A DNA stretch of 55,300 nt from Candidatus Saccharibacteria bacterium RIFCSPHIGHO2_12_FULL_44_22 (GTDB lineage: Bacteria; Patescibacteriota; Saccharimonadia; Saccharimonadales; Saccharimonadaceae): contig MGCS01000001.1 in assembly GCA_001790515.1 (NCBI GenBank), positions 1 to 55,300 of the forward strand, read 5' to 3'. The stretch's first letter is position 1. Each line of letters begins with the position of its first letter. The translations under genes were made by a program, and so were the position numbers. The notes beneath the pieces are model-generated. The model searched no databases, was not told where the DNA came from, and saw only the letters and a program-made list of their open reading frames with translations. Below, in pieces: positions 1 to 55,300 of the stretch.

Positions 1-301
1 TGTCCGCCTGCAAAAGGAGGAGTCCTTGCATGATTCTGTGATACGTTTCGCCGTCATCGTCTGCGTGTGATTCGATCGCTGGTTCGATCGTATGCCAAAA
101 TGCGTCCAAATGATCATCATAGTCGGCGGGTTGATTGGCGATTCGCATAATGCATGCATTCTTTTCATTAAGTATGAATGGATCGTCACATCCCAATGTC
201 CGTGCGATATATTCAAATGAATACGAAGGAAACACTATTTCAGGCAAAGGTTCCTCATCATACGAGGCAGAGAAACACTGCATATCAAGCATTTCACTCA
301 T
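1..301 (-). CDS. Hypothetical protein, partial (3' end outside window)
   Basis: An open minus-strand frame of 100 codons runs from an ATG at 301 off the left edge. The protein starts MSEMLDMQCF and is acidic, with an Asp-rich stretch near residues 85-90. A TATACT box (complement of 312-317) lies 10 bases before the ATG, with TTTGCT 17 bases further upstream (335-340), so the mRNA would have almost no leader. I recognise no family. It is the first of three small minus-strand orphan genes upstream of rpsJ. Confidence 0.55.
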   Translation of the reverse strand, partial: MSEMLDMQCFSASYDEEPLPEIVFPSYSFEYIARTLGCDDPFILNEKNACIMRIANQPADYDDHLDAFWHTIEPAIESHADDDGETYHRIMQGLLLLQAD

Positions 302-405
302 GGTTAAGATGAGTATACGCTCATGGAGTAGAAAAGCAAATACCCGCCTGACACCCGGAGGTATCGGGCGGATACCTGCAACGAGCTCAAGCGGGTTCGA
401 TCACC

Positions 406-711
406 TCACAAATGAACGGAGGGGTGTGTCGCGTAGAACTTTTTCTCCCATTCGTCGTAGTAAACGGCAGCACTTGTGTTCATCTCGGCGAGTCGTTGAT
501 TGACGAGTACGGTAGACGTGTGAACGTCTAATACTGTCACGCCGACGTAGCTTGGGATGGTCTGTAAGCTATCGAGGATTGCGCTACCTCTGAGCGTGAA
601 CCCTACGAGAACTGTCGGCTTGTTGTCCCTGGGTCTAGGAACCTGCATCATCCTTTCGTAAAGATGAGTGGCGATAACTTCTTGAATGGGCGACGGTTTC
701 CACATGGTCAT
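406..711 (-). CDS. Small hypothetical protein
   Basis: 101 codons starting MTMWKPSPIQ. The middle (residues 32-70, with PTVLVGFTLRG) looks like an alternating beta strand/helix fold, but I do not recognise the family. A strong minus-strand promoter lies about 60 bases upstream (complement of 774-802). No clear Shine-Dalgarno precedes the chosen ATG, so the start is tentative; a second in-frame ATG follows two codons later. Confidence 0.5.
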   Translation of the reverse strand: MTMWKPSPIQEVIATHLYERMMQVPRPRDNKPTVLVGFTLRGSAILDSLQTIPSYVGVTVLDVHTSTVLVNQRLAEMNTSAAVYYDEWEKKFYATHPSVHL

Positions 712-773
712 TCATCCAATCCATCAGAGTGAGCATGTCCTACTTCCATCACAACAATGTGAAGGTTATTGGT

Positions 774-802
774 ATCATATTCTATTATTCCTATTTTGTC
801 AA
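774..802 (-). promoter_or_regulatory. Sigma70-type promoter for the 406-711 gene
   Basis: Read on the minus strand: TTGACA (complement of 797-802), a 17-base AT-rich spacer, then TATGAT (complement of 774-779). The -35 is perfect and the spacing ideal. It points at the gene ending at 406. Confidence 0.75.
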
Positions 803-841
803 AACTCTTCTTAAAACTTGAAATGGTTCAAGGCTTGAGAA

Positions 842-867
842 GAGGACAGAAAAGCATGGTTGTCCTC
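842..867 (-). terminator. Probable terminator of the 896-1261 gene
   Basis: A 7-bp stem (842-848 with 861-867, GAGGACA/TGTCCTC) lies just past the stop codon at 896 on the minus strand. Only a short pyrimidine run follows, so termination is likely but not certain. Confidence 0.5.
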
Positions 868-895
868 GACACTATCGTAGTTGACAGATGGTTGC

Positions 896-1261
896 TCAGC
901 TGACCGGCTGAATGAAAACATTCCTCTGTCCTAGGATGAAGAGGATGGCGAAGCCTACTTCCGAAGGCCAGTACGCCAGATCAATGTTGAAGATCACGGA
1001 TCCGACGTCGTCAAGGTGTGCGGAACCCCTAGAAGATTGCGAGATCACACTCTCCAGAGCATAGGTGATACCACTTGCGAGGCGTGTTGACGCGAGATCC
1101 TTTACGGGCGACTCGCGCACCTCTCGTTGTAGGGAATCGTCTCCAATTCCATCCAAGTGCTCGTTCATCCAGAATGTGCTTATCACTTCACGTGACTGCA
1201 CGTGAAGCGCGGGTCCTTCCACCAGTAGATCGGGAGCATCGACGATAAGTGTCAGTCTCAT
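896..1261 (-). CDS. Hypothetical protein
   Basis: 121 codons starting MRLTLIVDAP. The start is set by a strong Shine-Dalgarno (AAAGGAG) about 7 bases before the ATG. No membrane segment, signal peptide or family is recognised; the C-terminal third (FAILFILGQRNVF) is hydrophobic but too short and broken for a clear membrane helix. It is transcribed away from rpsJ, with a stem-loop just past its stop codon and a 17-bp inverted repeat just upstream of its start, so it looks like a self-contained transcription unit. Confidence 0.6.
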   Translation of the reverse strand: MRLTLIVDAPDLLVEGPALHVQSREVISTFWMNEHLDGIGDDSLQREVRESPVKDLASTRLASGITYALESVISQSSRGSAHLDDVGSVIFNIDLAYWPSEVGFAILFILGQRNVFIQPVS

Positions 1262-1277
1262 GATACTTCTCCTTTGT

Positions 1278-1327
1278 TTTTAGTCGGACTGACAAAACTC
1301 GAATAAATACTGTCAGTCCGACTAAAA
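1278..1327. repeat. 17-bp perfect inverted repeat upstream of a divergent pair
   Basis: Arms 1278-1294 and 1311-1327 are exact reverse complements (core AGTCGGACTGACA) around a 16-base spacer. The repeat lies 17 bases upstream of the minus-strand gene starting at 1261 and about 100 bases before the rpsJ promoter. It could be a large operator or the 5' hairpin of the minus-strand mRNA. No T-run on the correct side makes it an obvious terminator for either gene. Confidence 0.8.
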
Positions 1328-1426
1328 TGCTTTTCTGTCAAATAACGTTTAGGACTTTCAGTCAACTAAACTACTTGCAATATACTCTTATATATTATAT
1401 AAGTCAATATTAAATGTGCTGAAATA

Positions 1427-1455
1427 TTGCATTACCCCTATAAATACGCTATAGT
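1427..1455 (+). promoter_or_regulatory. rpsJ promoter
   Basis: TTGCAT (1427-1432), a 17-base spacer TACCCCTATAAATACGC, and TATAGT (1450-1455). Transcription would start near 1462, giving a leader of about 78 bases before rpsJ. The spacer is nearly the same as that of the rplC promoter at 4179. A weaker overlapping option is TTGCAA near 1374 with TATAAG 17 bases later. Confidence 0.75.
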
Positions 1456-1539
1456 AACTGAGTACTAATTAATCGCAGACGAGAACTTGTCAGGTACCCA
1501 CTCCTGTTCAAGGTTACGCTGCACCTATAAGGAGCCATT

Positions 1540-1860
1540 ATGGCAGACAAAGCAGAAGGATTGCGCATCCGCATCCGCCTAAAAGCATACGATCACAAGG
1601 TTATCGATCAATCAGCAAAGCAAATCATCGACACGGCTATTCGTACTGGTGCTAGTATTGCAGGTCCAGTGCCACTTCCGACACGTCGTAGTACGTTTAC
1701 GGTCGTCAAATCACCACACGTCTACAAGACAGGTGGAGAACACTTCGAAATGCGCGTACACAAACGCCTTATCGACATCACAAACGCGACGCCAAAGACT
1801 ATCGACAGTCTGCAAAACCTCAGCTTGCCAGCTGGTGTCGACGCAGAAATTCGAATGTAA
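1540..1860 (+). CDS. rpsJ: 30S ribosomal protein S10
   Basis: 106 residues, the usual S10 length. The [13 protein letters not shown] start and the block [18 protein letters not shown] are standard S10. S10 sits in the 30S head and also binds NusB in antitermination. AAGGAG lies 7 bases before the ATG. In most bacteria S10 is followed directly by L3; here a terminator and about 2.4 kb of unrelated genes separate them, so rpsJ is a one-gene transcription unit. Confidence 0.97.
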
Positions 1861-1882
1861 TCGACTGTTTATATAAAAAGAT

Positions 1883-1903
1883 CCCCGCATTGCGGGGGTT
1901 TTA
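1883..1903 (+). terminator. Rho-independent terminator of rpsJ
   Basis: CCCCGC (1883-1888) pairs with GCGGGG (1892-1897) around a 3-base loop and is followed by a T-rich run (GTTTTATATTT). It ends the single-gene rpsJ transcript. Confidence 0.85.
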
Positions 1904-2008
1904 TATTTAGGCAGATTTACTTTAGACTGGTATGTGTATACACGTTCAACGAGTGACTATCATACTCAGACTTGGTATACTGCCGCCACTCATACTCTGA
2001 TGTTATTG

Positions 2009-2374
2009 TGTCATTCTCTGACTTGATCAGAGAATCCAGGTATACTGATAATTAACTATGAAACAGTTCTATGTTTATATACTTAGTTCAGGTAGAAACG
2101 GTACACTCTACATCGGTGTTACGAACGATTTATTTAGACGAATCGATCAGCACAAATCCCATGTTTCAAAGGGCTTTACTGACAAATATAATGTTACGAA
2201 GTTGGTACTTATCGAGCAGACTACTTCTATCGAGTCTGCTATTAAGCGGGAGAAGCAACTTAAACGGTGGAATAGAGCTTGGAAGATTGAACTGATAGAA
2301 AAGACAAATCCGATGTGGTCGGATTTAAGTGATGACTTTTGACCTGGATTCTCTGATCAAGTCAGAGAATGACA
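2009..2374 (+). mobile_element. GIY-YIG nuclease cassette bounded by 33-bp perfect inverted repeats
   Basis: Bases 2009-2041 and 2342-2374 are exact reverse complements. Each arm also folds on itself: ATTCTCTGA, loop CTTGA, TCAGAGAAT. The only gene between them is the GIY-YIG gene; its stop codon shares one base with the right arm. The left arm contains a possible -35 (CTGACT, 2018-2023) and ends on the first base of a -10 (TATACT, 2041-2046), 17 bases apart, so it may carry the gene's promoter. I see no clear target-site duplication. The stem pattern resembles short hairpin repeats such as neisserial dRS3 elements, which have an ATTCCC...GGGAAT core; that comparison is from general knowledge. 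Confidence 0.7.
2058..2342 (+). CDS. GIY-YIG nuclease family protein (small URI/UPF0213 type)
   Basis: 94 residues covering a single GIY-YIG domain. VYIL (residues 6-9) and LYIG (about 19-22) stand for the GIY and YIG strands. DLFRRIDQH (about 27-35) carries the catalytic Arg, and the SAIKREKQLKRW block with a Glu just before it supplies the metal-binding Glu. The family cleaves DNA; small stand-alone members have poorly known roles and are often annotated as UvrC-like. There is no Shine-Dalgarno, and the -10 lies 11 bases before the ATG. The gene fills the space between two inverted hairpin arms, which suggests that it belongs to a mobile or repeat-associated unit rather than to the ribosomal operon. 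Confidence 0.9.
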   Translation: MKQFYVYILSSGRNGTLYIGVTNDLFRRIDQHKSHVSKGFTDKYNVTKLVLIEQTTSIESAIKREKQLKRWNRAWKIELIEKTNPMWSDLSDDF

Positions 2375-2453
2375 ATTCTAGGATGACGGCATGTATATGA
2401 TCGTCAGTGTCCAGTATCTAAATGTGATCCAAGATAACTACGTACACTTTTTA

Positions 2454-2482
2454 TTGTGCTTACGTCTCTAAATTGCTATGAT
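2454..2482 (+). promoter_or_regulatory. Promoter giving a leaderless mRNA
   Basis: TTGTGC (2454-2459), a 17-base spacer, TATGAT (2477-2482). The expected start of transcription falls on or next to the ATG at 2490. The upstream in-frame ATG at 2478 lies inside the -10 box and cannot be the start codon. Confidence 0.65.
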
Positions 2483-2489
2483 TGAACAA

Positions 2490-2831
2490 ATGGCTCAAAA
2501 ACAAACATCAAACAAAGCACGTCGCGCTCGTACCTATGCCCGCAACAGGGCAGCAGCAGCGGTCGTCGCAAAACCACGTTCTGTCGAAAGCGATAGTACG
2601 TACTTTCTCAAACTTGTCGTTGTGGTAATCCTAGGTACACTGTGGCTAAAATTTAGCGCACCGCTATCGTTCAACGGGTTTATGTTAGGTGCGTTTCCGC
2701 TAGGGACTGTTGTCGGTCTGGCTGGAATTGCATTAATAGAAAAGAACCAGTTCGATCGCAAAATCTGGTATGCCGTACTGGTTGTTGTGTCGATTATCTG
2801 CTATTTCGTACCTGCGGGTATAGTACTTTAA
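2490..2831 (+). CDS. Small multi-pass membrane protein of unknown function
   Basis: 113 residues starting MAQKQTSNKARR. A basic N-terminus (residues 1-35) is followed by three hydrophobic segments (roughly 40-56, 62-83 and 90-112), so this is an inner-membrane protein with a cytosolic positive tail. I chose the start from the -10 box seven bases upstream, which rules out the ATG at 2478. It converges on the VanY-like gene with a 4-base overlap. No family recognised. Confidence 0.7.
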   Translation: MAQKQTSNKARRARTYARNRAAAAVVAKPRSVESDSTYFLKLVVVVILGTLWLKFSAPLSFNGFMLGAFPLGTVVGLAGIALIEKNQFDRKIWYAVLVVVSIICYFVPAGIVL

Positions 2832-3622
2832 TTGGCGTATACTTTGCCACCGCTAATATCAAAGAATGTTTCCAGCGATGTAATATTTTGGCTTTTCATT
2901 TCGGCGGCTAATTCACGACCGATATAACGGATGTGCCAACCCTCTGGATCATAGCCGGTTATATCGGTGTTTTCGGCTGTATACCGTACGATAAATCCGT
3001 ACTCTTGCGCATGCGTGGCTAGCCAAACACCTTCTGCTGTCGTAGCAAAACATGCTTTCAGCGAGCACCCTGGATTGCTTGGCGTTCCTAGATCGACAGC
3101 AAGGCCGAGTTGATGCTCGCTATGGCCAGGACGAGCACTGATCGTGTCGGTGACCGCTTGACCGTACTGTGCGACATAATTGTTGTACAGCGTCGTCTGA
3201 TTGGCATATGACCTGTAGCCACTGATGATCGGCAACGTCACACCTTTCGCACCTGCAGCTGCAATGAGCGCATTCAAATCTGGCAGTATTTGCCCGCTGA
3301 CGAGTACGCCGTTTGTCGTATACGACAAATCTCCAGGTGTATATTCTGCTGGAGTGATTTTGTGCGATTTGTTGACGACAACCCATAGACTCGATGGATC
3401 GGTTGTCGATAGGCGTTTTTTGTCGAAGCTTGGCACGACTGGTTTTTCTGGCTCTTGTTTGGTCTGCCCTGTGGTTTTAATCGTTGAAACGGCTGTTGTA
3501 GCGCTAGGCGTGGCTGCCTTTGGAGTGAAGAAGAGAAGCCCTAGTACGATGCCCACTATAGTTAATACTGTCAAGATGATGAATATGTAATGTAATTTGC
3601 GCGAGGGTTTTGCGATGTTCAT
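2828..3622 (-). CDS. VanY-type D-alanyl-D-alanine carboxypeptidase
   Basis: 264 residues. One membrane anchor (about 11-32), a Thr/Pro-rich linker to about 65, then a peptidase M15B domain outside the membrane. Zinc ligands are visible in SEHQLGLAVD (His170, Asp177) and EGWHIRYIG (His230), with Glu227 as catalytic base; SGYRSY near 134 is the substrate-side motif. The family trims the terminal D-Ala from peptidoglycan stems. TATAAT (complement of 3631-3636) lies 8 bases before the ATG, so the mRNA is nearly leaderless. Because it splits rpsJ from rplC, it is probably a later arrival there. Confidence 0.9.
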   Translation of the reverse strand: MNIAKPSRKLHYIFIILTVLTIVGIVLGLLFFTPKAATPSATTAVSTIKTTGQTKQEPEKPVVPSFDKKRLSTTDPSSLWVVVNKSHKITPAEYTPGDLSYTTNGVLVSGQILPDLNALIAAAGAKGVTLPIISGYRSYANQTTLYNNYVAQYGQAVTDTISARPGHSEHQLGLAVDLGTPSNPGCSLKACFATTAEGVWLATHAQEYGFIVRYTAENTDITGYDPEGWHIRYIGRELAAEMKSQNITSLETFFDISGGKVYAN

Positions 3623-3679
3623 TGGTATTTATTATAACGCATATGAATAAGCTAGCTTATGTATACATGCTGCAATCGA

Positions 3680-3747
3680 TAGAAATAAAATAACCACCCT
3701 GTGAGGGTGGATCGTGCCGGAGGTCACTGCGTATGCAGGCCTCCGGC
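3680..3747 (-). terminator. Double-hairpin terminator of the 3762-4061 gene
   Basis: Reading the minus strand past the stop at 3762, an 8-bp stem (3740-3747 with 3716-3723, GCCGGAGG/CCTCCGGC) is followed by a second stem (3692-3708, CCACCC/GGGTGG) and then a T-rich tract (complement of 3680-3691). The second hairpin with its T-run is a typical intrinsic terminator. Confidence 0.8.
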
Positions 3748-3761
3748 ACAAGTGTGAGTGA

Positions 3762-4061
3762 TCAGGAGGTGAGGTGATATTCGACGTCACCGATTCGTAC
3801 TCGAGAGAGGGTTGATACGGCGCCATCCTCTGCATTGAATGCTCCGATGACGACAGGCCTCTCAACTCGAGAGTCCTGAGTAGCTCTGTCGAGCAGCTCT
3901 TCCGGTACGTTATGCACCTTCACGAGTACGGACCGACTGCCCCCAAGTTCGACATTCATCAATGCCGACGTCGAACTCGTTCGCGAAATCACACAGGTAT
4001 GCATGTTCACTACGATTTCGAAAGGGATTTCTGCGGGTTTCCATGTACCTGAAATGCTCAT
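3762..4061 (-). CDS. Hypothetical protein
   Basis: 99 residues from the ATG at 4061 (MSISGTWKPA), chosen because AAAGGAAG lies 5 bases upstream. The frame is open further up to 4145, but that part overlaps the promoter TTGGTT-17-TATAAA read on this strand (about 4100-4130). The sequence alternates short beta-like segments (EIVVNMHTCVIS, VRIGDVEYHL). No family recognised. A strong double-hairpin terminator follows. Size and layout resemble the other Shine-Dalgarno-led orphan genes here (896-1261, 15600-16004, 41602-41970, 50646-50813). Confidence 0.6.
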   Translation of the reverse strand: MSISGTWKPAEIPFEIVVNMHTCVISRTSSTSALMNVELGGSRSVLVKVHNVPEELLDRATQDSRVERPVVIGAFNAEDGAVSTLSRVRIGDVEYHLTS

Positions 4062-4178
4062 GGCTTCCTTTCGGGTTCTGACTGCTGGATTTTCCATGCA
4101 GTGCCATATCTTATTTATAACATATTGTTTATAAATAACCAACACCCTTGCGTACGATTGAAACTATGTCGAGAATAG

Positions 4179-4207
4179 TTGACTTACCCCTGTAACTATG
4201 CTATATT
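4179..4207 (+). promoter_or_regulatory. Promoter of the rplC-rplO operon
   Basis: TTGACT (4179-4184), spacer TACCCCTGTAACTATGC (17 bases), TATATT (4202-4207). Fourteen of 17 spacer bases match the rpsJ promoter spacer at 1433-1449. Transcription would start near 4214, leaving a leader of about 100 bases before rplC. Confidence 0.8.
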
Positions 4208-4239
4208 CAAATGGTAACTTATTACGTAATAACAACTGT

Positions 4240-4292
4240 CTCTTGGTGAATTGGTAGGTCTCTACAGATGAGAAACCGCTTTCCACCAAGAG
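4240..4292 (+). promoter_or_regulatory. Stem-loop leader of the rplC operon (possible ribosomal-protein binding site)
   Basis: CTCTTGGTG (4240-4248) pairs with CACCAAGAG (4284-4292) to form a 9-bp stem over a 35-base loop that may fold further. TTTTAAGT follows and rplC begins 24 bases later. S10-type operons are often controlled by one of their own products binding such a leader (L4 in Escherichia coli). That role is inference here. Confidence 0.45.
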
Positions 4293-4315
4293 TTTTAAGT
4301 GGGAGCAAGAGGGCA

Positions 4316-4930
4316 ATGAAAGCACTTCTCGGTACCAAAATTGGTATGACCCAAATCATTAGTGAGGATGGACGCGCAATTCCTGTGACGTTGATTCAAG
4401 CTGGCCCAGTGACTGTGACTCAAGTCAAGTCTATCGACATCGATGGATACAACGCAGTCCAGGTGGCATATGGTGAGGGTAAGAACTTGAGCAAGGCCGT
4501 TGCTGGACACACCAGTCCAGCCAAAGTGACCCCGAAACACATTCGGGAATTTCGTGTTGCAGAACTACCAGAAGGTCTCAAGGTAGGTGACGCGATCGAT
4601 GTATCTCAGTTCACGTTAGGCGATATCGTCGACGCAACTGGTACATCAAAGGGTAAAGGTTTTGCGGGAACCGTAAAACGACACAACTTTAATACAAGCA
4701 AGAGCACCCACGGTGGTAACGGAAATGTCCGTAAGCCGGGTTCTATTGGATCAATGTATCCTCAAAAAGTTTTCAAGGGTAAAAAGATGGCTGGCCGTAT
4801 GGGCCACGATCGTGTTACCGTCAAAAACCTTGAGGTTGCGTACGTTGATACAGTGAATCACTTGATTGGTCTAAAGGGCGCAGTCCCTGGTCCACGCAAG
4901 GGTCTGATTGTTATCGGAGGGAAGGCATAA
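4316..4930 (+). CDS. rplC: 50S ribosomal protein L3
   Basis: 204 residues from ATG 4316 (MKALLGTKIGMTQ), the canonical L3 start. An upstream in-frame ATG at 4268 is inside the leader hairpin and is rejected. The conserved loop VKRHNF and the GNVRKPGSIGSMYPQKVFKG region reach towards the peptidyl transferase centre. First gene of a long co-oriented operon; its stop overlaps the rplD ATG by one base. Confidence 0.97.
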   Translation: MKALLGTKIGMTQIISEDGRAIPVTLIQAGPVTVTQVKSIDIDGYNAVQVAYGEGKNLSKAVAGHTSPAKVTPKHIREFRVAELPEGLKVGDAIDVSQFTLGDIVDATGTSKGKGFAGTVKRHNFNTSKSTHGGNGNVRKPGSIGSMYPQKVFKGKKMAGRMGHDRVTVKNLEVAYVDTVNHLIGLKGAVPGPRKGLIVIGGKA

Positions 4931-5550
4931 TGGCGGACGCTACTAAACCAGCAACTACTAAGACTGCATTACCAGCGGAAGTATTCAATGTCGAGGTGAC
5001 AAACCACGAACTATTGAAGCTTGCATACGATAGCTACCTCGCAAATAGCCGCCAGGCAAGCGCAACAACACTACAACGCGGTGAAGTTCGCGGTGGTGGT
5101 AAAAAGCCATGGAAGCAAAAAGGTACGGGTCGTGCACGATTTGGTTCATCACGAAACCCTATTTGGCGCGGTGGTGGTATTGTTTTCGGGCCACGCGGCA
5201 ACGAAAACTATACAAAACGACTAAGTACGACTAGCAAGCGCGTTGCTGTAAAGCAAGCGTTGACACTTGCTCACCAGTCAAACCTTGTCGTAATCAAAGA
5301 CATCACTACAACAGGCAAAACTGCTGAAGTTGTAAAGTTTCTTGATGACAACAAATTGACTCGTAAGACACTTGTCGTTGTCGATGAAAAGACTCCAGAG
5401 TTGATTCGTGCGACCAACAACATCCAAAATGTTCTGTTGATCCGTGCTAATTACCTGAGTGTTTACCACATCCTCAATGCTGATCATATTGTTCTTTCGA
5501 CTAAATCAGTCCCTGCTATCAAAGCATGGTTGGTAAAGGAGGAGGCGTAA
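4930..5550 (+). CDS. rplD: 50S ribosomal protein L4
   Basis: 206 residues. The exit-tunnel loop is visible as KPWKQKGTGRARFGSSRNP followed by a Gly-rich stretch (about residues 58-85). The start shares the A of the rplC stop codon (TAATG). A short Thr/Ala-rich extension (ADATKPATTKTALPAE) precedes the usual L4 start. In enterobacteria L4 also represses this operon; whether it does so here is unknown. Confidence 0.97.
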   Translation: MADATKPATTKTALPAEVFNVEVTNHELLKLAYDSYLANSRQASATTLQRGEVRGGGKKPWKQKGTGRARFGSSRNPIWRGGGIVFGPRGNENYTKRLSTTSKRVAVKQALTLAHQSNLVVIKDITTTGKTAEVVKFLDDNKLTRKTLVVVDEKTPELIRATNNIQNVLLIRANYLSVYHILNADHIVLSTKSVPAIKAWLVKEEA

Positions 5551-5551
5551 T

Positions 5552-5872
5552 ATGAAACTTATTAGCGTAACCCCACGTGCAACTGAGAAAGCCTATGCCC
5601 TAGGCGCAAACAATGTTTACGTATTTAATGTTCCACTAACGGCGAACAAGCAAGAAATTGTTCACGCTGTGGAAACCCAATTTGAAGTTAAAGTAGTTCG
5701 AATCAAGACATTGGTTCAATCAGGAAAAGCTGTTCGATTCAGTCGTGGAAAGAACAAGTATCCTGGTACAACGACACGCAAAGACAGTAAAAAGGCCTAT
5801 GTAACACTTGCCGCTGGTAACAGCATTCAAGTATTCGCAGAGCCTGTAGCTGCAGAAGAGGAGAAGAAGTGA
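5552..5872 (+). CDS. rplW: 50S ribosomal protein L23
   Basis: 106 residues, starting MKLISVTPRATEKAY. It has the conserved YVFNVPLTANKQEIVHAVE strand-helix unit and a basic loop with RFSRGKNKYPG. L23 forms the docking site for trigger factor and SRP at the tunnel exit. GGAGGAG lies just before its ATG, inside the end of rplD. Its stop overlaps the rplB start (TGATG). Confidence 0.96.
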   Translation: MKLISVTPRATEKAYALGANNVYVFNVPLTANKQEIVHAVETQFEVKVVRIKTLVQSGKAVRFSRGKNKYPGTTTRKDSKKAYVTLAAGNSIQVFAEPVAAEEEKK

Positions 5873-6711
5873 TGCCAATTAAAGCTTACAACCCTACTAC
5901 TCCTGCTCGTCGCGGAATGACATCAGAAGATTACAGTGAGATTACAACTCGTAAGCCACTGAAAAGTCTGATCAAAAGCAAGAAGCAGAACGCTGGTCGT
6001 AACAACACTGGTCGCATTACTGTTCGTCACCGTGGTGGTGGTGTCAAACGACATCATCGTCTGATGAATCACAAACTTGCACCAGGAACAGTCGCGACTA
6101 TCGAAGAAATCGAATACGATCCTAACCGATCTGCACGTATCGCACGTATCAAAGATCAATATGGTCTTTACCACTACGTACTAGCTGACACTAGCATGCA
6201 CAAAGGCAAGTCAATCGCGAGCGGTCCTGATGCACCAATCGAACCATCAAACCGTATGCCACTTTCAAAGATTCCTGTCGGTTCACAGATCTATGCGATC
6301 GAAATCCAGGTAGGTAAAGGTGCGCAAATGGTTCGTTCAGCTGGAACAAAAGCTCAGTTGATGGCCAAAGAAGGCGACTACGCACAAGTGCGTTTGCCAT
6401 CTGGTGAAGTTCGCCGTTTCCGACTAGAAGCGACGGCTGCACTTGGTGTTGTCGGTAACGTTCAGCACCAAAACGTCAAGATCGGTTCTGCCGGTCGTAA
6501 TCGCCGCAAAGGTATTCGTCCGTCTGTTCGTGGTATTGCCATGAACGCGGTTGATCACCCACACGGTGGTGGTGACGGTGGAGCGCACGGTGTTGGCCGT
6601 ACGCCAAAGACTCCATGGGGTCAATTGACACTTGGATACCGAACTCGCCGACGTAAAGATGTAAGTAAATTGATTGTTAAAAGTCGCCATGATGCGAAGA
6701 GGAAGAGGTAG
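5872..6711 (+). CDS. rplB: 50S ribosomal protein L2
   Basis: 279 residues from ATG 5872 (MPIKAYNPTTPARR), overlapping the rplW TGA by one base; an in-frame GTG at 5869 is the less likely start. The motif VDHPHGGGDGGAHG near residue 225 holds the His close to the peptidyl transferase centre. L2 binds 23S rRNA domain IV and is needed for subunit association. The AGGAAGAGG at its 3' end may serve as the ribosome binding site of rpsS. Confidence 0.97.
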   Translation: MPIKAYNPTTPARRGMTSEDYSEITTRKPLKSLIKSKKQNAGRNNTGRITVRHRGGGVKRHHRLMNHKLAPGTVATIEEIEYDPNRSARIARIKDQYGLYHYVLADTSMHKGKSIASGPDAPIEPSNRMPLSKIPVGSQIYAIEIQVGKGAQMVRSAGTKAQLMAKEGDYAQVRLPSGEVRRFRLEATAALGVVGNVQHQNVKIGSAGRNRRKGIRPSVRGIAMNAVDHPHGGGDGGAHGVGRTPKTPWGQLTLGYRTRRRKDVSKLIVKSRHDAKRKR

Positions 6712-6714
6712 TCT

Positions 6715-6981
6715 ATGAGTCGTTCACTCAAAAAAGGCCCATTCGTCGACGTAAAGCTCGCTAAAAAAGTGGCGGCTTTGACGCCAGACGATCGTACTAT
6801 CATCAAGACCTGGGCACGTGCTAGCACGGTGACTCCGGACATGGTAGGACGAACGATCGCTGTTCACAACGGTCGTGTACACGTACCAGTGTTGATTTCG
6901 GAAAATATGGTTGGCCACAAACTCGGTGAGTTTAGTCCAACACGTAAATTCCGACGTCACGGTGGAAAGGATAAGAAGTAA
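6715..6981 (+). CDS. rpsS: 30S ribosomal protein S19
   Basis: 88 residues starting [12 protein letters not shown], textbook S19, with the conserved [10 protein letters not shown] and [13 protein letters not shown] blocks. S19 binds the head of the 30S subunit near the A-site tRNA and pairs with S13. Three bases separate it from rplB and five from rplV. Confidence 0.97.
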
Positions 6982-6986
6982 TCGTT

Positions 6987-7391
6987 ATGGCAGATCAATT
7001 AACTGTTCGTGCCTATGCGAAAGGTGTCGACCAAGCACCACGTAAAGTAAGCTTGGTTGCTGCACTTGTACGTAACCGTACTGTCGCCGATGCACTTGTT
7101 ATCCTAGAGCACGTTCCAAAGCGTGCATCACTCCCTGTCAAAAAAGCTATTGAGAGTGCAAAGGCAAATGCAACAAACACTCACGGGCTTGATGGCAAAA
7201 CATTAGTTATTTCAACTATCTCAGTGACTGTTGGTACACGTTTGAAACGATTCAAACCTGCCAGCCGTGGACGTGCGCTTCCATTCCAGAAAAAGACGTC
7301 AAACATTTTGATTGAAGTAACTGGTGATGCGAAAGCAAAGAAACCAGCTGCGAAACCAGCTGCAGACACTGCAACTAAGGAGGATAAATAA
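6987..7391 (+). CDS. rplV: 50S ribosomal protein L22
   Basis: 134 residues. The core (residues 1-110) has the conserved PRKVSLVAALVRNR start, and the tunnel-lining hairpin lies around KRFKPASRGRALPFQKKTSN. A 20-residue Lys/Ala-rich tail (AKKPAAKPAADTATKEDK) extends past the usual end. The AAGGAGG of rpsC is inside this tail and the stop codon abuts the rpsC ATG. Confidence 0.97.
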   Translation: MADQLTVRAYAKGVDQAPRKVSLVAALVRNRTVADALVILEHVPKRASLPVKKAIESAKANATNTHGLDGKTLVISTISVTVGTRLKRFKPASRGRALPFQKKTSNILIEVTGDAKAKKPAAKPAADTATKEDK

Positions 7392-8030
7392 ATGGGCCAA
7401 AAAGTAAACCCAATTAGTTTCCGCCTGCAGGTTCACAAGAACTGGGACTCACGCTGGTTCGCTGGCAAACGAGACTTTGCAAAGTGGCTTGCAGAAGACA
7501 TCAAGATTCGCGAACTGATTGAAAAGAAGTTCGCAAGTCGTCCAACGATCAGCCGTATCGAGATCGAGCGTTCAGCTAATCTTATTACGGTAACAATCCA
7601 TACGGCAAAAGCTGGTGTGGTGATCGGTCGTGGTGGTGTTGGTGTAACAGAGCTAAAAGCTCAAATCGAAAAGGTAGCAAGTCTTCCTGTTCGAATCAAT
7701 ATCGAAGAAGTGAAGCGTCCAGAACTTGATGCAAAACTAGTTGCAGAGAACATCGCTCGTCAGCTAGAACGTCGTATCAACTTCCGTCGCGCAATGAAGA
7801 TGACAGCACAAAATACAATGGCTGCAGGCGCTAAAGGTGTCCGTATCCAAGTTGCTGGTCGTTTGAACAACGCTGAGATGGCTCGTCGTGAAAAGGTAAT
7901 CGAAGGGTCAGTTCCACTGCACACACTTCGTGCCGATATCGCATTCCATTCAGCTCGTGCAAATGCTCCAGGTGTTGGTATCATCGGCGTGAAGGTCTGG
8001 ATCTACAAAGGTGAAAGGGCGGATCGATAA
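7392..8030 (+). CDS. rpsC: 30S ribosomal protein S3
   Basis: 212 residues. [13 protein letters not shown] is the typical start. A type II KH domain with the GRGG loop (about residues 78-81) is followed by the C-terminal S3 domain containing [16 protein letters not shown], which lines the mRNA entry channel. Immediately follows rplV; its stop overlaps the rplP ATG (TAATG). Confidence 0.97.
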
Positions 8031-8443
8031 TGTTACTTCCTAAGAAAACTAAGTATCGTAAAGTTCGTAAAGGCACTAACGAGGGCATCGCCACTCGTGG
8101 TCATTACATTGCCTTTGGTGATTTTGCACTGCAATCTCAGTCAAACGAACGTATCACAAGTCGTCAGATCGAGTCAGCTCGTCAGGCGATGACCCGCTAC
8201 ATCAAACGTGGTGGTAAAATCTGGATCCGTATTTTCCCTCATACACCTGTAACGCGCAAGCCTCAGGATGTAAAAATGGGTAGCGGTAAAGGTAACCCTG
8301 AATTCTTCGTCGCAAAGGTGAAGGCTGGAACAGTTATGTTCGAGATGAAGGGTGTGAGCGAAGAAGTTGCACGTGAGGCTATGCGCCTTGCGTCACACAA
8401 GCTTCCAGTAAAGACTAAATTTATCAAGCGAGAGGAAGCATAA
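8030..8443 (+). CDS. rplP: 50S ribosomal protein L16
   Basis: 137 residues, with [15 protein letters not shown] at the start and [19 protein letters not shown] (about residues 65-83), the loop near the A site. L16 contacts the tRNA elbow and is needed for late 50S assembly. Two bases separate it from rpmC. Confidence 0.97.
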
Positions 8444-8445
8444 TC

Positions 8446-8706
8446 ATGGCTGATGCAAAAACAACCAAGAAAGCTGCTCCTAAAAAGACAACTGTCAAAG
8501 CCGCTGAAGTAAAGACTGTCGATCAACTACGTACGGAACTTGCTGAAAAGCAAGCTGACCAAATTGCCGCTAAGCGTTCACACGCTGCAGGTGAATTGGT
8601 GAACCCGCGCGTGTTGACAGTGACACGTAAAGAAATCGCTCGCTTGCACGGTGCTATCCGAGCACTTGAGCTTGCAGAGCGAACTACACCTAAGGAGAGT
8701 AAATAA
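8446..8706 (+). CDS. rpmC: 50S ribosomal protein L29
   Basis: 86 residues; ordinary L29 is about 65. The L29 helical hairpin starts near residue 25 (VKTVDQLRTELAEKQAD) and ends with KEIARLHGAIRALE. The first 24 residues are a Lys/Ala-rich extension (ADAKTTKKAAPKKTTVKAAE), probably disordered and rRNA-binding. TAAGGAGA at its 3' end serves rpsQ. Confidence 0.93.
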   Translation: MADAKTTKKAAPKKTTVKAAEVKTVDQLRTELAEKQADQIAAKRSHAAGELVNPRVLTVTRKEIARLHGAIRALELAERTTPKESK

Positions 8707-8707
8707 T

Positions 8708-8986
8708 ATGGCCAAGACATTGACCGGTATCGTGACATCGGATGTTCGCGACAAGACTATTACCGTCACTGTTACTAGTCGTGAGACTCACCCTATTTAC
8801 AAGAAGCAGTATACTGTCACTCGTAAATACACCGCTCACGATGAAGACAATGACGCGCACATTGGCGACAAGGTGCAAATCGTCGAAACTCGTCCAGTTT
8901 CAAAGACTAAGTACTTCAAACTGACGAACATCGAACAAAAGTCCCGCGGTTCTGTTGAACTAAAGGAAGACGAGGCGAAAGCGTAA
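8708..8986 (+). CDS. rpsQ: 30S ribosomal protein S17
   Basis: 92 residues from ATG 8708 ([18 protein letters not shown]), an OB-fold 16S rRNA binder. Conserved elements are [20 protein letters not shown] and the [16 protein letters not shown] strand. The frame is open further upstream inside rpmC, but the ATG next to the rpmC stop, preceded by GGAGAG, is clearly correct. The stop shares its last base with the rplN ATG. Confidence 0.96.
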
Positions 8987-9354
8987 TGATTCAGCAAGAA
9001 ACCCGTCTAAAAGTCACTGACAACAGTGGTGCAAAGGAAATTCTTTGTATTCGCGTTCTCGGTGGTACAAAGCGCCGTTATGCTCGCGTTGGTGACATTA
9101 TCGTCGCTACCGTCAAGCAGGCAAACCCAACTGGTACTGTCAAACGTAAATCAGTCGTCAAGGCAGTGATTGTTCGCACACGTGACCAGATCCACCGCAA
9201 AGACGGCAGCACGATTTGTTTTGATGACAACGCCGCAGTTATCATTAACGATGACAAAAACCCACGAGCGACTCGCGTCTTTGGTCCAGTACCACGCGAA
9301 CTTCGTGAAATGGGCTATAGCAAGATCATTAGCCTTGCACCGGAGGTACTCTAA
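8986..9354 (+). CDS. rplN: 50S ribosomal protein L14
   Basis: 122 residues, the standard length. [19 protein letters not shown] is the classical L14 start and the C-terminus has [14 protein letters not shown]14 forms intersubunit bridge B8 with 16S rRNA. Starts on the final A of rpsQ and ends two bases before rplX; a CGGAGG site sits inside its last codons. Confidence 0.97.
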
Positions 9355-9355
9355 T

Positions 9356-9679
9356 ATGGCACAACGAATTCAAAAAGACGATATCGTCAAAGTAATCAGT
9401 GGTGTTAGTAAAGGTACGACTGGTAAAGTTGTCAAAGTGCTATCAAAAAAGAACGCTGTTCTGATTGAAGGTATGGGCGTTAAACACCGCAAAGTAAAAC
9501 CGTCTCAGACGAATCCAACTGGCGGTCACAAGGACATTCACGTTGCAACGCCACTTCACAAAGTAGCGCTTGTTATCGATGAAAAGACTAGCAAGACAAG
9601 CCGAATCGGCTATGCAAAGAATGCAGACGGCGCGAAAGTCCGCCTTGCACGACAGGCAAAAAATAAGGAGATCAAGTAA
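9356..9679 (+). CDS. rplX: 50S ribosomal protein L24
   Basis: 107 residues from ATG 9356 (MAQRIQKDDIVKVISG). A KOW motif covers DIVKVISGVSKGTTGKVVKV (residues 9-28). L24 starts assembly of the 50S subunit at the 5' end of 23S rRNA. The upstream extension of the frame overlaps rplN and is not translated. Its stop overlaps the rplE ATG. Confidence 0.96.
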   Translation: MAQRIQKDDIVKVISGVSKGTTGKVVKVLSKKNAVLIEGMGVKHRKVKPSQTNPTGGHKDIHVATPLHKVALVIDEKTSKTSRIGYAKNADGAKVRLARQAKNKEIK

Positions 9680-10257
9680 TGGCAAAAGCTACTACATCGG
9701 CTCCTCGCTTGAAAGCTTTGTACAATGATACGATTGTCAAAGAACTTCAGGCCGAATTGAACCTCGGTAACGTACATCAAGTACCAAAACTCGAGAAAAT
9801 TGTGGTCAGCGTAGGAACTGGTAAAAGCAAAGATGATAAGCGTCATCTTGAAACAGTAAGAAACACAGTAACAAAGATCACTGGCCAGGCTCCTGTTGAG
9901 CGACTTGCAAAGAAATCTGTTGCTGGATTCAAAATCCGTGCAAATATGGGTGCTCCAGTGGGTGTCAACGTGACGCTTCGTGGTGCTCGTATGTACGAAT
10001 TCCTCGATCGCCTGGTAAACGTTTCGCTACCTCGCGTACGTGACTTTCACGGTGTCGGCACAAAGTTTGACAAGGGTGGTAATTATAACCTAGGTCTGAC
10101 TGATCAATCGATCTTCCCAGAATTGACATTCGAGGAAACGCAAGTGATCCATGGTTTGCAGATTACCTTCGCTATTCGTAACGAAGATGCTGCGCACAGC
10201 CGTGCATTACTTGAAAAGTTTGGTGTACCATTTGAAAAAGAAGGAGGCCGACGCTAA
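9679..10257 (+). CDS. rplE: 50S ribosomal protein L5
   Basis: 192 residues. Recognised by [30 protein letters not shown] and the [15 protein letters not shown] / DQSIFPE blocks. L5 binds 5S rRNA and contacts P-site tRNA and S13. AAGGAG precedes the ATG and GGAGGCC sits before the rpsN ATG, which overlaps its stop (TAATG). Confidence 0.97.
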
Positions 10258-10526
10258 TGGCTAAAAAATCTATGATCGCACGTGACGAAAAGCGTAAGAA
10301 AATGATTGTAAAGTTTGCAGCTAAGCGCGCTGAACTAAAGGAACTTGGAGATCTAGACGGTCTACAGAAACTTCCTTTGAACAGTAGCCCTTCTCGCTGG
10401 AAGAACCGTGACGTCCTATCAGGACGACCACGAGGATACATGCGTAAATTTGGTTTGAACCGAATTAATTTCCGCGAAAAAGCATCAAAGGGCGAAATCC
10501 CTGGTGTTACTAAGAGTAGTTGGTAA
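10257..10526 (+). CDS. rpsN: 30S ribosomal protein S14 (zinc-free form)
   Basis: 89 residues. This is the long S14 form with no CxxC pairs, so it does not need zinc. The conserved end [20 protein letters not shown] is present. S14 sits in the 30S head. Starts at the rplE stop; a gap of 19 bases with AAGGAAAGGAAT leads to rpsH. Confidence 0.96.
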
Positions 10527-10545
10527 GAAGGAAAGGAATAGATAT

Positions 10546-10947
10546 ATGTCATTACAATCAACTGACCCAATCGCTGACCTTCTAACCCGCATACGAAACG
10601 CGGCTATGGTCGGCAAACACGAAGTTCGTGTCCCAGCGTCAAAGCTAAAAATCACTGTTGCAAAACAGCTAAAGAAAAACAACTACCTGACCGACGTTAA
10701 AGTCGAAGCAGGTAAGCCACGTGATACATTGGTCATTACGATCAACAAACCTGGCGAAAACAGTGTTATCAACGAAATTACTCGTCTCAGCAAGCCTGGA
10801 CGACGTATGTACGTTGGTGCGGACGATATCCCTCGCGTAAAAAGCGGTCGTGGTATCGTACTGATTAGTACAAGTAAAGGTGTCATCACTGGCGGCGAAG
10901 CGTACAAGCAGCGTCTTGGTGGTGAGCTACTACTGAAAGTTTATTAA
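10546..10947 (+). CDS. rpsH: 30S ribosomal protein S8
   Basis: 133 residues from ATG 10546 (MSLQSTDPIADLLTRIRNA), set by AAGGAAAGGAAT upstream. The C-terminal motif GRGIVLISTSKGVITGGEA is standard S8. S8 binds 16S rRNA helix 21 and is the spc-operon repressor in Escherichia coli. The gene directly downstream is a 39-residue membrane microprotein rather than rplF. Confidence 0.96.
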   Translation: MSLQSTDPIADLLTRIRNAAMVGKHEVRVPASKLKITVAKQLKKNNYLTDVKVEAGKPRDTLVITINKPGENSVINEITRLSKPGRRMYVGADDIPRVKSGRGIVLISTSKGVITGGEAYKQRLGGELLLKVY

Positions 10948-10950
10948 TTC

Positions 10951-11070
10951 ATGAAATTGAAACTAATTATTGCAAGTGTCGTAGGTCTACTGGCTACTGT
11001 TATCACTGCGTTAGGTTTCAATGTAATGAATTCAACGAACGAAAATAAGAATAATAAGAAAGAGAAGTAA
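10951..11070 (+). CDS. 39-residue membrane microprotein between rpsH and rplF
   Basis: An ATG three bases after the rpsH stop opens a 39-codon frame that ends one base before the rplF ATG, so it fills the rpsH-rplF gap exactly. It has the start MKLKLIIASVVG, one hydrophobic segment (about residues 4-25), and an Asn/Lys/Glu-rich tail ending NKKEK. It could be a single-pass membrane peptide or a signal-peptide-like product. No Shine-Dalgarno of its own is clear, so translation probably depends on coupling to rpsH. The AAAGAGAAG inside its end is the likely ribosome binding site for rplF. No known family; a real gene is suggested by the tight fit. Confidence 0.6.
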   Translation: MKLKLIIASVVGLLATVITALGFNVMNSTNENKNNKKEK

Positions 11071-11071
11071 G

Positions 11072-11605
11072 ATGAGTCGAATCGGAAAACTACCAATTGC
11101 AATCCCTTCGGGCGTGACAATCACGGTTGACTCAGATGTTATTACTGTCAAGGGCGCCAAAGGCGAACTGACTGTTCCACATCTGAGCGACGTGACGGTT
11201 TCTATCGAAGACGGAAACGCTATCGTGACGCGTAAAGATGACGAACGAATCGCGAAAGCTCAGCACGGTCTGCAGCGCGCACTACTAAACAACGCAGTCA
11301 ACGGCGTAACAACAGGGTTCGAAAAGAAGCTCGAAGTCAACGGTGTTGGGTTCCGCGTTGGCGGTGGTGGCCAGGCTATCGAAATGAGCCTAGGATTTAG
11401 TCACCCAGTGAAGTACGCAGCTCCTGCGGGCGTAAACTTGGTTGTAGAAAAGATGACGATCACCGTATCGGGTATCGACAAACAGCAAGTGGGCCAGGTC
11501 GCAGCAGAAATTCGTTCACTAAAGAAACCTGAACCATACAAGGGCAAGGGAATTAAATATGCTGACGAAGTCATTGTTCGTAAAGCAGGAAAGACAGGTA
11601 AGTAA
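11072..11605 (+). CDS. rplF: 50S ribosomal protein L6
   Basis: 177 residues, the usual length, with the MSRIGKLPIAIP start and the duplicated L6 fold. The C-terminal signature PEPYKGKGIKYADEVI is intact. L6 lies near the sarcin-ricin loop. Preceded by AAAGAGAAG, and one base after the microprotein gene. Confidence 0.97.
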   Translation: MSRIGKLPIAIPSGVTITVDSDVITVKGAKGELTVPHLSDVTVSIEDGNAIVTRKDDERIAKAQHGLQRALLNNAVNGVTTGFEKKLEVNGVGFRVGGGGQAIEMSLGFSHPVKYAAPAGVNLVVEKMTITVSGIDKQQVGQVAAEIRSLKKPEPYKGKGIKYADEVIVRKAGKTGK

Positions 11606-11607
11606 TC

Positions 11608-11961
11608 ATGAGCGATCTCGCTAAAAAACTACTGAACAAGAGTTTGCGTAAAAACCGCGTTCGCGCCAAGATTACTGGTACTGCACAGCGACCACGTTTG
11701 ACTGTTACGATTAGCAACAAACATGTAAGTGCTCAGCTTATCGACGATGTTGCTCAACACACGCTTGCTGCTAGCACGACTGTTGGTGCGAAGCAAACTG
11801 GCACAACATCAGAGCAAGCCGCATTCGTAGGTACTGACATTGCTAAAAAGGCTAAAAAGGCAAAGATAACAACTGTAGTATTTGATCGCAACGGTCGCCA
11901 GTACGCTGGTCGCCTGAGTGCACTTGCCGATGCTGCACGTAAAGAAGGATTGGAGTTTTAA
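11608..11961 (+). CDS. rplR: 50S ribosomal protein L18
   Basis: 117 residues. A basic N-terminus (KSLRKNRVRAKITGTAQRPR) leads into the conserved L18 fold with VVFDRNGRQYAGRLSALADAAR at the end. L18 binds 5S rRNA with L5. Two bases separate it from rplF and from rpsE. Confidence 0.95.
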   Translation: MSDLAKKLLNKSLRKNRVRAKITGTAQRPRLTVTISNKHVSAQLIDDVAQHTLAASTTVGAKQTGTTSEQAAFVGTDIAKKAKKAKITTVVFDRNGRQYAGRLSALADAARKEGLEF

Positions 11962-11963
11962 TC

Positions 11964-12569
11964 ATGGCTGAGCAAACAGCAGCTACTACAAACACTCGTC
12001 CGGCTCAACAACAACGTGGAAATGGATCTCGCCGAGATAACCGACGCGACCAAACACCACAAGAGCCAAAAGAGTTCGAAGAATTGGTTATCAACATCGA
12101 CCGCGTCTCACGTGTTGTAAAAGGTGGACGACGATTCCGCTTCAAAGCCCTCGTTGTTGTCGGTAACCGCAAAGGCAAAGTTGGTGTTGGCGTTGCAAAA
12201 GGTCAAGACGTTCAAACTGCCGTCGCAAAAGCAACTGATGTTGCGAAAAAGCACCTGATTAGTATTCCAATTTTGAACGAGACAATTCCTCACGATGCAG
12301 AAATCCGATTCTCTGGTGCGCAAGTGCTTATCAAGCCAGCTGCTCCAGGTACCGGTATTATCGCTGGTGGTGTCGTCCGACAAATCATTGGTGTCACAGG
12401 TATTCGAAACATGCTTTCAAAATCACTTGGTTCTACAAACAAAGTGAATATTGCATATGCAACGATCGAAGCGTTAAAGAGCCTTGTTCCTAAAGACCAA
12501 TGGCTTAATGCGAAACCTGCAAAGAAAACTGCTAAAAAAGCAGCTGATGATGCAGAGGAGACAAAGTAA
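11964..12569 (+). CDS. rpsE: 30S ribosomal protein S5
   Basis: 201 residues, about 35 more than usual. The first 40 residues are a Gln/Arg/Asn-rich extension (AQQQRGNGSRRDNRRDQ), followed by the double-stranded RNA-binding S5 domain (RVVKGGRRFRFKALVVVG) and the C-terminal domain (KPAAPGTGIIAGG). The tail is Lys/Ala-rich. S5 affects decoding accuracy. The next gene is rplO; the rpmD (L30) gene usually found between them is absent. Confidence 0.96.
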   Translation: MAEQTAATTNTRPAQQQRGNGSRRDNRRDQTPQEPKEFEELVINIDRVSRVVKGGRRFRFKALVVVGNRKGKVGVGVAKGQDVQTAVAKATDVAKKHLISIPILNETIPHDAEIRFSGAQVLIKPAAPGTGIIAGGVVRQIIGVTGIRNMLSKSLGSTNKVNIAYATIEALKSLVPKDQWLNAKPAKKTAKKAADDAEETK

Positions 12570-13048
12570 TGAAATACAACGAACTGCAAGTAGCGGCAAA
12601 TAAAGATCGCAAACGTGTTGGTCGCGGTATCGCTGCCGGTCAGGGTAAAACTGCTGGTCGTGGTACTAAAGGGCAGGGCGCTCGTACAGGTAAGAAGCTT
12701 GGTGCAATGTTCCAGGGTGGACAGCGTTCACTTGTAACAGCTGTTCCAAAAGCACGTGGGTTCAAAAGCCTCCGCACTCCTGCGCAGGTAGTCTACCTAG
12801 ATCACCTTAACGCATTTGAAGGCAAAACGGCTGACAACTTTACATTGTTTGAAGAAGGCTACATTGGTACACCTTTCCATTCAGTGAAAGTGATCGCTCG
12901 TGGCGAACTGACTGCAAAGGTTACATTGAAGGTACAGGCTGCATCTGCATCTGTAAAAGCGGCAATCACAAAAGCTGGTGGCGCATTCGAAAAGACGGCA
13001 ACTCCACTCAAAAAGAGTACAAAAGAAGCTGAAAAAGCAGACAAATAA
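12569..13048 (+). CDS. rplO: 50S ribosomal protein L15
   Basis: 159 residues. The Gly-rich N-terminal arm that threads into 23S rRNA is clear (KRVGRGIAAGQGKTAGRGTK, residues 11-30). The C-terminus carries a Lys-rich tail. Its ATG overlaps the rpsE stop. A 97-base gap with a TATAAT box at 13081 separates it from secY. Confidence 0.96.
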   Translation: MKYNELQVAANKDRKRVGRGIAAGQGKTAGRGTKGQGARTGKKLGAMFQGGQRSLVTAVPKARGFKSLRTPAQVVYLDHLNAFEGKTADNFTLFEEGYIGTPFHSVKVIARGELTAKVTLKVQAASASVKAAITKAGGAFEKTATPLKKSTKEAEKADK

Positions 13049-13145
13049 GAGTAATTAGCTTATTGTTGCGCTTGCCGTAGTATAATACTAATAAAGTATT
13101 CTGCTACGGAGAGTAGCAATAATCATTCAAGATAGGGAACGACTG

Positions 13146-14558
13146 ATGAACTGGAAAACCATCTTAAAATCATTTAAGAACCGAGACATGCAAAAGCGCC
13201 TTGGGATTGTTCTTGGGCTGGTGGTAGTATATCGCTTGCTTGCGCACATTCCTGTGCCGCTCACAGAACCAACGCAACTAAAGGACGCAATTGATAGCGT
13301 AGTAAACGCTAGCCAGTTTGGTGGGTTCCTGAACCTTCTGTCGGGTGGCGCACTTGCGCAGCTATCAATCGTATTAGTTGGACTCAGTCCGTTTATTACG
13401 GCAAGCATCATTACCCAGCTGCTGACAAAAGCTATTCCGAAGTTGGAAGAGCTTCATAAAGACGGCGAATCTGGCCGCCGTAAGATCAATCAGTGGACGC
13501 GTATGTTGTCAGTGCCACTTGCTATCGTTCAATCTATTGCATTCATTTACATCCTCCGTCAGACAGTACTTGCTGGTAATACATCTGTACTCGATGATGC
13601 GACGCCAATCGAATGGGTTGTCGCTGTCGGTGCGATGACTGCCGGTGCAATCCTCCTCATGTGGCTAGGTGAGTTGATTACCGAGCAGGGTATCGGTAAT
13701 GGTATCAGTATGCTTATCTTCGCAGGTATTATTAGTCAGTTACCATCGACACTCGCAAGTCTAGGCACATCACTTGTCGATACGTCAGAGGGTGCGCTCA
13801 ATGTATTTAGCTGGTTCACGATTCCAGTCAACCCAACGGCATTTTATGTGACCCTGGCCGTAAGTCTAGCGTCATTACTGGTATTGTACCTGTTAGTCAA
13901 GATTAACGAAGCGCAGCGTGTCGTAACGATAAACTATGCAAAGCGTGTACAGGGCAACAGTAGCTATGGAGGCATCAAGAGTATTCTTCCGATTAAACTA
14001 ATTGCTGCTGGTGTTATTCCCGTCATCTTTGCAGTTGCATTCCTCTCACTTCCTGCATTCATCGGTCAGGTTCTGAAGGCGACTGGCGATGCTCAGTATC
14101 TTGCCATTGCTAATAATTTGATCAACTGGTTCCAGGCGCCTCAGCCAGGTGCATTCACAGGTGATACGCTCGCCGCGTTGGTGTATCCTGCAAGCTACTT
14201 TGTACTCGTTATCTTGTTTACGTATTTTTATACTGGAATCGTCTTTAACGCAAATGAGATATCAGAAAACTTACAAAAGCAAGGTGGATTTATCGAAGGC
14301 ATTCGACCTGGTATTCAGACCGAAAAATACCTTTCACGTACCGTTAACCGCTTGATACTCTTTGGATCGCTTGTTCTTGGTCTGATTGCAGTTTTACCGT
14401 TTATCGCAGAGTATCTATTTGCGCAGGCTGGAGTAACTGGTATACAAAACCTCGCTATCGGTGGTACGGGACTCTTGATCGTTGTGTCAGTAGGACTTGA
14501 AAGCTTACGTCAGATCAACTCGCGTGCATTGATGGTCACCTACGACGATTATAAATAG
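13146..14558 (+). CDS. secY: Preprotein translocase subunit SecY
   Basis: 470 residues with about ten membrane helices. The plug/helix 2 region SQFGGFLNLLSGGALAQLSI and the cytosolic loop ending in RRKINQWTRML are typical, as is the late block RPGIQTEKYLSRTVNRL. SecY forms the channel through which unfolded proteins cross or enter the membrane; its partner SecE is encoded at 46991. The gene begins 97 bases after rplO; a TATAAT at 13081 without a good -35 may give extra transcription. A hairpin terminator follows, so the ribosomal cluster is interrupted here. No adk or map follows, unlike in many bacteria. Confidence 0.97.
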   Translation: MNWKTILKSFKNRDMQKRLGIVLGLVVVYRLLAHIPVPLTEPTQLKDAIDSVVNASQFGGFLNLLSGGALAQLSIVLVGLSPFITASIITQLLTKAIPKLEELHKDGESGRRKINQWTRMLSVPLAIVQSIAFIYILRQTVLAGNTSVLDDATPIEWVVAVGAMTAGAILLMWLGELITEQGIGNGISMLIFAGIISQLPSTLASLGTSLVDTSEGALNVFSWFTIPVNPTAFYVTLAVSLASLLVLYLLVKINEAQRVVTINYAKRVQGNSSYGGIKSILPIKLIAAGVIPVIFAVAFLSLPAFIGQVLKATGDAQYLAIANNLINWFQAPQPGAFTGDTLAALVYPASYFVLVILFTYFYTGIVFNANEISENLQKQGGFIEGIRPGIQTEKYLSRTVNRLILFGSLVLGLIAVLPFIAEYLFAQAGVTGIQNLAIGGTGLLIVVSVGLESLRQINSRALMVTYDDYK

Positions 14559-14589
14559 TACAGTTTACTAGTTTGTTGAAAATTATACA

Positions 14590-14617
14590 GCCTTTACGTA
14601 TATCGTAGAGGCTGTTT
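14590..14617 (+). terminator. Terminator after secY
   Basis: CAGCCT (about 14588-14594) pairs with AGGCTG (about 14609-14614) and TTTTCG follows. It closes the rplC-secY transcript ahead of the sortase gene promoter. Confidence 0.7.
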
Positions 14618-14648
14618 TCGTTAAGCATAAATGGTATAGTAGAATTAT

Positions 14649-15356
14649 ATGACGCCGGGGCTCAATATCGATAAAACATCAGACCATCACGTTTTACGCT
14701 GGGTAGCGGCATTCGTTATTGTTGCTATTATGGCGATAAGTGCATGGTATGCATATCTATGGTACACAAAGGGCGAGACCCCTCCGCTACCTGTTGTGCC
14801 GGCCAGTGCAATGGCGGATCCTACAATCGATGAAACACCTATTACGCCGGCACAAGTCGATTCACATACGGTGCCAGCGTCTCATCCACGGTATATCAGC
14901 ATGCCGTCTCTCGGTATCGATAAAGCAAGAGTAGTGTCCGTTGGTCTAACAAAGCAGAATCTATTGGACACGCCAAAGAACATTGGCGATACTGCATGGT
15001 TTGATAAAAGTGCAACCCCGGGTATGGGTGCAGGCGCTGTTGTTATTGACGGACATAACGGGGGTATCACTCGTGACGGTGTATTCGCGAAACTTGCTAG
15101 TTTGAATAACGGTGATATTATTACGATCGAACGTGGCGACGGCAAGAAGTTCAGCTATGCGGTTGCCGAAAACAGGACGATGAGTTTGCAAGATGCGAAT
15201 ACAAAAGGCATGAAAGATATGATGAACTCGGTTGACCTGGATAAAGAAGGCTTGAGTCTTATTAGCTGTGCGGGTAATTGGGTGCCACGGGATAAAGTGT
15301 TTGATAAGCGAGTGATGGTGCGAGCTGTAGCTGTGGATTCGCCAGCCGCTAATTAA
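14649..15356 (+). CDS. Class E/F-like sortase (transpeptidase)
   Basis: 235 residues. A cytosolic N-terminus, one membrane helix (about 17-37), a linker to about 75, then a sortase beta-barrel. The catalytic triad is His136 (DGHN), Cys207 (SCAG) and Arg221 (DKRVMVRA). Sortases cut sorting motifs and anchor surface proteins or pilins, which fits a Gram-positive-like envelope; no substrate gene is nearby. An extended -10 (TGGTATAGT, ending 14640) lies 8 bases before the ATG, so the mRNA is nearly leaderless. It stands alone between the secY terminator and an orphan gene. Confidence 0.9.
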   Translation: MTPGLNIDKTSDHHVLRWVAAFVIVAIMAISAWYAYLWYTKGETPPLPVVPASAMADPTIDETPITPAQVDSHTVPASHPRYISMPSLGIDKARVVSVGLTKQNLLDTPKNIGDTAWFDKSATPGMGAGAVVIDGHNGGITRDGVFAKLASLNNGDIITIERGDGKKFSYAVAENRTMSLQDANTKGMKDMMNSVDLDKEGLSLISCAGNWVPRDKVFDKRVMVRAVAVDSPAAN

Positions 15357-15473
15357 TCTATTACAGTTATCGTTCTTTAGTGGTTACTCGGGCTGGTTTT
15401 CCGGTGGTTGCAGACGTCACGTTAGTTGATTGCAAGTTTACGTAGTAGAATCGCGATTTATTTTGCTCACGCT

Positions 15474-15501
15474 TTTGCCATCTACTCGTTCATGTTATAA
15501 C
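15474..15501 (+). promoter_or_regulatory. Possible promoter of the 15600-16004 gene
   Basis: TTTGCC (15474-15479), 16 bases, TATAAC (15496-15501). It would give a leader of about 90 bases containing the 10-bp inverted repeat at 15545. The rest of the 15357-15599 gap shows no gene. Confidence 0.4.
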
Positions 15502-15544
15502 TAATCTATCTGGACACTCCGTCCAATTCGATTAATGCACTCGT

Positions 15545-15573
15545 ATTCACTCGATGAGCGGCGTCGAGTGAAT
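15545..15573. repeat. 10-bp inverted repeat in the leader of an orphan gene
   Basis: ATTCACTCGA (15545-15554) and TCGAGTGAAT (15564-15573) are exact reverse complements with a 9-base loop. It lies 26 bases before the start codon and just before the Shine-Dalgarno, so it could be a regulatory RNA hairpin or an operator. Confidence 0.7.
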
Positions 15574-15599
15574 CAGTGTACCTGACAGAGGAGAGTAGA

Positions 15600-16004
15600 A
15601 TGTCATCCAATGACCCCACCTATCAATCGTTTGGTCGTGAAGGAGGAACCGCAACTCAATCAGAAATGATCCAGCTTGTCGGTGCTGCTGAACTTGCACT
15701 GGATATAGCTTGCGCCGCAGTCTCATCTCATACGTACATACGTATAAAAAAATCAGTTTCTTCACGCAGAGCAGGCTTTGAAACGATGTCGATGATCGTT
15801 GACCATAGCCTGGTAGACATCATAGGCCTGGAGGCATATGAAATACAGACATGTGTGTTGCGATTGAGCCGTGGCGATGTAAGCTGGTTTAGTCGTGGTT
15901 TAGCTGATTGGATCGGTACATGCCCGTCAGAAGTGCGGATTGCTGTGAGGTGCTGGGTTAGCGATAATGGTGAGTACCTCGATGTACGATTCGTCCAGGC
16001 CTGA
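15600..16004 (+). CDS. Hypothetical protein
   Basis: 134 residues from ATG 15600 (MSSNDPTYQSFGREGG), set by GAGGAG 6 bases upstream. The frame is open back to 15576, but that part has no ribosome binding site. It has a helix-rich first half (QLVGAAELALDIACAAVS) and a beta-rich second half with VRIAVRCWVSDNGEYLDVRF. No family recognised. It interrupts the spc-alpha ribosomal cluster between the sortase gene and infA, and is bracketed by hairpins on both sides. Confidence 0.6.
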   Translation: MSSNDPTYQSFGREGGTATQSEMIQLVGAAELALDIACAAVSSHTYIRIKKSVSSRRAGFETMSMIVDHSLVDIIGLEAYEIQTCVLRLSRGDVSWFSRGLADWIGTCPSEVRIAVRCWVSDNGEYLDVRFVQA

Positions 16005-16059
16005 GGCGGCTAATTAGTGGTTTGACTGATGGGGTTCACTGGAGCCGCTCTCCTCTGTC

Positions 16060-16103
16060 CTCATCTCTGTGTTTCTGATATATATCAGAGGTGAAGAGAT
16101 GAG
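16060..16103. repeat. Nested hairpin after the 15600-16004 gene
   Basis: CTCATCTCT (16060-16068) pairs with AGAGATGAG (16095-16103). The loop contains a second palindrome, CTGATATATATCAG (16075-16088). It lies 55 bases past the stop codon. It may act as a transcript end, although no T-run follows. Confidence 0.6.
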
Positions 16104-16128
16104 TTATGAAGCAAAATCAGCCGCTATC

Positions 16129-16156
16129 TTGACGATCGTGACTGATTTGCTACAAT
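16129..16156 (+). promoter_or_regulatory. Upstream promoter of the infA operon
   Basis: TTGACG (16129-16134), a 16-base spacer, TACAAT (16151-16156). Its transcript would carry the small hairpin CTTCACG/CGTGAAG near 16172-16196 before reaching the second promoter. Confidence 0.6.
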
Positions 16157-16214
16157 GGATTTATCATTATAACTTCACGCGGGGAAATTCCGTGAAGATT
16201 CTACTATTAGACGC

Positions 16215-16243
16215 TTTACGCGAACGAAGTTTTCGTGTATAAT
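16215..16243 (+). promoter_or_regulatory. Proximal promoter of the infA operon
   Basis: TTTACG (16215-16220), a 17-base spacer ending in TG plus one base of extended -10 character, and TATAAT (16238-16243). Transcription would begin about 8 bases before the infA ATG at 16259. The upstream in-frame ATG at 16235 overlaps this -10 and is ruled out. Confidence 0.7.
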
Positions 16244-16258
16244 CAACCACTGTTAACT

Positions 16259-16483
16259 ATGGCGAGTCAAAAAGAAGTTATTAAATTGCAAGGTAAGGTA
16301 GTGGAAGCACTACCTAATACTCAATTTATGGTGGAATTGGAGAATGGCCATAGGGTTCTGTGTCACATTTCAGGTAAAATGCGCAAGCACTATATCCGTC
16401 TTGTACCAGGAGATAAGGTAGAAGTTGAGTTGACCCCTTACGATCTTACTAAGGGCAGAATCAGCTTCCGTCTGCGAGATTAA
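16259..16483 (+). CDS. infA: Translation initiation factor IF-1
   Basis: 74 residues from ATG 16259 ([20 protein letters not shown]). One S1/OB-fold domain with [20 protein letters not shown] and the end [12 protein letters not shown], standard IF-1. It occupies the 30S A site during initiation. First gene of the second ribosomal block, with two promoters in front. A 31-base gap leads to rpmJ. Confidence 0.96.
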
Positions 16484-16514
16484 ATTTAACGGAAAACTGG
16501 AGTTTGTGTCGCTC

Positions 16515-16631
16515 ATGAAAGTTCGTGCGAGTGTCAAAAAAATCAGTCCTGATGACCAGTTCGTACGCCGTAAGGGTGTGCTGCGAATCATCAATAAACT
16601 AAAGAAACGTAATAAGCAAAGGCAGGGTTAA
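16515..16631 (+). CDS. rpmJ: 50S ribosomal protein L36 (zinc-free form)
   Basis: 38 residues: [20 protein letters not shown], then [18 protein letters not shown]. The start, the RRKG turn and the KQRQG end match L36, but the usual Cys/Cys/Cys/His zinc site is replaced (SPDDQ in place of CEKC, and no second Cys pair). It sits directly between infA and rpsM, the normal place for rpmJ, two bases before rpsM. Confidence 0.93.
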
Positions 16632-16633
16632 GC

Positions 16634-17020
16634 ATGGCTCGAATCTCTGGGATCGTTATCCCATCAGAAAAGCAAGTGCAGATCGCGTTGACATATGTCT
16701 ACGGTATCGGTCCACACTTCGCATCGACCATCCTTGCGGCGGCTAAAGTAGAGCCGACCACTCGGGTGAAAGATCTCACCGAGGCTGAAGAACAACGTAT
16801 TCGAGAGTTAGTCGATGCCGACTATACAACCGAAGGCGACCTACAGCGCTTGGTAACAAATAATATTAAGCGACTAAAGGATGTGAATGCGTATCGGGGA
16901 CTCCGACACAAAGCAGGACTTCCAGTTCGCGGACAACGTACTCGCACGAATGCACGAACTCGTAAGGGTAAAGCAGTAGCCGTGGGTGGTACACAAAAGA
17001 AAGCGGCGTCTAAGACGTAG
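16634..17020 (+). CDS. rpsM: 30S ribosomal protein S13
   Basis: 128 residues. [19 protein letters not shown], the helix-two-turn-helix region with [10 protein letters not shown], and the C-terminal [20 protein letters not shown] are all conserved. S13 contacts P-site tRNA and L5. Followed after 15 bases by rpsK, with AAAGGAA in the gap. Confidence 0.97.
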
Positions 17021-17035
17021 AAAGGAATATAGATT

Positions 17036-17431
17036 ATGGCTGAAGCTAAAACATCGTCAACTCGAAAGAAGCAGCGCCGATCAGTTCCTTCTGGTCAGCT
17101 GCATATTCAGGCAACGTTTAACAATACTATTGTAACGTTCACTGACAAAAAAGGTAATGTGCTTACCGCTGCAAGCGCTGGCGCTTGTGGGTTCCGTGGT
17201 AGCAAAAAGGGTACAGCATATGCATCGCAGGTTGCTGCCGAAAAAGCAGCAGAGGCTGTCAAATCATTGCATGGTCTATCAAGTGTCGATGTCTTTGTAA
17301 AAGGCGTTGGACTTGGACGTGATGCAGCTATTCGTGCCGTTGGTGCGTTTGATATCGCTGTTGAAAGTATTAAAGATGTGACAGGCGTACCTCACGGTGG
17401 CGTTCGTCCACGTAAGGCAAGGAGAGCGTAG
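17036..17431 (+). CDS. rpsK: 30S ribosomal protein S11
   Basis: 131 residues. The first 18 are a basic tail. The S11 core has HIQATFNNTIVTFTDKKGN and ends with TGVPHGGVRPRKARRA. S11 lies on the 30S platform near the mRNA exit. Two bases separate it from rpsD. Confidence 0.97.
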   Translation: MAEAKTSSTRKKQRRSVPSGQLHIQATFNNTIVTFTDKKGNVLTAASAGACGFRGSKKGTAYASQVAAEKAAEAVKSLHGLSSVDVFVKGVGLGRDAAIRAVGAFDIAVESIKDVTGVPHGGVRPRKARRA

Positions 17432-17433
17432 AT

Positions 17434-18054
17434 ATGGCACGAGATACTTCACCTATCGTTAAACAATCTCGTCGCGAAGGGTATGCACTGCATCCTAAGG
17501 CAAACAAGATCATGGCACGAAAGAGCGGGATTCCTGGTCAGCATGCACATGGTCGTGCCAGCAAGCCTAGCTTGTACGCGACACAGCTTCGCGAGAAGCA
17601 AAAAGTACGCCGTACGTACGGTTTACTTGAAAAACAATTTGCTCGTTTGATGAACGAAGCGAGTCGACGTAAAGAAGGCCTTGCTGGTGAAAACTTGCTA
17701 CAGCTTCTTGAACTTCGACTTGATAACGCCGTGTACCGTGCTGGTTTTGCTACGAGCCGCCGTGCTGCTCGTCAGCTGGTTGGTCATGGTCACTTCCTTT
17801 TGAATGGCAAGCGTGTTGATATTCCATCTATCCGCCTAAAAGCTGGTGATGAAATTACTATCCGTCCGAAAAGTGCTACATCTGGCTACTTCTCACAACT
17901 TGATGATGTCGTAAAAAACTCGGTTCAAGGTCCACTTAGCTGGCTAAAAAGCGATGCTAAAAAGATCAAGATCGACGTTACTGGACTTCCGAAGCGTGAA
18001 GAGGCAGAAGCAGACATCAATGAACAATTAATCGTTGAGTATTACTCACGCTAA
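17434..18054 (+). CDS. rpsD: 30S ribosomal protein S4
   Basis: 206 residues. The S4 RNA-binding domain is visible as LELRLDNAVYRAGFATSRRA (about residues 90-109) followed by ARQLVGHGHFLLNGKRVDIP. The N-terminal zinc Cys cluster found in some S4 proteins is missing, matching the zinc-free S14, L36 and L33 here. S4 starts 30S assembly. GGAGAG precedes the ATG. Confidence 0.97.
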   Translation: MARDTSPIVKQSRREGYALHPKANKIMARKSGIPGQHAHGRASKPSLYATQLREKQKVRRTYGLLEKQFARLMNEASRRKEGLAGENLLQLLELRLDNAVYRAGFATSRRAARQLVGHGHFLLNGKRVDIPSIRLKAGDEITIRPKSATSGYFSQLDDVVKNSVQGPLSWLKSDAKKIKIDVTGLPKREEAEADINEQLIVEYYSR

Positions 18055-18070
18055 GAAGGAGCTATAAGCA

Positions 18071-18994
18071 ATGTCAAAAGTTATTCACAACCCTGCGCTC
18101 GCTGCTATCAATGAAAACAGCGACACTAGTGCCGATTTTGTGATCGAACCACTTCATGCTGGGTATGGTAATACGCTTGGTAACAGCCTTCGCCGCGTGC
18201 TTCTTTCTTCGATCCGTGGTGGCGCAATTGTTGCCTTCCGTATCGAAGGAGCAACTCACGAGTTCACGACTGTTGCCGGAATCAAAGAAGATGTCGTTGA
18301 CATCATGCTTAATCTCAAAAACGTTAACCTAAAAGTTCATAGTGATGAACCAATTGAATTACGTCTGGAGAAAAAGGGCGCCGGTGTGATTACTGCTGGA
18401 GATATCAAAACATCTGCTGATGTTGAGGTTGTCAATCCAGATCAGATCATCGCAACTATCGACGATCCTAAAAAATCTGTCGTCTTTGACCTTGTTGTCG
18501 AGGCAGGCCGTGGCTACCGAACAATCGAAGATAGTAGCGTAGAGCGTTTGCACAGCGACATGATTGCACTTGATGCGGTCTTTAGTCCTGTACTTCGCGT
18601 ACGCTACAAAGTTGATAGCACACGTGTTGGTCAAGAAACAAATCTTGATAAACTAATCCTTACTGTTGAAACAAACGGCGCGATTAGCCCACGAGAAGCT
18701 TTCGAAGAGGCTGCTGCGATTTTGGTCAACCAGTACACAGCACTTGCTGGTAGTACTGCAGTTGAATCAGCTCCAGCACTTGGGCAAAGCGATAACGAAG
18801 AAACAAGTGAATTGAACACACCTATCGAAGAACTAAATCTTACCGCTCGTACAGCTAACGCACTTGTGAACAACGAAATTCGTACTGTTCATGATCTTGT
18901 GACACTCACTGAGCAAGATTTACGCGAATTGAAAGGCTTTGGTTCAAAAGCACTTGATGAAGTAAAAGATAAACTGGCGGAATTGGAACTTTAG
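18071..18994 (+). CDS. rpoA: DNA-directed RNA polymerase subunit alpha
   Basis: 307 residues. The N-terminal dimerisation domain has GYGNTLGNSLRRVLLSSIRG (about residues 31-50). A Glu/Ser-rich linker (about 225-245) leads to the C-terminal domain with LTEQDLRELKGFGSKALDEV, which contacts promoter UP elements and activators. Its place between rpsD and rplQ is the usual one. AAGGAG lies 11 bases before the ATG. Confidence 0.97.
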   Translation: MSKVIHNPALAAINENSDTSADFVIEPLHAGYGNTLGNSLRRVLLSSIRGGAIVAFRIEGATHEFTTVAGIKEDVVDIMLNLKNVNLKVHSDEPIELRLEKKGAGVITAGDIKTSADVEVVNPDQIIATIDDPKKSVVFDLVVEAGRGYRTIEDSSVERLHSDMIALDAVFSPVLRVRYKVDSTRVGQETNLDKLILTVETNGAISPREAFEEAAAILVNQYTALAGSTAVESAPALGQSDNEETSELNTPIEELNLTARTANALVNNEIRTVHDLVTLTEQDLRELKGFGSKALDEVKDKLAELEL

Positions 18995-18995
18995 T

Positions 18996-19388
18996 ATGCA
19001 CAGACATGGTTACAAAGGGCGCAAATTTGGTCGCGAACGCGATCAGCGCCGCGCGCTGCTAAAAGGTCTCGCTACGAGTCTCGTCATGCATGGCAAAATC
19101 GAGACTACCTTGCAAAAGGCCAAAGAAACATCGCGTTATATAGAGAAAGTTATTACAAAAGCAAAGAAGGGTGACCTAGCCGGTCGTCGTCAAGTCATCG
19201 CCGCGTTATCAACGCAGGCAGCAGCATTCAAGCTGTTTGATGAAATCGCTCCACAACTGACTGCTCGCAACAGTGGTCACGTACGTGTTGTTCGTACTCG
19301 ACTTCGTGTTGGTGACGGCGCTCAACTAGCAGTGATTGAATTCGTAGACGAACTCAAAGCTGCTCCTAAAGAGGAGGTGAAGGCGTAA
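18996..19388 (+). CDS. rplQ: 50S ribosomal protein L17
   Basis: 130 residues. MHRHGYKGRKFGRERDQRRA is a typical L17 start, with the conserved LIMHGKIETT-like helix following (LVMHGKIETTLQKAKE). L17 lies near the tunnel exit. GAGGAGGTGAAGGCG at its end serves rplM, whose ATG overlaps the stop. Confidence 0.96.
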   Translation: MHRHGYKGRKFGRERDQRRALLKGLATSLVMHGKIETTLQKAKETSRYIEKVITKAKKGDLAGRRQVIAALSTQAAAFKLFDEIAPQLTARNSGHVRVVRTRLRVGDGAQLAVIEFVDELKAAPKEEVKA

Positions 19389-19837
19389 TGGTTATCAATA
19401 CTCATACACGTACCTATTCACAAAAACCAAGTGAAGTATCTCGCCGCTGGATCTTGATTGATGCAAGCGAAGCACCACTAGGTCGTGTTGCAACGCAAAT
19501 TGCGACGTATCTCACCGGTAAATACAAACCGAGCTACACTCCACACATCGATGGCGGCGACTACGTTGTTGTTATCAACGCTGAAAAGGCTGTAGTGACC
19601 GGTGATAAAGAACGACAAAAAATCTACTATCGTCACTCAGGATTCCCTGGTGGTATCAAAGATGCACGTCTAGAAGAAGTTCGTGAGAAATTCCCTACAC
19701 GCATCATCGAAGCTGCCGTAAAGGGAATGCTTCCTAAAAACAAGCTATCACCTGAGCGAATGAAACGTCTGAAGCTATTTGTTGGTACAGAGCATGCTCA
19801 TACCGCACAAACTCCAGAGAAAGTTGAGGTTAAGTAA
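19388..19837 (+). CDS. rplM: 50S ribosomal protein L13
   Basis: 149 residues with the SRRWILIDASEAPLGRVATQ start and RIIEAAVKGMLPKNKLSPER. L13 binds 23S rRNA early in assembly. It is joined here to the alpha operon together with rpsI, its usual partner, two bases downstream. Confidence 0.97.
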   Translation: MVINTHTRTYSQKPSEVSRRWILIDASEAPLGRVATQIATYLTGKYKPSYTPHIDGGDYVVVINAEKAVVTGDKERQKIYYRHSGFPGGIKDARLEEVREKFPTRIIEAAVKGMLPKNKLSPERMKRLKLFVGTEHAHTAQTPEKVEVK

Positions 19838-19839
19838 TC

Positions 19840-20238
19840 ATGGCTGAAGGAAAATATTTCTATGGACTTGGTCGCCGAAAAGCCGCTACTGCTCGCGCAC
19901 GTTTGTACGCCGGTAAAGGCAATTTAACGATCAATGACAAACCAGCTACAGAGTACCTAGATGGTAATAAAACATTCCTAGCAGAAGTAACCGATCCATT
20001 GGCGTTGGTTGGTAAGCAAAAGGAATTCGATATTACTATCAAAGTTTCTGGCGGTGGTACTGCGGGTCAGGTTGACGCGATCAAATTAGCGATTGCAAAA
20101 GCAATCACTGTTGGTTACGCTGATCTTCGTACGACACTGAAAAAAGCTGAATTCTTACGTCGCGATCCCCGCGAAAAAGAAAGCAAGAAGTACGGTCTTC
20201 GAAAAGCTCGCAAGCGCGAACAATACTCGAAGCGTTAA
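19840..20238 (+). CDS. rpsI: 30S ribosomal protein S9
   Basis: 132 residues. FYGLGRRKAATARARLYAGK at the start and a C-terminal tail ending KKYGLRKARKREQYSKR, whose final Lys-Arg reaches the P-site tRNA anticodon. Last gene of the block; a strong terminator follows within 10 bases. Confidence 0.97.
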   Translation: MAEGKYFYGLGRRKAATARARLYAGKGNLTINDKPATEYLDGNKTFLAEVTDPLALVGKQKEFDITIKVSGGGTAGQVDAIKLAIAKAITVGYADLRTTLKKAEFLRRDPREKESKKYGLRKARKREQYSKR

Positions 20239-20245
20239 TAAACCA

Positions 20246-20270
20246 GGAGGGGTTCGCCCCTCCGTTTATT
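20246..20270 (+). terminator. Rho-independent terminator of the infA-rpsI operon
   Basis: GGAGGGG, loop TTCG, CCCCTCC (20246-20263), followed by GTTTATTTT. A tetraloop hairpin with a U-rich tail directly after rpsI. Confidence 0.9.
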
Positions 20271-20394
20271 TTCGAAATAAATTCAAAAATGCATCCCATT
20301 CCCCGAAGACTATACAATGCATCGCTAAACATAATACAAATACACTCCGCATGTCGGGGTGTATTTGTACTCTGATGTCGCTTATACTAGAGTT

Positions 20395-21228
20395 ATGATA
20401 GAAACGGTCATTCATAAGTGGCTTCGTGTGCCACATATCCTTCATGTAGGAGATGATATTCACCCGCGTCAAACAAAAGTAACGGTAGTATTTGTGCATG
20501 GCCTGGCAAATTCGCATCACATGTGGAAACCCCTACTGAAACGAGTCTCAGATGCTCATACTAGGGTGATAACAGTTGACCTATTAGGGTTCGGTAATTC
20601 ACCAAAGCCAGAATGGCAAACGTATAGTGCAACCGTTCATGCTCAGTCGCTCAAGATGACGCTTCGCTCTCTCCATATCAATGGACCACTTATTATCGTG
20701 GGCCATTCGCTCGGAAGCCTTGTCGCCGTCCAGTATGCTGGATTGTATCCACGACATGTCCATTCACTGATCTTGTGCAGCCCGCCGTTTTACAGGCCGC
20801 CTAAAGAACGTTCCGGCCGTGCAATCATACCGCAGCCAGAAGATGTGTATCGAAGACTATATAGCTATAGTCGTAGCAAAGCAGATTTAGCAAAAAAGAT
20901 GGCAGCCGTTATTAAGAAAGCAAAACTACTCGATGCAAACTTCACGATCAGCGACGATACGCTTCCGGCCATTGTTAGTTCTCTCGAAATGAGTATCGAA
21001 AATCAGACATCCCTGCAGGATGCCGAAAAGCTAACACTACCCATCCATGTCATATACGGAAAACTAGACCCATTTATCATTAATCGTAATATTCGTCAGT
21101 TAGAATCAAAGCTACCTAATGCGACGCTAGAGACAGTTGTCGCTGGCCACGAAATAGGTTTGAGCAAGCAGTTTACGGCAGCGGTTATCGATAGTGTGCA
21201 CCGCGCGGTTAACGACACAGTCAATTAA
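20395..21228 (+). CDS. Alpha/beta-hydrolase fold protein
   Basis: 277 residues from ATG 20395 (MIETVIHKWLRVPHILHVGD). The oxyanion-side motif VFVHGLANSHHMW (about 35-47) and the nucleophile elbow GHSLGS (about 103-108) fit an alpha/beta hydrolase; IYGKLDPFI near 217 carries the likely Asp, and VVAGHEIGL near 245 the His. There is no signal peptide, so it should be cytosolic. The substrate cannot be told from sequence. TATACT (20383-20388) lies 6 bases before the ATG, excluding the upstream ATG at 20359 and implying a leaderless mRNA. Confidence 0.85.
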   Translation: MIETVIHKWLRVPHILHVGDDIHPRQTKVTVVFVHGLANSHHMWKPLLKRVSDAHTRVITVDLLGFGNSPKPEWQTYSATVHAQSLKMTLRSLHINGPLIIVGHSLGSLVAVQYAGLYPRHVHSLILCSPPFYRPPKERSGRAIIPQPEDVYRRLYSYSRSKADLAKKMAAVIKKAKLLDANFTISDDTLPAIVSSLEMSIENQTSLQDAEKLTLPIHVIYGKLDPFIINRNIRQLESKLPNATLETVVAGHEIGLSKQFTAAVIDSVHRAVNDTVN

Positions 21229-21370
21229 GAATTTGTAAAATCTATTCTACTATGGTTAAATTCATCTAATGAATGGTATAAAATTTACCGGAACATCTTA
21301 TTGGTTTACCGACAGTTTATCTGGCGGTTTGTTTCGTGTTTTGAATTAAAACATACTTGAGAATACTAAA

Positions 21371-21393
21371 TAGACCGTCACTACGACGGTCTA
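21371..21393 (+). promoter_or_regulatory. Leader hairpin before the trpS gene pair
   Basis: TAGACCGTC, loop ACTAC, GACGGTCTA: a perfect 9-bp stem 20 bases before the small gene at 21414. TTAAATG follows, too weak for a clear terminator. A plausible promoter (TTGAAT-17-TACTAA) lies just upstream. I looked for T-box features because trpS is downstream and found no convincing ones. Confidence 0.5.
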
Positions 21394-21413
21394 TTAAATG
21401 AAAGGAGAAAGTA

Positions 21414-21620
21414 ATGGAATATCAATTAACAGCAGAGCAGCAACGGCGTCGAACCAATTTTGAAGGACTGATGGCGGCAATTAGACGACTCGAGGCGATA
21501 GATTTAGATACTATAAATCCAAACGATATATCAATCGAAGGTCTTCATACAGCGCGTATAGTAAAAGCAATGGTCGAACAGGGGAGATCGGCTGACGGAA
21601 TAGCTGAATTTAAGGTATAA
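21414..21620 (+). CDS. Small conserved-looking protein upstream of trpS
   Basis: 68 residues, predicted all-helical and cytosolic (MEYQLTAEQQRRRTNFEGLM). AAAGGAGAAAG lies before the ATG. It ends 10 bases before trpS, which has no separate promoter, so the two are co-transcribed. No family recognised. Its compact charged make-up would fit a regulatory or binding role, but that is a guess. Confidence 0.65.
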   Translation: MEYQLTAEQQRRRTNFEGLMAAIRRLEAIDLDTINPNDISIEGLHTARIVKAMVEQGRSADGIAEFKV

Positions 21621-21630
21621 TGGAGAGACT

Positions 21631-22782
21631 ATGACCAAATCTGTAATCTTGACTGGACTTCGTGCAAACAACGACCTAACACTTGGCAATTATTTCGGTG
21701 GAATGTTGCCTATTATCGAGATGGCGAAAAGCAAATCAGATGAATATCAGATCAACATGTTTATTCCCGATCTCCATAGTTTTACGACACCAATCGATCA
21801 TAGTCTCCTTCAAGAGCAGATTATGAATAATGCACGTTTGTTTGCCGCAGCTGGACTACCGCTGGATAATGAAAATATCCATTTATATCGTCAAAGTTAT
21901 GTACCTGCGCACAGTGAGCTGACGTGGATCCTTGATTGTTTTACTGGCATGGGTGAAATGCAGCGTATGACGCAATTTAAGGACAAGACTAAAACACAGG
22001 AAGTAGCAAGTGTAGTCGCTGACTTTTTAGAACTCACCTCCGTGTCCTCGACAAGCTTGCCGTCACAGGCGGAATTGAATCAATTTGTACTTTCTGTTTC
22101 GGATTCACTATTCAAATCATCCGCAGCAAGCGTCGGCCTCTTCAATTATCCGGTGCTTATGGCCGCGGACATCCTTCTTTATAACGCCAAATATGTTCCA
22201 GTAGGTGATGATCAGACTCAGCATCTTGAATATACGCGTGATATCGCCATGCGTGTAAACAAAAAATTTGGTGATATATTAACTATTCCAGAGGCAGTAC
22301 AAAAGCAGCATGAATTTTTCGGCAAAGGCCAAGGGCTTCGTATCAAAGACCTCATGATTCCCGAAAAGAAAATGAGTAAATCTGACGAATCGGGAAAAGG
22401 TGTCATCTTCCTTACTGACAACCCTAAGGTTGCTGCAAAAAAGGTGATGAGTGCAACAACAGACGACAAGGCGAGTGTCAATTTCGACCCAGAAAACCAG
22501 CCTGGTATTAGTAATCTGCTCCAAATTCTTTCACTCCTTCGCGCTCAACCACTCGATGATACTGAGCTTGAGTTCAAGGGAATGGAAAAGTATGGTGACT
22601 TCAAACAAGTTGTTGCTGATGAACTAGTCGAATTCCTTAAAGATTTTCAGTCGCGCCTAGCAAACGTTGAAGATATAGCAATACTTTCAAAACTACAAAT
22701 GTCAGAAGAGGTCATGAATATACAAGCAAACGAAACACTTTATAAAGTTCAACAGGCCGTCGGCTTGAGAGCTAAGGCGTAA
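21631..22782 (+). CDS. trpS: Tryptophan-tRNA ligase
   Basis: 383 residues, a class I synthetase. The HIGH-type signature is degenerate as LTLGNYFGG (about 16-24), and KKMSKSDESG (about 245-254) holds the KMSKS loop. The middle block GDDQTQHLEYTRDIAMRVN is the classical TrpRS region for ATP and tryptophan. It charges tRNA-Trp, whose gene is at 42555-42629. Length is near 380, longer than the 330 of compact forms, with an extra stretch near residues 125-170. The gene follows a 68-residue gene by 10 bases and precedes the pseudouridine synthase by two. Confidence 0.94.
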   Translation: MTKSVILTGLRANNDLTLGNYFGGMLPIIEMAKSKSDEYQINMFIPDLHSFTTPIDHSLLQEQIMNNARLFAAAGLPLDNENIHLYRQSYVPAHSELTWILDCFTGMGEMQRMTQFKDKTKTQEVASVVADFLELTSVSSTSLPSQAELNQFVLSVSDSLFKSSAASVGLFNYPVLMAADILLYNAKYVPVGDDQTQHLEYTRDIAMRVNKKFGDILTIPEAVQKQHEFFGKGQGLRIKDLMIPEKKMSKSDESGKGVIFLTDNPKVAAKKVMSATTDDKASVNFDPENQPGISNLLQILSLLRAQPLDDTELEFKGMEKYGDFKQVVADELVEFLKDFQSRLANVEDIAILSKLQMSEEVMNIQANETLYKVQQAVGLRAKA

Positions 22783-22784
22783 TT

Positions 22785-23939
22785 ATGGTAAAGATTGCCA
22801 GCTCTGACGTCATAACTATTCTTCGTAAGTTCGAACTTGCAGGTGATGACAACGTCCCCCGACATGTCGAGCAACTAAAGACTACTCATCCAAACGACAT
22901 CAATATGCTCGTTTCATTTCGCTTTTCAAAAACGCAGTTCTATATTCTAGCCGATGATACCGCAGAAGACGATGCTGACTATATAATCGAGCAGATCCAT
23001 TCTGATAGTGCAGCAGCGGCGGGTAAACTGATCAAAAACCCACGAGAATCAACAATGACCTATGGCATGCCATTCAAAGGAAAGGATATCTACTTATTCG
23101 AACTAACTTCAGACAAAAAACGTCTTGATATTGAGCTAGCTGAGCGCTTCCCGGAAACATCGCGCAGTACTTGGCAAAAACACGTCAAAGCAGGCCACGT
23201 TACAGTTAATGGAACTGTCGTCGAATCTCCCAAAATGGATATTACCGCCAAAGATGCGATAGTCGTCAATGTTCCGGAGCTGTCAGATTTTTCAAAAGAC
23301 GAACTGCCAGTTATGTACATCGACGACAATGTCATCGTCATCGACAAGCCAGTTGGCGTCCTTTCTCACAGCAAAGGTGCGCTAAATGACGAATTTACCG
23401 TTGCTGAATTCTTTCGACGATACACAACCTACAATCTCGATACGAACCGTCCTGGTATTATTCATCGGCTTGACCGTGACACAAGTGGTGTTATGATCGG
23501 CGCTCGCAACCCCGAAACGGCAACATTATTGCAAAAGCAATTCGCCGATCGCAAAACCAAAAAGACATACTTCGCAGTCATTGACGGTACTTTGGATCAG
23601 GACGAAGCATTGATCGATCTGCCGATTGCACGCAACCCGTCTGCGCCTAGCACATTCCGTGTCGATCCGAAAGGCAAAACTGCACAAACCAGCTACACAG
23701 TGCTCCGTACCGACGGCAAGCTAACGTTGGTAGAGCTTCGTCCAAAAACCGGCCGTACCCATCAGCTTCGAGTACACATGAAATACATGAATACGCCAAT
23801 CCATGGTGATCGTGTCTATGGCAAACAATCCGATAGACTTTACCTGCATGCGCATAGCCTTGAGATAACGATTCCATCCGGCAATCGCCAAGTATTCACC
23901 TCACCGATGCCAGCAGAATTTAACACAAAAGTGCAATAG
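22785..23939 (+). CDS. RluA-family pseudouridine synthase with N-terminal extension
   Basis: 384 residues. An S4 RNA-binding domain (about 110-165, LDIELAERFPETSRSTWQKH) precedes the catalytic domain with HRLDRDTSGVMIGARN near 227, where the Asp in RLDRDTSG is catalytic; KPVGVLSH and PKTGRTHQLRVHM are further family motifs. RluA enzymes turn uridine into pseudouridine in rRNA or tRNA; the target site is not predictable. The first 105 residues are not part of the usual RluD architecture and include an acidic stretch (DDTAEDDADYIIEQ). Two bases after trpS, eight before the clamp-loader gene. Confidence 0.9.
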   Translation: MVKIASSDVITILRKFELAGDDNVPRHVEQLKTTHPNDINMLVSFRFSKTQFYILADDTAEDDADYIIEQIHSDSAAAAGKLIKNPRESTMTYGMPFKGKDIYLFELTSDKKRLDIELAERFPETSRSTWQKHVKAGHVTVNGTVVESPKMDITAKDAIVVNVPELSDFSKDELPVMYIDDNVIVIDKPVGVLSHSKGALNDEFTVAEFFRRYTTYNLDTNRPGIIHRLDRDTSGVMIGARNPETATLLQKQFADRKTKKTYFAVIDGTLDQDEALIDLPIARNPSAPSTFRVDPKGKTAQTSYTVLRTDGKLTLVELRPKTGRTHQLRVHMKYMNTPIHGDRVYGKQSDRLYLHAHSLEITIPSGNRQVFTSPMPAEFNTKVQ

Positions 23940-23946
23940 TCACTCT

Positions 23947-24798
23947 ATGGATCAGCTGGTTATTCACCCAATTTCTGCCGATATCATGAAAAAGGTAGCA
24001 GCGAATATGCCTGGAGCTCTGTTAATAGCGGGCGAAAAAGGTGTCGGCGTTGCATCGATTGCTCGCGGACTAGCAGCCGACCTTCATATTCAACCACGAA
24101 TCATTACGCCGAAAAAACGCTTGCAAGCCGGTGCAAAACTGATCGAAGATTACGAAACTGGTTCGATTGTTATTGAAGATATCCGAGCGCTATACGATCA
24201 GACCCGTGTAAAATTCGATCAACCGCAATTATTTATAGTTGACTTTGGTAATCGATCAATGACGCACCAGGCACAAAATGCGTTCTTAAAACTCCTAGAA
24301 GAACCTCAAGATAACATCTATTTCATTCTTGCCACACATACTGCCGATGATTTATTGCCTACTATCCGTTCGCGCTGTCAACGTGTCGATATTCGTCGCT
24401 GCACATCAGAACAATCAAAGGCGCTATTGGCTAGCTGGAAGTTACCGGATGCGACCCGTATGGCGCGCATTGCGTTCATTGCAGATGGGAAACCTGCGGA
24501 AATGTATCGACTTGCACACGATGATACCTATTACGCAGCTCGCGTTCAGACAGTGCAGGATGCAAAAGCAATCCTCGGGGGTACAGCAATACAAAAAATG
24601 CATACTATTCATAAATATAAAGACCAGCGCCCAGGTGCGTTGCAGTTGATAGATGATTTAACGATGCAACTAGAGCGAGCACTCCAGGCCTCGTTTCAGC
24701 CAAACATACTACAGCAAATTGATTTACTTATCGAAGCACACCGGCGAATCACCGCGAATGGCAACATACAGCTTCAGCTTGCCCGAGTGCTGATTTAA
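23947..24798 (+). CDS. holB: DNA polymerase III clamp-loader subunit delta'
   Basis: 283 residues. Delta' features are FGNRSMTHQAQNAFLKLLEE (about 100-119), the sensor region FILATHTADDLLPTIRSRCQ with the SRC motif, and a degenerate nucleotide loop GEKGVGVAS (29-37) lacking the P-loop Lys. Delta' is the non-hydrolysing stator that helps load the sliding clamp. No zinc Cys cluster is present. The next gene has its own -10 box. Confidence 0.85.
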   Translation: MDQLVIHPISADIMKKVAANMPGALLIAGEKGVGVASIARGLAADLHIQPRIITPKKRLQAGAKLIEDYETGSIVIEDIRALYDQTRVKFDQPQLFIVDFGNRSMTHQAQNAFLKLLEEPQDNIYFILATHTADDLLPTIRSRCQRVDIRRCTSEQSKALLASWKLPDATRMARIAFIADGKPAEMYRLAHDDTYYAARVQTVQDAKAILGGTAIQKMHTIHKYKDQRPGALQLIDDLTMQLERALQASFQPNILQQIDLLIEAHRRITANGNIQLQLARVLI

Positions 24799-24825
24799 CG
24801 TTGCTTGTGGTATAATACATAGGAA

Positions 24826-25476
24826 ATGTTAGGACTTATTATCGTAGCTCTTATCGGTGGAATCGCTATTTTCTACCGCCGCTCACTCGAAGACGCGTCA
24901 CTTGATCTCCCTATTAAACTATCAGAAAAGTTGGATAGGTTGTGGGAGGTTGCTCAAGAATCACTTCGTGAAAAGAAGTACTTGCGTGCAGAAAAGGCAC
25001 TATTGACGATTCTTCGCGTCGATGAACGTAATGCAACTGCGTATAACCGCCTTGGTATTTTGTACGCCAAACAACAGGCATTTAAAGACGCTATTGAATG
25101 TTTTGAGATTGCACAATCGCTTGAACCAAGTGCTAGCAGTCTGCATAACGTTGGCCTGATCTATTACGAAACGGGCAATTACGACAAAGCTGCGCTCGCA
25201 TTCGAACAAGCGCTCGAAATGGAAAATGACCTATCGGCGCGACATATCGCATATGCAAAGGTTCAGGAAAAGCTAGGTCATAATAAAAAAATGATCGAAT
25301 CACTCGAGCATGCTGTTGAGCTTGACCCAATCCCGCAAACACTCAATATTTTGGCCGATGCATACGAACGAGTAGGTCAGTCTGATCTGTCAGTCGAACT
25401 TCGCGAAAAAGCCTCAAAGATGATCATTCCCCAAGGACAGCCAAAGCGAGTTGTACAGCCTCGTAAGGTAATGTAG
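24826..25476 (+). CDS. Membrane-anchored TPR protein
   Basis: 216 residues. One N-terminal membrane helix (residues 1-16) is followed by tetratricopeptide repeats from about 55 to 185: YNRLGILYAKQQAFKDAIEC, LHNVGLIYYETGNYDKAALA and LNILADAYERVGQSDLSVEL match the TPR consensus. The family mediates protein-protein contacts; the partner is unknown. TGGTATAAT (ending 24816) lies 9 bases before the ATG. Faces the phosphatase gene tail to tail. Confidence 0.85.
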   Translation: MLGLIIVALIGGIAIFYRRSLEDASLDLPIKLSEKLDRLWEVAQESLREKKYLRAEKALLTILRVDERNATAYNRLGILYAKQQAFKDAIECFEIAQSLEPSASSLHNVGLIYYETGNYDKAALAFEQALEMENDLSARHIAYAKVQEKLGHNKKMIESLEHAVELDPIPQTLNILADAYERVGQSDLSVELREKASKMIIPQGQPKRVVQPRKVM

Positions 25477-25482
25477 GTATAT

Positions 25483-25878
25483 TTACAACTCGTCTATGAG
25501 CACTTTTAACTTTTCTCGTATCTTACGAGTATCTATTATGTCCATATTCGCCGGGTCGTCGACATTCCAAAAAGTCACTGCGCTCTCATCATTCATATAC
25601 TCGGGTACGGTTTCACTCTCAGCCATCATGATGACTTTATCGTAATTTTTTATGTCAGATTTTTGTAGCTGGCGACGACGATTCTGTGATATATCTATCC
25701 CAATTTCATTCATCACTATAATTACATTTTTTGCTCGTTTGCGGTCCACTACATGTTGACCAGGTTCATCAACTTTTGTACCCGCAGATTCAGCATGTCC
25801 CGGATACAATCTATTGTAAAGCGCGCAAGCCATCTGACTTCGTCCAACATTCGCTCGGCACACAAACAATATTTTCAT
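25483..25878 (-). CDS. Low-molecular-weight phosphotyrosine phosphatase / arsenate reductase-like protein
   Basis: 131 residues. The N-terminal active-site loop FVCRANVGRSQMA gives C-x5-R (Cys7 to Arg13), the signature of this fold. The general acid motif appears late as VDDPAN (about 109-114). Thioredoxin-type arsenate reductases share the fold and need extra Cys residues near position 80-90, which are absent here, so phosphatase-type activity is more likely. Cytosolic. The opposite strand holds the TPR gene end 7 bases away. Confidence 0.8.
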   Translation of the reverse strand: MKILFVCRANVGRSQMACALYNRLYPGHAESAGTKVDEPGQHVVDRKRAKNVIIVMNEIGIDISQNRRRQLQKSDIKNYDKVIMMAESETVPEYMNDESAVTFWNVDDPANMDIIDTRKIREKLKVLIDEL

Positions 25879-26025
25879 ATTTTGATTATAGCAGAGTAGC
25901 TATCTCACTATGGAAGTAGGTCATCGCAATCGGAGATTGCTCCGCCACTCACTCGCAAAAGAAAATGCTAACGCGCTTTACTTTTGCTTTGCAAAAGCTT
26001 CGTAGGTTCGAACGCAACTACACAA

Positions 26026-26070
26026 CCAAAGCAATAAGCCACACCCTCTCGGGAATGGCTTATTACTTTG
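26026..26070 (-). terminator. Hairpin after tRNA-Tyr
   Basis: CAAAGCAATAAGCCA (from 26026) pairs with TGGCTTATTACTTTG (to 26070) with one mismatch, a 15-bp stem that runs into the encoded CCA end of tRNA-Tyr. On the minus strand it directly follows the tRNA and may end transcription or guide 3' processing. The T-run is weak. Confidence 0.6.
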
Positions 26071-26153
26071 GTGCTGGAAGTAGGACTCGAACCTACGAAG
26101 CCGAAAGGCAGGAGATTTACAGTCTCCCGTGATTGCCACTACACGATTCCAGC
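26069..26153 (-). tRNA. tRNA-Tyr (anticodon GUA)
   Basis: 85 bases. The acceptor stem GCTGGAA/TTCCAGC, anticodon stem GGAGA/TCTCC with loop CTGTAAA (GTA), a long variable arm TGCCTTTCGGCTTC, and T-arm GTAGG-TTCGAGT-CCTAC are all visible. The CCA end is encoded. The long variable arm fits bacterial tRNA-Tyr. 57 bases upstream of it on the same strand is tRNA-Thr. Confidence 0.95.
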
Positions 26154-26210
26154 ATATATACTTTTGGTTCTAGACAAAACAATCAATGACTATCAGTTAT
26201 TGCCTTGTCA

Positions 26211-26287
26211 TGGAGCCGCTTTACGGATTCGAACCGTAGACCTGCTGTTTACAAAACAGCTGCTCTAACCAACTGAGCTAAAGCGGC
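26211..26287 (-). tRNA. tRNA-Thr (anticodon UGU)
   Basis: 77 bases. Acceptor GCCGCTT/AAGCGGC, anticodon stem GCTGT/ACAGC with loop TTTGTAA (TGT, reads ACA), T-arm TACGG-TTCGAAT-CCGTA. The CCA is encoded. Transcribed together with tRNA-Tyr, which follows it. Confidence 0.95.
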
Positions 26288-26358
26288 ACAAAGTACAGAT
26301 ATAAGTGTACATAAATCTTGACGGGTTTTCAAGTATAATTGTAGGGAAAGCAGAAATA

Positions 26359-26387
26359 TTGACTATAAAATGCTTATGTGCTATAAT
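26359..26387 (+). promoter_or_regulatory. Promoter giving a leaderless mRNA
   Basis: TTGACT (26359-26364), a 17-base spacer, TATAAT (26382-26387). The ATG at 26394 follows after six bases, which is where transcription itself should begin. Confidence 0.8.
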
Positions 26388-26393
26388 ATAATT

Positions 26394-26699
26394 ATGTATC
26401 AATCATTCAAATCATCACTCAGCTCATGGAGCGAAGAAACAACTGATCGTCAAAAACTACAGCATACGTATGTTGCTGTTGCTGTTCTGTTACTAGTGGC
26501 GGCTGGTGTAATAGGACTTCTTAACCAATCGCTTGGCCAGCAAATCCTGGCGCTTGCCATCGCTGCGGCTGCAATCTTTTTAATTAATGCTGTTGCATGG
26601 GCATTACTACAGTCATCTGTACTACTTCGTCTAAATGATCGATCGATGGCTCGACCAACTGCTACAACTCGCAAGACTACCAAAACAACCAAGAAATAG
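26394..26699 (+). CDS. Small membrane protein of unknown function
   Basis: 101 residues from ATG 26394 (MYQSFKSSLSSWSEETTDRQ). Two membrane helices (about 32-48 and 52-72) sit between a polar N-terminus and a Thr/Lys/Arg-rich cytosolic tail (TATTRKTTKTTKK). The upstream ATG at 26370 lies between the -35 and -10 and is excluded. Directly followed by the SPFH-protein gene, which has its own -10 box. No family recognised. Confidence 0.75.
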   Translation: MYQSFKSSLSSWSEETTDRQKLQHTYVAVAVLLLVAAGVIGLLNQSLGQQILALAIAAAAIFLINAVAWALLQSSVLLRLNDRSMARPTATTRKTTKTTKK

Positions 26700-26729
26700 A
26701 TGTCTCTATCATGGTATACTGAAAATACT

Positions 26730-27518
26730 ATGATAAAGACTGCTCAGATTATTGGTGAAAAGACGAAATTTCTAACACGTAAGCGTGCAATTATAGCGGG
26801 AGTAGTAGTATTCTTGCTGCTTGTGACATATATAACCAGCGTCAAGACAATCGGTACGGGACAAGTTGGCGTCGTAACTCAGTACGGCCGTGTTACAGGT
26901 CGTGAGCTGGACGAAGGTCTATCGCTCGTTCTTCCCTGGGGTCTGAACAACGTAACAGTCTATGATATCAAGGTGCAAAAAGAAGCGGTGACAAGTACTG
27001 CCGCTAGCAAGGATTTGCAAGACGTGAGTAGTCAGATTGTATTGAACTATAGTCTCGAGCGCGGTAGTGTCAGTCGAGTCCACCAAACGATCGGTGCACT
27101 GTACGTCGACAAGATCGTCAGCCCAGCTATTAACGAAGTGTTCAAAGCAGCGTCAGCAGAGTATACTGCGGCAGAGTTGATTACTGAACGAAGTAAACTA
27201 AAGACTATTGCGCAAAAGACGCTCACCGACCGATTAGCGCCTTTTGGTATAAAGGTGAGTGAACTAAGTATCGTTGACTTCAAGTTTAGCGATAGTTTTG
27301 GTAAAGCTATCGAAGAAAAGCAAGTTGCTCAGCAAAATGCAGAACGTGCGAAGTTTAATCTCGAGGCCGCTATCACGGATGCAGAAGCACAACGAGCACA
27401 GAGTGAAACATTGACACAGCAATACCTACAGAAACAAGCCATCGAAAAGTGGGACGGCAAAATGCCACAATATGTCGGTGGTGGTACTGGCACTGTATTT
27501 AACATCCCATTGCAGTAG
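26730..27518 (+). CDS. SPFH/prohibitin-family membrane protein
   Basis: 262 residues. One membrane helix (about 18-37) precedes an SPFH domain (about 38-200) recognised by VKTIGTGQVGVVTQYGRVTG and LVLPWGLNNVTVYDIK. A coiled-coil region rich in Glu/Ala/Gln follows (EKQVAQQNAERAKFNLEAA). Prohibitin-like proteins form large membrane rings that organise domains or shield proteases. An extended -10 (TGGTATACT, ending 26720) lies 9 bases before the ATG. Confidence 0.88.
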   Translation: MIKTAQIIGEKTKFLTRKRAIIAGVVVFLLLVTYITSVKTIGTGQVGVVTQYGRVTGRELDEGLSLVLPWGLNNVTVYDIKVQKEAVTSTAASKDLQDVSSQIVLNYSLERGSVSRVHQTIGALYVDKIVSPAINEVFKAASAEYTAAELITERSKLKTIAQKTLTDRLAPFGIKVSELSIVDFKFSDSFGKAIEEKQVAQQNAERAKFNLEAAITDAEAQRAQSETLTQQYLQKQAIEKWDGKMPQYVGGGTGTVFNIPLQ

Positions 27519-27523
27519 ATTTC

Positions 27524-28048
27524 ATGAACGAAGTACTCGTTAACGCACAGAAGATTGGCGGTATCAACCATCTATCATGGCGTGGCGAACTGCTAAAGCA
27601 GACGAATCAATGGATTATTGTGCATGGCAAGCCTGACAACGAAGCGCACCATCACACGCGAGATTTGAAATTTAAGTTTACTCACGAGATTATAGGTATA
27701 ATCAGTCGTAACGAATACTATAACTTGTTTGCTGCGTATGATAGCTCTGGCATATTTCATCATTCGTATTGCAATGTTGCAACACCAGGCGTGTACGACC
27801 AGCAGACGTCAGAAGTTTCATGGATTGACCTGGAACTAGATGTCGTTTTTGATAAAGACGGCAACGCAACATTACTTGATGAGGATGAGTTCAGAGAAGC
27901 AGTGAATAAGGGCGGTTACACTCCGGACATGATACGGCAAACAACGAACGCTGCCGATTATCTCATGAACCGAGCGCACTCGGTAGGATTTCCATTTATC
28001 CAATCAAATCGTGATGATATGCTGGCTGCTATAGACGAGCTCGTATAG
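27524..28048 (+). CDS. DUF402-domain protein
   Basis: 174 residues. The central block WIDLELDVVFDKDGNATLLD with DEDEF (about 103-126) matches the DUF402 core, where acidic residues bind metal in family members that hydrolyse nucleoside di- or triphosphates or an FomA-linked substrate. The start is five bases after the SPFH stop and the two are probably co-transcribed. Cytosolic. The exact substrate is unknown. Confidence 0.75.
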   Translation: MNEVLVNAQKIGGINHLSWRGELLKQTNQWIIVHGKPDNEAHHHTRDLKFKFTHEIIGIISRNEYYNLFAAYDSSGIFHHSYCNVATPGVYDQQTSEVSWIDLELDVVFDKDGNATLLDEDEFREAVNKGGYTPDMIRQTTNAADYLMNRAHSVGFPFIQSNRDDMLAAIDELV

Positions 28049-28054
28049 ATATTG

Positions 28055-28083
28055 TTGGAAAAGTCGCCGCTATTTGCTACAAT
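28055..28083 (+). promoter_or_regulatory. Promoter of the repeat and tRNA-Thr(GGU) transcript
   Basis: TTGGAA (28055-28060), a 17-base spacer, TACAAT (28078-28083). Transcription should start near 28090, exactly where the first 69-base repeat begins. The repeats would therefore be the 5' leader of the tRNA precursor. Confidence 0.75.
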
Positions 28084-28090
28084 TGTCCGA

Positions 28091-28228
28091 GGTACGTCGC
28101 GATAGCTCCTGCGTGAAACGTAAGTCATTCGTAGAGCGCATGCATGTACTAAAAGATAAGGTACGTCGCGATAGCTCCTGCGTGAAACGTAAGTCATTCG
28201 TAGAGCGCATGCGTGTACTAAAAGATAA
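28091..28228 (+). repeat. Two 69-bp tandem copies derived from the 5' half of tRNA-Thr(GGU)
   Basis: Units 28091-28159 and 28160-28228 differ at one position. Each contains CGCGATAGCTC and GTAGAGCGCAT, identical to the acceptor/D-arm and D-arm/anticodon-stem parts of the tRNA at 28234, and the tRNA starts in the same register after the second copy. In place of the D-loop AGTTG, each unit has 22 other bases (from CTGCGTG to TCATTC). The 3' half of the tRNA is not repeated. Open frames in this segment are by-products of the repetition. Confidence 0.9.
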
Positions 28229-28233
28229 GGTGT

Positions 28234-28309
28234 GCCGCGATAGCTCAGTTGGTAGAGCGCATCCATGGTAAGGATGAGGTCCTGGGTTCAAATCCCAGTC
28301 GTGGCTCCA
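28234..28309 (+). tRNA. tRNA-Thr (anticodon GGU)
   Basis: 76 bases. Acceptor GCCGCGA/TCGTGGC, D-arm GCTC/GAGC, anticodon stem CATCC/GGATG with loop ATGGTAA (GGT, reads ACC and ACU), T-arm CTGGG-TTCAAAT-CCCAG. The CCA is encoded. Preceded by two copies of its own 5' half on the same transcript. Confidence 0.95.
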
Positions 28310-28392
28310 TTTTTACGTCAGAACACTAGTCATAGTGACAAAATTATGCTAGAATTAATAAGATTGCAATAATAACCGTAAGTGAGTGAGTC

Positions 28393-28599
28393 ATGGCAAA
28401 GAAGAACACAAAGCGCAAGTTAGTCGGTCTCGTCAGTGATCTATCAGGTCACCGTACGTATTACACGACTAAAAATACGCAGAATACGACAGAAAAAATT
28501 AGTCTAAAGAAGTACGACCCAGTGGCGCGTCAGCATGCAACGTACACTGAGACAAAAAAGAGTCTTGGACGTAACGAAGTAAAAGCTCGAAAAGGCTAA
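28393..28599 (+). CDS. rpmG: 50S ribosomal protein L33 (zinc-free form)
   Basis: 68 residues. MAKKNTKRKLVGLVSDLSGH, then RTYYTTKNTQNTTEKISLKK, matches L33 but without the two CxxC zinc pairs. The C-terminal part is slightly longer than usual (TETKKSLGRNEVKARKG). L33 lies near the E site. It follows tRNA-Thr by 83 bases; a bidirectional terminator follows. Confidence 0.88.
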   Translation: MAKKNTKRKLVGLVSDLSGHRTYYTTKNTQNTTEKISLKKYDPVARQHATYTETKKSLGRNEVKARKG

Positions 28600-28623
28600 T
28601 ACTCGTTTAGTTGAGTCTATAAC

Positions 28624-28656
28624 AAATATCCCGTTCTTGACGGGATATTTTTATGA
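28624..28656. terminator. Bidirectional terminator between rpmG and the glucan operon
   Basis: AAATATCCCGT, loop TCTTG, ACGGGATATTT (28624-28650), with A-rich and T-rich flanks so that both strands have a U-tail. It ends rpmG on the plus strand and the four-gene operon on the minus strand. Confidence 0.85.
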
Positions 28657-29355
28657 CTGAATGTTTCTGTCGATATGTTTGGCTAGCCATAGGCCGTAGT
28701 GGAGCATTTGTGTTAAAGATTGCACAGATGTCTGCGACACTTCGGTAATAATAAACAAACAATCACCCTGTATTTCAATAGCAAAAGGATGTTGATGTTT
28801 TGCCATCGTATCTGTTATTGTGTCGGTCAATAACTGCGTCAAAAGTGTCTGTTCGGCAGGAGACGCGACGACCGCATAGTGACGGCCAAAACGAACAGGG
28901 TTTTTAGTGTAGTATGCTGGATCGATGTGTCGAGCTTCGCGATGTGTACTGAACAGCTTTGCATAGAATGTCCGCGATTGCTGCTTTGTTCCAATAAATA
29001 CGAACGGCAGGTCGCTGTGTGAATGCAAATCAAACTCCATGATATGCCAACGATGTGCCGATGACGGATATTCAGGGTTGTCGCCAAAAGTAAGCGTTGC
29101 TGTACGTTCAACGAATGCTATATCGTACCCGTCATGTGTTCCGATGCATATGTTTCTATCGCGCTGATCGATACTACTTGTCATACCTCGAATAACGGTC
29201 AACTGTGAAGTATTTGAAGACGATCCAAAATGCACAAAGTGAAATTGCTTTGCAAATTTAGCGATTGTTTTTTGCCTATTTGCTGAATTAGATAAACCCG
29301 CACGGTCATATGCCGATTGAAGCTGATAGTTGATACGGTGCAGGCGACTATTCAT
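28651..29355 (-). CDS. Uncharacterised protein, last gene of the alpha-glucan operon
   Basis: 234 residues starting MNSRLHRINYQLQSAYDRAG. No signal peptide or clear membrane helix. It is mixed alpha/beta, with SSIDQRDRNICIGTHDGYDI and WHIMEFDLHSHSDLPFVFIG as the most structured segments. No family recognised. The ATG overlaps the GH15 stop by 8 bases, so its translation is tied to the glucan enzymes and a role in or next to that pathway is likely, but unproven. Confidence 0.7.
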   Translation of the reverse strand: MNSRLHRINYQLQSAYDRAGLSNSANRQKTIAKFAKQFHFVHFGSSSNTSQLTVIRGMTSSIDQRDRNICIGTHDGYDIAFVERTATLTFGDNPEYPSSAHRWHIMEFDLHSHSDLPFVFIGTKQQSRTFYAKLFSTHREARHIDPAYYTKNPVRFGRHYAVVASPAEQTLLTQLLTDTITDTMAKHQHPFAIEIQGDCLFIITEVSQTSVQSLTQMLHYGLWLAKHIDRNIQS

Positions 29356-31300
29356 AATGCGTTTTTTCGGTAATTGTGTCTAGTAGCGTAGAAATATATT
29401 CTGCTTGGCTCCACACAAGTGGGTTAGGCGAAATGAGTGAATTGTCATGGATATTAACCTGCTCGGACAAGCCACCCGCCGCCGTCGCTAATTGACGCGT
29501 CCACTGTAAGATCTCGGCGGCGCGCTCGGTCTGGCTTGTTTCTAGATAGTATTGAGCATACCAAAGCGTGGTAATGAACCACCAGTTGCCGTTACTGCTT
29601 TCGTCGACACGATGATAATTATCATTTTCATAGCGTGGATAGCCGATTTTGCCGTTTTCATTTGCAAATACTGTTTCAAACGTTTCTACCGCAGACGTTA
29701 ACTCGTTACTTCCGGTAGGAAACAGTCCAAACATGAATGCGCCAAAAATGCTTGACGAGTCTATCGTGTCGTTCTTGATGATTTGGCCATCTTTAACGAT
29801 GATTCCTTTATAAAATGACCGACGTGCTTCATTGTATAAATGTTTGTGTGCTGCTGTAAACATATCGTCGGCTGTTGCACGCCAACGCACTGAACTATCT
29901 GAATCACCAGCTGCGTCAGCCAAATCGGCAGCGGCAAGAAGTGCTGCATAGACAACGGATGTCGTGTACGTCGTCGTCAGGAATACTTCTTCCCATAAGT
30001 CATAGCTCGGTTTTGGTAGTCCGGTCGTTTCCTCTATATGTTCATTCAAAAATGTTGCCATTGGTTTGACCATGCTGCCATAAAAATCACGAAGTAACGT
30101 TGGATCATGATGTGTCTCGTAAAACTGCGAAAAGACAAACAGGACGAGCGCTGTTTCATCTTGTTGGATTGGAGGTGCCGTTACGCCATCGTGTACATAC
30201 GAATGCCAGCTAGCGCCTAATCCGCCATCTGCCATATATTTTTGCATTAAATAACCTGATGGATGTAATCCACGTCTGCAAAATTCAAAGAACCGATGAG
30301 GTTCTTCGGTGTAACCCATCCGGATAAGCGGCCATAGAACGTAGGCGCCATCACGTGGCCAACAGTAGCCATAGGCATCTCTAGAGTACTTCAGCATCGA
30401 GCTATCCGTGCTGGCGATAACAGCACCACGCTTGTCTGTATGTGCTTTGATGATCATCGTACTATGTAAAAACGTATCTCGATAAGCTGCATCTAATTTG
30501 TCGGCAATGGTCAAAGCTGGCTGTAGCCACTGCTTCCACCACTCGGCTGTTTGATGGAGGCGAGTGCCGACTCCTTGTGATCGTATCTGCTTGTCAGTGT
30601 ACAATGCCTCACGTGTTGATATGCCAGCAGCTATCCAATAGTGGACACGTTGCGAGCTGTGGCCATCGATTTCAAGAGAAAAGCGCAGTGTTGAGTCTAC
30701 GCGGCCATGCTCGACGCTTCCATTGCTCAGTTCGCCGTCATCGGCATCGCGGTAGGTACCTTCGTGACCCTCGATACCGAATAGGCCAATACTATGCTGG
30801 TCAAATGGCTGATTGTTATGGACTCCGGAAACAATAAACGCACGTCGTCCACGGTAGTGTAGGATCGAATCGCTGTCAGGAAGATACTGCGCAGTATCAG
30901 TGTTGCTTCGCGAATCACCGATGGCAAATGCTTGATGAGTAAATAAACGAACTGTTCGAGAAGTATCGCGGAGGTTGATAACATGGATATTTCGGATAAA
31001 TGCATTCAGCTGTGCATCAACAAAATCATCGATTTCTAAAAGAATACCGAGTGATTCATTGCGTGCCATTGTATGACCGATCAATGCCTTGTGTGGATAG
31101 CGGAACGTAAATTTCCAAGCACCTTCGTCATCCAGCCAGCTAAGCTGATTGTCGACATACACACCGACACGGTGACGAGTAGATCCACCAAACGAATGGT
31201 TTTCCATGCCAACGTATGGGTAATAAAAATCATGTACGAGTCCGTAATTATTTAGTCCGACATGAAGTTCGCCGTTACTGAGTACAAGTGGTCTAGCCAT
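29348..31300 (-). CDS. Glycoside hydrolase family 15 (glucoamylase-like)
   Basis: 650 residues with no signal peptide, so intracellular. An N-terminal beta-sandwich (about 1-270) begins RPLVLSNGELHVGLNNYGLV, followed by the (alpha/alpha)6 barrel with GYCWPRDGAYVLWPLIRMGY (about 313-332). PSYDLWEE near 430 carries the first catalytic Glu and GGLSEQVN near 623 the second. The family removes glucose from the ends of alpha-glucans or splits trehalose. Overlaps both neighbours by 8 bases. With the GH57 and glycosyltransferase genes it suggests storage or remodelling of an internal glucan. Confidence 0.9.
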   Translation of the reverse strand: MARPLVLSNGELHVGLNNYGLVHDFYYPYVGMENHSFGGSTRHRVGVYVDNQLSWLDDEGAWKFTFRYPHKALIGHTMARNESLGILLEIDDFVDAQLNAFIRNIHVINLRDTSRTVRLFTHQAFAIGDSRSNTDTAQYLPDSDSILHYRGRRAFIVSGVHNNQPFDQHSIGLFGIEGHEGTYRDADDGELSNGSVEHGRVDSTLRFSLEIDGHSSQRVHYWIAAGISTREALYTDKQIRSQGVGTRLHQTAEWWKQWLQPALTIADKLDAAYRDTFLHSTMIIKAHTDKRGAVIASTDSSMLKYSRDAYGYCWPRDGAYVLWPLIRMGYTEEPHRFFEFCRRGLHPSGYLMQKYMADGGLGASWHSYVHDGVTAPPIQQDETALVLFVFSQFYETHHDPTLLRDFYGSMVKPMATFLNEHIEETTGLPKPSYDLWEEVFLTTTYTTSVVYAALLAAADLADAAGDSDSSVRWRATADDMFTAAHKHLYNEARRSFYKGIIVKDGQIIKNDTIDSSSIFGAFMFGLFPTGSNELTSAVETFETVFANENGKIGYPRYENDNYHRVDESSNGNWWFITTLWYAQYYLETSQTERAAEILQWTRQLATAAGGLSEQVNIHDNSLISPNPLVWSQAEYISTLLDTITEKTHYE

Positions 31301-32522
31301 GGAGTCTCCCGATGTTATGGTGCTTCATTAATCTCCATCGCAGATCACGAATAACGTTAATATAATACAAAAATGCATCATATGGTGAATCATATGGACT
31401 AAAATATGCGTGAACATCGCCATCAGATAGCCATTTGGTACTCATGTAATACACATGATCCGATGCCTGTAGTTTTCGCCAATCTGCGATTAGCTGCGGG
31501 TCATCGGTGCGAATAACGTCATGCTCTAGCGCGTACAAGTGTCGTAGCGCTTCTCGCTGCATATCATTGCCAGTCCATGCACTTAGATCACGTTCGCTAT
31601 CTGCCCATGTAACCGTGTGTGGTACATCAAGCTCTCCGACTGATTGATGGCGTGTTATAGCATCTGACACTGTCAAGAACGGCGTGTCTGTCAGATCGCA
31701 CCATGTCGAGATGAAATTACCAAAGAAATCAAAGATTCCCGTGTCACTCCATTGATGCTCGCCAAATGTTTCGTAATCCATAAATAGATTAACTAGCGGC
31801 GCGTCGATGTCGGTAGAATGCAGCCAGTGGGTAAATTTGTCAGCTGTTAGTGGCCACTCGCTCCACGCTCGGTTACTGAAACGAAATGCAATATCGTCGC
31901 TTAAATGGTAATTCTTCAAGAGAAGTCCAATAGATTCTGTTCCGACAGGTCGATACACGTATCCCGGACTTCGCCAGTCTAGTATGCCGTCCCAACCTTC
32001 CGCGAGGATACCTGAATATCCAGCAGCTTCAGCCCATTGAGCAACGGAATTATCGTATGCAAGTTCTGTGCCACGAAACACAGACGGGGTAACACCGAAC
32101 AACTCATTAATTTTTTTAGAATGAAGCTCGACTTGACGTATGAATTCTGTTTGCGAGTAATAAAACGCCAGACTGTGATAGTAGGTTTCGGCCAATATCT
32201 CGACGCGGCCCGTGGCTACAAGCTGTTTGAATCCATCGAGCACATCTGGCGCCCACTGCTCCGCTTGCTCGAGGAATGTACCTGTGATGCTGAGCGATAG
32301 TTTAAAGTCTGGATGAGTATGGAGCAGCTCGAGAAGCTTTGCATTCATTGGACGATATGATTTGTCGGCCACTTTTTGGAATAACCGTTCATTGTCGATG
32401 CTAGACAGGTCACTGGGCGCGTTGAAGTAATCATGCGACTGGCTTGTTTCAAAAACAGTATAAGGACGCACTCGGTACGGCTGGTGAACATGCAAATAGA
32501 GTACGACGCTTTTTTGACTCAT
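31293..32522 (-). CDS. Glycoside hydrolase family 57 (alpha-amylase/glucanotransferase-like)
   Basis: 409 residues from ATG 32522 (MSQKSVVLYLHVHQPYRVRP), which overlaps the upstream stop as ATGA; the frame is open 21 codons further but that lies in the glycosyltransferase gene. HVHQP (11-15), FRGTEL with nucleophile Glu153, and FMDYETFGEHQ with acid Asp249 are the GH57 motifs. The family hydrolyses or transfers alpha-1,4-glucan. Shorter than branching enzymes of the family (over 500 residues). Intracellular. Second gene of the operon. Confidence 0.9.
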   Translation of the reverse strand: MSQKSVVLYLHVHQPYRVRPYTVFETSQSHDYFNAPSDLSSIDNERLFQKVADKSYRPMNAKLLELLHTHPDFKLSLSITGTFLEQAEQWAPDVLDGFKQLVATGRVEILAETYYHSLAFYYSQTEFIRQVELHSKKINELFGVTPSVFRGTELAYDNSVAQWAEAAGYSGILAEGWDGILDWRSPGYVYRPVGTESIGLLLKNYHLSDDIAFRFSNRAWSEWPLTADKFTHWLHSTDIDAPLVNLFMDYETFGEHQWSDTGIFDFFGNFISTWCDLTDTPFLTVSDAITRHQSVGELDVPHTVTWADSERDLSAWTGNDMQREALRHLYALEHDVIRTDDPQLIADWRKLQASDHVYYMSTKWLSDGDVHAYFSPYDSPYDAFLYYINVIRDLRWRLMKHHNIGRLHG

Positions 32523-33739
32523 ACCGCCACTCCGATCCGGCTTGCTTGATAGACGGCTATACATTTTTGAGCAACATCGTCCCACGATAGTCGTGTATAT
32601 TCTCGGGCGACATTACGACGTAAGGTTGTTGATAGGCTTGGTGATGTGGCAATTGCAATCATTTGGTCGGCCAATCGGTCGGTATCCCAAAAATCATACC
32701 TAAATATACTATCGAGTACCTCACCAACGCCAGACTGTTTACTGATAATCAGCGCGCTATCGTGATGTGCAGCTTCGAGTGCTGTCAGTCCGAATGGCTC
32801 GCTGACAGAACTCATGACAAATATATCTGCAACAGAATACGCATCACGCCATTGTTTGCCACGAACAAATCCCGTAAAGAACACTTTGTCTGCTATGCCA
32901 TACTCTGCCGCAAGTTGGATAAGTTCATCGCGCTGTTCACCGTCGCCAGCAAGTAGAAAAACAAGCTTATCGTATTTCTCGCAGGCACGAGCCGCGGCTC
33001 GCATAAAGTGAGTCAAGCCTTTTTGAATAGTAAACCGAGTGATGGTCGCAGCGACCGTATAGCCTTCGCTCCGGAGTAGCTCGAGATATTGGTACGTGCG
33101 GAGGTCGTATGTGTGATTACTTAATTGTTCCGCATCAATAGCGTTATGAACAACCTCGACTTTGTCTGCGGGAATATTGTACTGCTGCACTATGATTGCT
33201 TTTGTAATAGCGCTGACGGCAATAATGCGATCAGCGATCAGAAGCGCCTGCTGCTCAATCTCGTGAACGATAGGATTGCCCGAACGCTCGCCGGATCGGT
33301 CAAATTCTGTTGCATGAACATGAACGACGAGTGGAGCGTTCGTCAGCCTTTTCGCATGGATGCCAGCTTCCATTGTCAGCCAATCATGAGCGTGAATAAC
33401 ATCAGGTGTTACTTTTTGCAGAAGTTGTTCGACGTACTGGACGTATCTTTTCTGTACGCCGCGCATAGATTGCAGATCGTTAACGTCGGCCTTGTCTAGA
33501 GATGTATGTTCAGCTGCGTCGCTGTCGTATGCGTTCAGGCCGTTTCGCTGCAATGGGTCAAGACGAGTTGCGCTATGAATCGTCATAAACTCACTATCAG
33601 GATGATGAGCAGAATAGGGGACGACAAAGTCGATAGATGATCCTTGCCTCGCAAGTGATCTTGCAAGGTAATAACATGCTACGCCTAGTCCGCCGCTATT
33701 GTGCGGAGGAAGTTCCCACCCGAGCATTAATATGTTCAT
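32519..33739 (-). CDS. Glycosyltransferase family 4/5 (glycogen-synthase-like)
   Basis: 406 residues with the GT-B fold. N-terminal MNILMLGWELPPHNSGGLG is the sugar-acceptor side, HAHDWLTMEAG (about 115-125) is typical of starch/glycogen synthases, and SEPFGLTALEAA near 313 holds the E-x7-E nucleotide-sugar motif. It probably elongates an alpha-glucan from ADP- or UDP-glucose. First gene of the operon: TATAAT (complement of 33746-33751) lies 6 bases before the ATG, so the whole four-gene mRNA starts leaderless. Confidence 0.88.
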   Translation of the reverse strand: MNILMLGWELPPHNSGGLGVACYYLARSLARQGSSIDFVVPYSAHHPDSEFMTIHSATRLDPLQRNGLNAYDSDAAEHTSLDKADVNDLQSMRGVQKRYVQYVEQLLQKVTPDVIHAHDWLTMEAGIHAKRLTNAPLVVHVHATEFDRSGERSGNPIVHEIEQQALLIADRIIAVSAITKAIIVQQYNIPADKVEVVHNAIDAEQLSNHTYDLRTYQYLELLRSEGYTVAATITRFTIQKGLTHFMRAAARACEKYDKLVFLLAGDGEQRDELIQLAAEYGIADKVFFTGFVRGKQWRDAYSVADIFVMSSVSEPFGLTALEAAHHDSALIISKQSGVGEVLDSIFRYDFWDTDRLADQMIAIATSPSLSTTLRRNVAREYTRLSWDDVAQKCIAVYQASRIGVAV

Positions 33740-33745
33740 AACCCC

Positions 33746-33751
33746 ATTATA
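33746..33751 (-). promoter_or_regulatory. -10 box of the alpha-glucan operon
   Basis: TATAAT on the minus strand, six bases (GGGGTT) before the glycosyltransferase ATG. The hexamer 17 bases further up is a weak -35 (ATTCGG). Confidence 0.6.
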
Positions 33752-33843
33752 CGATTGACCTCTGTCAGCCGAATGCTCCTTATATTTGTTTCAACTCTTG
33801 CCACTATTATAGTAATACGCTCATGCTTTTACAAGCAGATTTA

Positions 33844-35010
33844 TTATCTGTTTATTCCCTCGCTGTGGATATCACGCGCCTTCCATGCGGCCAATGCCAG
33901 CGTACGTGACAATAGTGCGCGATAACTGCGATATTCTATGAACCTCCGGAACGCATAGCCGGTTTTTCCATCTGCATAAATACCTCGCCATTCGCTATAC
34001 GCCCAATTGCCACCGACTGGGTATGATTGCGGGAAATATTTAGGCGTGTAGGGTTTGAGTGAACGCGCAGTAATGCGGCGAGCCAAGTGATCTGCAATAA
34101 ATTCAGCGTTATGAAGCGCCGTCCATGCGATTCCACCATTTTTTGTTGCAGCGTTATCGCCCAAAACATAAATATCAGGCGCAGCTTGCAGATAGTCGTC
34201 TACAACGACTTGACCACCGGGGCGATTGAGCGTGAAGACATCAGGATGTTCGCCGAAGAATGGATGATTCGTCACGCCGGCCGTCCATACGACGGTGTGA
34301 CTGATGAGTTTCGTGTTACCGAGCTCGATTGATCCCGCATCGACAGTCGTAACCTTGGCGTTCAAATGCACGACGACACCCAAACGCTCTAACTGCTTTT
34401 TCGTAACACGACTAGCCGTTTTACTAGCCTTTGGTAGTACTCTATCGCATGCTTCAACGACGTGGATCGTCGTACGTCGATGTTTGACGACATAGGCATC
34501 TTCTAGTTCGCGAATGTATTCACCAAGCGATCCAGCCAGCTCAACACCCGTAGGACCTGCGCCAACGATAACATAATTTTTATCAGTTTTACCTGTTGTT
34601 ACTTGCTTTTTGATGTGTAGTTGTAGTTCATGAATCTGTTGCAGTGTCTTTATACCGTAGCTGTGCTGCTTCATGCCCTTGATGCCGAAATACGATGTCA
34701 CCATGCCGACAGCAATAATCAAAGAATCGTACTGAATTTTACCTGTTGATGTTACGAGAGTCTTTTTTGTAACATCAATCGTTTTCATTGTCGCCTGAAC
34801 AACGGATACATCGTGATGTTTCGCAAATATGTCGCTTAACGGAATAACCGACTCTGCGCTACTGCGACCAGTGGCTGTGGCATAGAGGGTCGCATGGTGA
34901 AGGAAATACTTTTCATCAGAAACAAGCGTTACTTTTCCAAGTCCGCGTTCACTAATCTCTAATGCGGCCTTTACCCCCGCAAATCCTCCACCGACTATAA
35001 CTGTATGCAT
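33844..35010 (-). CDS. ndh: Type II NADH dehydrogenase (FAD-dependent)
   Basis: 388 residues. FAD-binding VIVGGGFAG (4-12) and NAD-binding VIVGAGPTGVELAGSLGEY (about 152-170) are the two nucleotide sites; VVWTAGV and YVLGDNAA near 290 are family markers. It passes electrons from NADH to a quinone or another acceptor without pumping protons, at the inner face of the membrane. It could also serve only to regenerate NAD. TAAGG before the ATG gives a Shine-Dalgarno. No other respiratory gene is in the window. Confidence 0.88.
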   Translation of the reverse strand: MHTVIVGGGFAGVKAALEISERGLGKVTLVSDEKYFLHHATLYATATGRSSAESVIPLSDIFAKHHDVSVVQATMKTIDVTKKTLVTSTGKIQYDSLIIAVGMVTSYFGIKGMKQHSYGIKTLQQIHELQLHIKKQVTTGKTDKNYVIVGAGPTGVELAGSLGEYIRELEDAYVVKHRRTTIHVVEACDRVLPKASKTASRVTKKQLERLGVVVHLNAKVTTVDAGSIELGNTKLISHTVVWTAGVTNHPFFGEHPDVFTLNRPGGQVVVDDYLQAAPDIYVLGDNAATKNGGIAWTALHNAEFIADHLARRITARSLKPYTPKYFPQSYPVGGNWAYSEWRGIYADGKTGYAFRRFIEYRSYRALLSRTLALAAWKARDIHSEGINR

Positions 35011-35098
35011 ATAAACCTTATGGTAATGATATCAAAGTCAAAGAGAATCTACGAGTGGATACTCGATTATTTATAGCCAGTATCGTATACTTACAGAG

Positions 35099-36055
35099 AT
35101 GGATGCAGTAAACTTATTTAAAAATGCAGGGCAAGAAGTCTTTGATCTTTTTGGGCAGGCAAACCCTTATCGCACTATCTTTATTCTCATTTTGTCGATC
35201 GCCGTCGCCTACTACCTAAGTAAACTAATGGCTAAACTAATCGTCTATATCGCGCAAAAAGTGGCCGTTCGTAGTGACACTGAGTCTCGAGAAGACCGTG
35301 TTGTGGTACTGCGTCAAGTTGAGACGTATTTAAGCGTGTCCATAGCGATTATGCGTGTCATCATTGTCGCCATTATCGCTTACGTACTGTGGCGACTGCT
35401 CGCACCGACGGGTAGTGCGGATCTAGGCGGATCTGGCGCTGCGGCTATCGGTGCTAGTGCGTTCTTTATTGTGATCGCAGGGCAGACGCTTGGCATCTTG
35501 CTGCGTGACATCACCGCTGGCGCAACGATGATCATAGAAAAGTGGTTCAAGATCGGTGACTATATCAAAGTCGAACCATTCTTGGATATGACTGGGGTTG
35601 TTGAACGCATGACATTACGATCTACGAAACTACGTAGTCTTAGCGGTGAGGTTATCTGGATTCATAACCAGCAGATCCAAGCAGTCCATGTCACACCACG
35701 TGCTCTACGCACGATGGCAGTTGATATATTCGTTCACGACCGAGTTGCAGCTGAAAAAGCGATCGACAAACTTATCAAAGCCGTTCCGACAGGTCCTACG
35801 ATGCTTGCCCGTCCACTCCGCGTAAAGTATGCGGAACGCTGGGGCGATGATCTTTGGAGAATCACTGTCGTTGGGCAAACAGCACCAGGTAGGGAATGGT
35901 TGATCGAGAAGTACTTCGTCAATGCATTAATCGCACTGGATGAGGATAAAAAGAAAGCAGATAGATTGCTAACATATGAACCTATTGCGCGATTCGCTGA
36001 TCCTATCGCTGACAGTAAATTCAAACGTGCGGTGCGTGTCAAAAAAGACAAATAG
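35099..36055 (+). CDS. Small-conductance mechanosensitive channel (MscS-like)
   Basis: 318 residues. Three membrane helices (about 23-42, 78-102 and 112-140); the third, Gly/Ala-rich one (GGSGAAAIGASAFFIVIAGQ) lines the pore in this family. The cytosolic beta domain starts with EKWFKIGDYIKVEPFLDMTG near 150 and includes RSLSGEVIWIHNQQI. It releases solutes on osmotic downshock. TATACT (35086-35091) lies 7 bases before the ATG. Divergent from the NADH dehydrogenase gene. Confidence 0.88.
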   Translation: MDAVNLFKNAGQEVFDLFGQANPYRTIFILILSIAVAYYLSKLMAKLIVYIAQKVAVRSDTESREDRVVVLRQVETYLSVSIAIMRVIIVAIIAYVLWRLLAPTGSADLGGSGAAAIGASAFFIVIAGQTLGILLRDITAGATMIIEKWFKIGDYIKVEPFLDMTGVVERMTLRSTKLRSLSGEVIWIHNQQIQAVHVTPRALRTMAVDIFVHDRVAAEKAIDKLIKAVPTGPTMLARPLRVKYAERWGDDLWRITVVGQTAPGREWLIEKYFVNALIALDEDKKKADRLLTYEPIARFADPIADSKFKRAVRVKKDK

Positions 36056-36101
36056 GACTATAATTATTGTTTAATATGTATTTATATGTTATAATATAAA
36101 T

Positions 36102-36599
36102 ATGAAGTTTAGTCAGCTAAATATGCCTCCTGCGGATAGTATAGGGGATGCTAAAAATATCGAGACTGATGCATTGGATGCAATTAAGATACTAGATCAA
36201 ATCGGTCGACGTTCTTTAGATAGTACTACATTTGCCGATGCACAATACTATCTACCTGAGTTTGAAGACAAGCAGCACTCGTGCTTTGTTACGCGTGACG
36301 CTGACGGTGATATTTGCGCCGCAGCCGATTATATTCAATACAACGATCATGCGTATATACAACACTTTGCCGTGGACAGAGCATATAGAGGGTTAGGAGT
36401 CGGAGCGAGTTTTATGGATTATCTTGGACGTGTTACTCATGATCGAGGGCTTGGATTCATCGCATTGCAGTCTGTTTCGAGCGCAGTAGGGTTTTACCGC
36501 AAAGTTGGCTTTAAAGAGCATGGGGAGCAGCATCATCCGGCCATGCCGATAATGCGAAAATCTACTATATACGCCGACTCAAACTTTGTCGTTTCTTGA
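36102..36599 (+). CDS. GNAT-family N-acetyltransferase
   Basis: 165 residues. The acetyl-CoA loop is RAYRGLGVGASFMDYLG (about 91-107, R-x-x-G-x-G) and VGFYRKVGFKEHG (about 128-140) is the C-terminal GNAT motif. The substrate is unknown. Promoter TTGTTT (36067-36072), 17 bases, TATAAT (36090-36095), then the ATG after six bases, a clear leaderless arrangement. Its 3' end overlaps the convergent DUF3817 gene by 35 bases. Confidence 0.85.
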   Translation: MKFSQLNMPPADSIGDAKNIETDALDAIKILDQIGRRSLDSTTFADAQYYLPEFEDKQHSCFVTRDADGDICAAADYIQYNDHAYIQHFAVDRAYRGLGVGASFMDYLGRVTHDRGLGFIALQSVSSAVGFYRKVGFKEHGEQHHPAMPIMRKSTIYADSNFVVS

Positions 36600-36915
36600 T
36601 TATGTATCGCTCAAACACGAGCGCACCAAATGGAATATTCCCTAGTACTTCTGCTATAACAAAGTGGCGAAATCGCCATTTCATACTTCGATGAGCAAAT
36701 AGTACAATCAGCACATAGAATATAAACACTAACCCATGAAAACTACCTGCAAGCGGTAGTATCCAGTCGTGGAGCGGCCATGTAAACTTTTTAAAGGCAA
36801 TACCTGTGATCAACAGCGACCAACCGATCGTTTCGGCATACGCCGCTATCTTGAATAGCCCCCAAGCCTCACGTGGTGTGAAAATATTGTCAATCTGGTC
36901 ATACGACCATAACAA
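36565..36915 (-). CDS. DUF3817 membrane protein (start uncertain)
   Basis: 116 residues from TTG 36915. The DUF3817 pattern is clear: FKIAAYAETIGWSLLITGIA, HDWILPLAGSFHGLVFIFYV, IPFGALVFERY, with three membrane helices. The frame is open up to an ATG at 37077, but that part lies inside the glyoxalase-family gene in another frame and does not look like protein, so I prefer the TTG; there is no Shine-Dalgarno either way. Translation might couple to the upstream gene ending at 36968. Function unknown; integral membrane. Confidence 0.65.
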   Translation of the reverse strand: MLWSYDQIDNIFTPREAWGLFKIAAYAETIGWSLLITGIAFKKFTWPLHDWILPLAGSFHGLVFIFYVLIVLFAHRSMKWRFRHFVIAEVLGNIPFGALVFERYIIKKRQSLSRRI

Positions 36916-36967
36916 ACGTACACGAACAATCCGATATACGTTTTGTAGCTCATTCCGGACACTATCC

Positions 36968-37342
36968 TTACTTGTTTCTATGAGGCATCTCCTGTAGCGC
37001 CCAGCTATTTCCGTCCGGGTCGCTAAAGTATACGAATGAACCCCATTCAAGCACTTCGACGTCGCTGACGTCGACACCTTTTGTCTTCAGCTCGGTATAT
37101 GCCTCAGTTGCGTTATCGATCACCATTTGCAGTCCTTGTTGACTGCCTGGTTTCATTTCAGTCATACCATCTCCTATCAAGATAGAACATGCTGATCCGG
37201 GAGGCGTCAACTGCACAAAACGCATTCCTGGCTGAACCTGAATATCATGATCTAGGATAAATCCGACTTTGTTGACATAAAAATCAATCGCAATATCTGT
37301 ATCCGAAACCGGTACAGGTATCAATTCAAGTTTCATTTGCAT
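36968..37342 (-). CDS. VOC (glyoxalase/bleomycin resistance) family protein
   Basis: 124 residues. Two beta-alpha-beta-beta-beta modules: MKLELIPVPVSDTDIAIDFY at the start and WGSFVYFSDPDGNSWALQEM at the end, the latter with the usual metal-side Glu. The substrate cannot be assigned; family members include isomerases, dioxygenases and drug-binding proteins. GGAGGA about 5 bases before the ATG sets the start at 37342. Confidence 0.85.
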   Translation of the reverse strand: MQMKLELIPVPVSDTDIAIDFYVNKVGFILDHDIQVQPGMRFVQLTPPGSACSILIGDGMTEMKPGSQQGLQMVIDNATEAYTELKTKGVDVSDVEVLEWGSFVYFSDPDGNSWALQEMPHRNK

Positions 37343-37378
37343 GCACGTCCTCCGTTTATATAATTAATTATAACACCA

Positions 37379-37906
37379 TCACATTGACGAGGTAGGAGTC
37401 AGCTCTAGCTGAGCAATGTATCGTTCCAGTTTCGATTTTAGCCGCGCGATACGATCCTCGTTTGTCATCGTCTCACGTAATTGCGACCTGGATACTAGCG
37501 CTGCTTTTGTCGTATTTCTAACGTGACTACTGCAGTCAAGGTCGCCGCAACACAAAAATCGAACAGTATTTTTTGACCGAGGTGGGCTGAATGTAACACT
37601 TGCTGCATTTGACCCAGGCTGCCATGTATAACAAAAATCGCAGATAATCGCCCGGGCTCGACCCGTCGTTGAATCAACGATGCTTCGCGATAGTGCGTAC
37701 GGAACAATATATAAATCATCTGCAGGTTGCAGTAACAACAATCCCTTATCGCCAGTTCTGTCCGTAATTGCTAGTAGTTCAATATCTATCCAGCTGTCAG
37801 GCAACTGTTGTGTACTTGCAACAAATTTAAGCTCCAATTTGAAACGTGGCCTTAGCTCAGATGCCTTCAATAGATTACCAAATTGTTCTCCGTCGAGTGT
37901 TATCAT
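37379..37906 (-). CDS. FBP-type treble-clef zinc-finger protein (elongation factor G-binding family)
   Basis: 175 residues. The C-terminal zinc finger is seen as CDFCYTWQPG (Cys89, Cys92) and RFLCCGDLDCSSHVR (Cys119/120, Cys125), the pattern of the fibronectin-binding-protein-like/FusB-type domain. FusB relatives bind EF-G on the ribosome; here the role is inferred from fold only. The TATACT box lies 9 bases before the ATG. Confidence 0.75.
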   Translation of the reverse strand: MITLDGEQFGNLLKASELRPRFKLELKFVASTQQLPDSWIDIELLAITDRTGDKGLLLLQPADDLYIVPYALSRSIVDSTTGRARAIICDFCYTWQPGSNAASVTFSPPRSKNTVRFLCCGDLDCSSHVRNTTKAALVSRSQLRETMTNEDRIARLKSKLERYIAQLELTPTSSM

Positions 37907-37979
37907 GCTTACTCTAGTATATACTAGGCTACATCGCCTTAGAGCGTGAACGAGAACCCATTCAGATTAGTATGCAATA

Positions 37980-38420
37980 CTACCAGCCGTCCTCAGCAAA
38001 AGTGACTCCACGCCGGTAATTTGCTACGGCATTTCGAATAAACGAAATGGTGTTATCAGGGAGGTCGTCGACATCAAACCACTTTACCTCGTCGCATTTA
38101 TCAGTTTCTTTATTCGTTGGTTCACCCGACCAGGTTGTGCAAATGAAAAAGAAATCGACATAGACTTGATTATTCTGGCTGTTTCTTCGATGGAGCACGC
38201 TTGCGAAACTGATATCACTATCGTTAATAACAACCCCAACCTCTTCTTTTGCTTCGCGAATGGCTGCGGCAGTAGCTGATTCGCCTTCATCAATATGTCC
38301 CGAAGGCAGGGTATACATACCATCCGCCCAGCCGGTGCCCGCTCGACGCAGCAACAAAATCGAATTGTCTTTAATCAGCAATGCAAGTGCAGCAGCGTGT
38401 GGCTTGAATCGTTTTTCCAT
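37980..38420 (-). CDS. NUDIX hydrolase
   Basis: 146 residues from ATG 38420 (MEKRFKPHAAALALLIKDNS). The Nudix box is intact: Gly41, Glu47, then REAKEEVG (55-62). It should cleave a nucleoside diphosphate linked to another group. TATACT (complement of 38428-38433) lies 7 bases before this ATG; the GTG two codons earlier (38426) is the alternative. The substrate is unknown. Confidence 0.88.
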   Translation of the reverse strand: MEKRFKPHAAALALLIKDNSILLLRRAGTGWADGMYTLPSGHIDEGESATAAAIREAKEEVGVVINDSDISFASVLHRRNSQNNQVYVDFFFICTTWSGEPTNKETDKCDEVKWFDVDDLPDNTISFIRNAVANYRRGVTFAEDGW

Positions 38421-38498
38421 AATCACTAGTATATACCCGTTGGAATATTCGAGCCACTTCTATCCAAATAGGATGTTTAGTATTACACTACGAACAGA

Positions 38499-38951
38499 AT
38501 GTCTAAAAGATACCTGATATCAGGCCTGCCTTCGACAGGCAAATCAACCGTTACTACAGAACTGCTGCGACGCGGGTACTATGCGATTGACGCTGATGCT
38601 GCTATCGCATCCAAAACAAGCGAAGGATGGATATGGAATGAAGATAGGTTGCAGCACGCTTTGTTGAATTCTAATGACCGCGACGTGTTTATATGTGGGA
38701 GCGCTACGAACCGTGATGAGTTTATTAATTTATTTGACAGCGTGTTTATTCTATACATCGACAATGTAACCATGCGCCATAGATTGACATCTCGGACGAA
38801 TAATAACTTTGGCAAAGATCCAAATATACTTGCTAAGCAGCTTCGAAACAATTTGGGCGTAAAAGAATACTCACTGAAACGCGGCAGACTAGTCATCGAT
38901 GCCACACAACCAATTACTACTGTCGTCGATATGATACTTGAGAAACTTTAG
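38499..38951 (+). CDS. P-loop small-molecule kinase-like protein
   Basis: 150 residues. The Walker A motif is GLPSTGKS (9-16), followed by YYAIDADAAIA (about 27-37), where an Asp often binds substrate in adenylate/shikimate kinase relatives. RLTSRTNNNFGKDP near 96-109 would be the lid. Probably phosphorylates a small molecule or nucleotide. Cytosolic. Divergent from the NUDIX gene. Confidence 0.75.
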   Translation: MSKRYLISGLPSTGKSTVTTELLRRGYYAIDADAAIASKTSEGWIWNEDRLQHALLNSNDRDVFICGSATNRDEFINLFDSVFILYIDNVTMRHRLTSRTNNNFGKDPNILAKQLRNNLGVKEYSLKRGRLVIDATQPITTVVDMILEKL

Positions 38952-38968
38952 TCTAAATTGAATTATAT

Positions 38969-39565
38969 TTAACTAGTCTTTGGACGATCATAGTATGTTG
39001 TTTTGCAATACGCTACTAGTTCCCGAAATACCTCTTTCGTGTATTGCGATGATTTTGGATACAGCTCATCAAATTTATCAGTGAAATCATCGTACGATAT
39101 CGGTGCTTCTGCGTACGCTTTCCAGTTATCCATATCGCCCATGATAAGTGCCTGCATTTTATCAACTGACCACACAAACAACGATTCTTCATCTAGCTTG
39201 TCTTCGTAGTTTTTCATCACATGTATCATGTCATCAAACGATGAGAACTCTGTAGACAGCTTTTGTAGTGACTCTTGTTCGCGAATAACTTTCGCGGCTC
39301 GCTCCTCACTACTTGCAAACGTGGACGTGTCGCCTGCGTATCGTTCAACAAAATCATGCGTCAACGCATACTTGAGTATTTTAGCTATATCTAAATCTAG
39401 TGCAAGTTTGTCGTGAATATACCAGCATAGCATCGCAACCGCCACGCTATGTTCGATATCGTTTTCATGACGCTTCATTCCAGGAAAGTAGTGTTTGCGA
39501 TCAATGAGCGAGAGGTCGATGATCATTTGCTGCAATGAAAAAAGAGTGGCGTCTGGTTTTGTCAT
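38969..39565 (-). CDS. HD-domain phosphohydrolase (YfbR/HDDC2-like)
   Basis: 198 residues from ATG 39565 (MTKPDATLFSLQQMIIDL). Metal ligands are His33/His39 (RHENDIEHS), His70-Asp71 (ALTHDFVERYAGD) and a later Asp near 132 (VDKMQAL). The family removes phosphate from deoxynucleoside monophosphates. TATACT (complement of 39572-39577) lies 6 bases before the ATG, so 45 upstream open codons are excluded. Confidence 0.85.
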   Translation of the reverse strand: MTKPDATLFSLQQMIIDLSLIDRKHYFPGMKRHENDIEHSVAVAMLCWYIHDKLALDLDIAKILKYALTHDFVERYAGDTSTFASSEERAAKVIREQESLQKLSTEFSSFDDMIHVMKNYEDKLDEESLFVWSVDKMQALIMGDMDNWKAYAEAPISYDDFTDKFDELYPKSSQYTKEVFRELVAYCKTTYYDRPKTS

Positions 39566-39620
39566 AGTTTTAGTATAGCAAGTATAAATATTTCGATGGA
39601 TGTCGACTATACTTAAACGA

Positions 39621-40175
39621 ATGGATACGGAATCAATTATCAGACATTTTATCCTTGCGGCCATGATCCTATTAATCGTAGGACTCATATTTCTTGTCAT
39701 CTGCTGGCCGCAAAATCATTCAAAGACATTTAGTCAGCATGCAGCTGCACACAATACTTCAACGGTCTACTATATACTTCTTTTTACTGCAGTCATTCCA
39801 TTGTTGTCTGTATTCTTCTTTGGGTGGTTTATACAGAACCTACAGCTCCATGGTATATTCGCAGTTCTTATCGCTATCTCACTTGTAGGCCAGTACCTAT
39901 GTACACTTGTTCCAGAAAAGGGCAGAGGGATACTAACACACAGAACACTAGCCGGCATCTCTGCAGTTGCATTATTGCCAGCCTTAGGTATGATTGCAGT
40001 AAATCCTACTATCGGTGCGGTTAGGAACATGGCAGCATACGCTGGACTGACGGTAATGGCTGCAGTGACAGTACTCACATTTTTTAAACGTACAAGAAGT
40101 CATGCTTATGCGCTTCAGTCGATTTATTTTTTAGGATTCTTTATACCTATAGTAATCGTAGCGTACACTATCTAG
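39621..40175 (+). CDS. Polytopic membrane protein (DUF998-like)
   Basis: 184 residues from ATG 39621 with about six membrane helices (near 8-28, 48-70, 75-95, 102-122, 130-150 and 160-182). The overall pattern resembles DUF998 proteins, but I am not sure of the family. TATACT (39608-39613) lies 7 bases before this ATG, and the upstream ATG at 39600 precedes that box. It is divergent from the HD gene with overlapping promoter regions. Confidence 0.7.
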   Translation: MDTESIIRHFILAAMILLIVGLIFLVICWPQNHSKTFSQHAAAHNTSTVYYILLFTAVIPLLSVFFFGWFIQNLQLHGIFAVLIAISLVGQYLCTLVPEKGRGILTHRTLAGISAVALLPALGMIAVNPTIGAVRNMAAYAGLTVMAAVTVLTFFKRTRSHAYALQSIYFLGFFIPIVIVAYTI

Positions 40176-40211
40176 CTTGGCAGATCACCTTGACCAAGTA
40201 ATACGAGCTTA

Positions 40212-40712
40212 TTATAGATCTTTCCCATCATCCACCTCAGTCCATAGTCCAGCATACTTTTTCGTTTTCAGAAGTACAGCGATGTCTGATTTAATTTCTT
40301 GAATGTCTTCAGTGTTGAGTGGAGTAAAGTTATCATGAAATCCCGTATCACGATGAGGTAGAGAGACAGCATCTCCGTACTTCTGGATGGTTGCCGTAGT
40401 GGCTCTTCCATATATATGCAAATGAAGGGACGGCCCTTCAGGTTTAAAGACGCTCCAATTCCCCATATCCTGATAGTTGATAATTCCTATATCAACACCC
40501 CGCCGCTTCATAGCTGACATTAAAGCCTCGCCTGCGATCATTGATAGCTTCATGTATTCAATAGCTAATTCCGACGACAGTTTTGTTCTGTCACTCACTT
40601 CTTTTTTAGGAAATAGGTAGAGGTGACCACCCTCAGCACGATCAATAAATGGTCGGTTTGCAGCTTGGAGGTAAAAGTTACTTGTCTCATAGATAGGTAT
40701 TTGCATTTTCAT
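40212..40712 (-). CDS. HIT-like protein
   Basis: 166 residues. GPSLHLHIYGRA (about 94-105) resembles the His-x-His-x core of HIT nucleotide hydrolases, and the preceding NYQDMGNWSVFKPEG fits the approach strand. The third His of the usual triad is not obvious (Tyr in its place), so catalysis may be altered. Likely ligand is a dinucleotide or nucleotide conjugate. An extended -10 (TGGTATGAT) lies 9 bases before the ATG. Confidence 0.65.
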   Translation of the reverse strand: MKMQIPIYETSNFYLQAANRPFIDRAEGGHLYLFPKKEVSDRTKLSSELAIEYMKLSMIAGEALMSAMKRRGVDIGIINYQDMGNWSVFKPEGPSLHLHIYGRATTATIQKYGDAVSLPHRDTGFHDNFTPLNTEDIQEIKSDIAVLLKTKKYAGLWTEVDDGKDL

Positions 40713-40847
40713 TGTGTACTTATCATACCAAATGTTTTAATCCTACAGTTATGTACAGCATCCAACTGTTCCGGCTGTCCGACCACCTAGCACTGACTGC
40801 TCTATCGGAGAGCAAGTCAGCTAATATGATGAATGAACATCCACTAG

Positions 40848-41087
40848 TTACTGATCATCGGATGAGTGACGCGCTTCGTACGCTAACGATGATGCAATCG
40901 AAGCAAGTTTTTCTTCGTATGGATCCAATGCGCGCCTTACGGAATCGCCTGTAACATTCTCGCTGCTATCACGAATAGATATACTAGCAATACTAGGTAT
41001 GCATACATAACCATTAGACAGCCAGCGTTCATCAGGGTAGTTCTCGTCATCTGTCATGGTTATGCCAGCAACGCCTATGTGTTTCAT
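40848..41087 (-). CDS. Small hypothetical protein (possible racemase N-terminal fragment)
   Basis: 79 residues starting MKHIGVAGITMTDDENYPDE. The first residues look like the N-terminus of aspartate/glutamate racemase-type proteins, but the rest is too short for a full domain, so it may be a remnant. Support for the start is a TATGAT box (complement of 41094-41099) exactly 6 bases before the ATG. It starts where the decayed dinB frame ends. An overlapping plus-strand frame (40712-40954) is less convincing. Confidence 0.4.
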   Translation of the reverse strand: MKHIGVAGITMTDDENYPDERWLSNGYVCIPSIASISIRDSSENVTGDSVRRALDPYEEKLASIASSLAYEARHSSDDQ

Positions 41088-41416
41088 CTATCTATCATAG
41101 CAAAAAACATTTCAAAGAGACTTTTTATCTTTATCTTTGGTGAATAGTCTTGCATGATGCGAATCTGTTTTTCGTACACTTTATGCTATTTTGGTGCGTC
41201 CGTTTTGAACATGATAAGATCTGAGAAGATTGCCAGTGCTTCGCTGCGACGACAACCGACTTTGATGCCAAGCGCCTTCGCTTCGTAGGATGCAGCTATC
41301 ACGCAACACTCTTTCGAGAGTCGATTCGTCGCACCCATTGGTCTGTTACAGAGCGATGGGTGTGCCTGTTGTTCGGTGGTTGCGAATGCACTATTTAGGT
41401 CGATATGCATAATCAT
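41084..41416 (-). pseudogene. dinB: Truncated Y-family DNA polymerase (DinB/UmuC) remnant
   Basis: The frame from ATG 41416 (MIMHIDLNSAFATTEQQAHP) matches the N-terminal palm of Y-family polymerases, with the catalytic Asp in HIDLNSAF and an ASYEAKALGIKVGCRRSEAL block. An in-frame TAG (complement of 41186-41188) replaces the residue after TDAPK, where the family normally has Tyr; beyond it the frame still reads as polymerase (HKVYEKQIRIMQDYSP) before losing similarity. The SxDE catalytic motif, fingers and little finger are missing, so it cannot be a polymerase. An ATG at 41446 would add ten residues. Confidence 0.8.
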
Positions 41417-41532
41417 TGGTTTTTCTTTATTTATGTCTCTATGCATATGCCTATCCTATGACGAAGTATGTTAGATATCAGTGAACACGATTTCACTTGT
41501 TTAGATCTGATATATGGAGGGGATGCTTTTGA

Positions 41533-41561
41533 CTTTACATTCGAAAGATGATATCTTATAC
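41533..41561 (+). promoter_or_regulatory. Promoter of the 41602-41970 gene
   Basis: TTGACT, a 17-base spacer, TATCTT, ending about 40 bases before the ATG at 41602. Positions are to within a couple of bases. This gives the inserted plus-strand gene its own transcription unit. Confidence 0.6.
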
Positions 41562-41601
41562 CTCGTAGAACTACTACGCTAGGCTGACCAAAGGAATGTA
41601 G

Positions 41602-41970
41602 ATGGCCACTCAAGCAGTCAGAACGCTGGGCTCCCCAGAAGAGATCTACAGGCTTTTTTACCCGTTCGTAAAGCAGTACGGAGGTGTGGCACCCCCGTTC
41701 AGCAATGCCACATGGCGACGCATGATTTCGAAGATCGGCAAAAGCGTATTGCATCGGGTTGACAGCGAGGCTCTTTACGCTTTGATTACGTTGCCGCCCG
41801 AATCCGAAGAGTGGCAAGCAGCGCGTGAAAGTGTTCGTTTCTACATCGAGCGGGCGCACGCTGCGTTTGAGATTCAGGTGCATATCTACGCCCTTCGTAA
41901 AGGCATTGCAATGATCACCGAGGATGTCCGCAAGGAGGCCATGGAAGCGCTTCATCAGTTCGGCTCTTAG
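41602..41970 (+). CDS. Hypothetical protein in the disrupted dinB region
   Basis: 122 residues (MATQAVRTLGSPEEIYRLFY), mostly helical with many Glu, Arg and Ala residues and no membrane segment. AAAGGA lies 7 bases before the ATG and a full promoter precedes it. Codon composition is visibly more GC-rich than its neighbours. It runs against the direction of the surrounding dinB-type genes and overlaps the tail of a minus-strand frame (41431-42114) that loses sense where this gene begins. Family unknown; possible recent insertion. Confidence 0.6.
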   Translation: MATQAVRTLGSPEEIYRLFYPFVKQYGGVAPPFSNATWRRMISKIGKSVLHRVDSEALYALITLPPESEEWQAARESVRFYIERAHAAFEIQVHIYALRKGIAMITEDVRKEAMEALHQFGS

Positions 41971-42114
41971 TCGATTCACAACGAGTAGAGGTTGAGTTTT
42001 ATCTCTGAGTATCATTGCATCAATACATGCAGGATACTCTGCGAGCAGAACTCCCTCTGCCCGCAACTCTACTAAATACTGCAATGCACCGATTCTGGTG
42101 TTATTTTCCGACAT
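41971..42114 (-). pseudogene. 5' fragment of a gene upstream of dinB
   Basis: The first 48 codons from ATG 42114 (MSENNTRIGALQYLVELRAE) read like a real helical protein. The frame stays open to 41431, but past 41970 it is the antisense of the plus-strand gene and does not look like protein. Its start overlaps the end of the 42101-42301 gene by 14 bases, suggesting an original operon with dinB. Probably cut by the inserted segment. Confidence 0.4.
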
Positions 42115-42301
42115 ATCGACCCTTCACTATGCTGACAAGTGTCCATGTGAGGTCCTCTGCATCAAACTCAATTCTGTAATCATTAATGCCGTCGCTCATT
42201 TCAAAGACATGAATCATTCGTTTACCCTTTGCCGTTGGGCGTCGCATGCTAAAGACATTAAATATGATTTCGTTATGTTTGTAGCGCATCTTCCAGGGCA
42301 C
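42101..42301 (-). CDS. Small hypothetical protein
   Basis: 66 residues, basic N-terminus (MPWKMRYKHNEIIFNVFSMR) and a beta-rich rest with HVFEMSDGINDYRIEFDAED. It looks like a small single-domain protein. It overlaps the next minus-strand start and leads into the decayed dinB locus, so a former role in the same operon is possible. No family recognised. Confidence 0.45.
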   Translation of the reverse strand: MPWKMRYKHNEIIFNVFSMRRPTAKGKRMIHVFEMSDGINDYRIEFDAEDLTWTLVSIVKGRYVGK

Positions 42302-42363
42302 GCAGAGCGTTTTCTCGGGGGCGTTGGCTTAGAATAGCAGTACTAATATCCATAGAGTTAAAA

Positions 42364-42376
42364 GCAGGGGCACGTG
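42364..42376. repeat. 13-bp direct copy of the tRNA-Trp 3' end
   Basis: GCAGGGGCACGTG here is identical to 42557-42569, the 3' end of tRNA-Trp including part of the encoded CCA. The copies lie about 190 bases apart in the same orientation, like the short repeats left at tRNA attachment sites. No integrase gene is visible. Confidence 0.5.
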
Positions 42377-42453
42377 TCTGGCGGTCGCTCTGCTTCCTAT
42401 ATCCGCTCGTTCATATAAATATGTAAACACATTTATATTTCTCGTCGCTACAC

Positions 42454-42497
42454 GAACCACGACCTAACGTCAGCTAAAGCTGCCGTGATCGTGGTTC
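42454..42497. repeat. Inverted repeat resembling the tRNA-Trp T-arm
   Basis: GAACCACGA (42454-42462) and TCGTGGTTC (42489-42497) are exact reverse complements. Both arms match the tRNA-Trp T-arm (CGAACCACGA at 42573 on the plus strand), one in each orientation. Probably tRNA-derived debris or a hairpin built from it. Confidence 0.5.
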
Positions 42498-42519
42498 ATT
42501 TCCAAGCATCTCCGAGTAT

Positions 42520-42553
42520 AGAAAAATGACCACCAGATGGTGATCATTTTTCT
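42520..42553. terminator. Terminator beyond tRNA-Trp
   Basis: AGAAAAATGACCACCA (42520 onward) pairs with TGGTGATCATTTTTCT (to 42553) with one mismatch, with T-runs in both directions. It lies two bases past the CCA end of tRNA-Trp on the minus strand. Confidence 0.8.
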
Positions 42554-42554
42554 A

Positions 42555-42629
42555 TGGCAGGGGCACGTGGAATCGAACCACGATCCTAGGTTTTGGAGAC
42601 CCATGTACTAGCCGTTGTACTATGCCCCT
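42555..42629 (-). tRNA. tRNA-Trp (anticodon CCA)
   Basis: 75 bases. Acceptor AGGGGCA/TGCCCCT, anticodon stem TGGGT/ACCTA with loop CTCCAAA (CCA), T-arm CGTGG-TTCGATT-CCACG. The 3' CCA is encoded. A copy of its 3' end lies 190 bases further along, next to the decayed dinB region. Confidence 0.95.
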
Positions 42630-42697
42630 ATAGTCTTAGCGTTATCTTGTAAGATAACAGAGACTATTGTATCAAAACCTCGGATAAAACAGAAGTA

Positions 42698-44335
42698 TTA
42701 TGTGTTTGATCGTTTACCGGTACCAAGTTTTTTGGACTTTTTAGGTAACACAAAACTAAATGTTGATCCGTGGTTCAGACGGCTTTTTACATCAACGTGC
42801 GTTTCGAGTTTGCTCGCGAGTTTACTAACAACATACAACCCCAGGCCAGTACCACCCGTTTCACGAGTGCGATAATCTTCTGATCGGAAGAATTTATCGA
42901 ACACCTTTTCTTGATCACTTTTGCTAATACCAATACCGGTATCACTGACAGCACAGATAATTTCACCATCTTCCATTTTGCCGGACAGCGTCACAGATCC
43001 TTCTTTGGTGTATTTTATGGAATTGGTGATGAAATTCTGCAATATCTCTTCTAGATATAGCTTGCTTGTCGTAACATTTGGTAGTTTATCTAAGTCAAGG
43101 TTTAGTTTCAGTGATTTAGCCTCTGCTTCTGGCTGATAGCGTAAGTATAGCTCTTGTAGCAGTGCATTGACATCAATTTCTTCTGGCGTGTCACCCACGC
43201 CACGTTCGGCACGTGACAGGGTAGATAGGTCGTTGATCATGCGTGCCAAATACAATACTTGGTCGTGTGCCATCGTTGCCGATGCGGCAATCTTGTCTGG
43301 TGCTGCACCCTTTTCGAACATAAACATCAGGTTACCCAGGCTGCCCTCGGCAATAGCAATTGGCGTACGAAGTTCGTGGCTAGTGACACTAATGAACTCA
43401 TCTTTTTCATCTTCGAGAGTCTTTTGGCGGGTGATATCGCGAACAATGACTACGCAGCCATTTTCGTCATCACCAAAGTTGCCATGAATAGGCGATATTT
43501 GAACACTTAGGCGCATTACTTCGCCGTTTTCATCTTTGAGTGATAGATCATCGCGGATAACTGTTGTTTTGATGTTTTCAGCTAATTTACGAATACTCAT
43601 CGGATCCATTTTGCTATCGAGTGTCACCAGTACCGAATCAATACTTTTACCGACGAGTGATTGGTTGGTGTCAAAAAACGACAACGCGGCCGAGTTTTGT
43701 GATGTGATTCGTCCATAGCGGTTGAGCGTCAGCACTGTATCACTAATACTATTCAGCAACGTATTTAAACGGTTAAGCTGCAACTCTTGCGTCTTTTTTG
43801 ACTCGAGCAACCTGTCGTTATGTTCTCGAACTGAAATGATTAAATGAGATAGCAAAAATCCAAGTCCAATCGTGGCTGCGCTCACCACCGCTGACAATAG
43901 ACAAAAAATGAAGAAATCTTTGCCTAAAAGATCCTGGTAAAGATAGAGTATAGAGACCGTTTCGAATATCAGCAATGCAGAGCTGAATGCCGCAGCAATG
44001 CGCCCAATATAGACATAGCTAACGACGATCGGAATAATCCATAGCAATACAAATGCATTGTAGGCGCCGATGTACAAGATGAATGCACAAAACGCAGCAA
44101 TATTGAGCAGTACGACATAAAAGAACGCCGCAGTACGCGATGTAATAGCAAAATACGACACGGCGGGAAGGATGAATGTAAATAATGCCGCGGTTATCAT
44201 AGCTAGCGGCACAGAGAAGACGGCATTACGAAGATCAGTAAATGGCAAGACAACACAGCCAGCAGCAATGACGAATGAAATAATCAACATGACAAACATG
44301 AAATGCCGGGAGAATAGTGGATTGTTTTTAATCAT
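42698..44335 (-). CDS. Membrane sensor histidine kinase (PAS-HisKA-HATPase)
   Basis: 545 residues from ATG 44335 (MIKNNPLFSRHFMF). About six membrane helices (12-165) form an N-terminal sensor region, then a short coiled coil and a PAS domain (about 195-310, ILNSISDTVLTLNRYGRI). The phosphorylated His is in FISVTSHELRTPIA. The ATPase has ITNSIKYT (N box), DTGIGISKSDQEKVFDKFFR and GGTGLGLYV. No response regulator is adjacent, so it is an orphan. TATACT lies 9 bases before the ATG, excluding the TTG start at 44353. Confidence 0.92.
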   Translation of the reverse strand: MIKNNPLFSRHFMFVMLIISFVIAAGCVVLPFTDLRNAVFSVPLAMITAALFTFILPAVSYFAITSRTAAFFYVVLLNIAAFCAFILYIGAYNAFVLLWIIPIVVSYVYIGRIAAAFSSALLIFETVSILYLYQDLLGKDFFIFCLLSAVVSAATIGLGFLLSHLIISVREHNDRLLESKKTQELQLNRLNTLLNSISDTVLTLNRYGRITSQNSAALSFFDTNQSLVGKSIDSVLVTLDSKMDPMSIRKLAENIKTTVIRDDLSLKDENGEVMRLSVQISPIHGNFGDDENGCVVIVRDITRQKTLEDEKDEFISVTSHELRTPIAIAEGSLGNLMFMFEKGAAPDKIAASATMAHDQVLYLARMINDLSTLSRAERGVGDTPEEIDVNALLQELYLRYQPEAEAKSLKLNLDLDKLPNVTTSKLYLEEILQNFITNSIKYTKEGSVTLSGKMEDGEIICAVSDTGIGISKSDQEKVFDKFFRSEDYRTRETGGTGLGLYVVSKLASKLETHVDVKSRLNHGSTFSFVLPKKSKKLGTGKRSNT

Positions 44336-44417
44336 ATAGTAATGAGTATACAAACTGTTAACGCTTATTGCGAGAGTAACCTGCCAAAAATAGCTAATTT
44401 TGGTATACTAGCAGTAT

Positions 44418-45035
44418 ATGAAATCACTCCAGCTAACAAAACCACACCTGATTGTTGTTGTCGGGATTCCGGGAGCGGGTAAATCATTTTTTGCGAGTCA
44501 GTTTTCTGAAACGTTTAGTGCGCCATATATCGACCAGACATCACTACGGTCAATGCTACCTGATGACGACACGACTGCTATCATGTGTGATTACGTGATA
44601 GACCAGTTGTGCAAGACGAAACAAACGCTACTGATTGAAGGACCAGGCGCAACAAAAGCAAGCCGCCGTGAGATTGCCGACTTGGCAAAACGACACGGGT
44701 ATCAACCACTATTTATTTGGGTACAGACCGAACCGATTACGGCTCAGGCACGCGCAACCAAAGGCGTTGGGCCAAACCGTCAACAACTGATGCTGATCAG
44801 CGAATCGGAATTTGACGCCGTATCACGACAGTTTGAACCTTTGCTGCCGTCCGAAAAGTATATGGTAATTAGCGGCAAACACACCTACGCGTCACAGGCA
44901 AAGATCGTCCTAAAAAAACTAGTAGAGCCGCGAGCAGACCATGTCACGGCCGCGACGATCGAATTACGCAGCAGCCGTCCGTCTGACACGACTAGCGGAC
45001 CACAGCGGCGTCCTGGCCGTATTACGATTAACTAG
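44418..45035 (+). CDS. P-loop NTPase (AAA_33-type kinase-like)
   Basis: 205 residues. Walker A is GIPGAGKS (16-23). QTLLIEGPGATKASRREIAD near 70-89 holds the second conserved segment, and VQTEPITAQARATKG the Arg-rich lid. The family phosphorylates small molecules or polynucleotide ends. The last 35 residues are a basic, probably disordered tail ending RRPGRITIN. TGGTATACT ends 8 bases before the ATG. Three bases from the DUF45 gene, likely one transcript. Confidence 0.8.
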   Translation: MKSLQLTKPHLIVVVGIPGAGKSFFASQFSETFSAPYIDQTSLRSMLPDDDTTAIMCDYVIDQLCKTKQTLLIEGPGATKASRREIADLAKRHGYQPLFIWVQTEPITAQARATKGVGPNRQQLMLISESEFDAVSRQFEPLLPSEKYMVISGKHTYASQAKIVLKKLVEPRADHVTAATIELRSSRPSDTTSGPQRRPGRITIN

Positions 45036-45038
45036 ATT

Positions 45039-45734
45039 ATGCCAATACTGACAGACGAAGAATTTGGAGCAATCACTATCCGGCGTAGTGCACGTTCGAC
45101 GCATGTAAAGATCAGTGTCGCACCAAACGGCAGCTTGCGTGCTACATTACCAATGTATGCACCGTTATTTATGCTGAAACGACTCATCAAAACTTCACGT
45201 GACCAATTGCGCGACATGTTGCATACGCAGCTGCCTGACTATGAATTCGTGAACGGCATGGCGATAGGCAAAAGTCATACATTGATCGTCCTGCCTGCAG
45301 CTACCGGCGAACTTGATGTTTCGCGGCACAAACAGCAGATTGTTGTCCGTCTTCCGGTAGCGAAGCAGCTGAACGATGCCGATGTAGCCGCCGCGATACG
45401 AAAAACTATGATTACCGCACTACGAATCGAAGCCAAAAGTTATCTGCCAAAACGGTTGGCGTATCTAGCAAGCGAAATGAATTGTACGTACGAACGTGTC
45501 AGGTTTTCACATGCAAGCGGACGATGGGGGAGCTGTAGTAGTAGTGGAACGATTAGCCTCAACATTGCATTGATGAAATTACCACACGAATTAATTGATT
45601 ACGTATTGATCCACGAACTATGTCACACCAAACAAATGAATCATTCGTCAGTGTTTTGGGCATTAGTCGAATCAGAGGATCGTTTGTACAAATTGCACCG
45701 CAAATCACTAAAAGTTTTCAGCCCGAGTATTTAG
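45039..45734 (+). CDS. YgjP/DUF45-family metallopeptidase
   Basis: 231 residues. HELCHTKQMNHSSVFW (192-207) gives the zinc motif HExxH plus the downstream His, and GRWGSCSSSGTISLN (161-175) is the hallmark DUF45 block. No signal peptide, so cytosolic. Related to SprT/WSS1-type proteases; the substrate is not known. Starts three bases after the NTPase stop and converges on the glycosyltransferase gene. Confidence 0.88.
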   Translation: MPILTDEEFGAITIRRSARSTHVKISVAPNGSLRATLPMYAPLFMLKRLIKTSRDQLRDMLHTQLPDYEFVNGMAIGKSHTLIVLPAATGELDVSRHKQQIVVRLPVAKQLNDADVAAAIRKTMITALRIEAKSYLPKRLAYLASEMNCTYERVRFSHASGRWGSCSSSGTISLNIALMKLPHELIDYVLIHELCHTKQMNHSSVFWALVESEDRLYKLHRKSLKVFSPSI

Positions 45735-45740
45735 CCTGGT

Positions 45741-46853
45741 TTATCGGTCTAGTCGCACGGGGCGACCTTTCCAGACAATAACGCCACGTTTATATACATA
45801 GACGCTTGCCGCTAATAAGTACATCTCTCGCACCAAAATGTATGGCAATATGACAGCCGCCATCCAGCTGGTATTCGTTCGCAAAACTCCCAAATACCAA
45901 TTGTTCAGTAGTGATATTAATATGACGATAATGACCGACAGAAAAGCTGGAATGATAGCAAGCTGCGCGAGCGTCACTACAACTAAAACGTAAGGACTGA
46001 GCATACACAGTAGTCCAACAATTCGGAGCACAACACCACTCAGGCCAAAGTCTGGATAATAAATACGCTGTGCTGTTTCGAATTGTGACGAAAGCTTTTT
46101 CTCGTACCACACACCTAGTTGTGGGGTTGATATGACGAACCGATACCGACCGTCTTTGCCAACTTTTCGGGCAATTGCTTTTTCAGGGCGAACATCCATA
46201 GCGACGTTTCTAAACCCGTTAAACGTTTCGGTCATGATTGATCGTTTGATCATCCAGGCGTTACTGGCAACAGCCGGGCTAGAAACAGTGTGTCCGACGA
46301 TATTCCAAAAATGACGAAGTGTTGCCAGCAGTGCGCTCGCGCGGTTTGCTTTGTGGCGTAGGGGTAATACTGACAGCATATCAACGTCGTTGGCCTGTAC
46401 GTACTCGACCATTTGGCTAATACTATTCTGCGACAGCCGCGTGTCGACATCGGCAAATAGTATATATGTACCGCTTGCTTCGCGCAGCAAGCCTTCAAGC
46501 GCATGGTTTTTACCTAGCCATCCATGCGGCAACTTCGACCCCTCGACAAACCTGACACCAGAATGAGCGAATGATTTAATCAAATTCGATGTGTTGTCTC
46601 GCGATCCATCGTCGAGCACGATTATTTCTAGCTTTGGATAACGAGATAGCAACGCTTCTTCGAGACAATTTGTCATGGCATGCGTTTCGTCACGCGCCGG
46701 AATACACAGACTCACACTAGGAAGCGAGTCTTCTTTTGCAGACGTATCAGGTGGCATCTGAGGTAGATGGAACAATCGGAACGCCGTCCGTAACCGAGCC
46801 CATATAACAATCGTCAAAACTGTCGCCGCAGCCAAAAGGACGTATATAATCAT
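45741..46853 (-). CDS. Membrane-bound glycosyltransferase family 2
   Basis: 370 residues. An N-terminal membrane helix (1-17), then a GT-A domain: SLCIPARDETHAMTNCLEEA, EIIVLDDGSRDNTSNLIKSF (about 74-93), and ILFADVDTRLS with the DxD-type metal site (about 131-141). Three further helices near 275-360 anchor the C-terminus. Similar in layout to enzymes that glycosylate lipids or carotenoids. TATTAT (complement of 46861-46866) lies 7 bases before the ATG. Divergent from secE. Confidence 0.88.
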   Translation of the reverse strand: MIIYVLLAAATVLTIVIWARLRTAFRLFHLPQMPPDTSAKEDSLPSVSLCIPARDETHAMTNCLEEALLSRYPKLEIIVLDDGSRDNTSNLIKSFAHSGVRFVEGSKLPHGWLGKNHALEGLLREASGTYILFADVDTRLSQNSISQMVEYVQANDVDMLSVLPLRHKANRASALLATLRHFWNIVGHTVSSPAVASNAWMIKRSIMTETFNGFRNVAMDVRPEKAIARKVGKDGRYRFVISTPQLGVWYEKKLSSQFETAQRIYYPDFGLSGVVLRIVGLLCMLSPYVLVVVTLAQLAIIPAFLSVIIVILISLLNNWYLGVLRTNTSWMAAVILPYILVREMYLLAASVYVYKRGVIVWKGRPVRLDR

Positions 46854-46908
46854 TAGCTTTATAATACCATACCGATCCTATCGCTTGAATATACCACCTT
46901 GAGGTTAC

Positions 46909-46938
46909 TTGACGGAACGCCCATTCTTGGGCTATAGT
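46909..46938 (+). promoter_or_regulatory. Promoter of secE-nusG
   Basis: TTGACG (46909-46914), an 18-base spacer containing an inverted GCCCA/TGGGC, TATAGT (46933-46938). Start of transcription near 46945, giving a leader of about 46 bases. Confidence 0.75.
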
Positions 46939-46990
46939 GTACTTGACAGTCTGCATTAGCCAGACTTTTAATTTTGGGAGTAATAATAGA

Positions 46991-47386
46991 GTGGCAGATA
47001 AAAAGAAGGCTAGTCAAAAAAACGACGCGACAGTGACTCGTATCAAGGCAACTGATGATACAAAACCTGCTCCATCGAAAAAGACTGCAAAAACCACTAA
47101 AACTGTTACGGCAGAGGTAGTTGCTAAGCCGACGCCTGGTACCGAACAAAAAGAGCGTAAAGTTCGCAAAAAACCGACTCCAAAAGGTCTCTTGCGACCA
47201 TTCATTGCGATTGGTGGCTATTTCAAAGGCGCGTGGTACGAACTAAAGCAAGTTCGCTGGCCAACCCGAAAAGCAACCTGGAGCCTTACCCTCGCAGTAT
47301 TAATATATACGGCATTCTTTATGGTGCTTGTATTACTACTGGATGCATTGTTTAAATATTTGTTTGATTTAATTTTAGGAAGTTAG
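46991..47386 (+). CDS. secE: Preprotein translocase subunit SecE
   Basis: 131 residues from GTG 46991 (VADKKKASQKNDATVTRIKA); the earlier ATG at 46937 overlaps the -10. A long Lys/Thr-rich cytosolic tail (1-75) precedes the SecE core: YFKGAWYELKQVRWPTRKAT (about 82-101) and one membrane helix (about 103-126). SecE clamps SecY. Normal short SecE proteins are about 60 residues, so the tail is extra. Six bases before nusG. Confidence 0.92.
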   Translation: MADKKKASQKNDATVTRIKATDDTKPAPSKKTAKTTKTVTAEVVAKPTPGTEQKERKVRKKPTPKGLLRPFIAIGGYFKGAWYELKQVRWPTRKATWSLTLAVLIYTAFFMVLVLLLDALFKYLFDLILGS

Positions 47387-47392
47387 AGATAT

Positions 47393-47938
47393 ATGTCAAA
47401 AAACCGTTACGATAGTACACGCCAATGGTATGCCATTCACACGTATAGTGGCTACGAAGAAAAAGTAGCCGACAGTATTCGTCAGCGAATCAACGCAGTC
47501 GACATGGCTGACAAAATCTTTGACGTCATGGTACCAAAAGAAAAGCAGATCCAGATCAAAAACGGTAAACGTAAAGTTATCGAAGCAAAAATCTTCCAAG
47601 GTTATGCACTCGTTGAAATGAAACTAACAGACGAAACATGGTACATCGTGCGTAACACTCCTGGCGTTACGGGATTTGTTGGTAGCGGCACAGAACCTAC
47701 TCCTGTTTCAGACAGCGAAATCAGCAAGATCAAAAAACGCATGGGCGTCGAAGATCCAAAGCACCACATTGACTACAGTGAGGGTGAAGTTGTTTCAATC
47801 ACCGATGGACCATTCAAGGGATTTGATGGCGCAATCAGCGAAATCGATACACAAAAAGGCAAAATCAAAGTTATGGTCAGCATGTTTGGCCGCGACACTC
47901 CAGTCGAACTTGATGCATTGCAGGTGAAAAAAGTTTAA
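47393..47938 (+). CDS. nusG: Transcription termination/antitermination protein NusG
   Basis: 181 residues. The NGN domain starts with RQWYAIHTYSGYEEKVADSI (about 9-28) and includes LVEMKLTDETWYIVRNTPGV. The C-terminal KOW domain has VVSITDGPFKGFDGAISEID. NusG binds RNA polymerase and links it to the ribosome or Rho. Usual partner of secE; normally followed by rplK, here separated by two accessory genes. Confidence 0.97.
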   Translation: MSKNRYDSTRQWYAIHTYSGYEEKVADSIRQRINAVDMADKIFDVMVPKEKQIQIKNGKRKVIEAKIFQGYALVEMKLTDETWYIVRNTPGVTGFVGSGTEPTPVSDSEISKIKKRMGVEDPKHHIDYSEGEVVSITDGPFKGFDGAISEIDTQKGKIKVMVSMFGRDTPVELDALQVKKV

Positions 47939-47947
47939 TTATCAACT

Positions 47948-47975
47948 GAAGTCCGGACATCCGGGCTTCTTTTTT
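47948..47975 (+). terminator. Terminator of secE-nusG
   Basis: GAAGTCCGG, loop ACAT, CCGGGCTTC (47948-47969), then six T. It lies 10 bases past nusG and 15 before the next gene. Confidence 0.9.
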
Positions 47976-47989
47976 AAATAAGGATAAAC

Positions 47990-48367
47990 ATGAAGAATCA
48001 CGAACTACGAGTTATACCACTGTCGTCCAAAGACACAAGAGATGTTATTATGCCGCATCGCATGCGACTCCCAAGCGGTCTAATAATGGAGCGTGAAATG
48101 ATTGAGGATGCAGCCCAAAGAATAGCTTCTGGGACACTAGGCCTTGATTCAATGACTTCCGTTGCACGATTATCTCCTATCGATGGAGTTCATGGTTATG
48201 TTATCGAGGCTTCTACTGGCGCAAGAACAGATATGCGCCGCACCTTTGCTGGTAGAGCGTTTGCACTTGATATGATGTTGAAAGAATCAGAAGAGTATCC
48301 TGAAAGGTACGATGAGATAGATATAGCCCTACTGCAGAGCTATTCCGACGAGACATTTAGAATATAG
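47990..48367 (+). CDS. Hypothetical protein upstream of an HD-like gene
   Basis: 125 residues (MKNHELRVIPLSSKDTRDVI). AAGGA lies 7 bases before the ATG. The central part VHGYVIEASTGARTDMRRTF is beta-like, the end helical and acidic. No family recognised. Two bases before the next gene, so the two are an operon. It uses read-through of, or a promoter overlapping, the nusG terminator. Confidence 0.65.
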   Translation: MKNHELRVIPLSSKDTRDVIMPHRMRLPSGLIMEREMIEDAAQRIASGTLGLDSMTSVARLSPIDGVHGYVIEASTGARTDMRRTFAGRAFALDMMLKESEEYPERYDEIDIALLQSYSDETFRI

Positions 48368-48369
48368 CG

Positions 48370-49527
48370 ATGCCATACTCACCAGATTCACGCTACATCT
48401 ACCCTCACTCGTATCATCCAAGATACTCATTAGAACTGTCTCTTGTAAGCGATAGTAGTTATCCTATGCCAGATGAAGTGCGCGAAAGGGGTCTGTACTA
48501 TACGAACCCAAAAAATCTGTTGACAGCATACGCTGATTCTCACCTTGGGAAATGGCATAATGATCAGCCACCTCGATACCCGAATTTTCATCGCGATCTA
48601 CCAGAATCGGTTACCCCCGAAGACTCTTCGGACAGTAGTAGTAAAGATTTCGACTATCAAATGACATTTGGGCGAGCATGGCTAAAGAATCTCGCTTTGC
48701 TTGGACATATAGGTGCTATCAACCAAGACAATCACATGACAGTCCAAGACAGATTCCCGTACATCGATGTCAGCGATGTAATTGGTGGGCACGACACTCA
48801 AGCTTCCGATCTTCACCCTGTCGGACACATGGTTCGCACCTCTGTTATGCTGCATGAAACACTCAATGTTGGCAAAAAATCCCAGTTTCAACTTTCTCCG
48901 TATGGCAACTATCTTACTCGCAGTGCAATGGCACTGCACGATATTGGTGAAAACGAGCATCCAGGCGTACTTGTCGAGACAGGGAGCATTGTCGGAGATA
49001 TATCAGCTGCAGCCGGCAAGACTGCAGACGATCGTGCTCAGGAAAGAAAAATCCTCGAAAGTATACTATCAAATGAATTTGCAGACTACTTTGACGACGA
49101 GATGATTGAGATTATGTCGCATCTGATAGGTCATCGTACGTCCCAGCTTGATCCAGAGTTCGTAAATGCACACTCGATTCAAGAGATTGCGCATAACCTC
49201 AATTCACTGCGAACTGGATTGTTTGCTGCGAATGTTGCAATATGGTGCGCTGGCACGTTGGCGCGGCATGGCGACGATCATACTGATGGCCGATTTATCA
49301 TCGGTCATTCAATGGCGATGGCCGAACAGCATGTAAAAATATTGTCGAAGAAATTCAACGAAGTGCAGGAAGAGACACCTGATGTATATGCTTTTTATGC
49401 AGAACACCAAATTGATGATGCTATGAGCGAATTACAATCGAAAACTCATGAACTCGATAGTAACGAATCGTATACTTCGTGGAGACGTAGCGATGCGATC
49501 GTAGAGCACTATGGATCACGTCAATAA
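48370..49527 (+). CDS. HD-domain-like protein
   Basis: 385 residues, cytosolic. His residues typical of an HD domain appear in order: GHMVRTSVMLHE (about 154-165), ALHDIGENEHPG (about 191-202, the HD pair) and MSHLIGHRTS (about 254-263). The N-terminal 100 residues are polar and Tyr/Pro-rich with no known domain. It probably is a metal-dependent phosphohydrolase, substrate unknown. Together with the preceding gene it separates nusG from rplK. Confidence 0.65.
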   Translation: MPYSPDSRYIYPHSYHPRYSLELSLVSDSSYPMPDEVRERGLYYTNPKNLLTAYADSHLGKWHNDQPPRYPNFHRDLPESVTPEDSSDSSSKDFDYQMTFGRAWLKNLALLGHIGAINQDNHMTVQDRFPYIDVSDVIGGHDTQASDLHPVGHMVRTSVMLHETLNVGKKSQFQLSPYGNYLTRSAMALHDIGENEHPGVLVETGSIVGDISAAAGKTADDRAQERKILESILSNEFADYFDDEMIEIMSHLIGHRTSQLDPEFVNAHSIQEIAHNLNSLRTGLFAANVAIWCAGTLARHGDDHTDGRFIIGHSMAMAEQHVKILSKKFNEVQEETPDVYAFYAEHQIDDAMSELQSKTHELDSNESYTSWRRSDAIVEHYGSRQ

Positions 49528-49629
49528 TTAGATCCCCAAGAATAAAGAATGTGATGCTTCATCATCTCAGCAATACTATAAACAAAACGTATAGATTGCA
49601 TCAAATCCTCGGTAGCAGAGCAACACTAC

Positions 49630-49658
49630 TTGATTGACATCGTCTAATCTGTTACAAT
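49630..49658 (+). promoter_or_regulatory. rplK promoter
   Basis: TTGATT (49630-49635), 17 bases, TACAAT (49653-49658). The in-frame ATG at 49634 is inside the -35 and is excluded. Leader about 53 bases. Confidence 0.7.
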
Positions 49659-49717
49659 ATTTTAGTTACGCACTAAATATGCTTCAAAATTATTTAGTAC
49701 AAAAGGAAATATTTATT

Positions 49718-50143
49718 ATGGCAAAAAAGATTATCGGTAATCTAAAACTACGAATCCCAGCTGGTCGTGCGACTGCAGGTCCTCCAGTTGGATCAACACT
49801 TGGTCAATGGGGTCTGAACATGATGGATTTCATCAATCCATTCAACGATGCAACCAAAGCCGACATGGGCAAAGACGTTATCGTTCACATCCAGGTGTTC
49901 GAAGACCGCACATTCGCATGGAAGTCACTTGGTCAGCCGGTTGACGACGCTATTCGCGATGCTGTTGGTATCAAAAAAGGTAGCGGAAAACCTCATAGCG
50001 AAAAGGTCGGCAAGATCACTCGCGCACAGCTAGAAGTTATCGCCGAAGCAAAGAAAGATTTCTTGAACGGCAATGACATGGACGCACGCGTTAAAACAAT
50101 CGCTGGAACAGCTCGCTCTATGGGCGTCGAAGTTATCGACTAA
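49718..50143 (+). CDS. rplK: 50S ribosomal protein L11
   Basis: 141 residues from ATG 49718 (MAKKIIGNLKLRIPAGRATA), the usual length. PPVGSTLGQWGLNMMDFINP and the C-terminal RNA-binding domain with ITRAQLEVIAEAKK and TARSMGVEV are conserved. L11 forms the GTPase-associated centre. AAAGGAA precedes the ATG. L1, its usual partner, is 1.75 kb away with its own promoter. Confidence 0.97.
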   Translation: MAKKIIGNLKLRIPAGRATAGPPVGSTLGQWGLNMMDFINPFNDATKADMGKDVIVHIQVFEDRTFAWKSLGQPVDDAIRDAVGIKKGSGKPHSEKVGKITRAQLEVIAEAKKDFLNGNDMDARVKTIAGTARSMGVEVID

Positions 50144-50164
50144 TTCGATATTTCTATCATATCA

Positions 50165-50193
50165 ATACCTCGTCACTATGACGGGGTATTTTT
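50165..50193 (+). terminator. Terminator of rplK
   Basis: ATACCTCGTC, loop ACTAT, GACGGGGTAT (50165-50189) followed by TTTT. Makes rplK a single-gene transcript. Confidence 0.85.
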
Positions 50194-50207
50194 AGATGAA
50201 CTTGCAC

Positions 50208-50236
50208 TTTACATAACGCTCATGGTGTGCTATAAT
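50208..50236 (+). promoter_or_regulatory. Promoter of the 50249-50572 gene
   Basis: TTTACA (50208-50213), a 17-base spacer, TATAAT (50231-50236). The leader is only about 6 bases. Confidence 0.75.
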
Positions 50237-50248
50237 AAGAGTATACAC

Positions 50249-50572
50249 ATGGAAAACCAATCATTCGATTTTTCAACAACTACCGAGCTATCCGACGTAG
50301 ACGACCCTGAACCCCCGAGTCCGGACATAGAAGCACTCAGTCATGATGCAATGAGAATCAACGAGATGTATACGCAATCTTTTGAAGCTCAGCGTGCGGG
50401 CGAGATGGATAAATATGCGCAGCTACATGAAGAAATCTACGAAAAGCAGTTACGAATTCTTGCGCATCAAGCATGCATACAACACAACATACAGCACATT
50501 GATCCTGTCGATGCAGACGTTCTCTTAGACGAGCTTTGGCAGTCAAAACAACTTATTAAAAAGCACAGATAG
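50249..50572 (+). CDS. Small acidic hypothetical protein
   Basis: 107 residues from ATG 50249 (MENQSFDFSTTTELSDVDDP). The first 35 residues are acidic and likely disordered; the rest is helical (EAQRAGEMDKYAQLHEEIYE), with a coiled-coil look. The upstream ATG at 50222 precedes the -10 and is excluded. No family recognised. A promoter for the next small gene starts at its stop. Confidence 0.65.
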   Translation: MENQSFDFSTTTELSDVDDPEPPSPDIEALSHDAMRINEMYTQSFEAQRAGEMDKYAQLHEEIYEKQLRILAHQACIQHNIQHIDPVDADVLLDELWQSKQLIKKHR

Positions 50573-50601
50573 TTGACTAAAGACATATTTTAGTTTAAAG
50601 T
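50573..50601 (+). promoter_or_regulatory. Promoter of the 55-residue gene
   Basis: TTGACT (50573-50578), 17 bases, TAAAGT (50596-50601), right after the previous stop codon. Confidence 0.6.
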
Positions 50602-50645
50602 AGTCTATAGTTCGTTATGATCACCGTACTGGAAAGGGTAGTAGA

Positions 50646-50813
50646 ATGCTCAACACCGCAAATCATCAAGGACGAGACCCTCGGCATGGACGCACTGCGC
50701 GGCGGCAGAAGCGACGATCGGTCGAACCGGTCAAGATGCCGCAGCATGTAGACAATTTCAACCCCCAATTCTCCACTCCGAACGATCCCAATATGGTGAT
50801 CCCGGAAAAGTAA
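50646..50813 (+). CDS. 55-residue basic protein
   Basis: 55 residues starting MLNTANHQGRDPRHGRTARR with a run of Arg/Lys, then a Pro/Asn-rich end (NFNPQFSTPNDPNMVIPEK). Set by GGAAAGGG before the ATG, a promoter upstream and a hairpin terminator downstream. The Arg-rich half suggests nucleic-acid binding; no family known. GC-richer than its neighbours. Confidence 0.6.
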   Translation: MLNTANHQGRDPRHGRTARRQKRRSVEPVKMPQHVDNFNPQFSTPNDPNMVIPEK

Positions 50814-50829
50814 GTTTCATAATGAACAC

Positions 50830-50866
50830 GCGCCCGCTCCATCACAGAGTCGGGCGCATGTTCTTT
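50830..50866 (+). terminator. Terminator of the 55-residue gene
   Basis: GCGCCCG (50830-50836) pairs with CGGGCGC (50851-50857), then ATGTTCTTT. Confidence 0.7.
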
Positions 50867-50927
50867 GTAGATCATAATAATTTCATTGTAGGGCAGAGAC
50901 GGTCGCAAGACCGCCCCTGCAGGATTC

Positions 50928-51680
50928 CTACATAAACATAAAACTCAGCACGCCGATCACCATGAACGTGAACCAGTGACCGTCGCCGCGATCAAGCACG
51001 CCACCGTGTTCACCCAGTAGTGGCTTGCGCGTGTAGATACCGAAATCTTTGGTACCGATTTTCCGTTTAGCGTAGCTAGCGATCAGATCGCCACCTACTG
51101 CACAAACAGGAATAGCAACAGTAAACCACCACGGCAACCCACCGCCAGCTACCAAGTTGACGATGATCACGGCCACACCACCCAATAGCACGCCGCCGAT
51201 AAACCCGATGATGGTTTTTTTCGGACTGGTGATCTTGAACGGCCGGATCAGACCAAATGCCATACTGGTTCGCTGTCCGAAAACGCGGTACCAGAACACG
51301 CCGCTTAGTTGTGCCGCACCATCGGTTACTGTCACTCCGACAAAACACGCGTAGAAGACGAGCAGCATCTGCTGAGACTCACTTGCGTACAGTTTGCATG
51401 CCATAAGAGAGCCGCACACAGTAATGATTATCATCCCAAACCTGGCGACGATCTCTCGAGCCGAGGCATCATCCCACAAGAAATCAGTCACAACATTCGT
51501 AGTTGTGATCTCGACTAGGCATATGAGCCCCAGAATGCCAATCGTCGCCATGACAAACCACACTGGTGCGAACACCAATAGAGTGATGACGACGGCTAGC
51601 AGCGCGAGCCCTTGGATAACTTTGTTCCTGAATGCGCGAGATCGTACATGTGTCATTGACACCGGTGTTGCAGCGATCAT
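50928..51680 (-). CDS. cdsA: Phosphatidate cytidylyltransferase (CdsA-like)
   Basis: 250 residues with about seven membrane helices. The C-terminal signature is present as DLIASYAKRKIGTKDFG followed by LLGEHGGVLDRGDG (about 203-235), with the metal-binding Asp; the Pro of the common PGHGG is Glu here. SPKKTIIGFIGG (about 151-162) is also typical. The enzyme makes CDP-diacylglycerol from phosphatidate and CTP. The start follows GGAGGTGG by 4 bases. No other phospholipid gene is nearby. Confidence 0.85.
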   Translation of the reverse strand: MIAATPVSMTHVRSRAFRNKVIQGLALLAVVITLLVFAPVWFVMATIGILGLICLVEITTTNVVTDFLWDDASAREIVARFGMIIITVCGSLMACKLYASESQQMLLVFYACFVGVTVTDGAAQLSGVFWYRVFGQRTSMAFGLIRPFKITSPKKTIIGFIGGVLLGGVAVIIVNLVAGGGLPWWFTVAIPVCAVGGDLIASYAKRKIGTKDFGIYTRKPLLGEHGGVLDRGDGHWFTFMVIGVLSFMFM

Positions 51681-51789
51681 GTGACCACCTCCGTGAATAG
51701 TAGGTACGAGGAATCCTTGTCATGTACTATATAACATAAATAGCACTAAGGCAAAGAATATCCACTACGGTACGTCGAGGAGCAGATCG

Positions 51790-51818
51790 TTGTAATAACC
51801 AGTAAAATGCGGTATAAT
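51790..51818 (+). promoter_or_regulatory. rplA promoter
   Basis: TTGTAA (51790-51795), 17 bases, TATAAT (51813-51818). Confidence 0.7.
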
Positions 51819-51824
51819 AAATGC

Positions 51825-51896
51825 ATACCAAATCAATGATGGGAGGTATCCAGGAAGCTGGAGCCGTTATTACCACAGAAAGGGTTTATAACCATT
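51825..51896 (+). promoter_or_regulatory. rplA leader, possible L1 autoregulatory site
   Basis: A leader of about 70 bases with GGGAGGTATCCAGGAAGC and TGGAGCC, purine-rich and able to fold. L1 represses its own operon in many bacteria through a leader that imitates its 23S site. The match to such a site here is by eye only. Confidence 0.35.
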
Positions 51897-52913
51897 ATGG
51901 CTAAAAAAGCCGATTTGCTTGACCAAGCAAAAGAACTAGGTCTAGAAGTAACAGAGAAAAATACGATTGCAGAGATCGAAGCTGCAATCGCTACGACAAA
52001 CAGCGATGACGTAACTGCGACTACTGATACAGACACTGTTTCCGAAGAGAAAACAGCCGAAGAAAAAGTAACTGCAAAAGCTGGCAAACGAAGTGAAAAA
52101 TCACTCCGCGAAGCAGAAGAAATCGCTGAAAAAGAAGCTCGTAAAGAAGCAGGTGACACAACTCCAACTGATGGGTCTGAAGCACGAACGGCAAAAGGAC
52201 CAAAACCAGTTGTTCGCCCACGCATCGAACGTCGCGGTAAATCATACCGAAATCTAGCAAAGCAAGTTGAATCAGAGAAAGTCTACCCACTGGCAGAAGC
52301 ACTTGACCTCGCAACGAAGACGAACCCTGTAAAGTTTGACGCCAGTGTCGAACTGCATATCCGCCTCGGTGTTGACCCTCGTCAAGCCGATCAAAACATC
52401 CGCGCGACCGTCAGCCTGCCTAACGGTACCGGTAAAAAGATTCGTGTTGCCGTATTTGCACCAGATGCAGAACATGCAGCTGCCAAAAAAGCTGGCGCTG
52501 ACGTTGTCGGTGATGAAGAGTTCATCAAACAACTTGAAAAAGAAGAGCTAAACTTTGACATCTTGGTTGCAACACCACAGTACATGCCAAAGCTTGGTAA
52601 ATTCGCCCGACTGCTTGGTCCACGCGGACTAATGCCAAACCCAAAGAGTGGTACTGTGGCTACTGATGTTGCTAAGGCGGTGACAGAAGCAAAAGCCGGC
52701 AAGGTTGAATACCGCGTCGACAAACAAGCAATTGTTCATCTAGCTATCGGTAAAGTATCATTTGGCGCAGCAAAACTAGAAGAAAATGCTCAGGCGTTCT
52801 TTGCTAGCTTGCAGTCACAAAAACCAGGCAGCATCAAAGGCAGCTACGTTATTTCGACAAGTGTCAGCACTAGCCAAGGCCCTGGCATCAAAGTTGAAAG
52901 CATCGTTCGCTAA
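51897..52913 (+). CDS. rplA: 50S ribosomal protein L1 with N-terminal extension
   Basis: 338 residues against about 230 for ordinary L1. The L1 core starts near 110 (RGKSYRNLAKQVESEKVYPL) and carries LGPRGLMPNPKSGTV and the end block GSYVISTSVSTSQGPGIKVE. Residues 1-33 (LLDQAKELGLEVTEKNTIAE) look like a small SAP/HeH-type helical motif, followed by a Glu/Lys/Thr-rich linker. L1 forms the mobile stalk at the E site. The extension may bind RNA or DNA; that is inference. Own promoter and terminator. Confidence 0.95.
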   Translation: MAKKADLLDQAKELGLEVTEKNTIAEIEAAIATTNSDDVTATTDTDTVSEEKTAEEKVTAKAGKRSEKSLREAEEIAEKEARKEAGDTTPTDGSEARTAKGPKPVVRPRIERRGKSYRNLAKQVESEKVYPLAEALDLATKTNPVKFDASVELHIRLGVDPRQADQNIRATVSLPNGTGKKIRVAVFAPDAEHAAAKKAGADVVGDEEFIKQLEKEELNFDILVATPQYMPKLGKFARLLGPRGLMPNPKSGTVATDVAKAVTEAKAGKVEYRVDKQAIVHLAIGKVSFGAAKLEENAQAFFASLQSQKPGSIKGSYVISTSVSTSQGPGIKVESIVR

Positions 52914-52930
52914 CAGCAATACATTTCATC

Positions 52931-52963
52931 AAAAACTCCTTGTTCATTCGGCAGGGAGTTTTT
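52931..52963 (+). terminator. Terminator of rplA
   Basis: AAAAACTCC (52931-52939) pairs with GGAGTTTTT (52955-52963), the T-run forming the tail. Confidence 0.85.
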
Positions 52964-52978
52964 GCTATTATAGGGTGA

Positions 52979-53950
52979 ATGGCAAAAGCGACAAAAAGAC
53001 CGTTAAAAAAGCGACGTCCATCACTTCAATCTATCTATATTCACCACATCGCATGGGGAATAGTTTGCCTGGTAATGCTGGGACTACTTATCACTGTATG
53101 GTCGATGAATCAAACAGCGACTCAAAAAGCCGCAGCACTTGAACAGCGCCTGTCGCAGATGACAGAGCCAGCCTGCAACGCCAGGGAAACATGGGGCGCA
53201 AATACAACCAAAAACTTTACTATCAAGATAGATGAACAAGATCGATCCTACCGCGTTCATTTGCCAGATGGGTTTTCGACGACTGAATATTACCCAGTCG
53301 TGATGTACTTCACGGGTAAAGGGACTGGATCGATAGATGGCGAACGGTTAGCAGATCTGAACAAATTGCCAGCTATCGCAATATATCCACAAGCATCGAC
53401 CGGAAAAGATGGTTATTTTGCCTGGCAAGGCGCGCCCTATTCGTCCGGCGCAGACGATGTGGCGTTTGTCGATGGTATGCTTGACAAAGTGCAGTCACAG
53501 CTTTGCGTGAAGCGGTCTAATATTTATGCAACTGGCTATTCAAACGGTGGTGGCATCGTGTCACTTCTGTCCTGCCAGCTACCCGATCGATTTGCTGCGT
53601 TTGGCATTGTCGCAGGTGCAATGTACTACCCAGCCGCCGATTGTACGCCAGAACGACCGACACCCCTGATTAACATCCATGGCGACAATGACCCGATTGT
53701 TCCCTATAAGGGTTCAATAGTGCGCAAACTACCTGCGATTGATAGTTGGGTGACCGAGCGCGCTCGCGATAACGGCTGCGCACTTCAACCATCAACCGCA
53801 TACCAAGGCAATGGAACCTATGTAACGACGTGGCAGTTTTGCCGTAATGGCGCAACCGTTCAAAACATTCGCATTCAGGGTGGCGGTCATGCGTGGGTCA
53901 CGGAAGCACCCGATACCCTATGGCGTTTCATGACGCAGTATTCACTCTAG
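52979..53950 (+). CDS. Membrane-anchored or exported esterase (PHB depolymerase/LpqC-like)
   Basis: 323 residues. A basic start (MAKATKRPLKKRRPSL), one membrane helix (about 22-42), a coiled segment, then an alpha/beta hydrolase domain outside the membrane. The nucleophile is in ATGYSNGGGIVSLL (Ser near 188), the Asp in NIHGDNDPIVPYKG, the His in GGGHAWV near 308. The family splits polyester or feruloyl-type esters; the real substrate is unknown. Four Cys in the outer domain may form disulfides. TATTAT (52966-52971) lies 7 bases before the ATG. Confidence 0.85.
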   Translation: MAKATKRPLKKRRPSLQSIYIHHIAWGIVCLVMLGLLITVWSMNQTATQKAAALEQRLSQMTEPACNARETWGANTTKNFTIKIDEQDRSYRVHLPDGFSTTEYYPVVMYFTGKGTGSIDGERLADLNKLPAIAIYPQASTGKDGYFAWQGAPYSSGADDVAFVDGMLDKVQSQLCVKRSNIYATGYSNGGGIVSLLSCQLPDRFAAFGIVAGAMYYPAADCTPERPTPLINIHGDNDPIVPYKGSIVRKLPAIDSWVTERARDNGCALQPSTAYQGNGTYVTTWQFCRNGATVQNIRIQGGGHAWVTEAPDTLWRFMTQYSL

Positions 53951-54009
53951 GGTTGTGAACTCGCCCTTGACTATGTCATACTTTAAGTAATTTACGGAGG
54001 AGGTTTACT

Positions 54010-54930
54010 ATGAGGCAATATCTAGATCTGTTGCAAGATATCAAAGACCATGGAACGACAAAAGGTGATCGAACAGGAACCGGCACAAAGAGCGTCTTTG
54101 GACGACAGGTTCGGTATGATCTTGCTGATGGTTTTCCTGCAGTTACGACTAAAAAACTCTATTTCAACAGCGTCGTGCATGAACTTTTATGGTTTCTACA
54201 GGGAACAGGCAATATTGAATATCTTGCGCAAAATAACGTCCATATTTGGGATGAATGGCCATACAAAGCATATCTACAAAAGAACAATATGGACGTTCCC
54301 GCCAGCGACAGCGATGAATGGAAAAGCGGAATTAAAGAATTTATTGCTCGCGTAGCATCAGATCACGAGTTTGCACTACAGTATGGTGATCTTGGGCCAG
54401 TTTATGGTGTGCAGTGGCGCCAGTGGCCAGATGGTAGCGGTGGCGTCATCGATCAAATTGCACGTGCAATCGATACGATCAAAAACAATCCCAACTCAAG
54501 GCGCAATATCGTCAGTGCATGGAACGTGGCTGAAATTGATGAAATCGTAGAAATCGGTGGATTGCCACCGTGCCATTCCTTGTTTCAGTTCAACGTTCGT
54601 GATGGCAAACTTGACCTGATGTTATACCAACGAAGCGCAGATACGTTCCTAGGAGTGCCATTCAACATTGCGTCGTATTCACTACTACTTGCAATGATCG
54701 CGCAAGTCACCGGACTTAAGCAAGGTGAATTCATTCATACGTTAGCAGACACGCACCTTTATCTCAATCATATGGATCAAGTCGAAGAACAGCTGTCACG
54801 ACAGCCGCGAGCCTTGCCGACGCTATGGCTAAATCCAGAAGTTAAAAATATAGACGACTTTACGTTCGACGATATTCGACTAGAGGGATACGATCCGCAT
54901 CCACCAATCAAAGCACCTATTGCCGTTTAG
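54010..54930 (+). CDS. thyA: Thymidylate synthase
   Basis: 306 residues. The catalytic Cys is in [20 protein letters not shown] (near 194) and the dUMP-binding [18 protein letters not shown] block follows. It methylates dUMP to dTMP with methylenetetrahydrofolate, releasing dihydrofolate for the reductase gene that faces it. GGAGGAGG lies 6 bases before the ATG. The 3' end overlaps the convergent reductase gene by 14 bases. Confidence 0.96.
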
Positions 54931-55300
54931 AGTTTTTGTACGTGACAAACGAATAGTCATATTTGTTGTCATTATCCGCCAAAAAATCCTGGCGGGTACT
55001 TTCAGTCCAACTGCTATCTAGCGCAGGGAAATAAGCGTCGCCATCGAATGATGCATGTATCTCGGTCGCAATGACCTCATCCATATCATCCAATGCCTGA
55101 GTATAGATTTGGCCGCCGCCAAGCACATAGATATCATCGTCAATCGCGTAGCCATATGCCTGTTCCAGGCTTGATGCAGCTAGCGCTCCTTCGAACTTTG
55201 AATCACCCCTAGTTACAACAATGTTCTGGCGATTAGGTAAAGGCTTCCCGATAGAATTATATGTTTTTCGCCCCATGATAACGGTATGTCCAGAGGTGAT
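54917..55300 (-). CDS. folA: Dihydrofolate reductase, partial (5' end outside window)
   Basis: 128 codons of the C-terminal part. [20 protein letters not shown] and [15 protein letters not shown] are the NADPH- and folate-site motifs. The frame is open to the right edge, so the true start lies beyond 55300; the internal ATG at 55276 is not the start. It regenerates tetrahydrofolate consumed by ThyA. The tail-to-tail thyA/folA pair replaces the usual same-strand order. Confidence 0.93.

Follow-up and report, generated by a model that had tools for sequence, protein, structure and literature searches.

Attachment-site (att) duplications at tRNA genes usually repeat the 3' part of the tRNA and flank an element with an integrase. 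T-box leaders are structured leader RNAs with a tRNA-related logic that bind tRNA, occur in one or more tandem copies, and lie before aminoacylation or amino-acid genes. The ToxI arrays of type III toxin-antitoxin systems are tandem repeats of short structured RNA units. Theta ribozymes are HDV-like RNAs located beside phage tRNAs, and they have been proposed to act in 3'-trailer processing (PMC10879173). The locus reported here was found in a window of 55,300 nucleotides (the whole stretch of DNA that was analysed), which corresponds to contig C1 of a Saccharibacteria-like genome (G000) of 1.23 Mb. It consists of a tRNA-Thr(GGU) gene preceded by two copies of its own 5' half, referred to below as units.

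The units share with att-site duplications the presence of a duplicated tRNA part beside an intact copy. However, they are 5' halves at a distance of 50-230 nt from the tRNA; no element lies in between, and the neighbouring genes are housekeeping ones. An integrative element was rejected because no integrase or element genes lie beside the units: the neighbours in the window are Band_7, DUF402 and L33, and the open reading frames at L203 and L204 are housekeeping-like. A literature search on att sites yielded nothing relevant. The likeness to T-box leaders lies in the structured leader RNA, the relation to tRNA and the one or more tandem copies, whereas the units stand before a tRNA gene and copy its 5' half. 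A T-box riboswitch was also rejected, as the Rfam T-box model was unmatched in the leaders at permissive thresholds, and at every unit locus the downstream gene is the tRNA rather than one for aminoacylation or amino acid supply. As in ToxI arrays, short structured units are repeated in tandem, but there is no toxin gene and the unit sequence tracks the tRNA behind it. No ToxN-like endoribonuclease lies directly downstream, where the window has the tRNA and then L33, and a type III antitoxin array was rejected on this ground. A search of the leaders against Rfam 15 at permissive thresholds gave no convincing match, only the tRNAs themselves and chance-level matches. Among published ideas of an RNA element linked to tRNAs, theta ribozymes come nearest: like the units, they are structured RNAs tied to tRNA precursors with a proposed role in maturation, but they occur in phages and are proposed for the 3' side (PMC10879173), whereas the units are chromosomal, lie on the 5' side and imitate the tRNA. 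No published description of such tRNA leaders was found in a literature search that had most subscription papers outside its reach.

Re-analysis of the window confirmed the original prediction of two tandem 5'-half copies before tRNA-Thr(GGU), and the anatomy of the units is secure. All features of the locus lie on the forward strand. A promoter-like site, TTGGAA-17-TACAAT with TG before the -10 (28055..28083), ends 7 nt before unit 1 (28091..28159), which is composed of a short leader GGTAC, a pseudo-5'-half of tRNA-Thr(GGU) and a tail. Unit 2 (28160..28228) is a tandem copy placed head to tail with unit 1; both are 69 bp long, and their sole difference is A28144/G28213. The intact tRNA-Thr(GGU), the source of the imitated half, occupies 28234..28309 (ARAGORN and Rfam). 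In each unit, tRNA nt 1-13 are represented by GTCGCGATAGCTC, compared with GCCGCGATAGCTC in the tRNA (12/13 identical, one C to T change), and tRNA nt 19 to ~28 are present in register as GTAGAGCGCAT. The D-loop bases AGTTG (nt 14-18) are swapped in both units for 22 bases, CTGCGTGAAACGTAAGTCATTC, at 28109..28130 in unit 1 and 28178..28199 in unit 2. These 22-nt inserts form a predicted hairpin (UGCGU-GAA-ACGUA in unit 1, then an A-rich strand). The probability of the identity between unit and tRNA arising by chance is ~6e-7 at fixed positions alone, and their local score of 29 is higher than that of all 400 shuffles. The 3' half of the tRNA is missing from both units; ARAGORN and Rfam called only the downstream gene at this locus, and the units were rejected as a tRNA gene or pseudogene because they do not form a complete cloverleaf. 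The downstream neighbour rpmG (ribosomal protein L33; 28393..28599) lies outside the element. It is found 3' of tRNA-Thr(GGU) in the window (28234-28599) and in several relatives, with other genes elsewhere. Since the gene after tRNA-Thr(GGU) varies among relatives, the element is associated with the tRNA rather than with L33.

The position of the promoter upstream of the first unit had led to the proposal that the units are part of the tRNA precursor, and the placement of the -10 across loci agrees with this. An extended -10 between unit and tRNA was found at only 2 of 28 unit loci; where a -10 was recognised at such loci, it lay mostly 8-16 nt before the first unit. At unit-less Thr loci, an extended -10 was present within 60 nt of the tRNA in 106 of 130 cases, at a median of 12 nt before the tRNA. 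In addition, the promoter sequences of the unit loci are located directly before the unit-less tRNA-Thr and tRNA-Phe of a relative, G057, indicating that the first unit occupies the usual start of the tRNA. We infer from these sequence comparisons that transcription includes the unit, placing it at the 5' end of the tRNA precursor, and the promoter position would fit a cis-regulatory leader RNA of a general kind.

The units had been described as a feature of tRNA-Thr(GGU), but they are also located before many other tRNAs in the window genome and its relatives. The relatives, which the original prediction proposed to compare for absence or random copies, have units with conserved tRNA-like bases, an outcome in its favour. 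A survey of the sequence preceding tRNA-Thr(GGU) in ~150 genomes from the window's family found window-type units in G199, G163/G187, G073, G130, G140 and G056; G018 has one before this tRNA at a contig edge. A second insert type precedes tRNA-Thr(GGU) in G153, G102, G070 and G098, with three identical units of ~108 bp each in G153. Most other family genomes surveyed have the promoter directly before tRNA-Thr(GGU), i.e., an empty site. When the insert motif GCGTGAAACGYAAN{2,6}CGTAGAG was searched in 84,980 genomes, it was found on 10 contigs, only in Saccharibacteria and always just upstream of a tRNA. Two of these were before tRNA-Thr(GGU) and the remainder before tRNA-Phe(GAA), including L202, where the tRNA is cut off by the contig end. 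At the Phe loci, the half is that of tRNA-Phe itself (GGCTCTTTAGCTC ... GTAGAGCAGAGGCC), and the insert is the same as in the window. The single match among viral contigs, on a contig without tRNAs, was taken as chance.

A narrow exact pattern searched over the order recovered window-like units only. A first covariance model matched the tRNAs themselves besides the units, so a model of the D-arm and insert was built. In 393 genomes of the order, it gave 29 matches in 19 genomes, a catalogue biased to the inserts that this model finds. All of them belong to the window's family and precede a tRNA (Phe, Thr, Lys(TTT), and Leu GAG/CAG/TAG/TAA/CAA), and no insert copies away from tRNAs were found among these matches. 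In every case inspected, the unit was the 5' half of the tRNA behind it. At L215, no tRNA was called nearby by ARAGORN; by eye, the unit adjoins an interrupted tRNA-Thr. This tRNA-Thr (L215 ~1430-1530, G144 contig 30), with the unit upstream, has an interruption following the anticodon, which might be a group I intron. Copies number one to three per tRNA gene, and near-identical head-to-tail copies are present in the window and at L069 (three), L196, L199, L224, and L230. The upstream regions of 39 tRNA genes were read in G000, and leaders were also found before Leu-TAG, Leu-CAG (about three units), Leu-CAA, Ser-TGA, Ser-GCT, Lys-CTT, Lys-TTT, Phe, Arg-TCT, and Gln-CTG. The distribution is patchy, and G029 of the same family has none. 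Most of the genomes are metagenome assemblies; an assembly artefact is unlikely because the units recur in independent assemblies and at orthologous places.

Several insert families were distinguished: the type A hairpin, type B (CTGTCCGAG), and long inserts, the last in the Val, Pro and Gln leaders of G070 and the Ser leaders of G000 and G057. In G070, pseudo-5'-halves before Val(TAC) (L285), Pro(GGG) (L307), and Gln(TTG) (L343) have 70-100 nt inserts in common (GAGAACTGCC..GGCAGTTCGCAAGGC..CTTTC..GTGAAATC). Their consensus hairpin is well supported, and they are possibly a separate structured RNA type. An insert of ~80 nt (AAGCGCAGTGAAATTGTCTG...GAGCGRAACAAAGTGRAGCGATAG) is common to the Ser-TGA leader of G000 (L266) and the Ser-GGA leader of G057, i.e., to different isoacceptors in different genera. 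The tRNA-Gln(CTG) leaders of G000 (L261) and G057 contain a pseudo-half without a D-loop insert, followed by the complement of the anticodon-loop region (TACCAGAAA/TACCAGAAACC). Other repeats were also observed near these genes. L203 and L204, which come from two genomes and have different tRNAs, share a GC-rich, MITE-like palindromic stretch between promoter and unit (GGGGGAGGAG...CGGAGGGGC[AG]A[AG]CCCCTCCT). Another repeat of G000, AGTTGATTACTTTTACGCAGTAGGACTGCG, precedes the promoter in three or more tRNA genes (L249 1616-1636, reverse strand; upstream of Ser-GGA, L260; and Leu-CAG, L267 from ~60). A LOOT RNA (RF03000) was located in a Saccharibacteria genome at L195 963-1080 (reverse strand), ~2.2 kb from a unit-bearing tRNA-Phe.

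Different genera have retained units at orthologous loci, as defined by a common upstream gene: Leu-GAG (G071 and G101), Leu-CAG (G087 and G110), and Leu-TAA (G038 and G112). Orthologous Phe loci with units were found in L195, L200, G070, L203, and G000. Averaged over all loci compared per tRNA, identity was 0.67-0.82 in the insert and 0.78-1.0 in the segment after it, against mostly 0.44-0.55 in the tail and upstream sequence (random 0.48), with 0.68 in the Leu-GAG tail. The insert and the half are thus kept across genera while the flanks are at random identity, indicating that the unit is old and constrained. The tRNA itself has no counterpart of the insert and so cannot maintain it by recombination, and insert conservation is the best evidence for constraint on the unit. 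Our preferred reading, to which we give a probability of roughly 45%, is that each unit is a copy of a structured RNA element, specific to this lineage, that lies in the 5' leaders of many pre-tRNAs and acts on tRNA folding or processing.

The alternative that survives best, although we consider it unlikely, is a tiny mobile or selfish DNA insertion that repeatedly entered tRNA D-loops, where survivors were only those with a duplicated tRNA start, giving rise to pseudo-5'-halves. The occurrence of one insert in different tRNAs and genomes, the several insert families, the patchy presence and the empty sites are all consistent with such an insertion. However, the inspected neighbours are housekeeping genes, the model matches contain no insert away from a tRNA, and the units were vertically retained at orthologous loci in several genera. 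No single mobile sequence accounts for a unit, since the tRNA-derived parts are host-specific. Repeated insertion at this tRNA, one of the explanations offered originally, is therefore still a live rival, weakened by the housekeeping neighbours and by the retention of units across genera.

The match between each unit and its own tRNA was assessed by scoring every leader against every tRNA 5' half and permuting the pairing per genome. Cognate similarity greatly exceeded chance in G000 (z = 7.7) and in G070, a complete genome (z = 8.3; Val, Ser, His, Gln, Phe, Leu, and Pro), and it was present in G057 (z = 3.3; Ser-GGA and Gln-CTG). No such similarity was seen in G029, a member of the window's family (z = -0.6), or in G345 (z = -1.3) and G299 (z = 0.8), which represent other families of the order. 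In 41 units, 5.37 of the 7 acceptor-strand positions agreed with the tRNA of the same host, compared with 3.07 after shuffling (0/20,000 permutations), and the Leu units alone gave 4.61 versus 3.23 (0/20,000 permutations). Cognate identity of the half can come from recombination without function. A further and somewhat less probable alternative is that the units are non-functional partial tandem duplications of tRNA gene starts, which are decaying and are homogenised by recombination. Near-identical head-to-tail copies, cognate tracking, patchiness and a weak folding signal all speak for such duplications. The insert is the difficulty, as it is foreign to the tRNA yet common to Thr, Phe, Leu, Lys, and Ser units, and it is conserved where the flanks are random.

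The insert common to the units before these five kinds of tRNA consists of a short hairpin, UGCGU-GAA-ACGCA, with an A-rich strand after it. In 22 variants of the hairpin, 97.7% of cells were paired and two pairs were changed on both sides, with covariation barely above shuffles (32/500). The very different inserts of other units are also predicted hairpins, often with a GAA loop. Folding of the units was mildly better than that of shuffles (mean z -1.0). An outer helix closing the unit looked good in Thr units (GUACG/CGUAC, AGAGUAC/GUACUCU, and GUCGUGC/GCGCGAC), and it was rejected as not significant (p = 0.05 overall, 0.15 within isoacceptors). A second, distal pairing in the insert, CUGCG/CGUAG, was rejected because compensatory change was absent. 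Folding of the window precursor, proposed originally as a check, predicted that the units pair with each other and that the tRNA stays folded (P = 0.98).

These folds bear on another, improbable alternative, a strand-exchange switch in which an antisense stretch of the leader invades the nascent D-arm and the leader's acceptor copy takes the 3' acceptor strand, producing exclusive OFF and ON folds. Long stretches complementary to the intact D-arm, G18G19 included, are present in leaders L086, L069, L250, L216, and L224; for these leaders, the joint fold with the tRNA is 6-12 kcal/mol more stable than the separate folds, and P(acceptor stem) is ~0. An antisense cognate signal was also detected in G070 (p = 0.001) and G000 (p = 0.04). 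However, the interaction energy between leader and tRNA is not cognate-specific (p = 0.41 and 0.09), type A units mostly have no long antisense, and the predicted fold of the window tRNA is undisturbed. Strand exchange was rejected as a general mechanism, as there was no significant cognate effect on folding energy genome-wide. Finally, the original suggestion of a decoy for RNase P or tRNA-binding proteins draws on the mimicry of the cognate tRNA in its acceptor 5' strand and D-arm. It is very improbable, because every unit lacks the acceptor 3' strand, the T arm, the anticodon and CCA, and the D-loop is destroyed.

Since strand exchange and the outer helix were not significant and the window tRNA stays folded, the structured leader element is stated here in its weaker form, as a constrained leader element with a shared hairpin. 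Transcription would place the unit at the 5' end of the precursor, where it would fold on its own. The shared hairpin might be read by a common factor or serve as a common folding module, and the unit would thereby adjust how the tRNA behind it folds or is processed at its 5' end. The cognate match might be upheld by recombination between direct repeats, which would also yield tandem copies, and/or by selection; selection, if acting, would favour competing with or shielding the true 5' half. A bolder proposal, possible but held only tentatively, is a genome-wide class of riboregulator on tRNA genes, in which the tRNA's own 5' half is used with its D-loop turned into a shared sensor or recognition hairpin, and one factor or signal would set the maturation of many tRNAs.

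Saccharibacteria are tiny symbionts with very small genomes. To our knowledge, control of tRNA supply by a structured leader RNA has not been described in bacteria. An element that copies the front half of the tRNA following it, is common to isoacceptors and has been kept for a long time suggests either a hitherto unrecognised step in tRNA expression or an insertion of an unknown kind that targets tRNAs. Either would be new, and both are testable in cultured Saccharibacteria. The pseudo-5'-half leaders look like an undescribed RNA element that may control the making of tRNAs in one family of Saccharibacteria.
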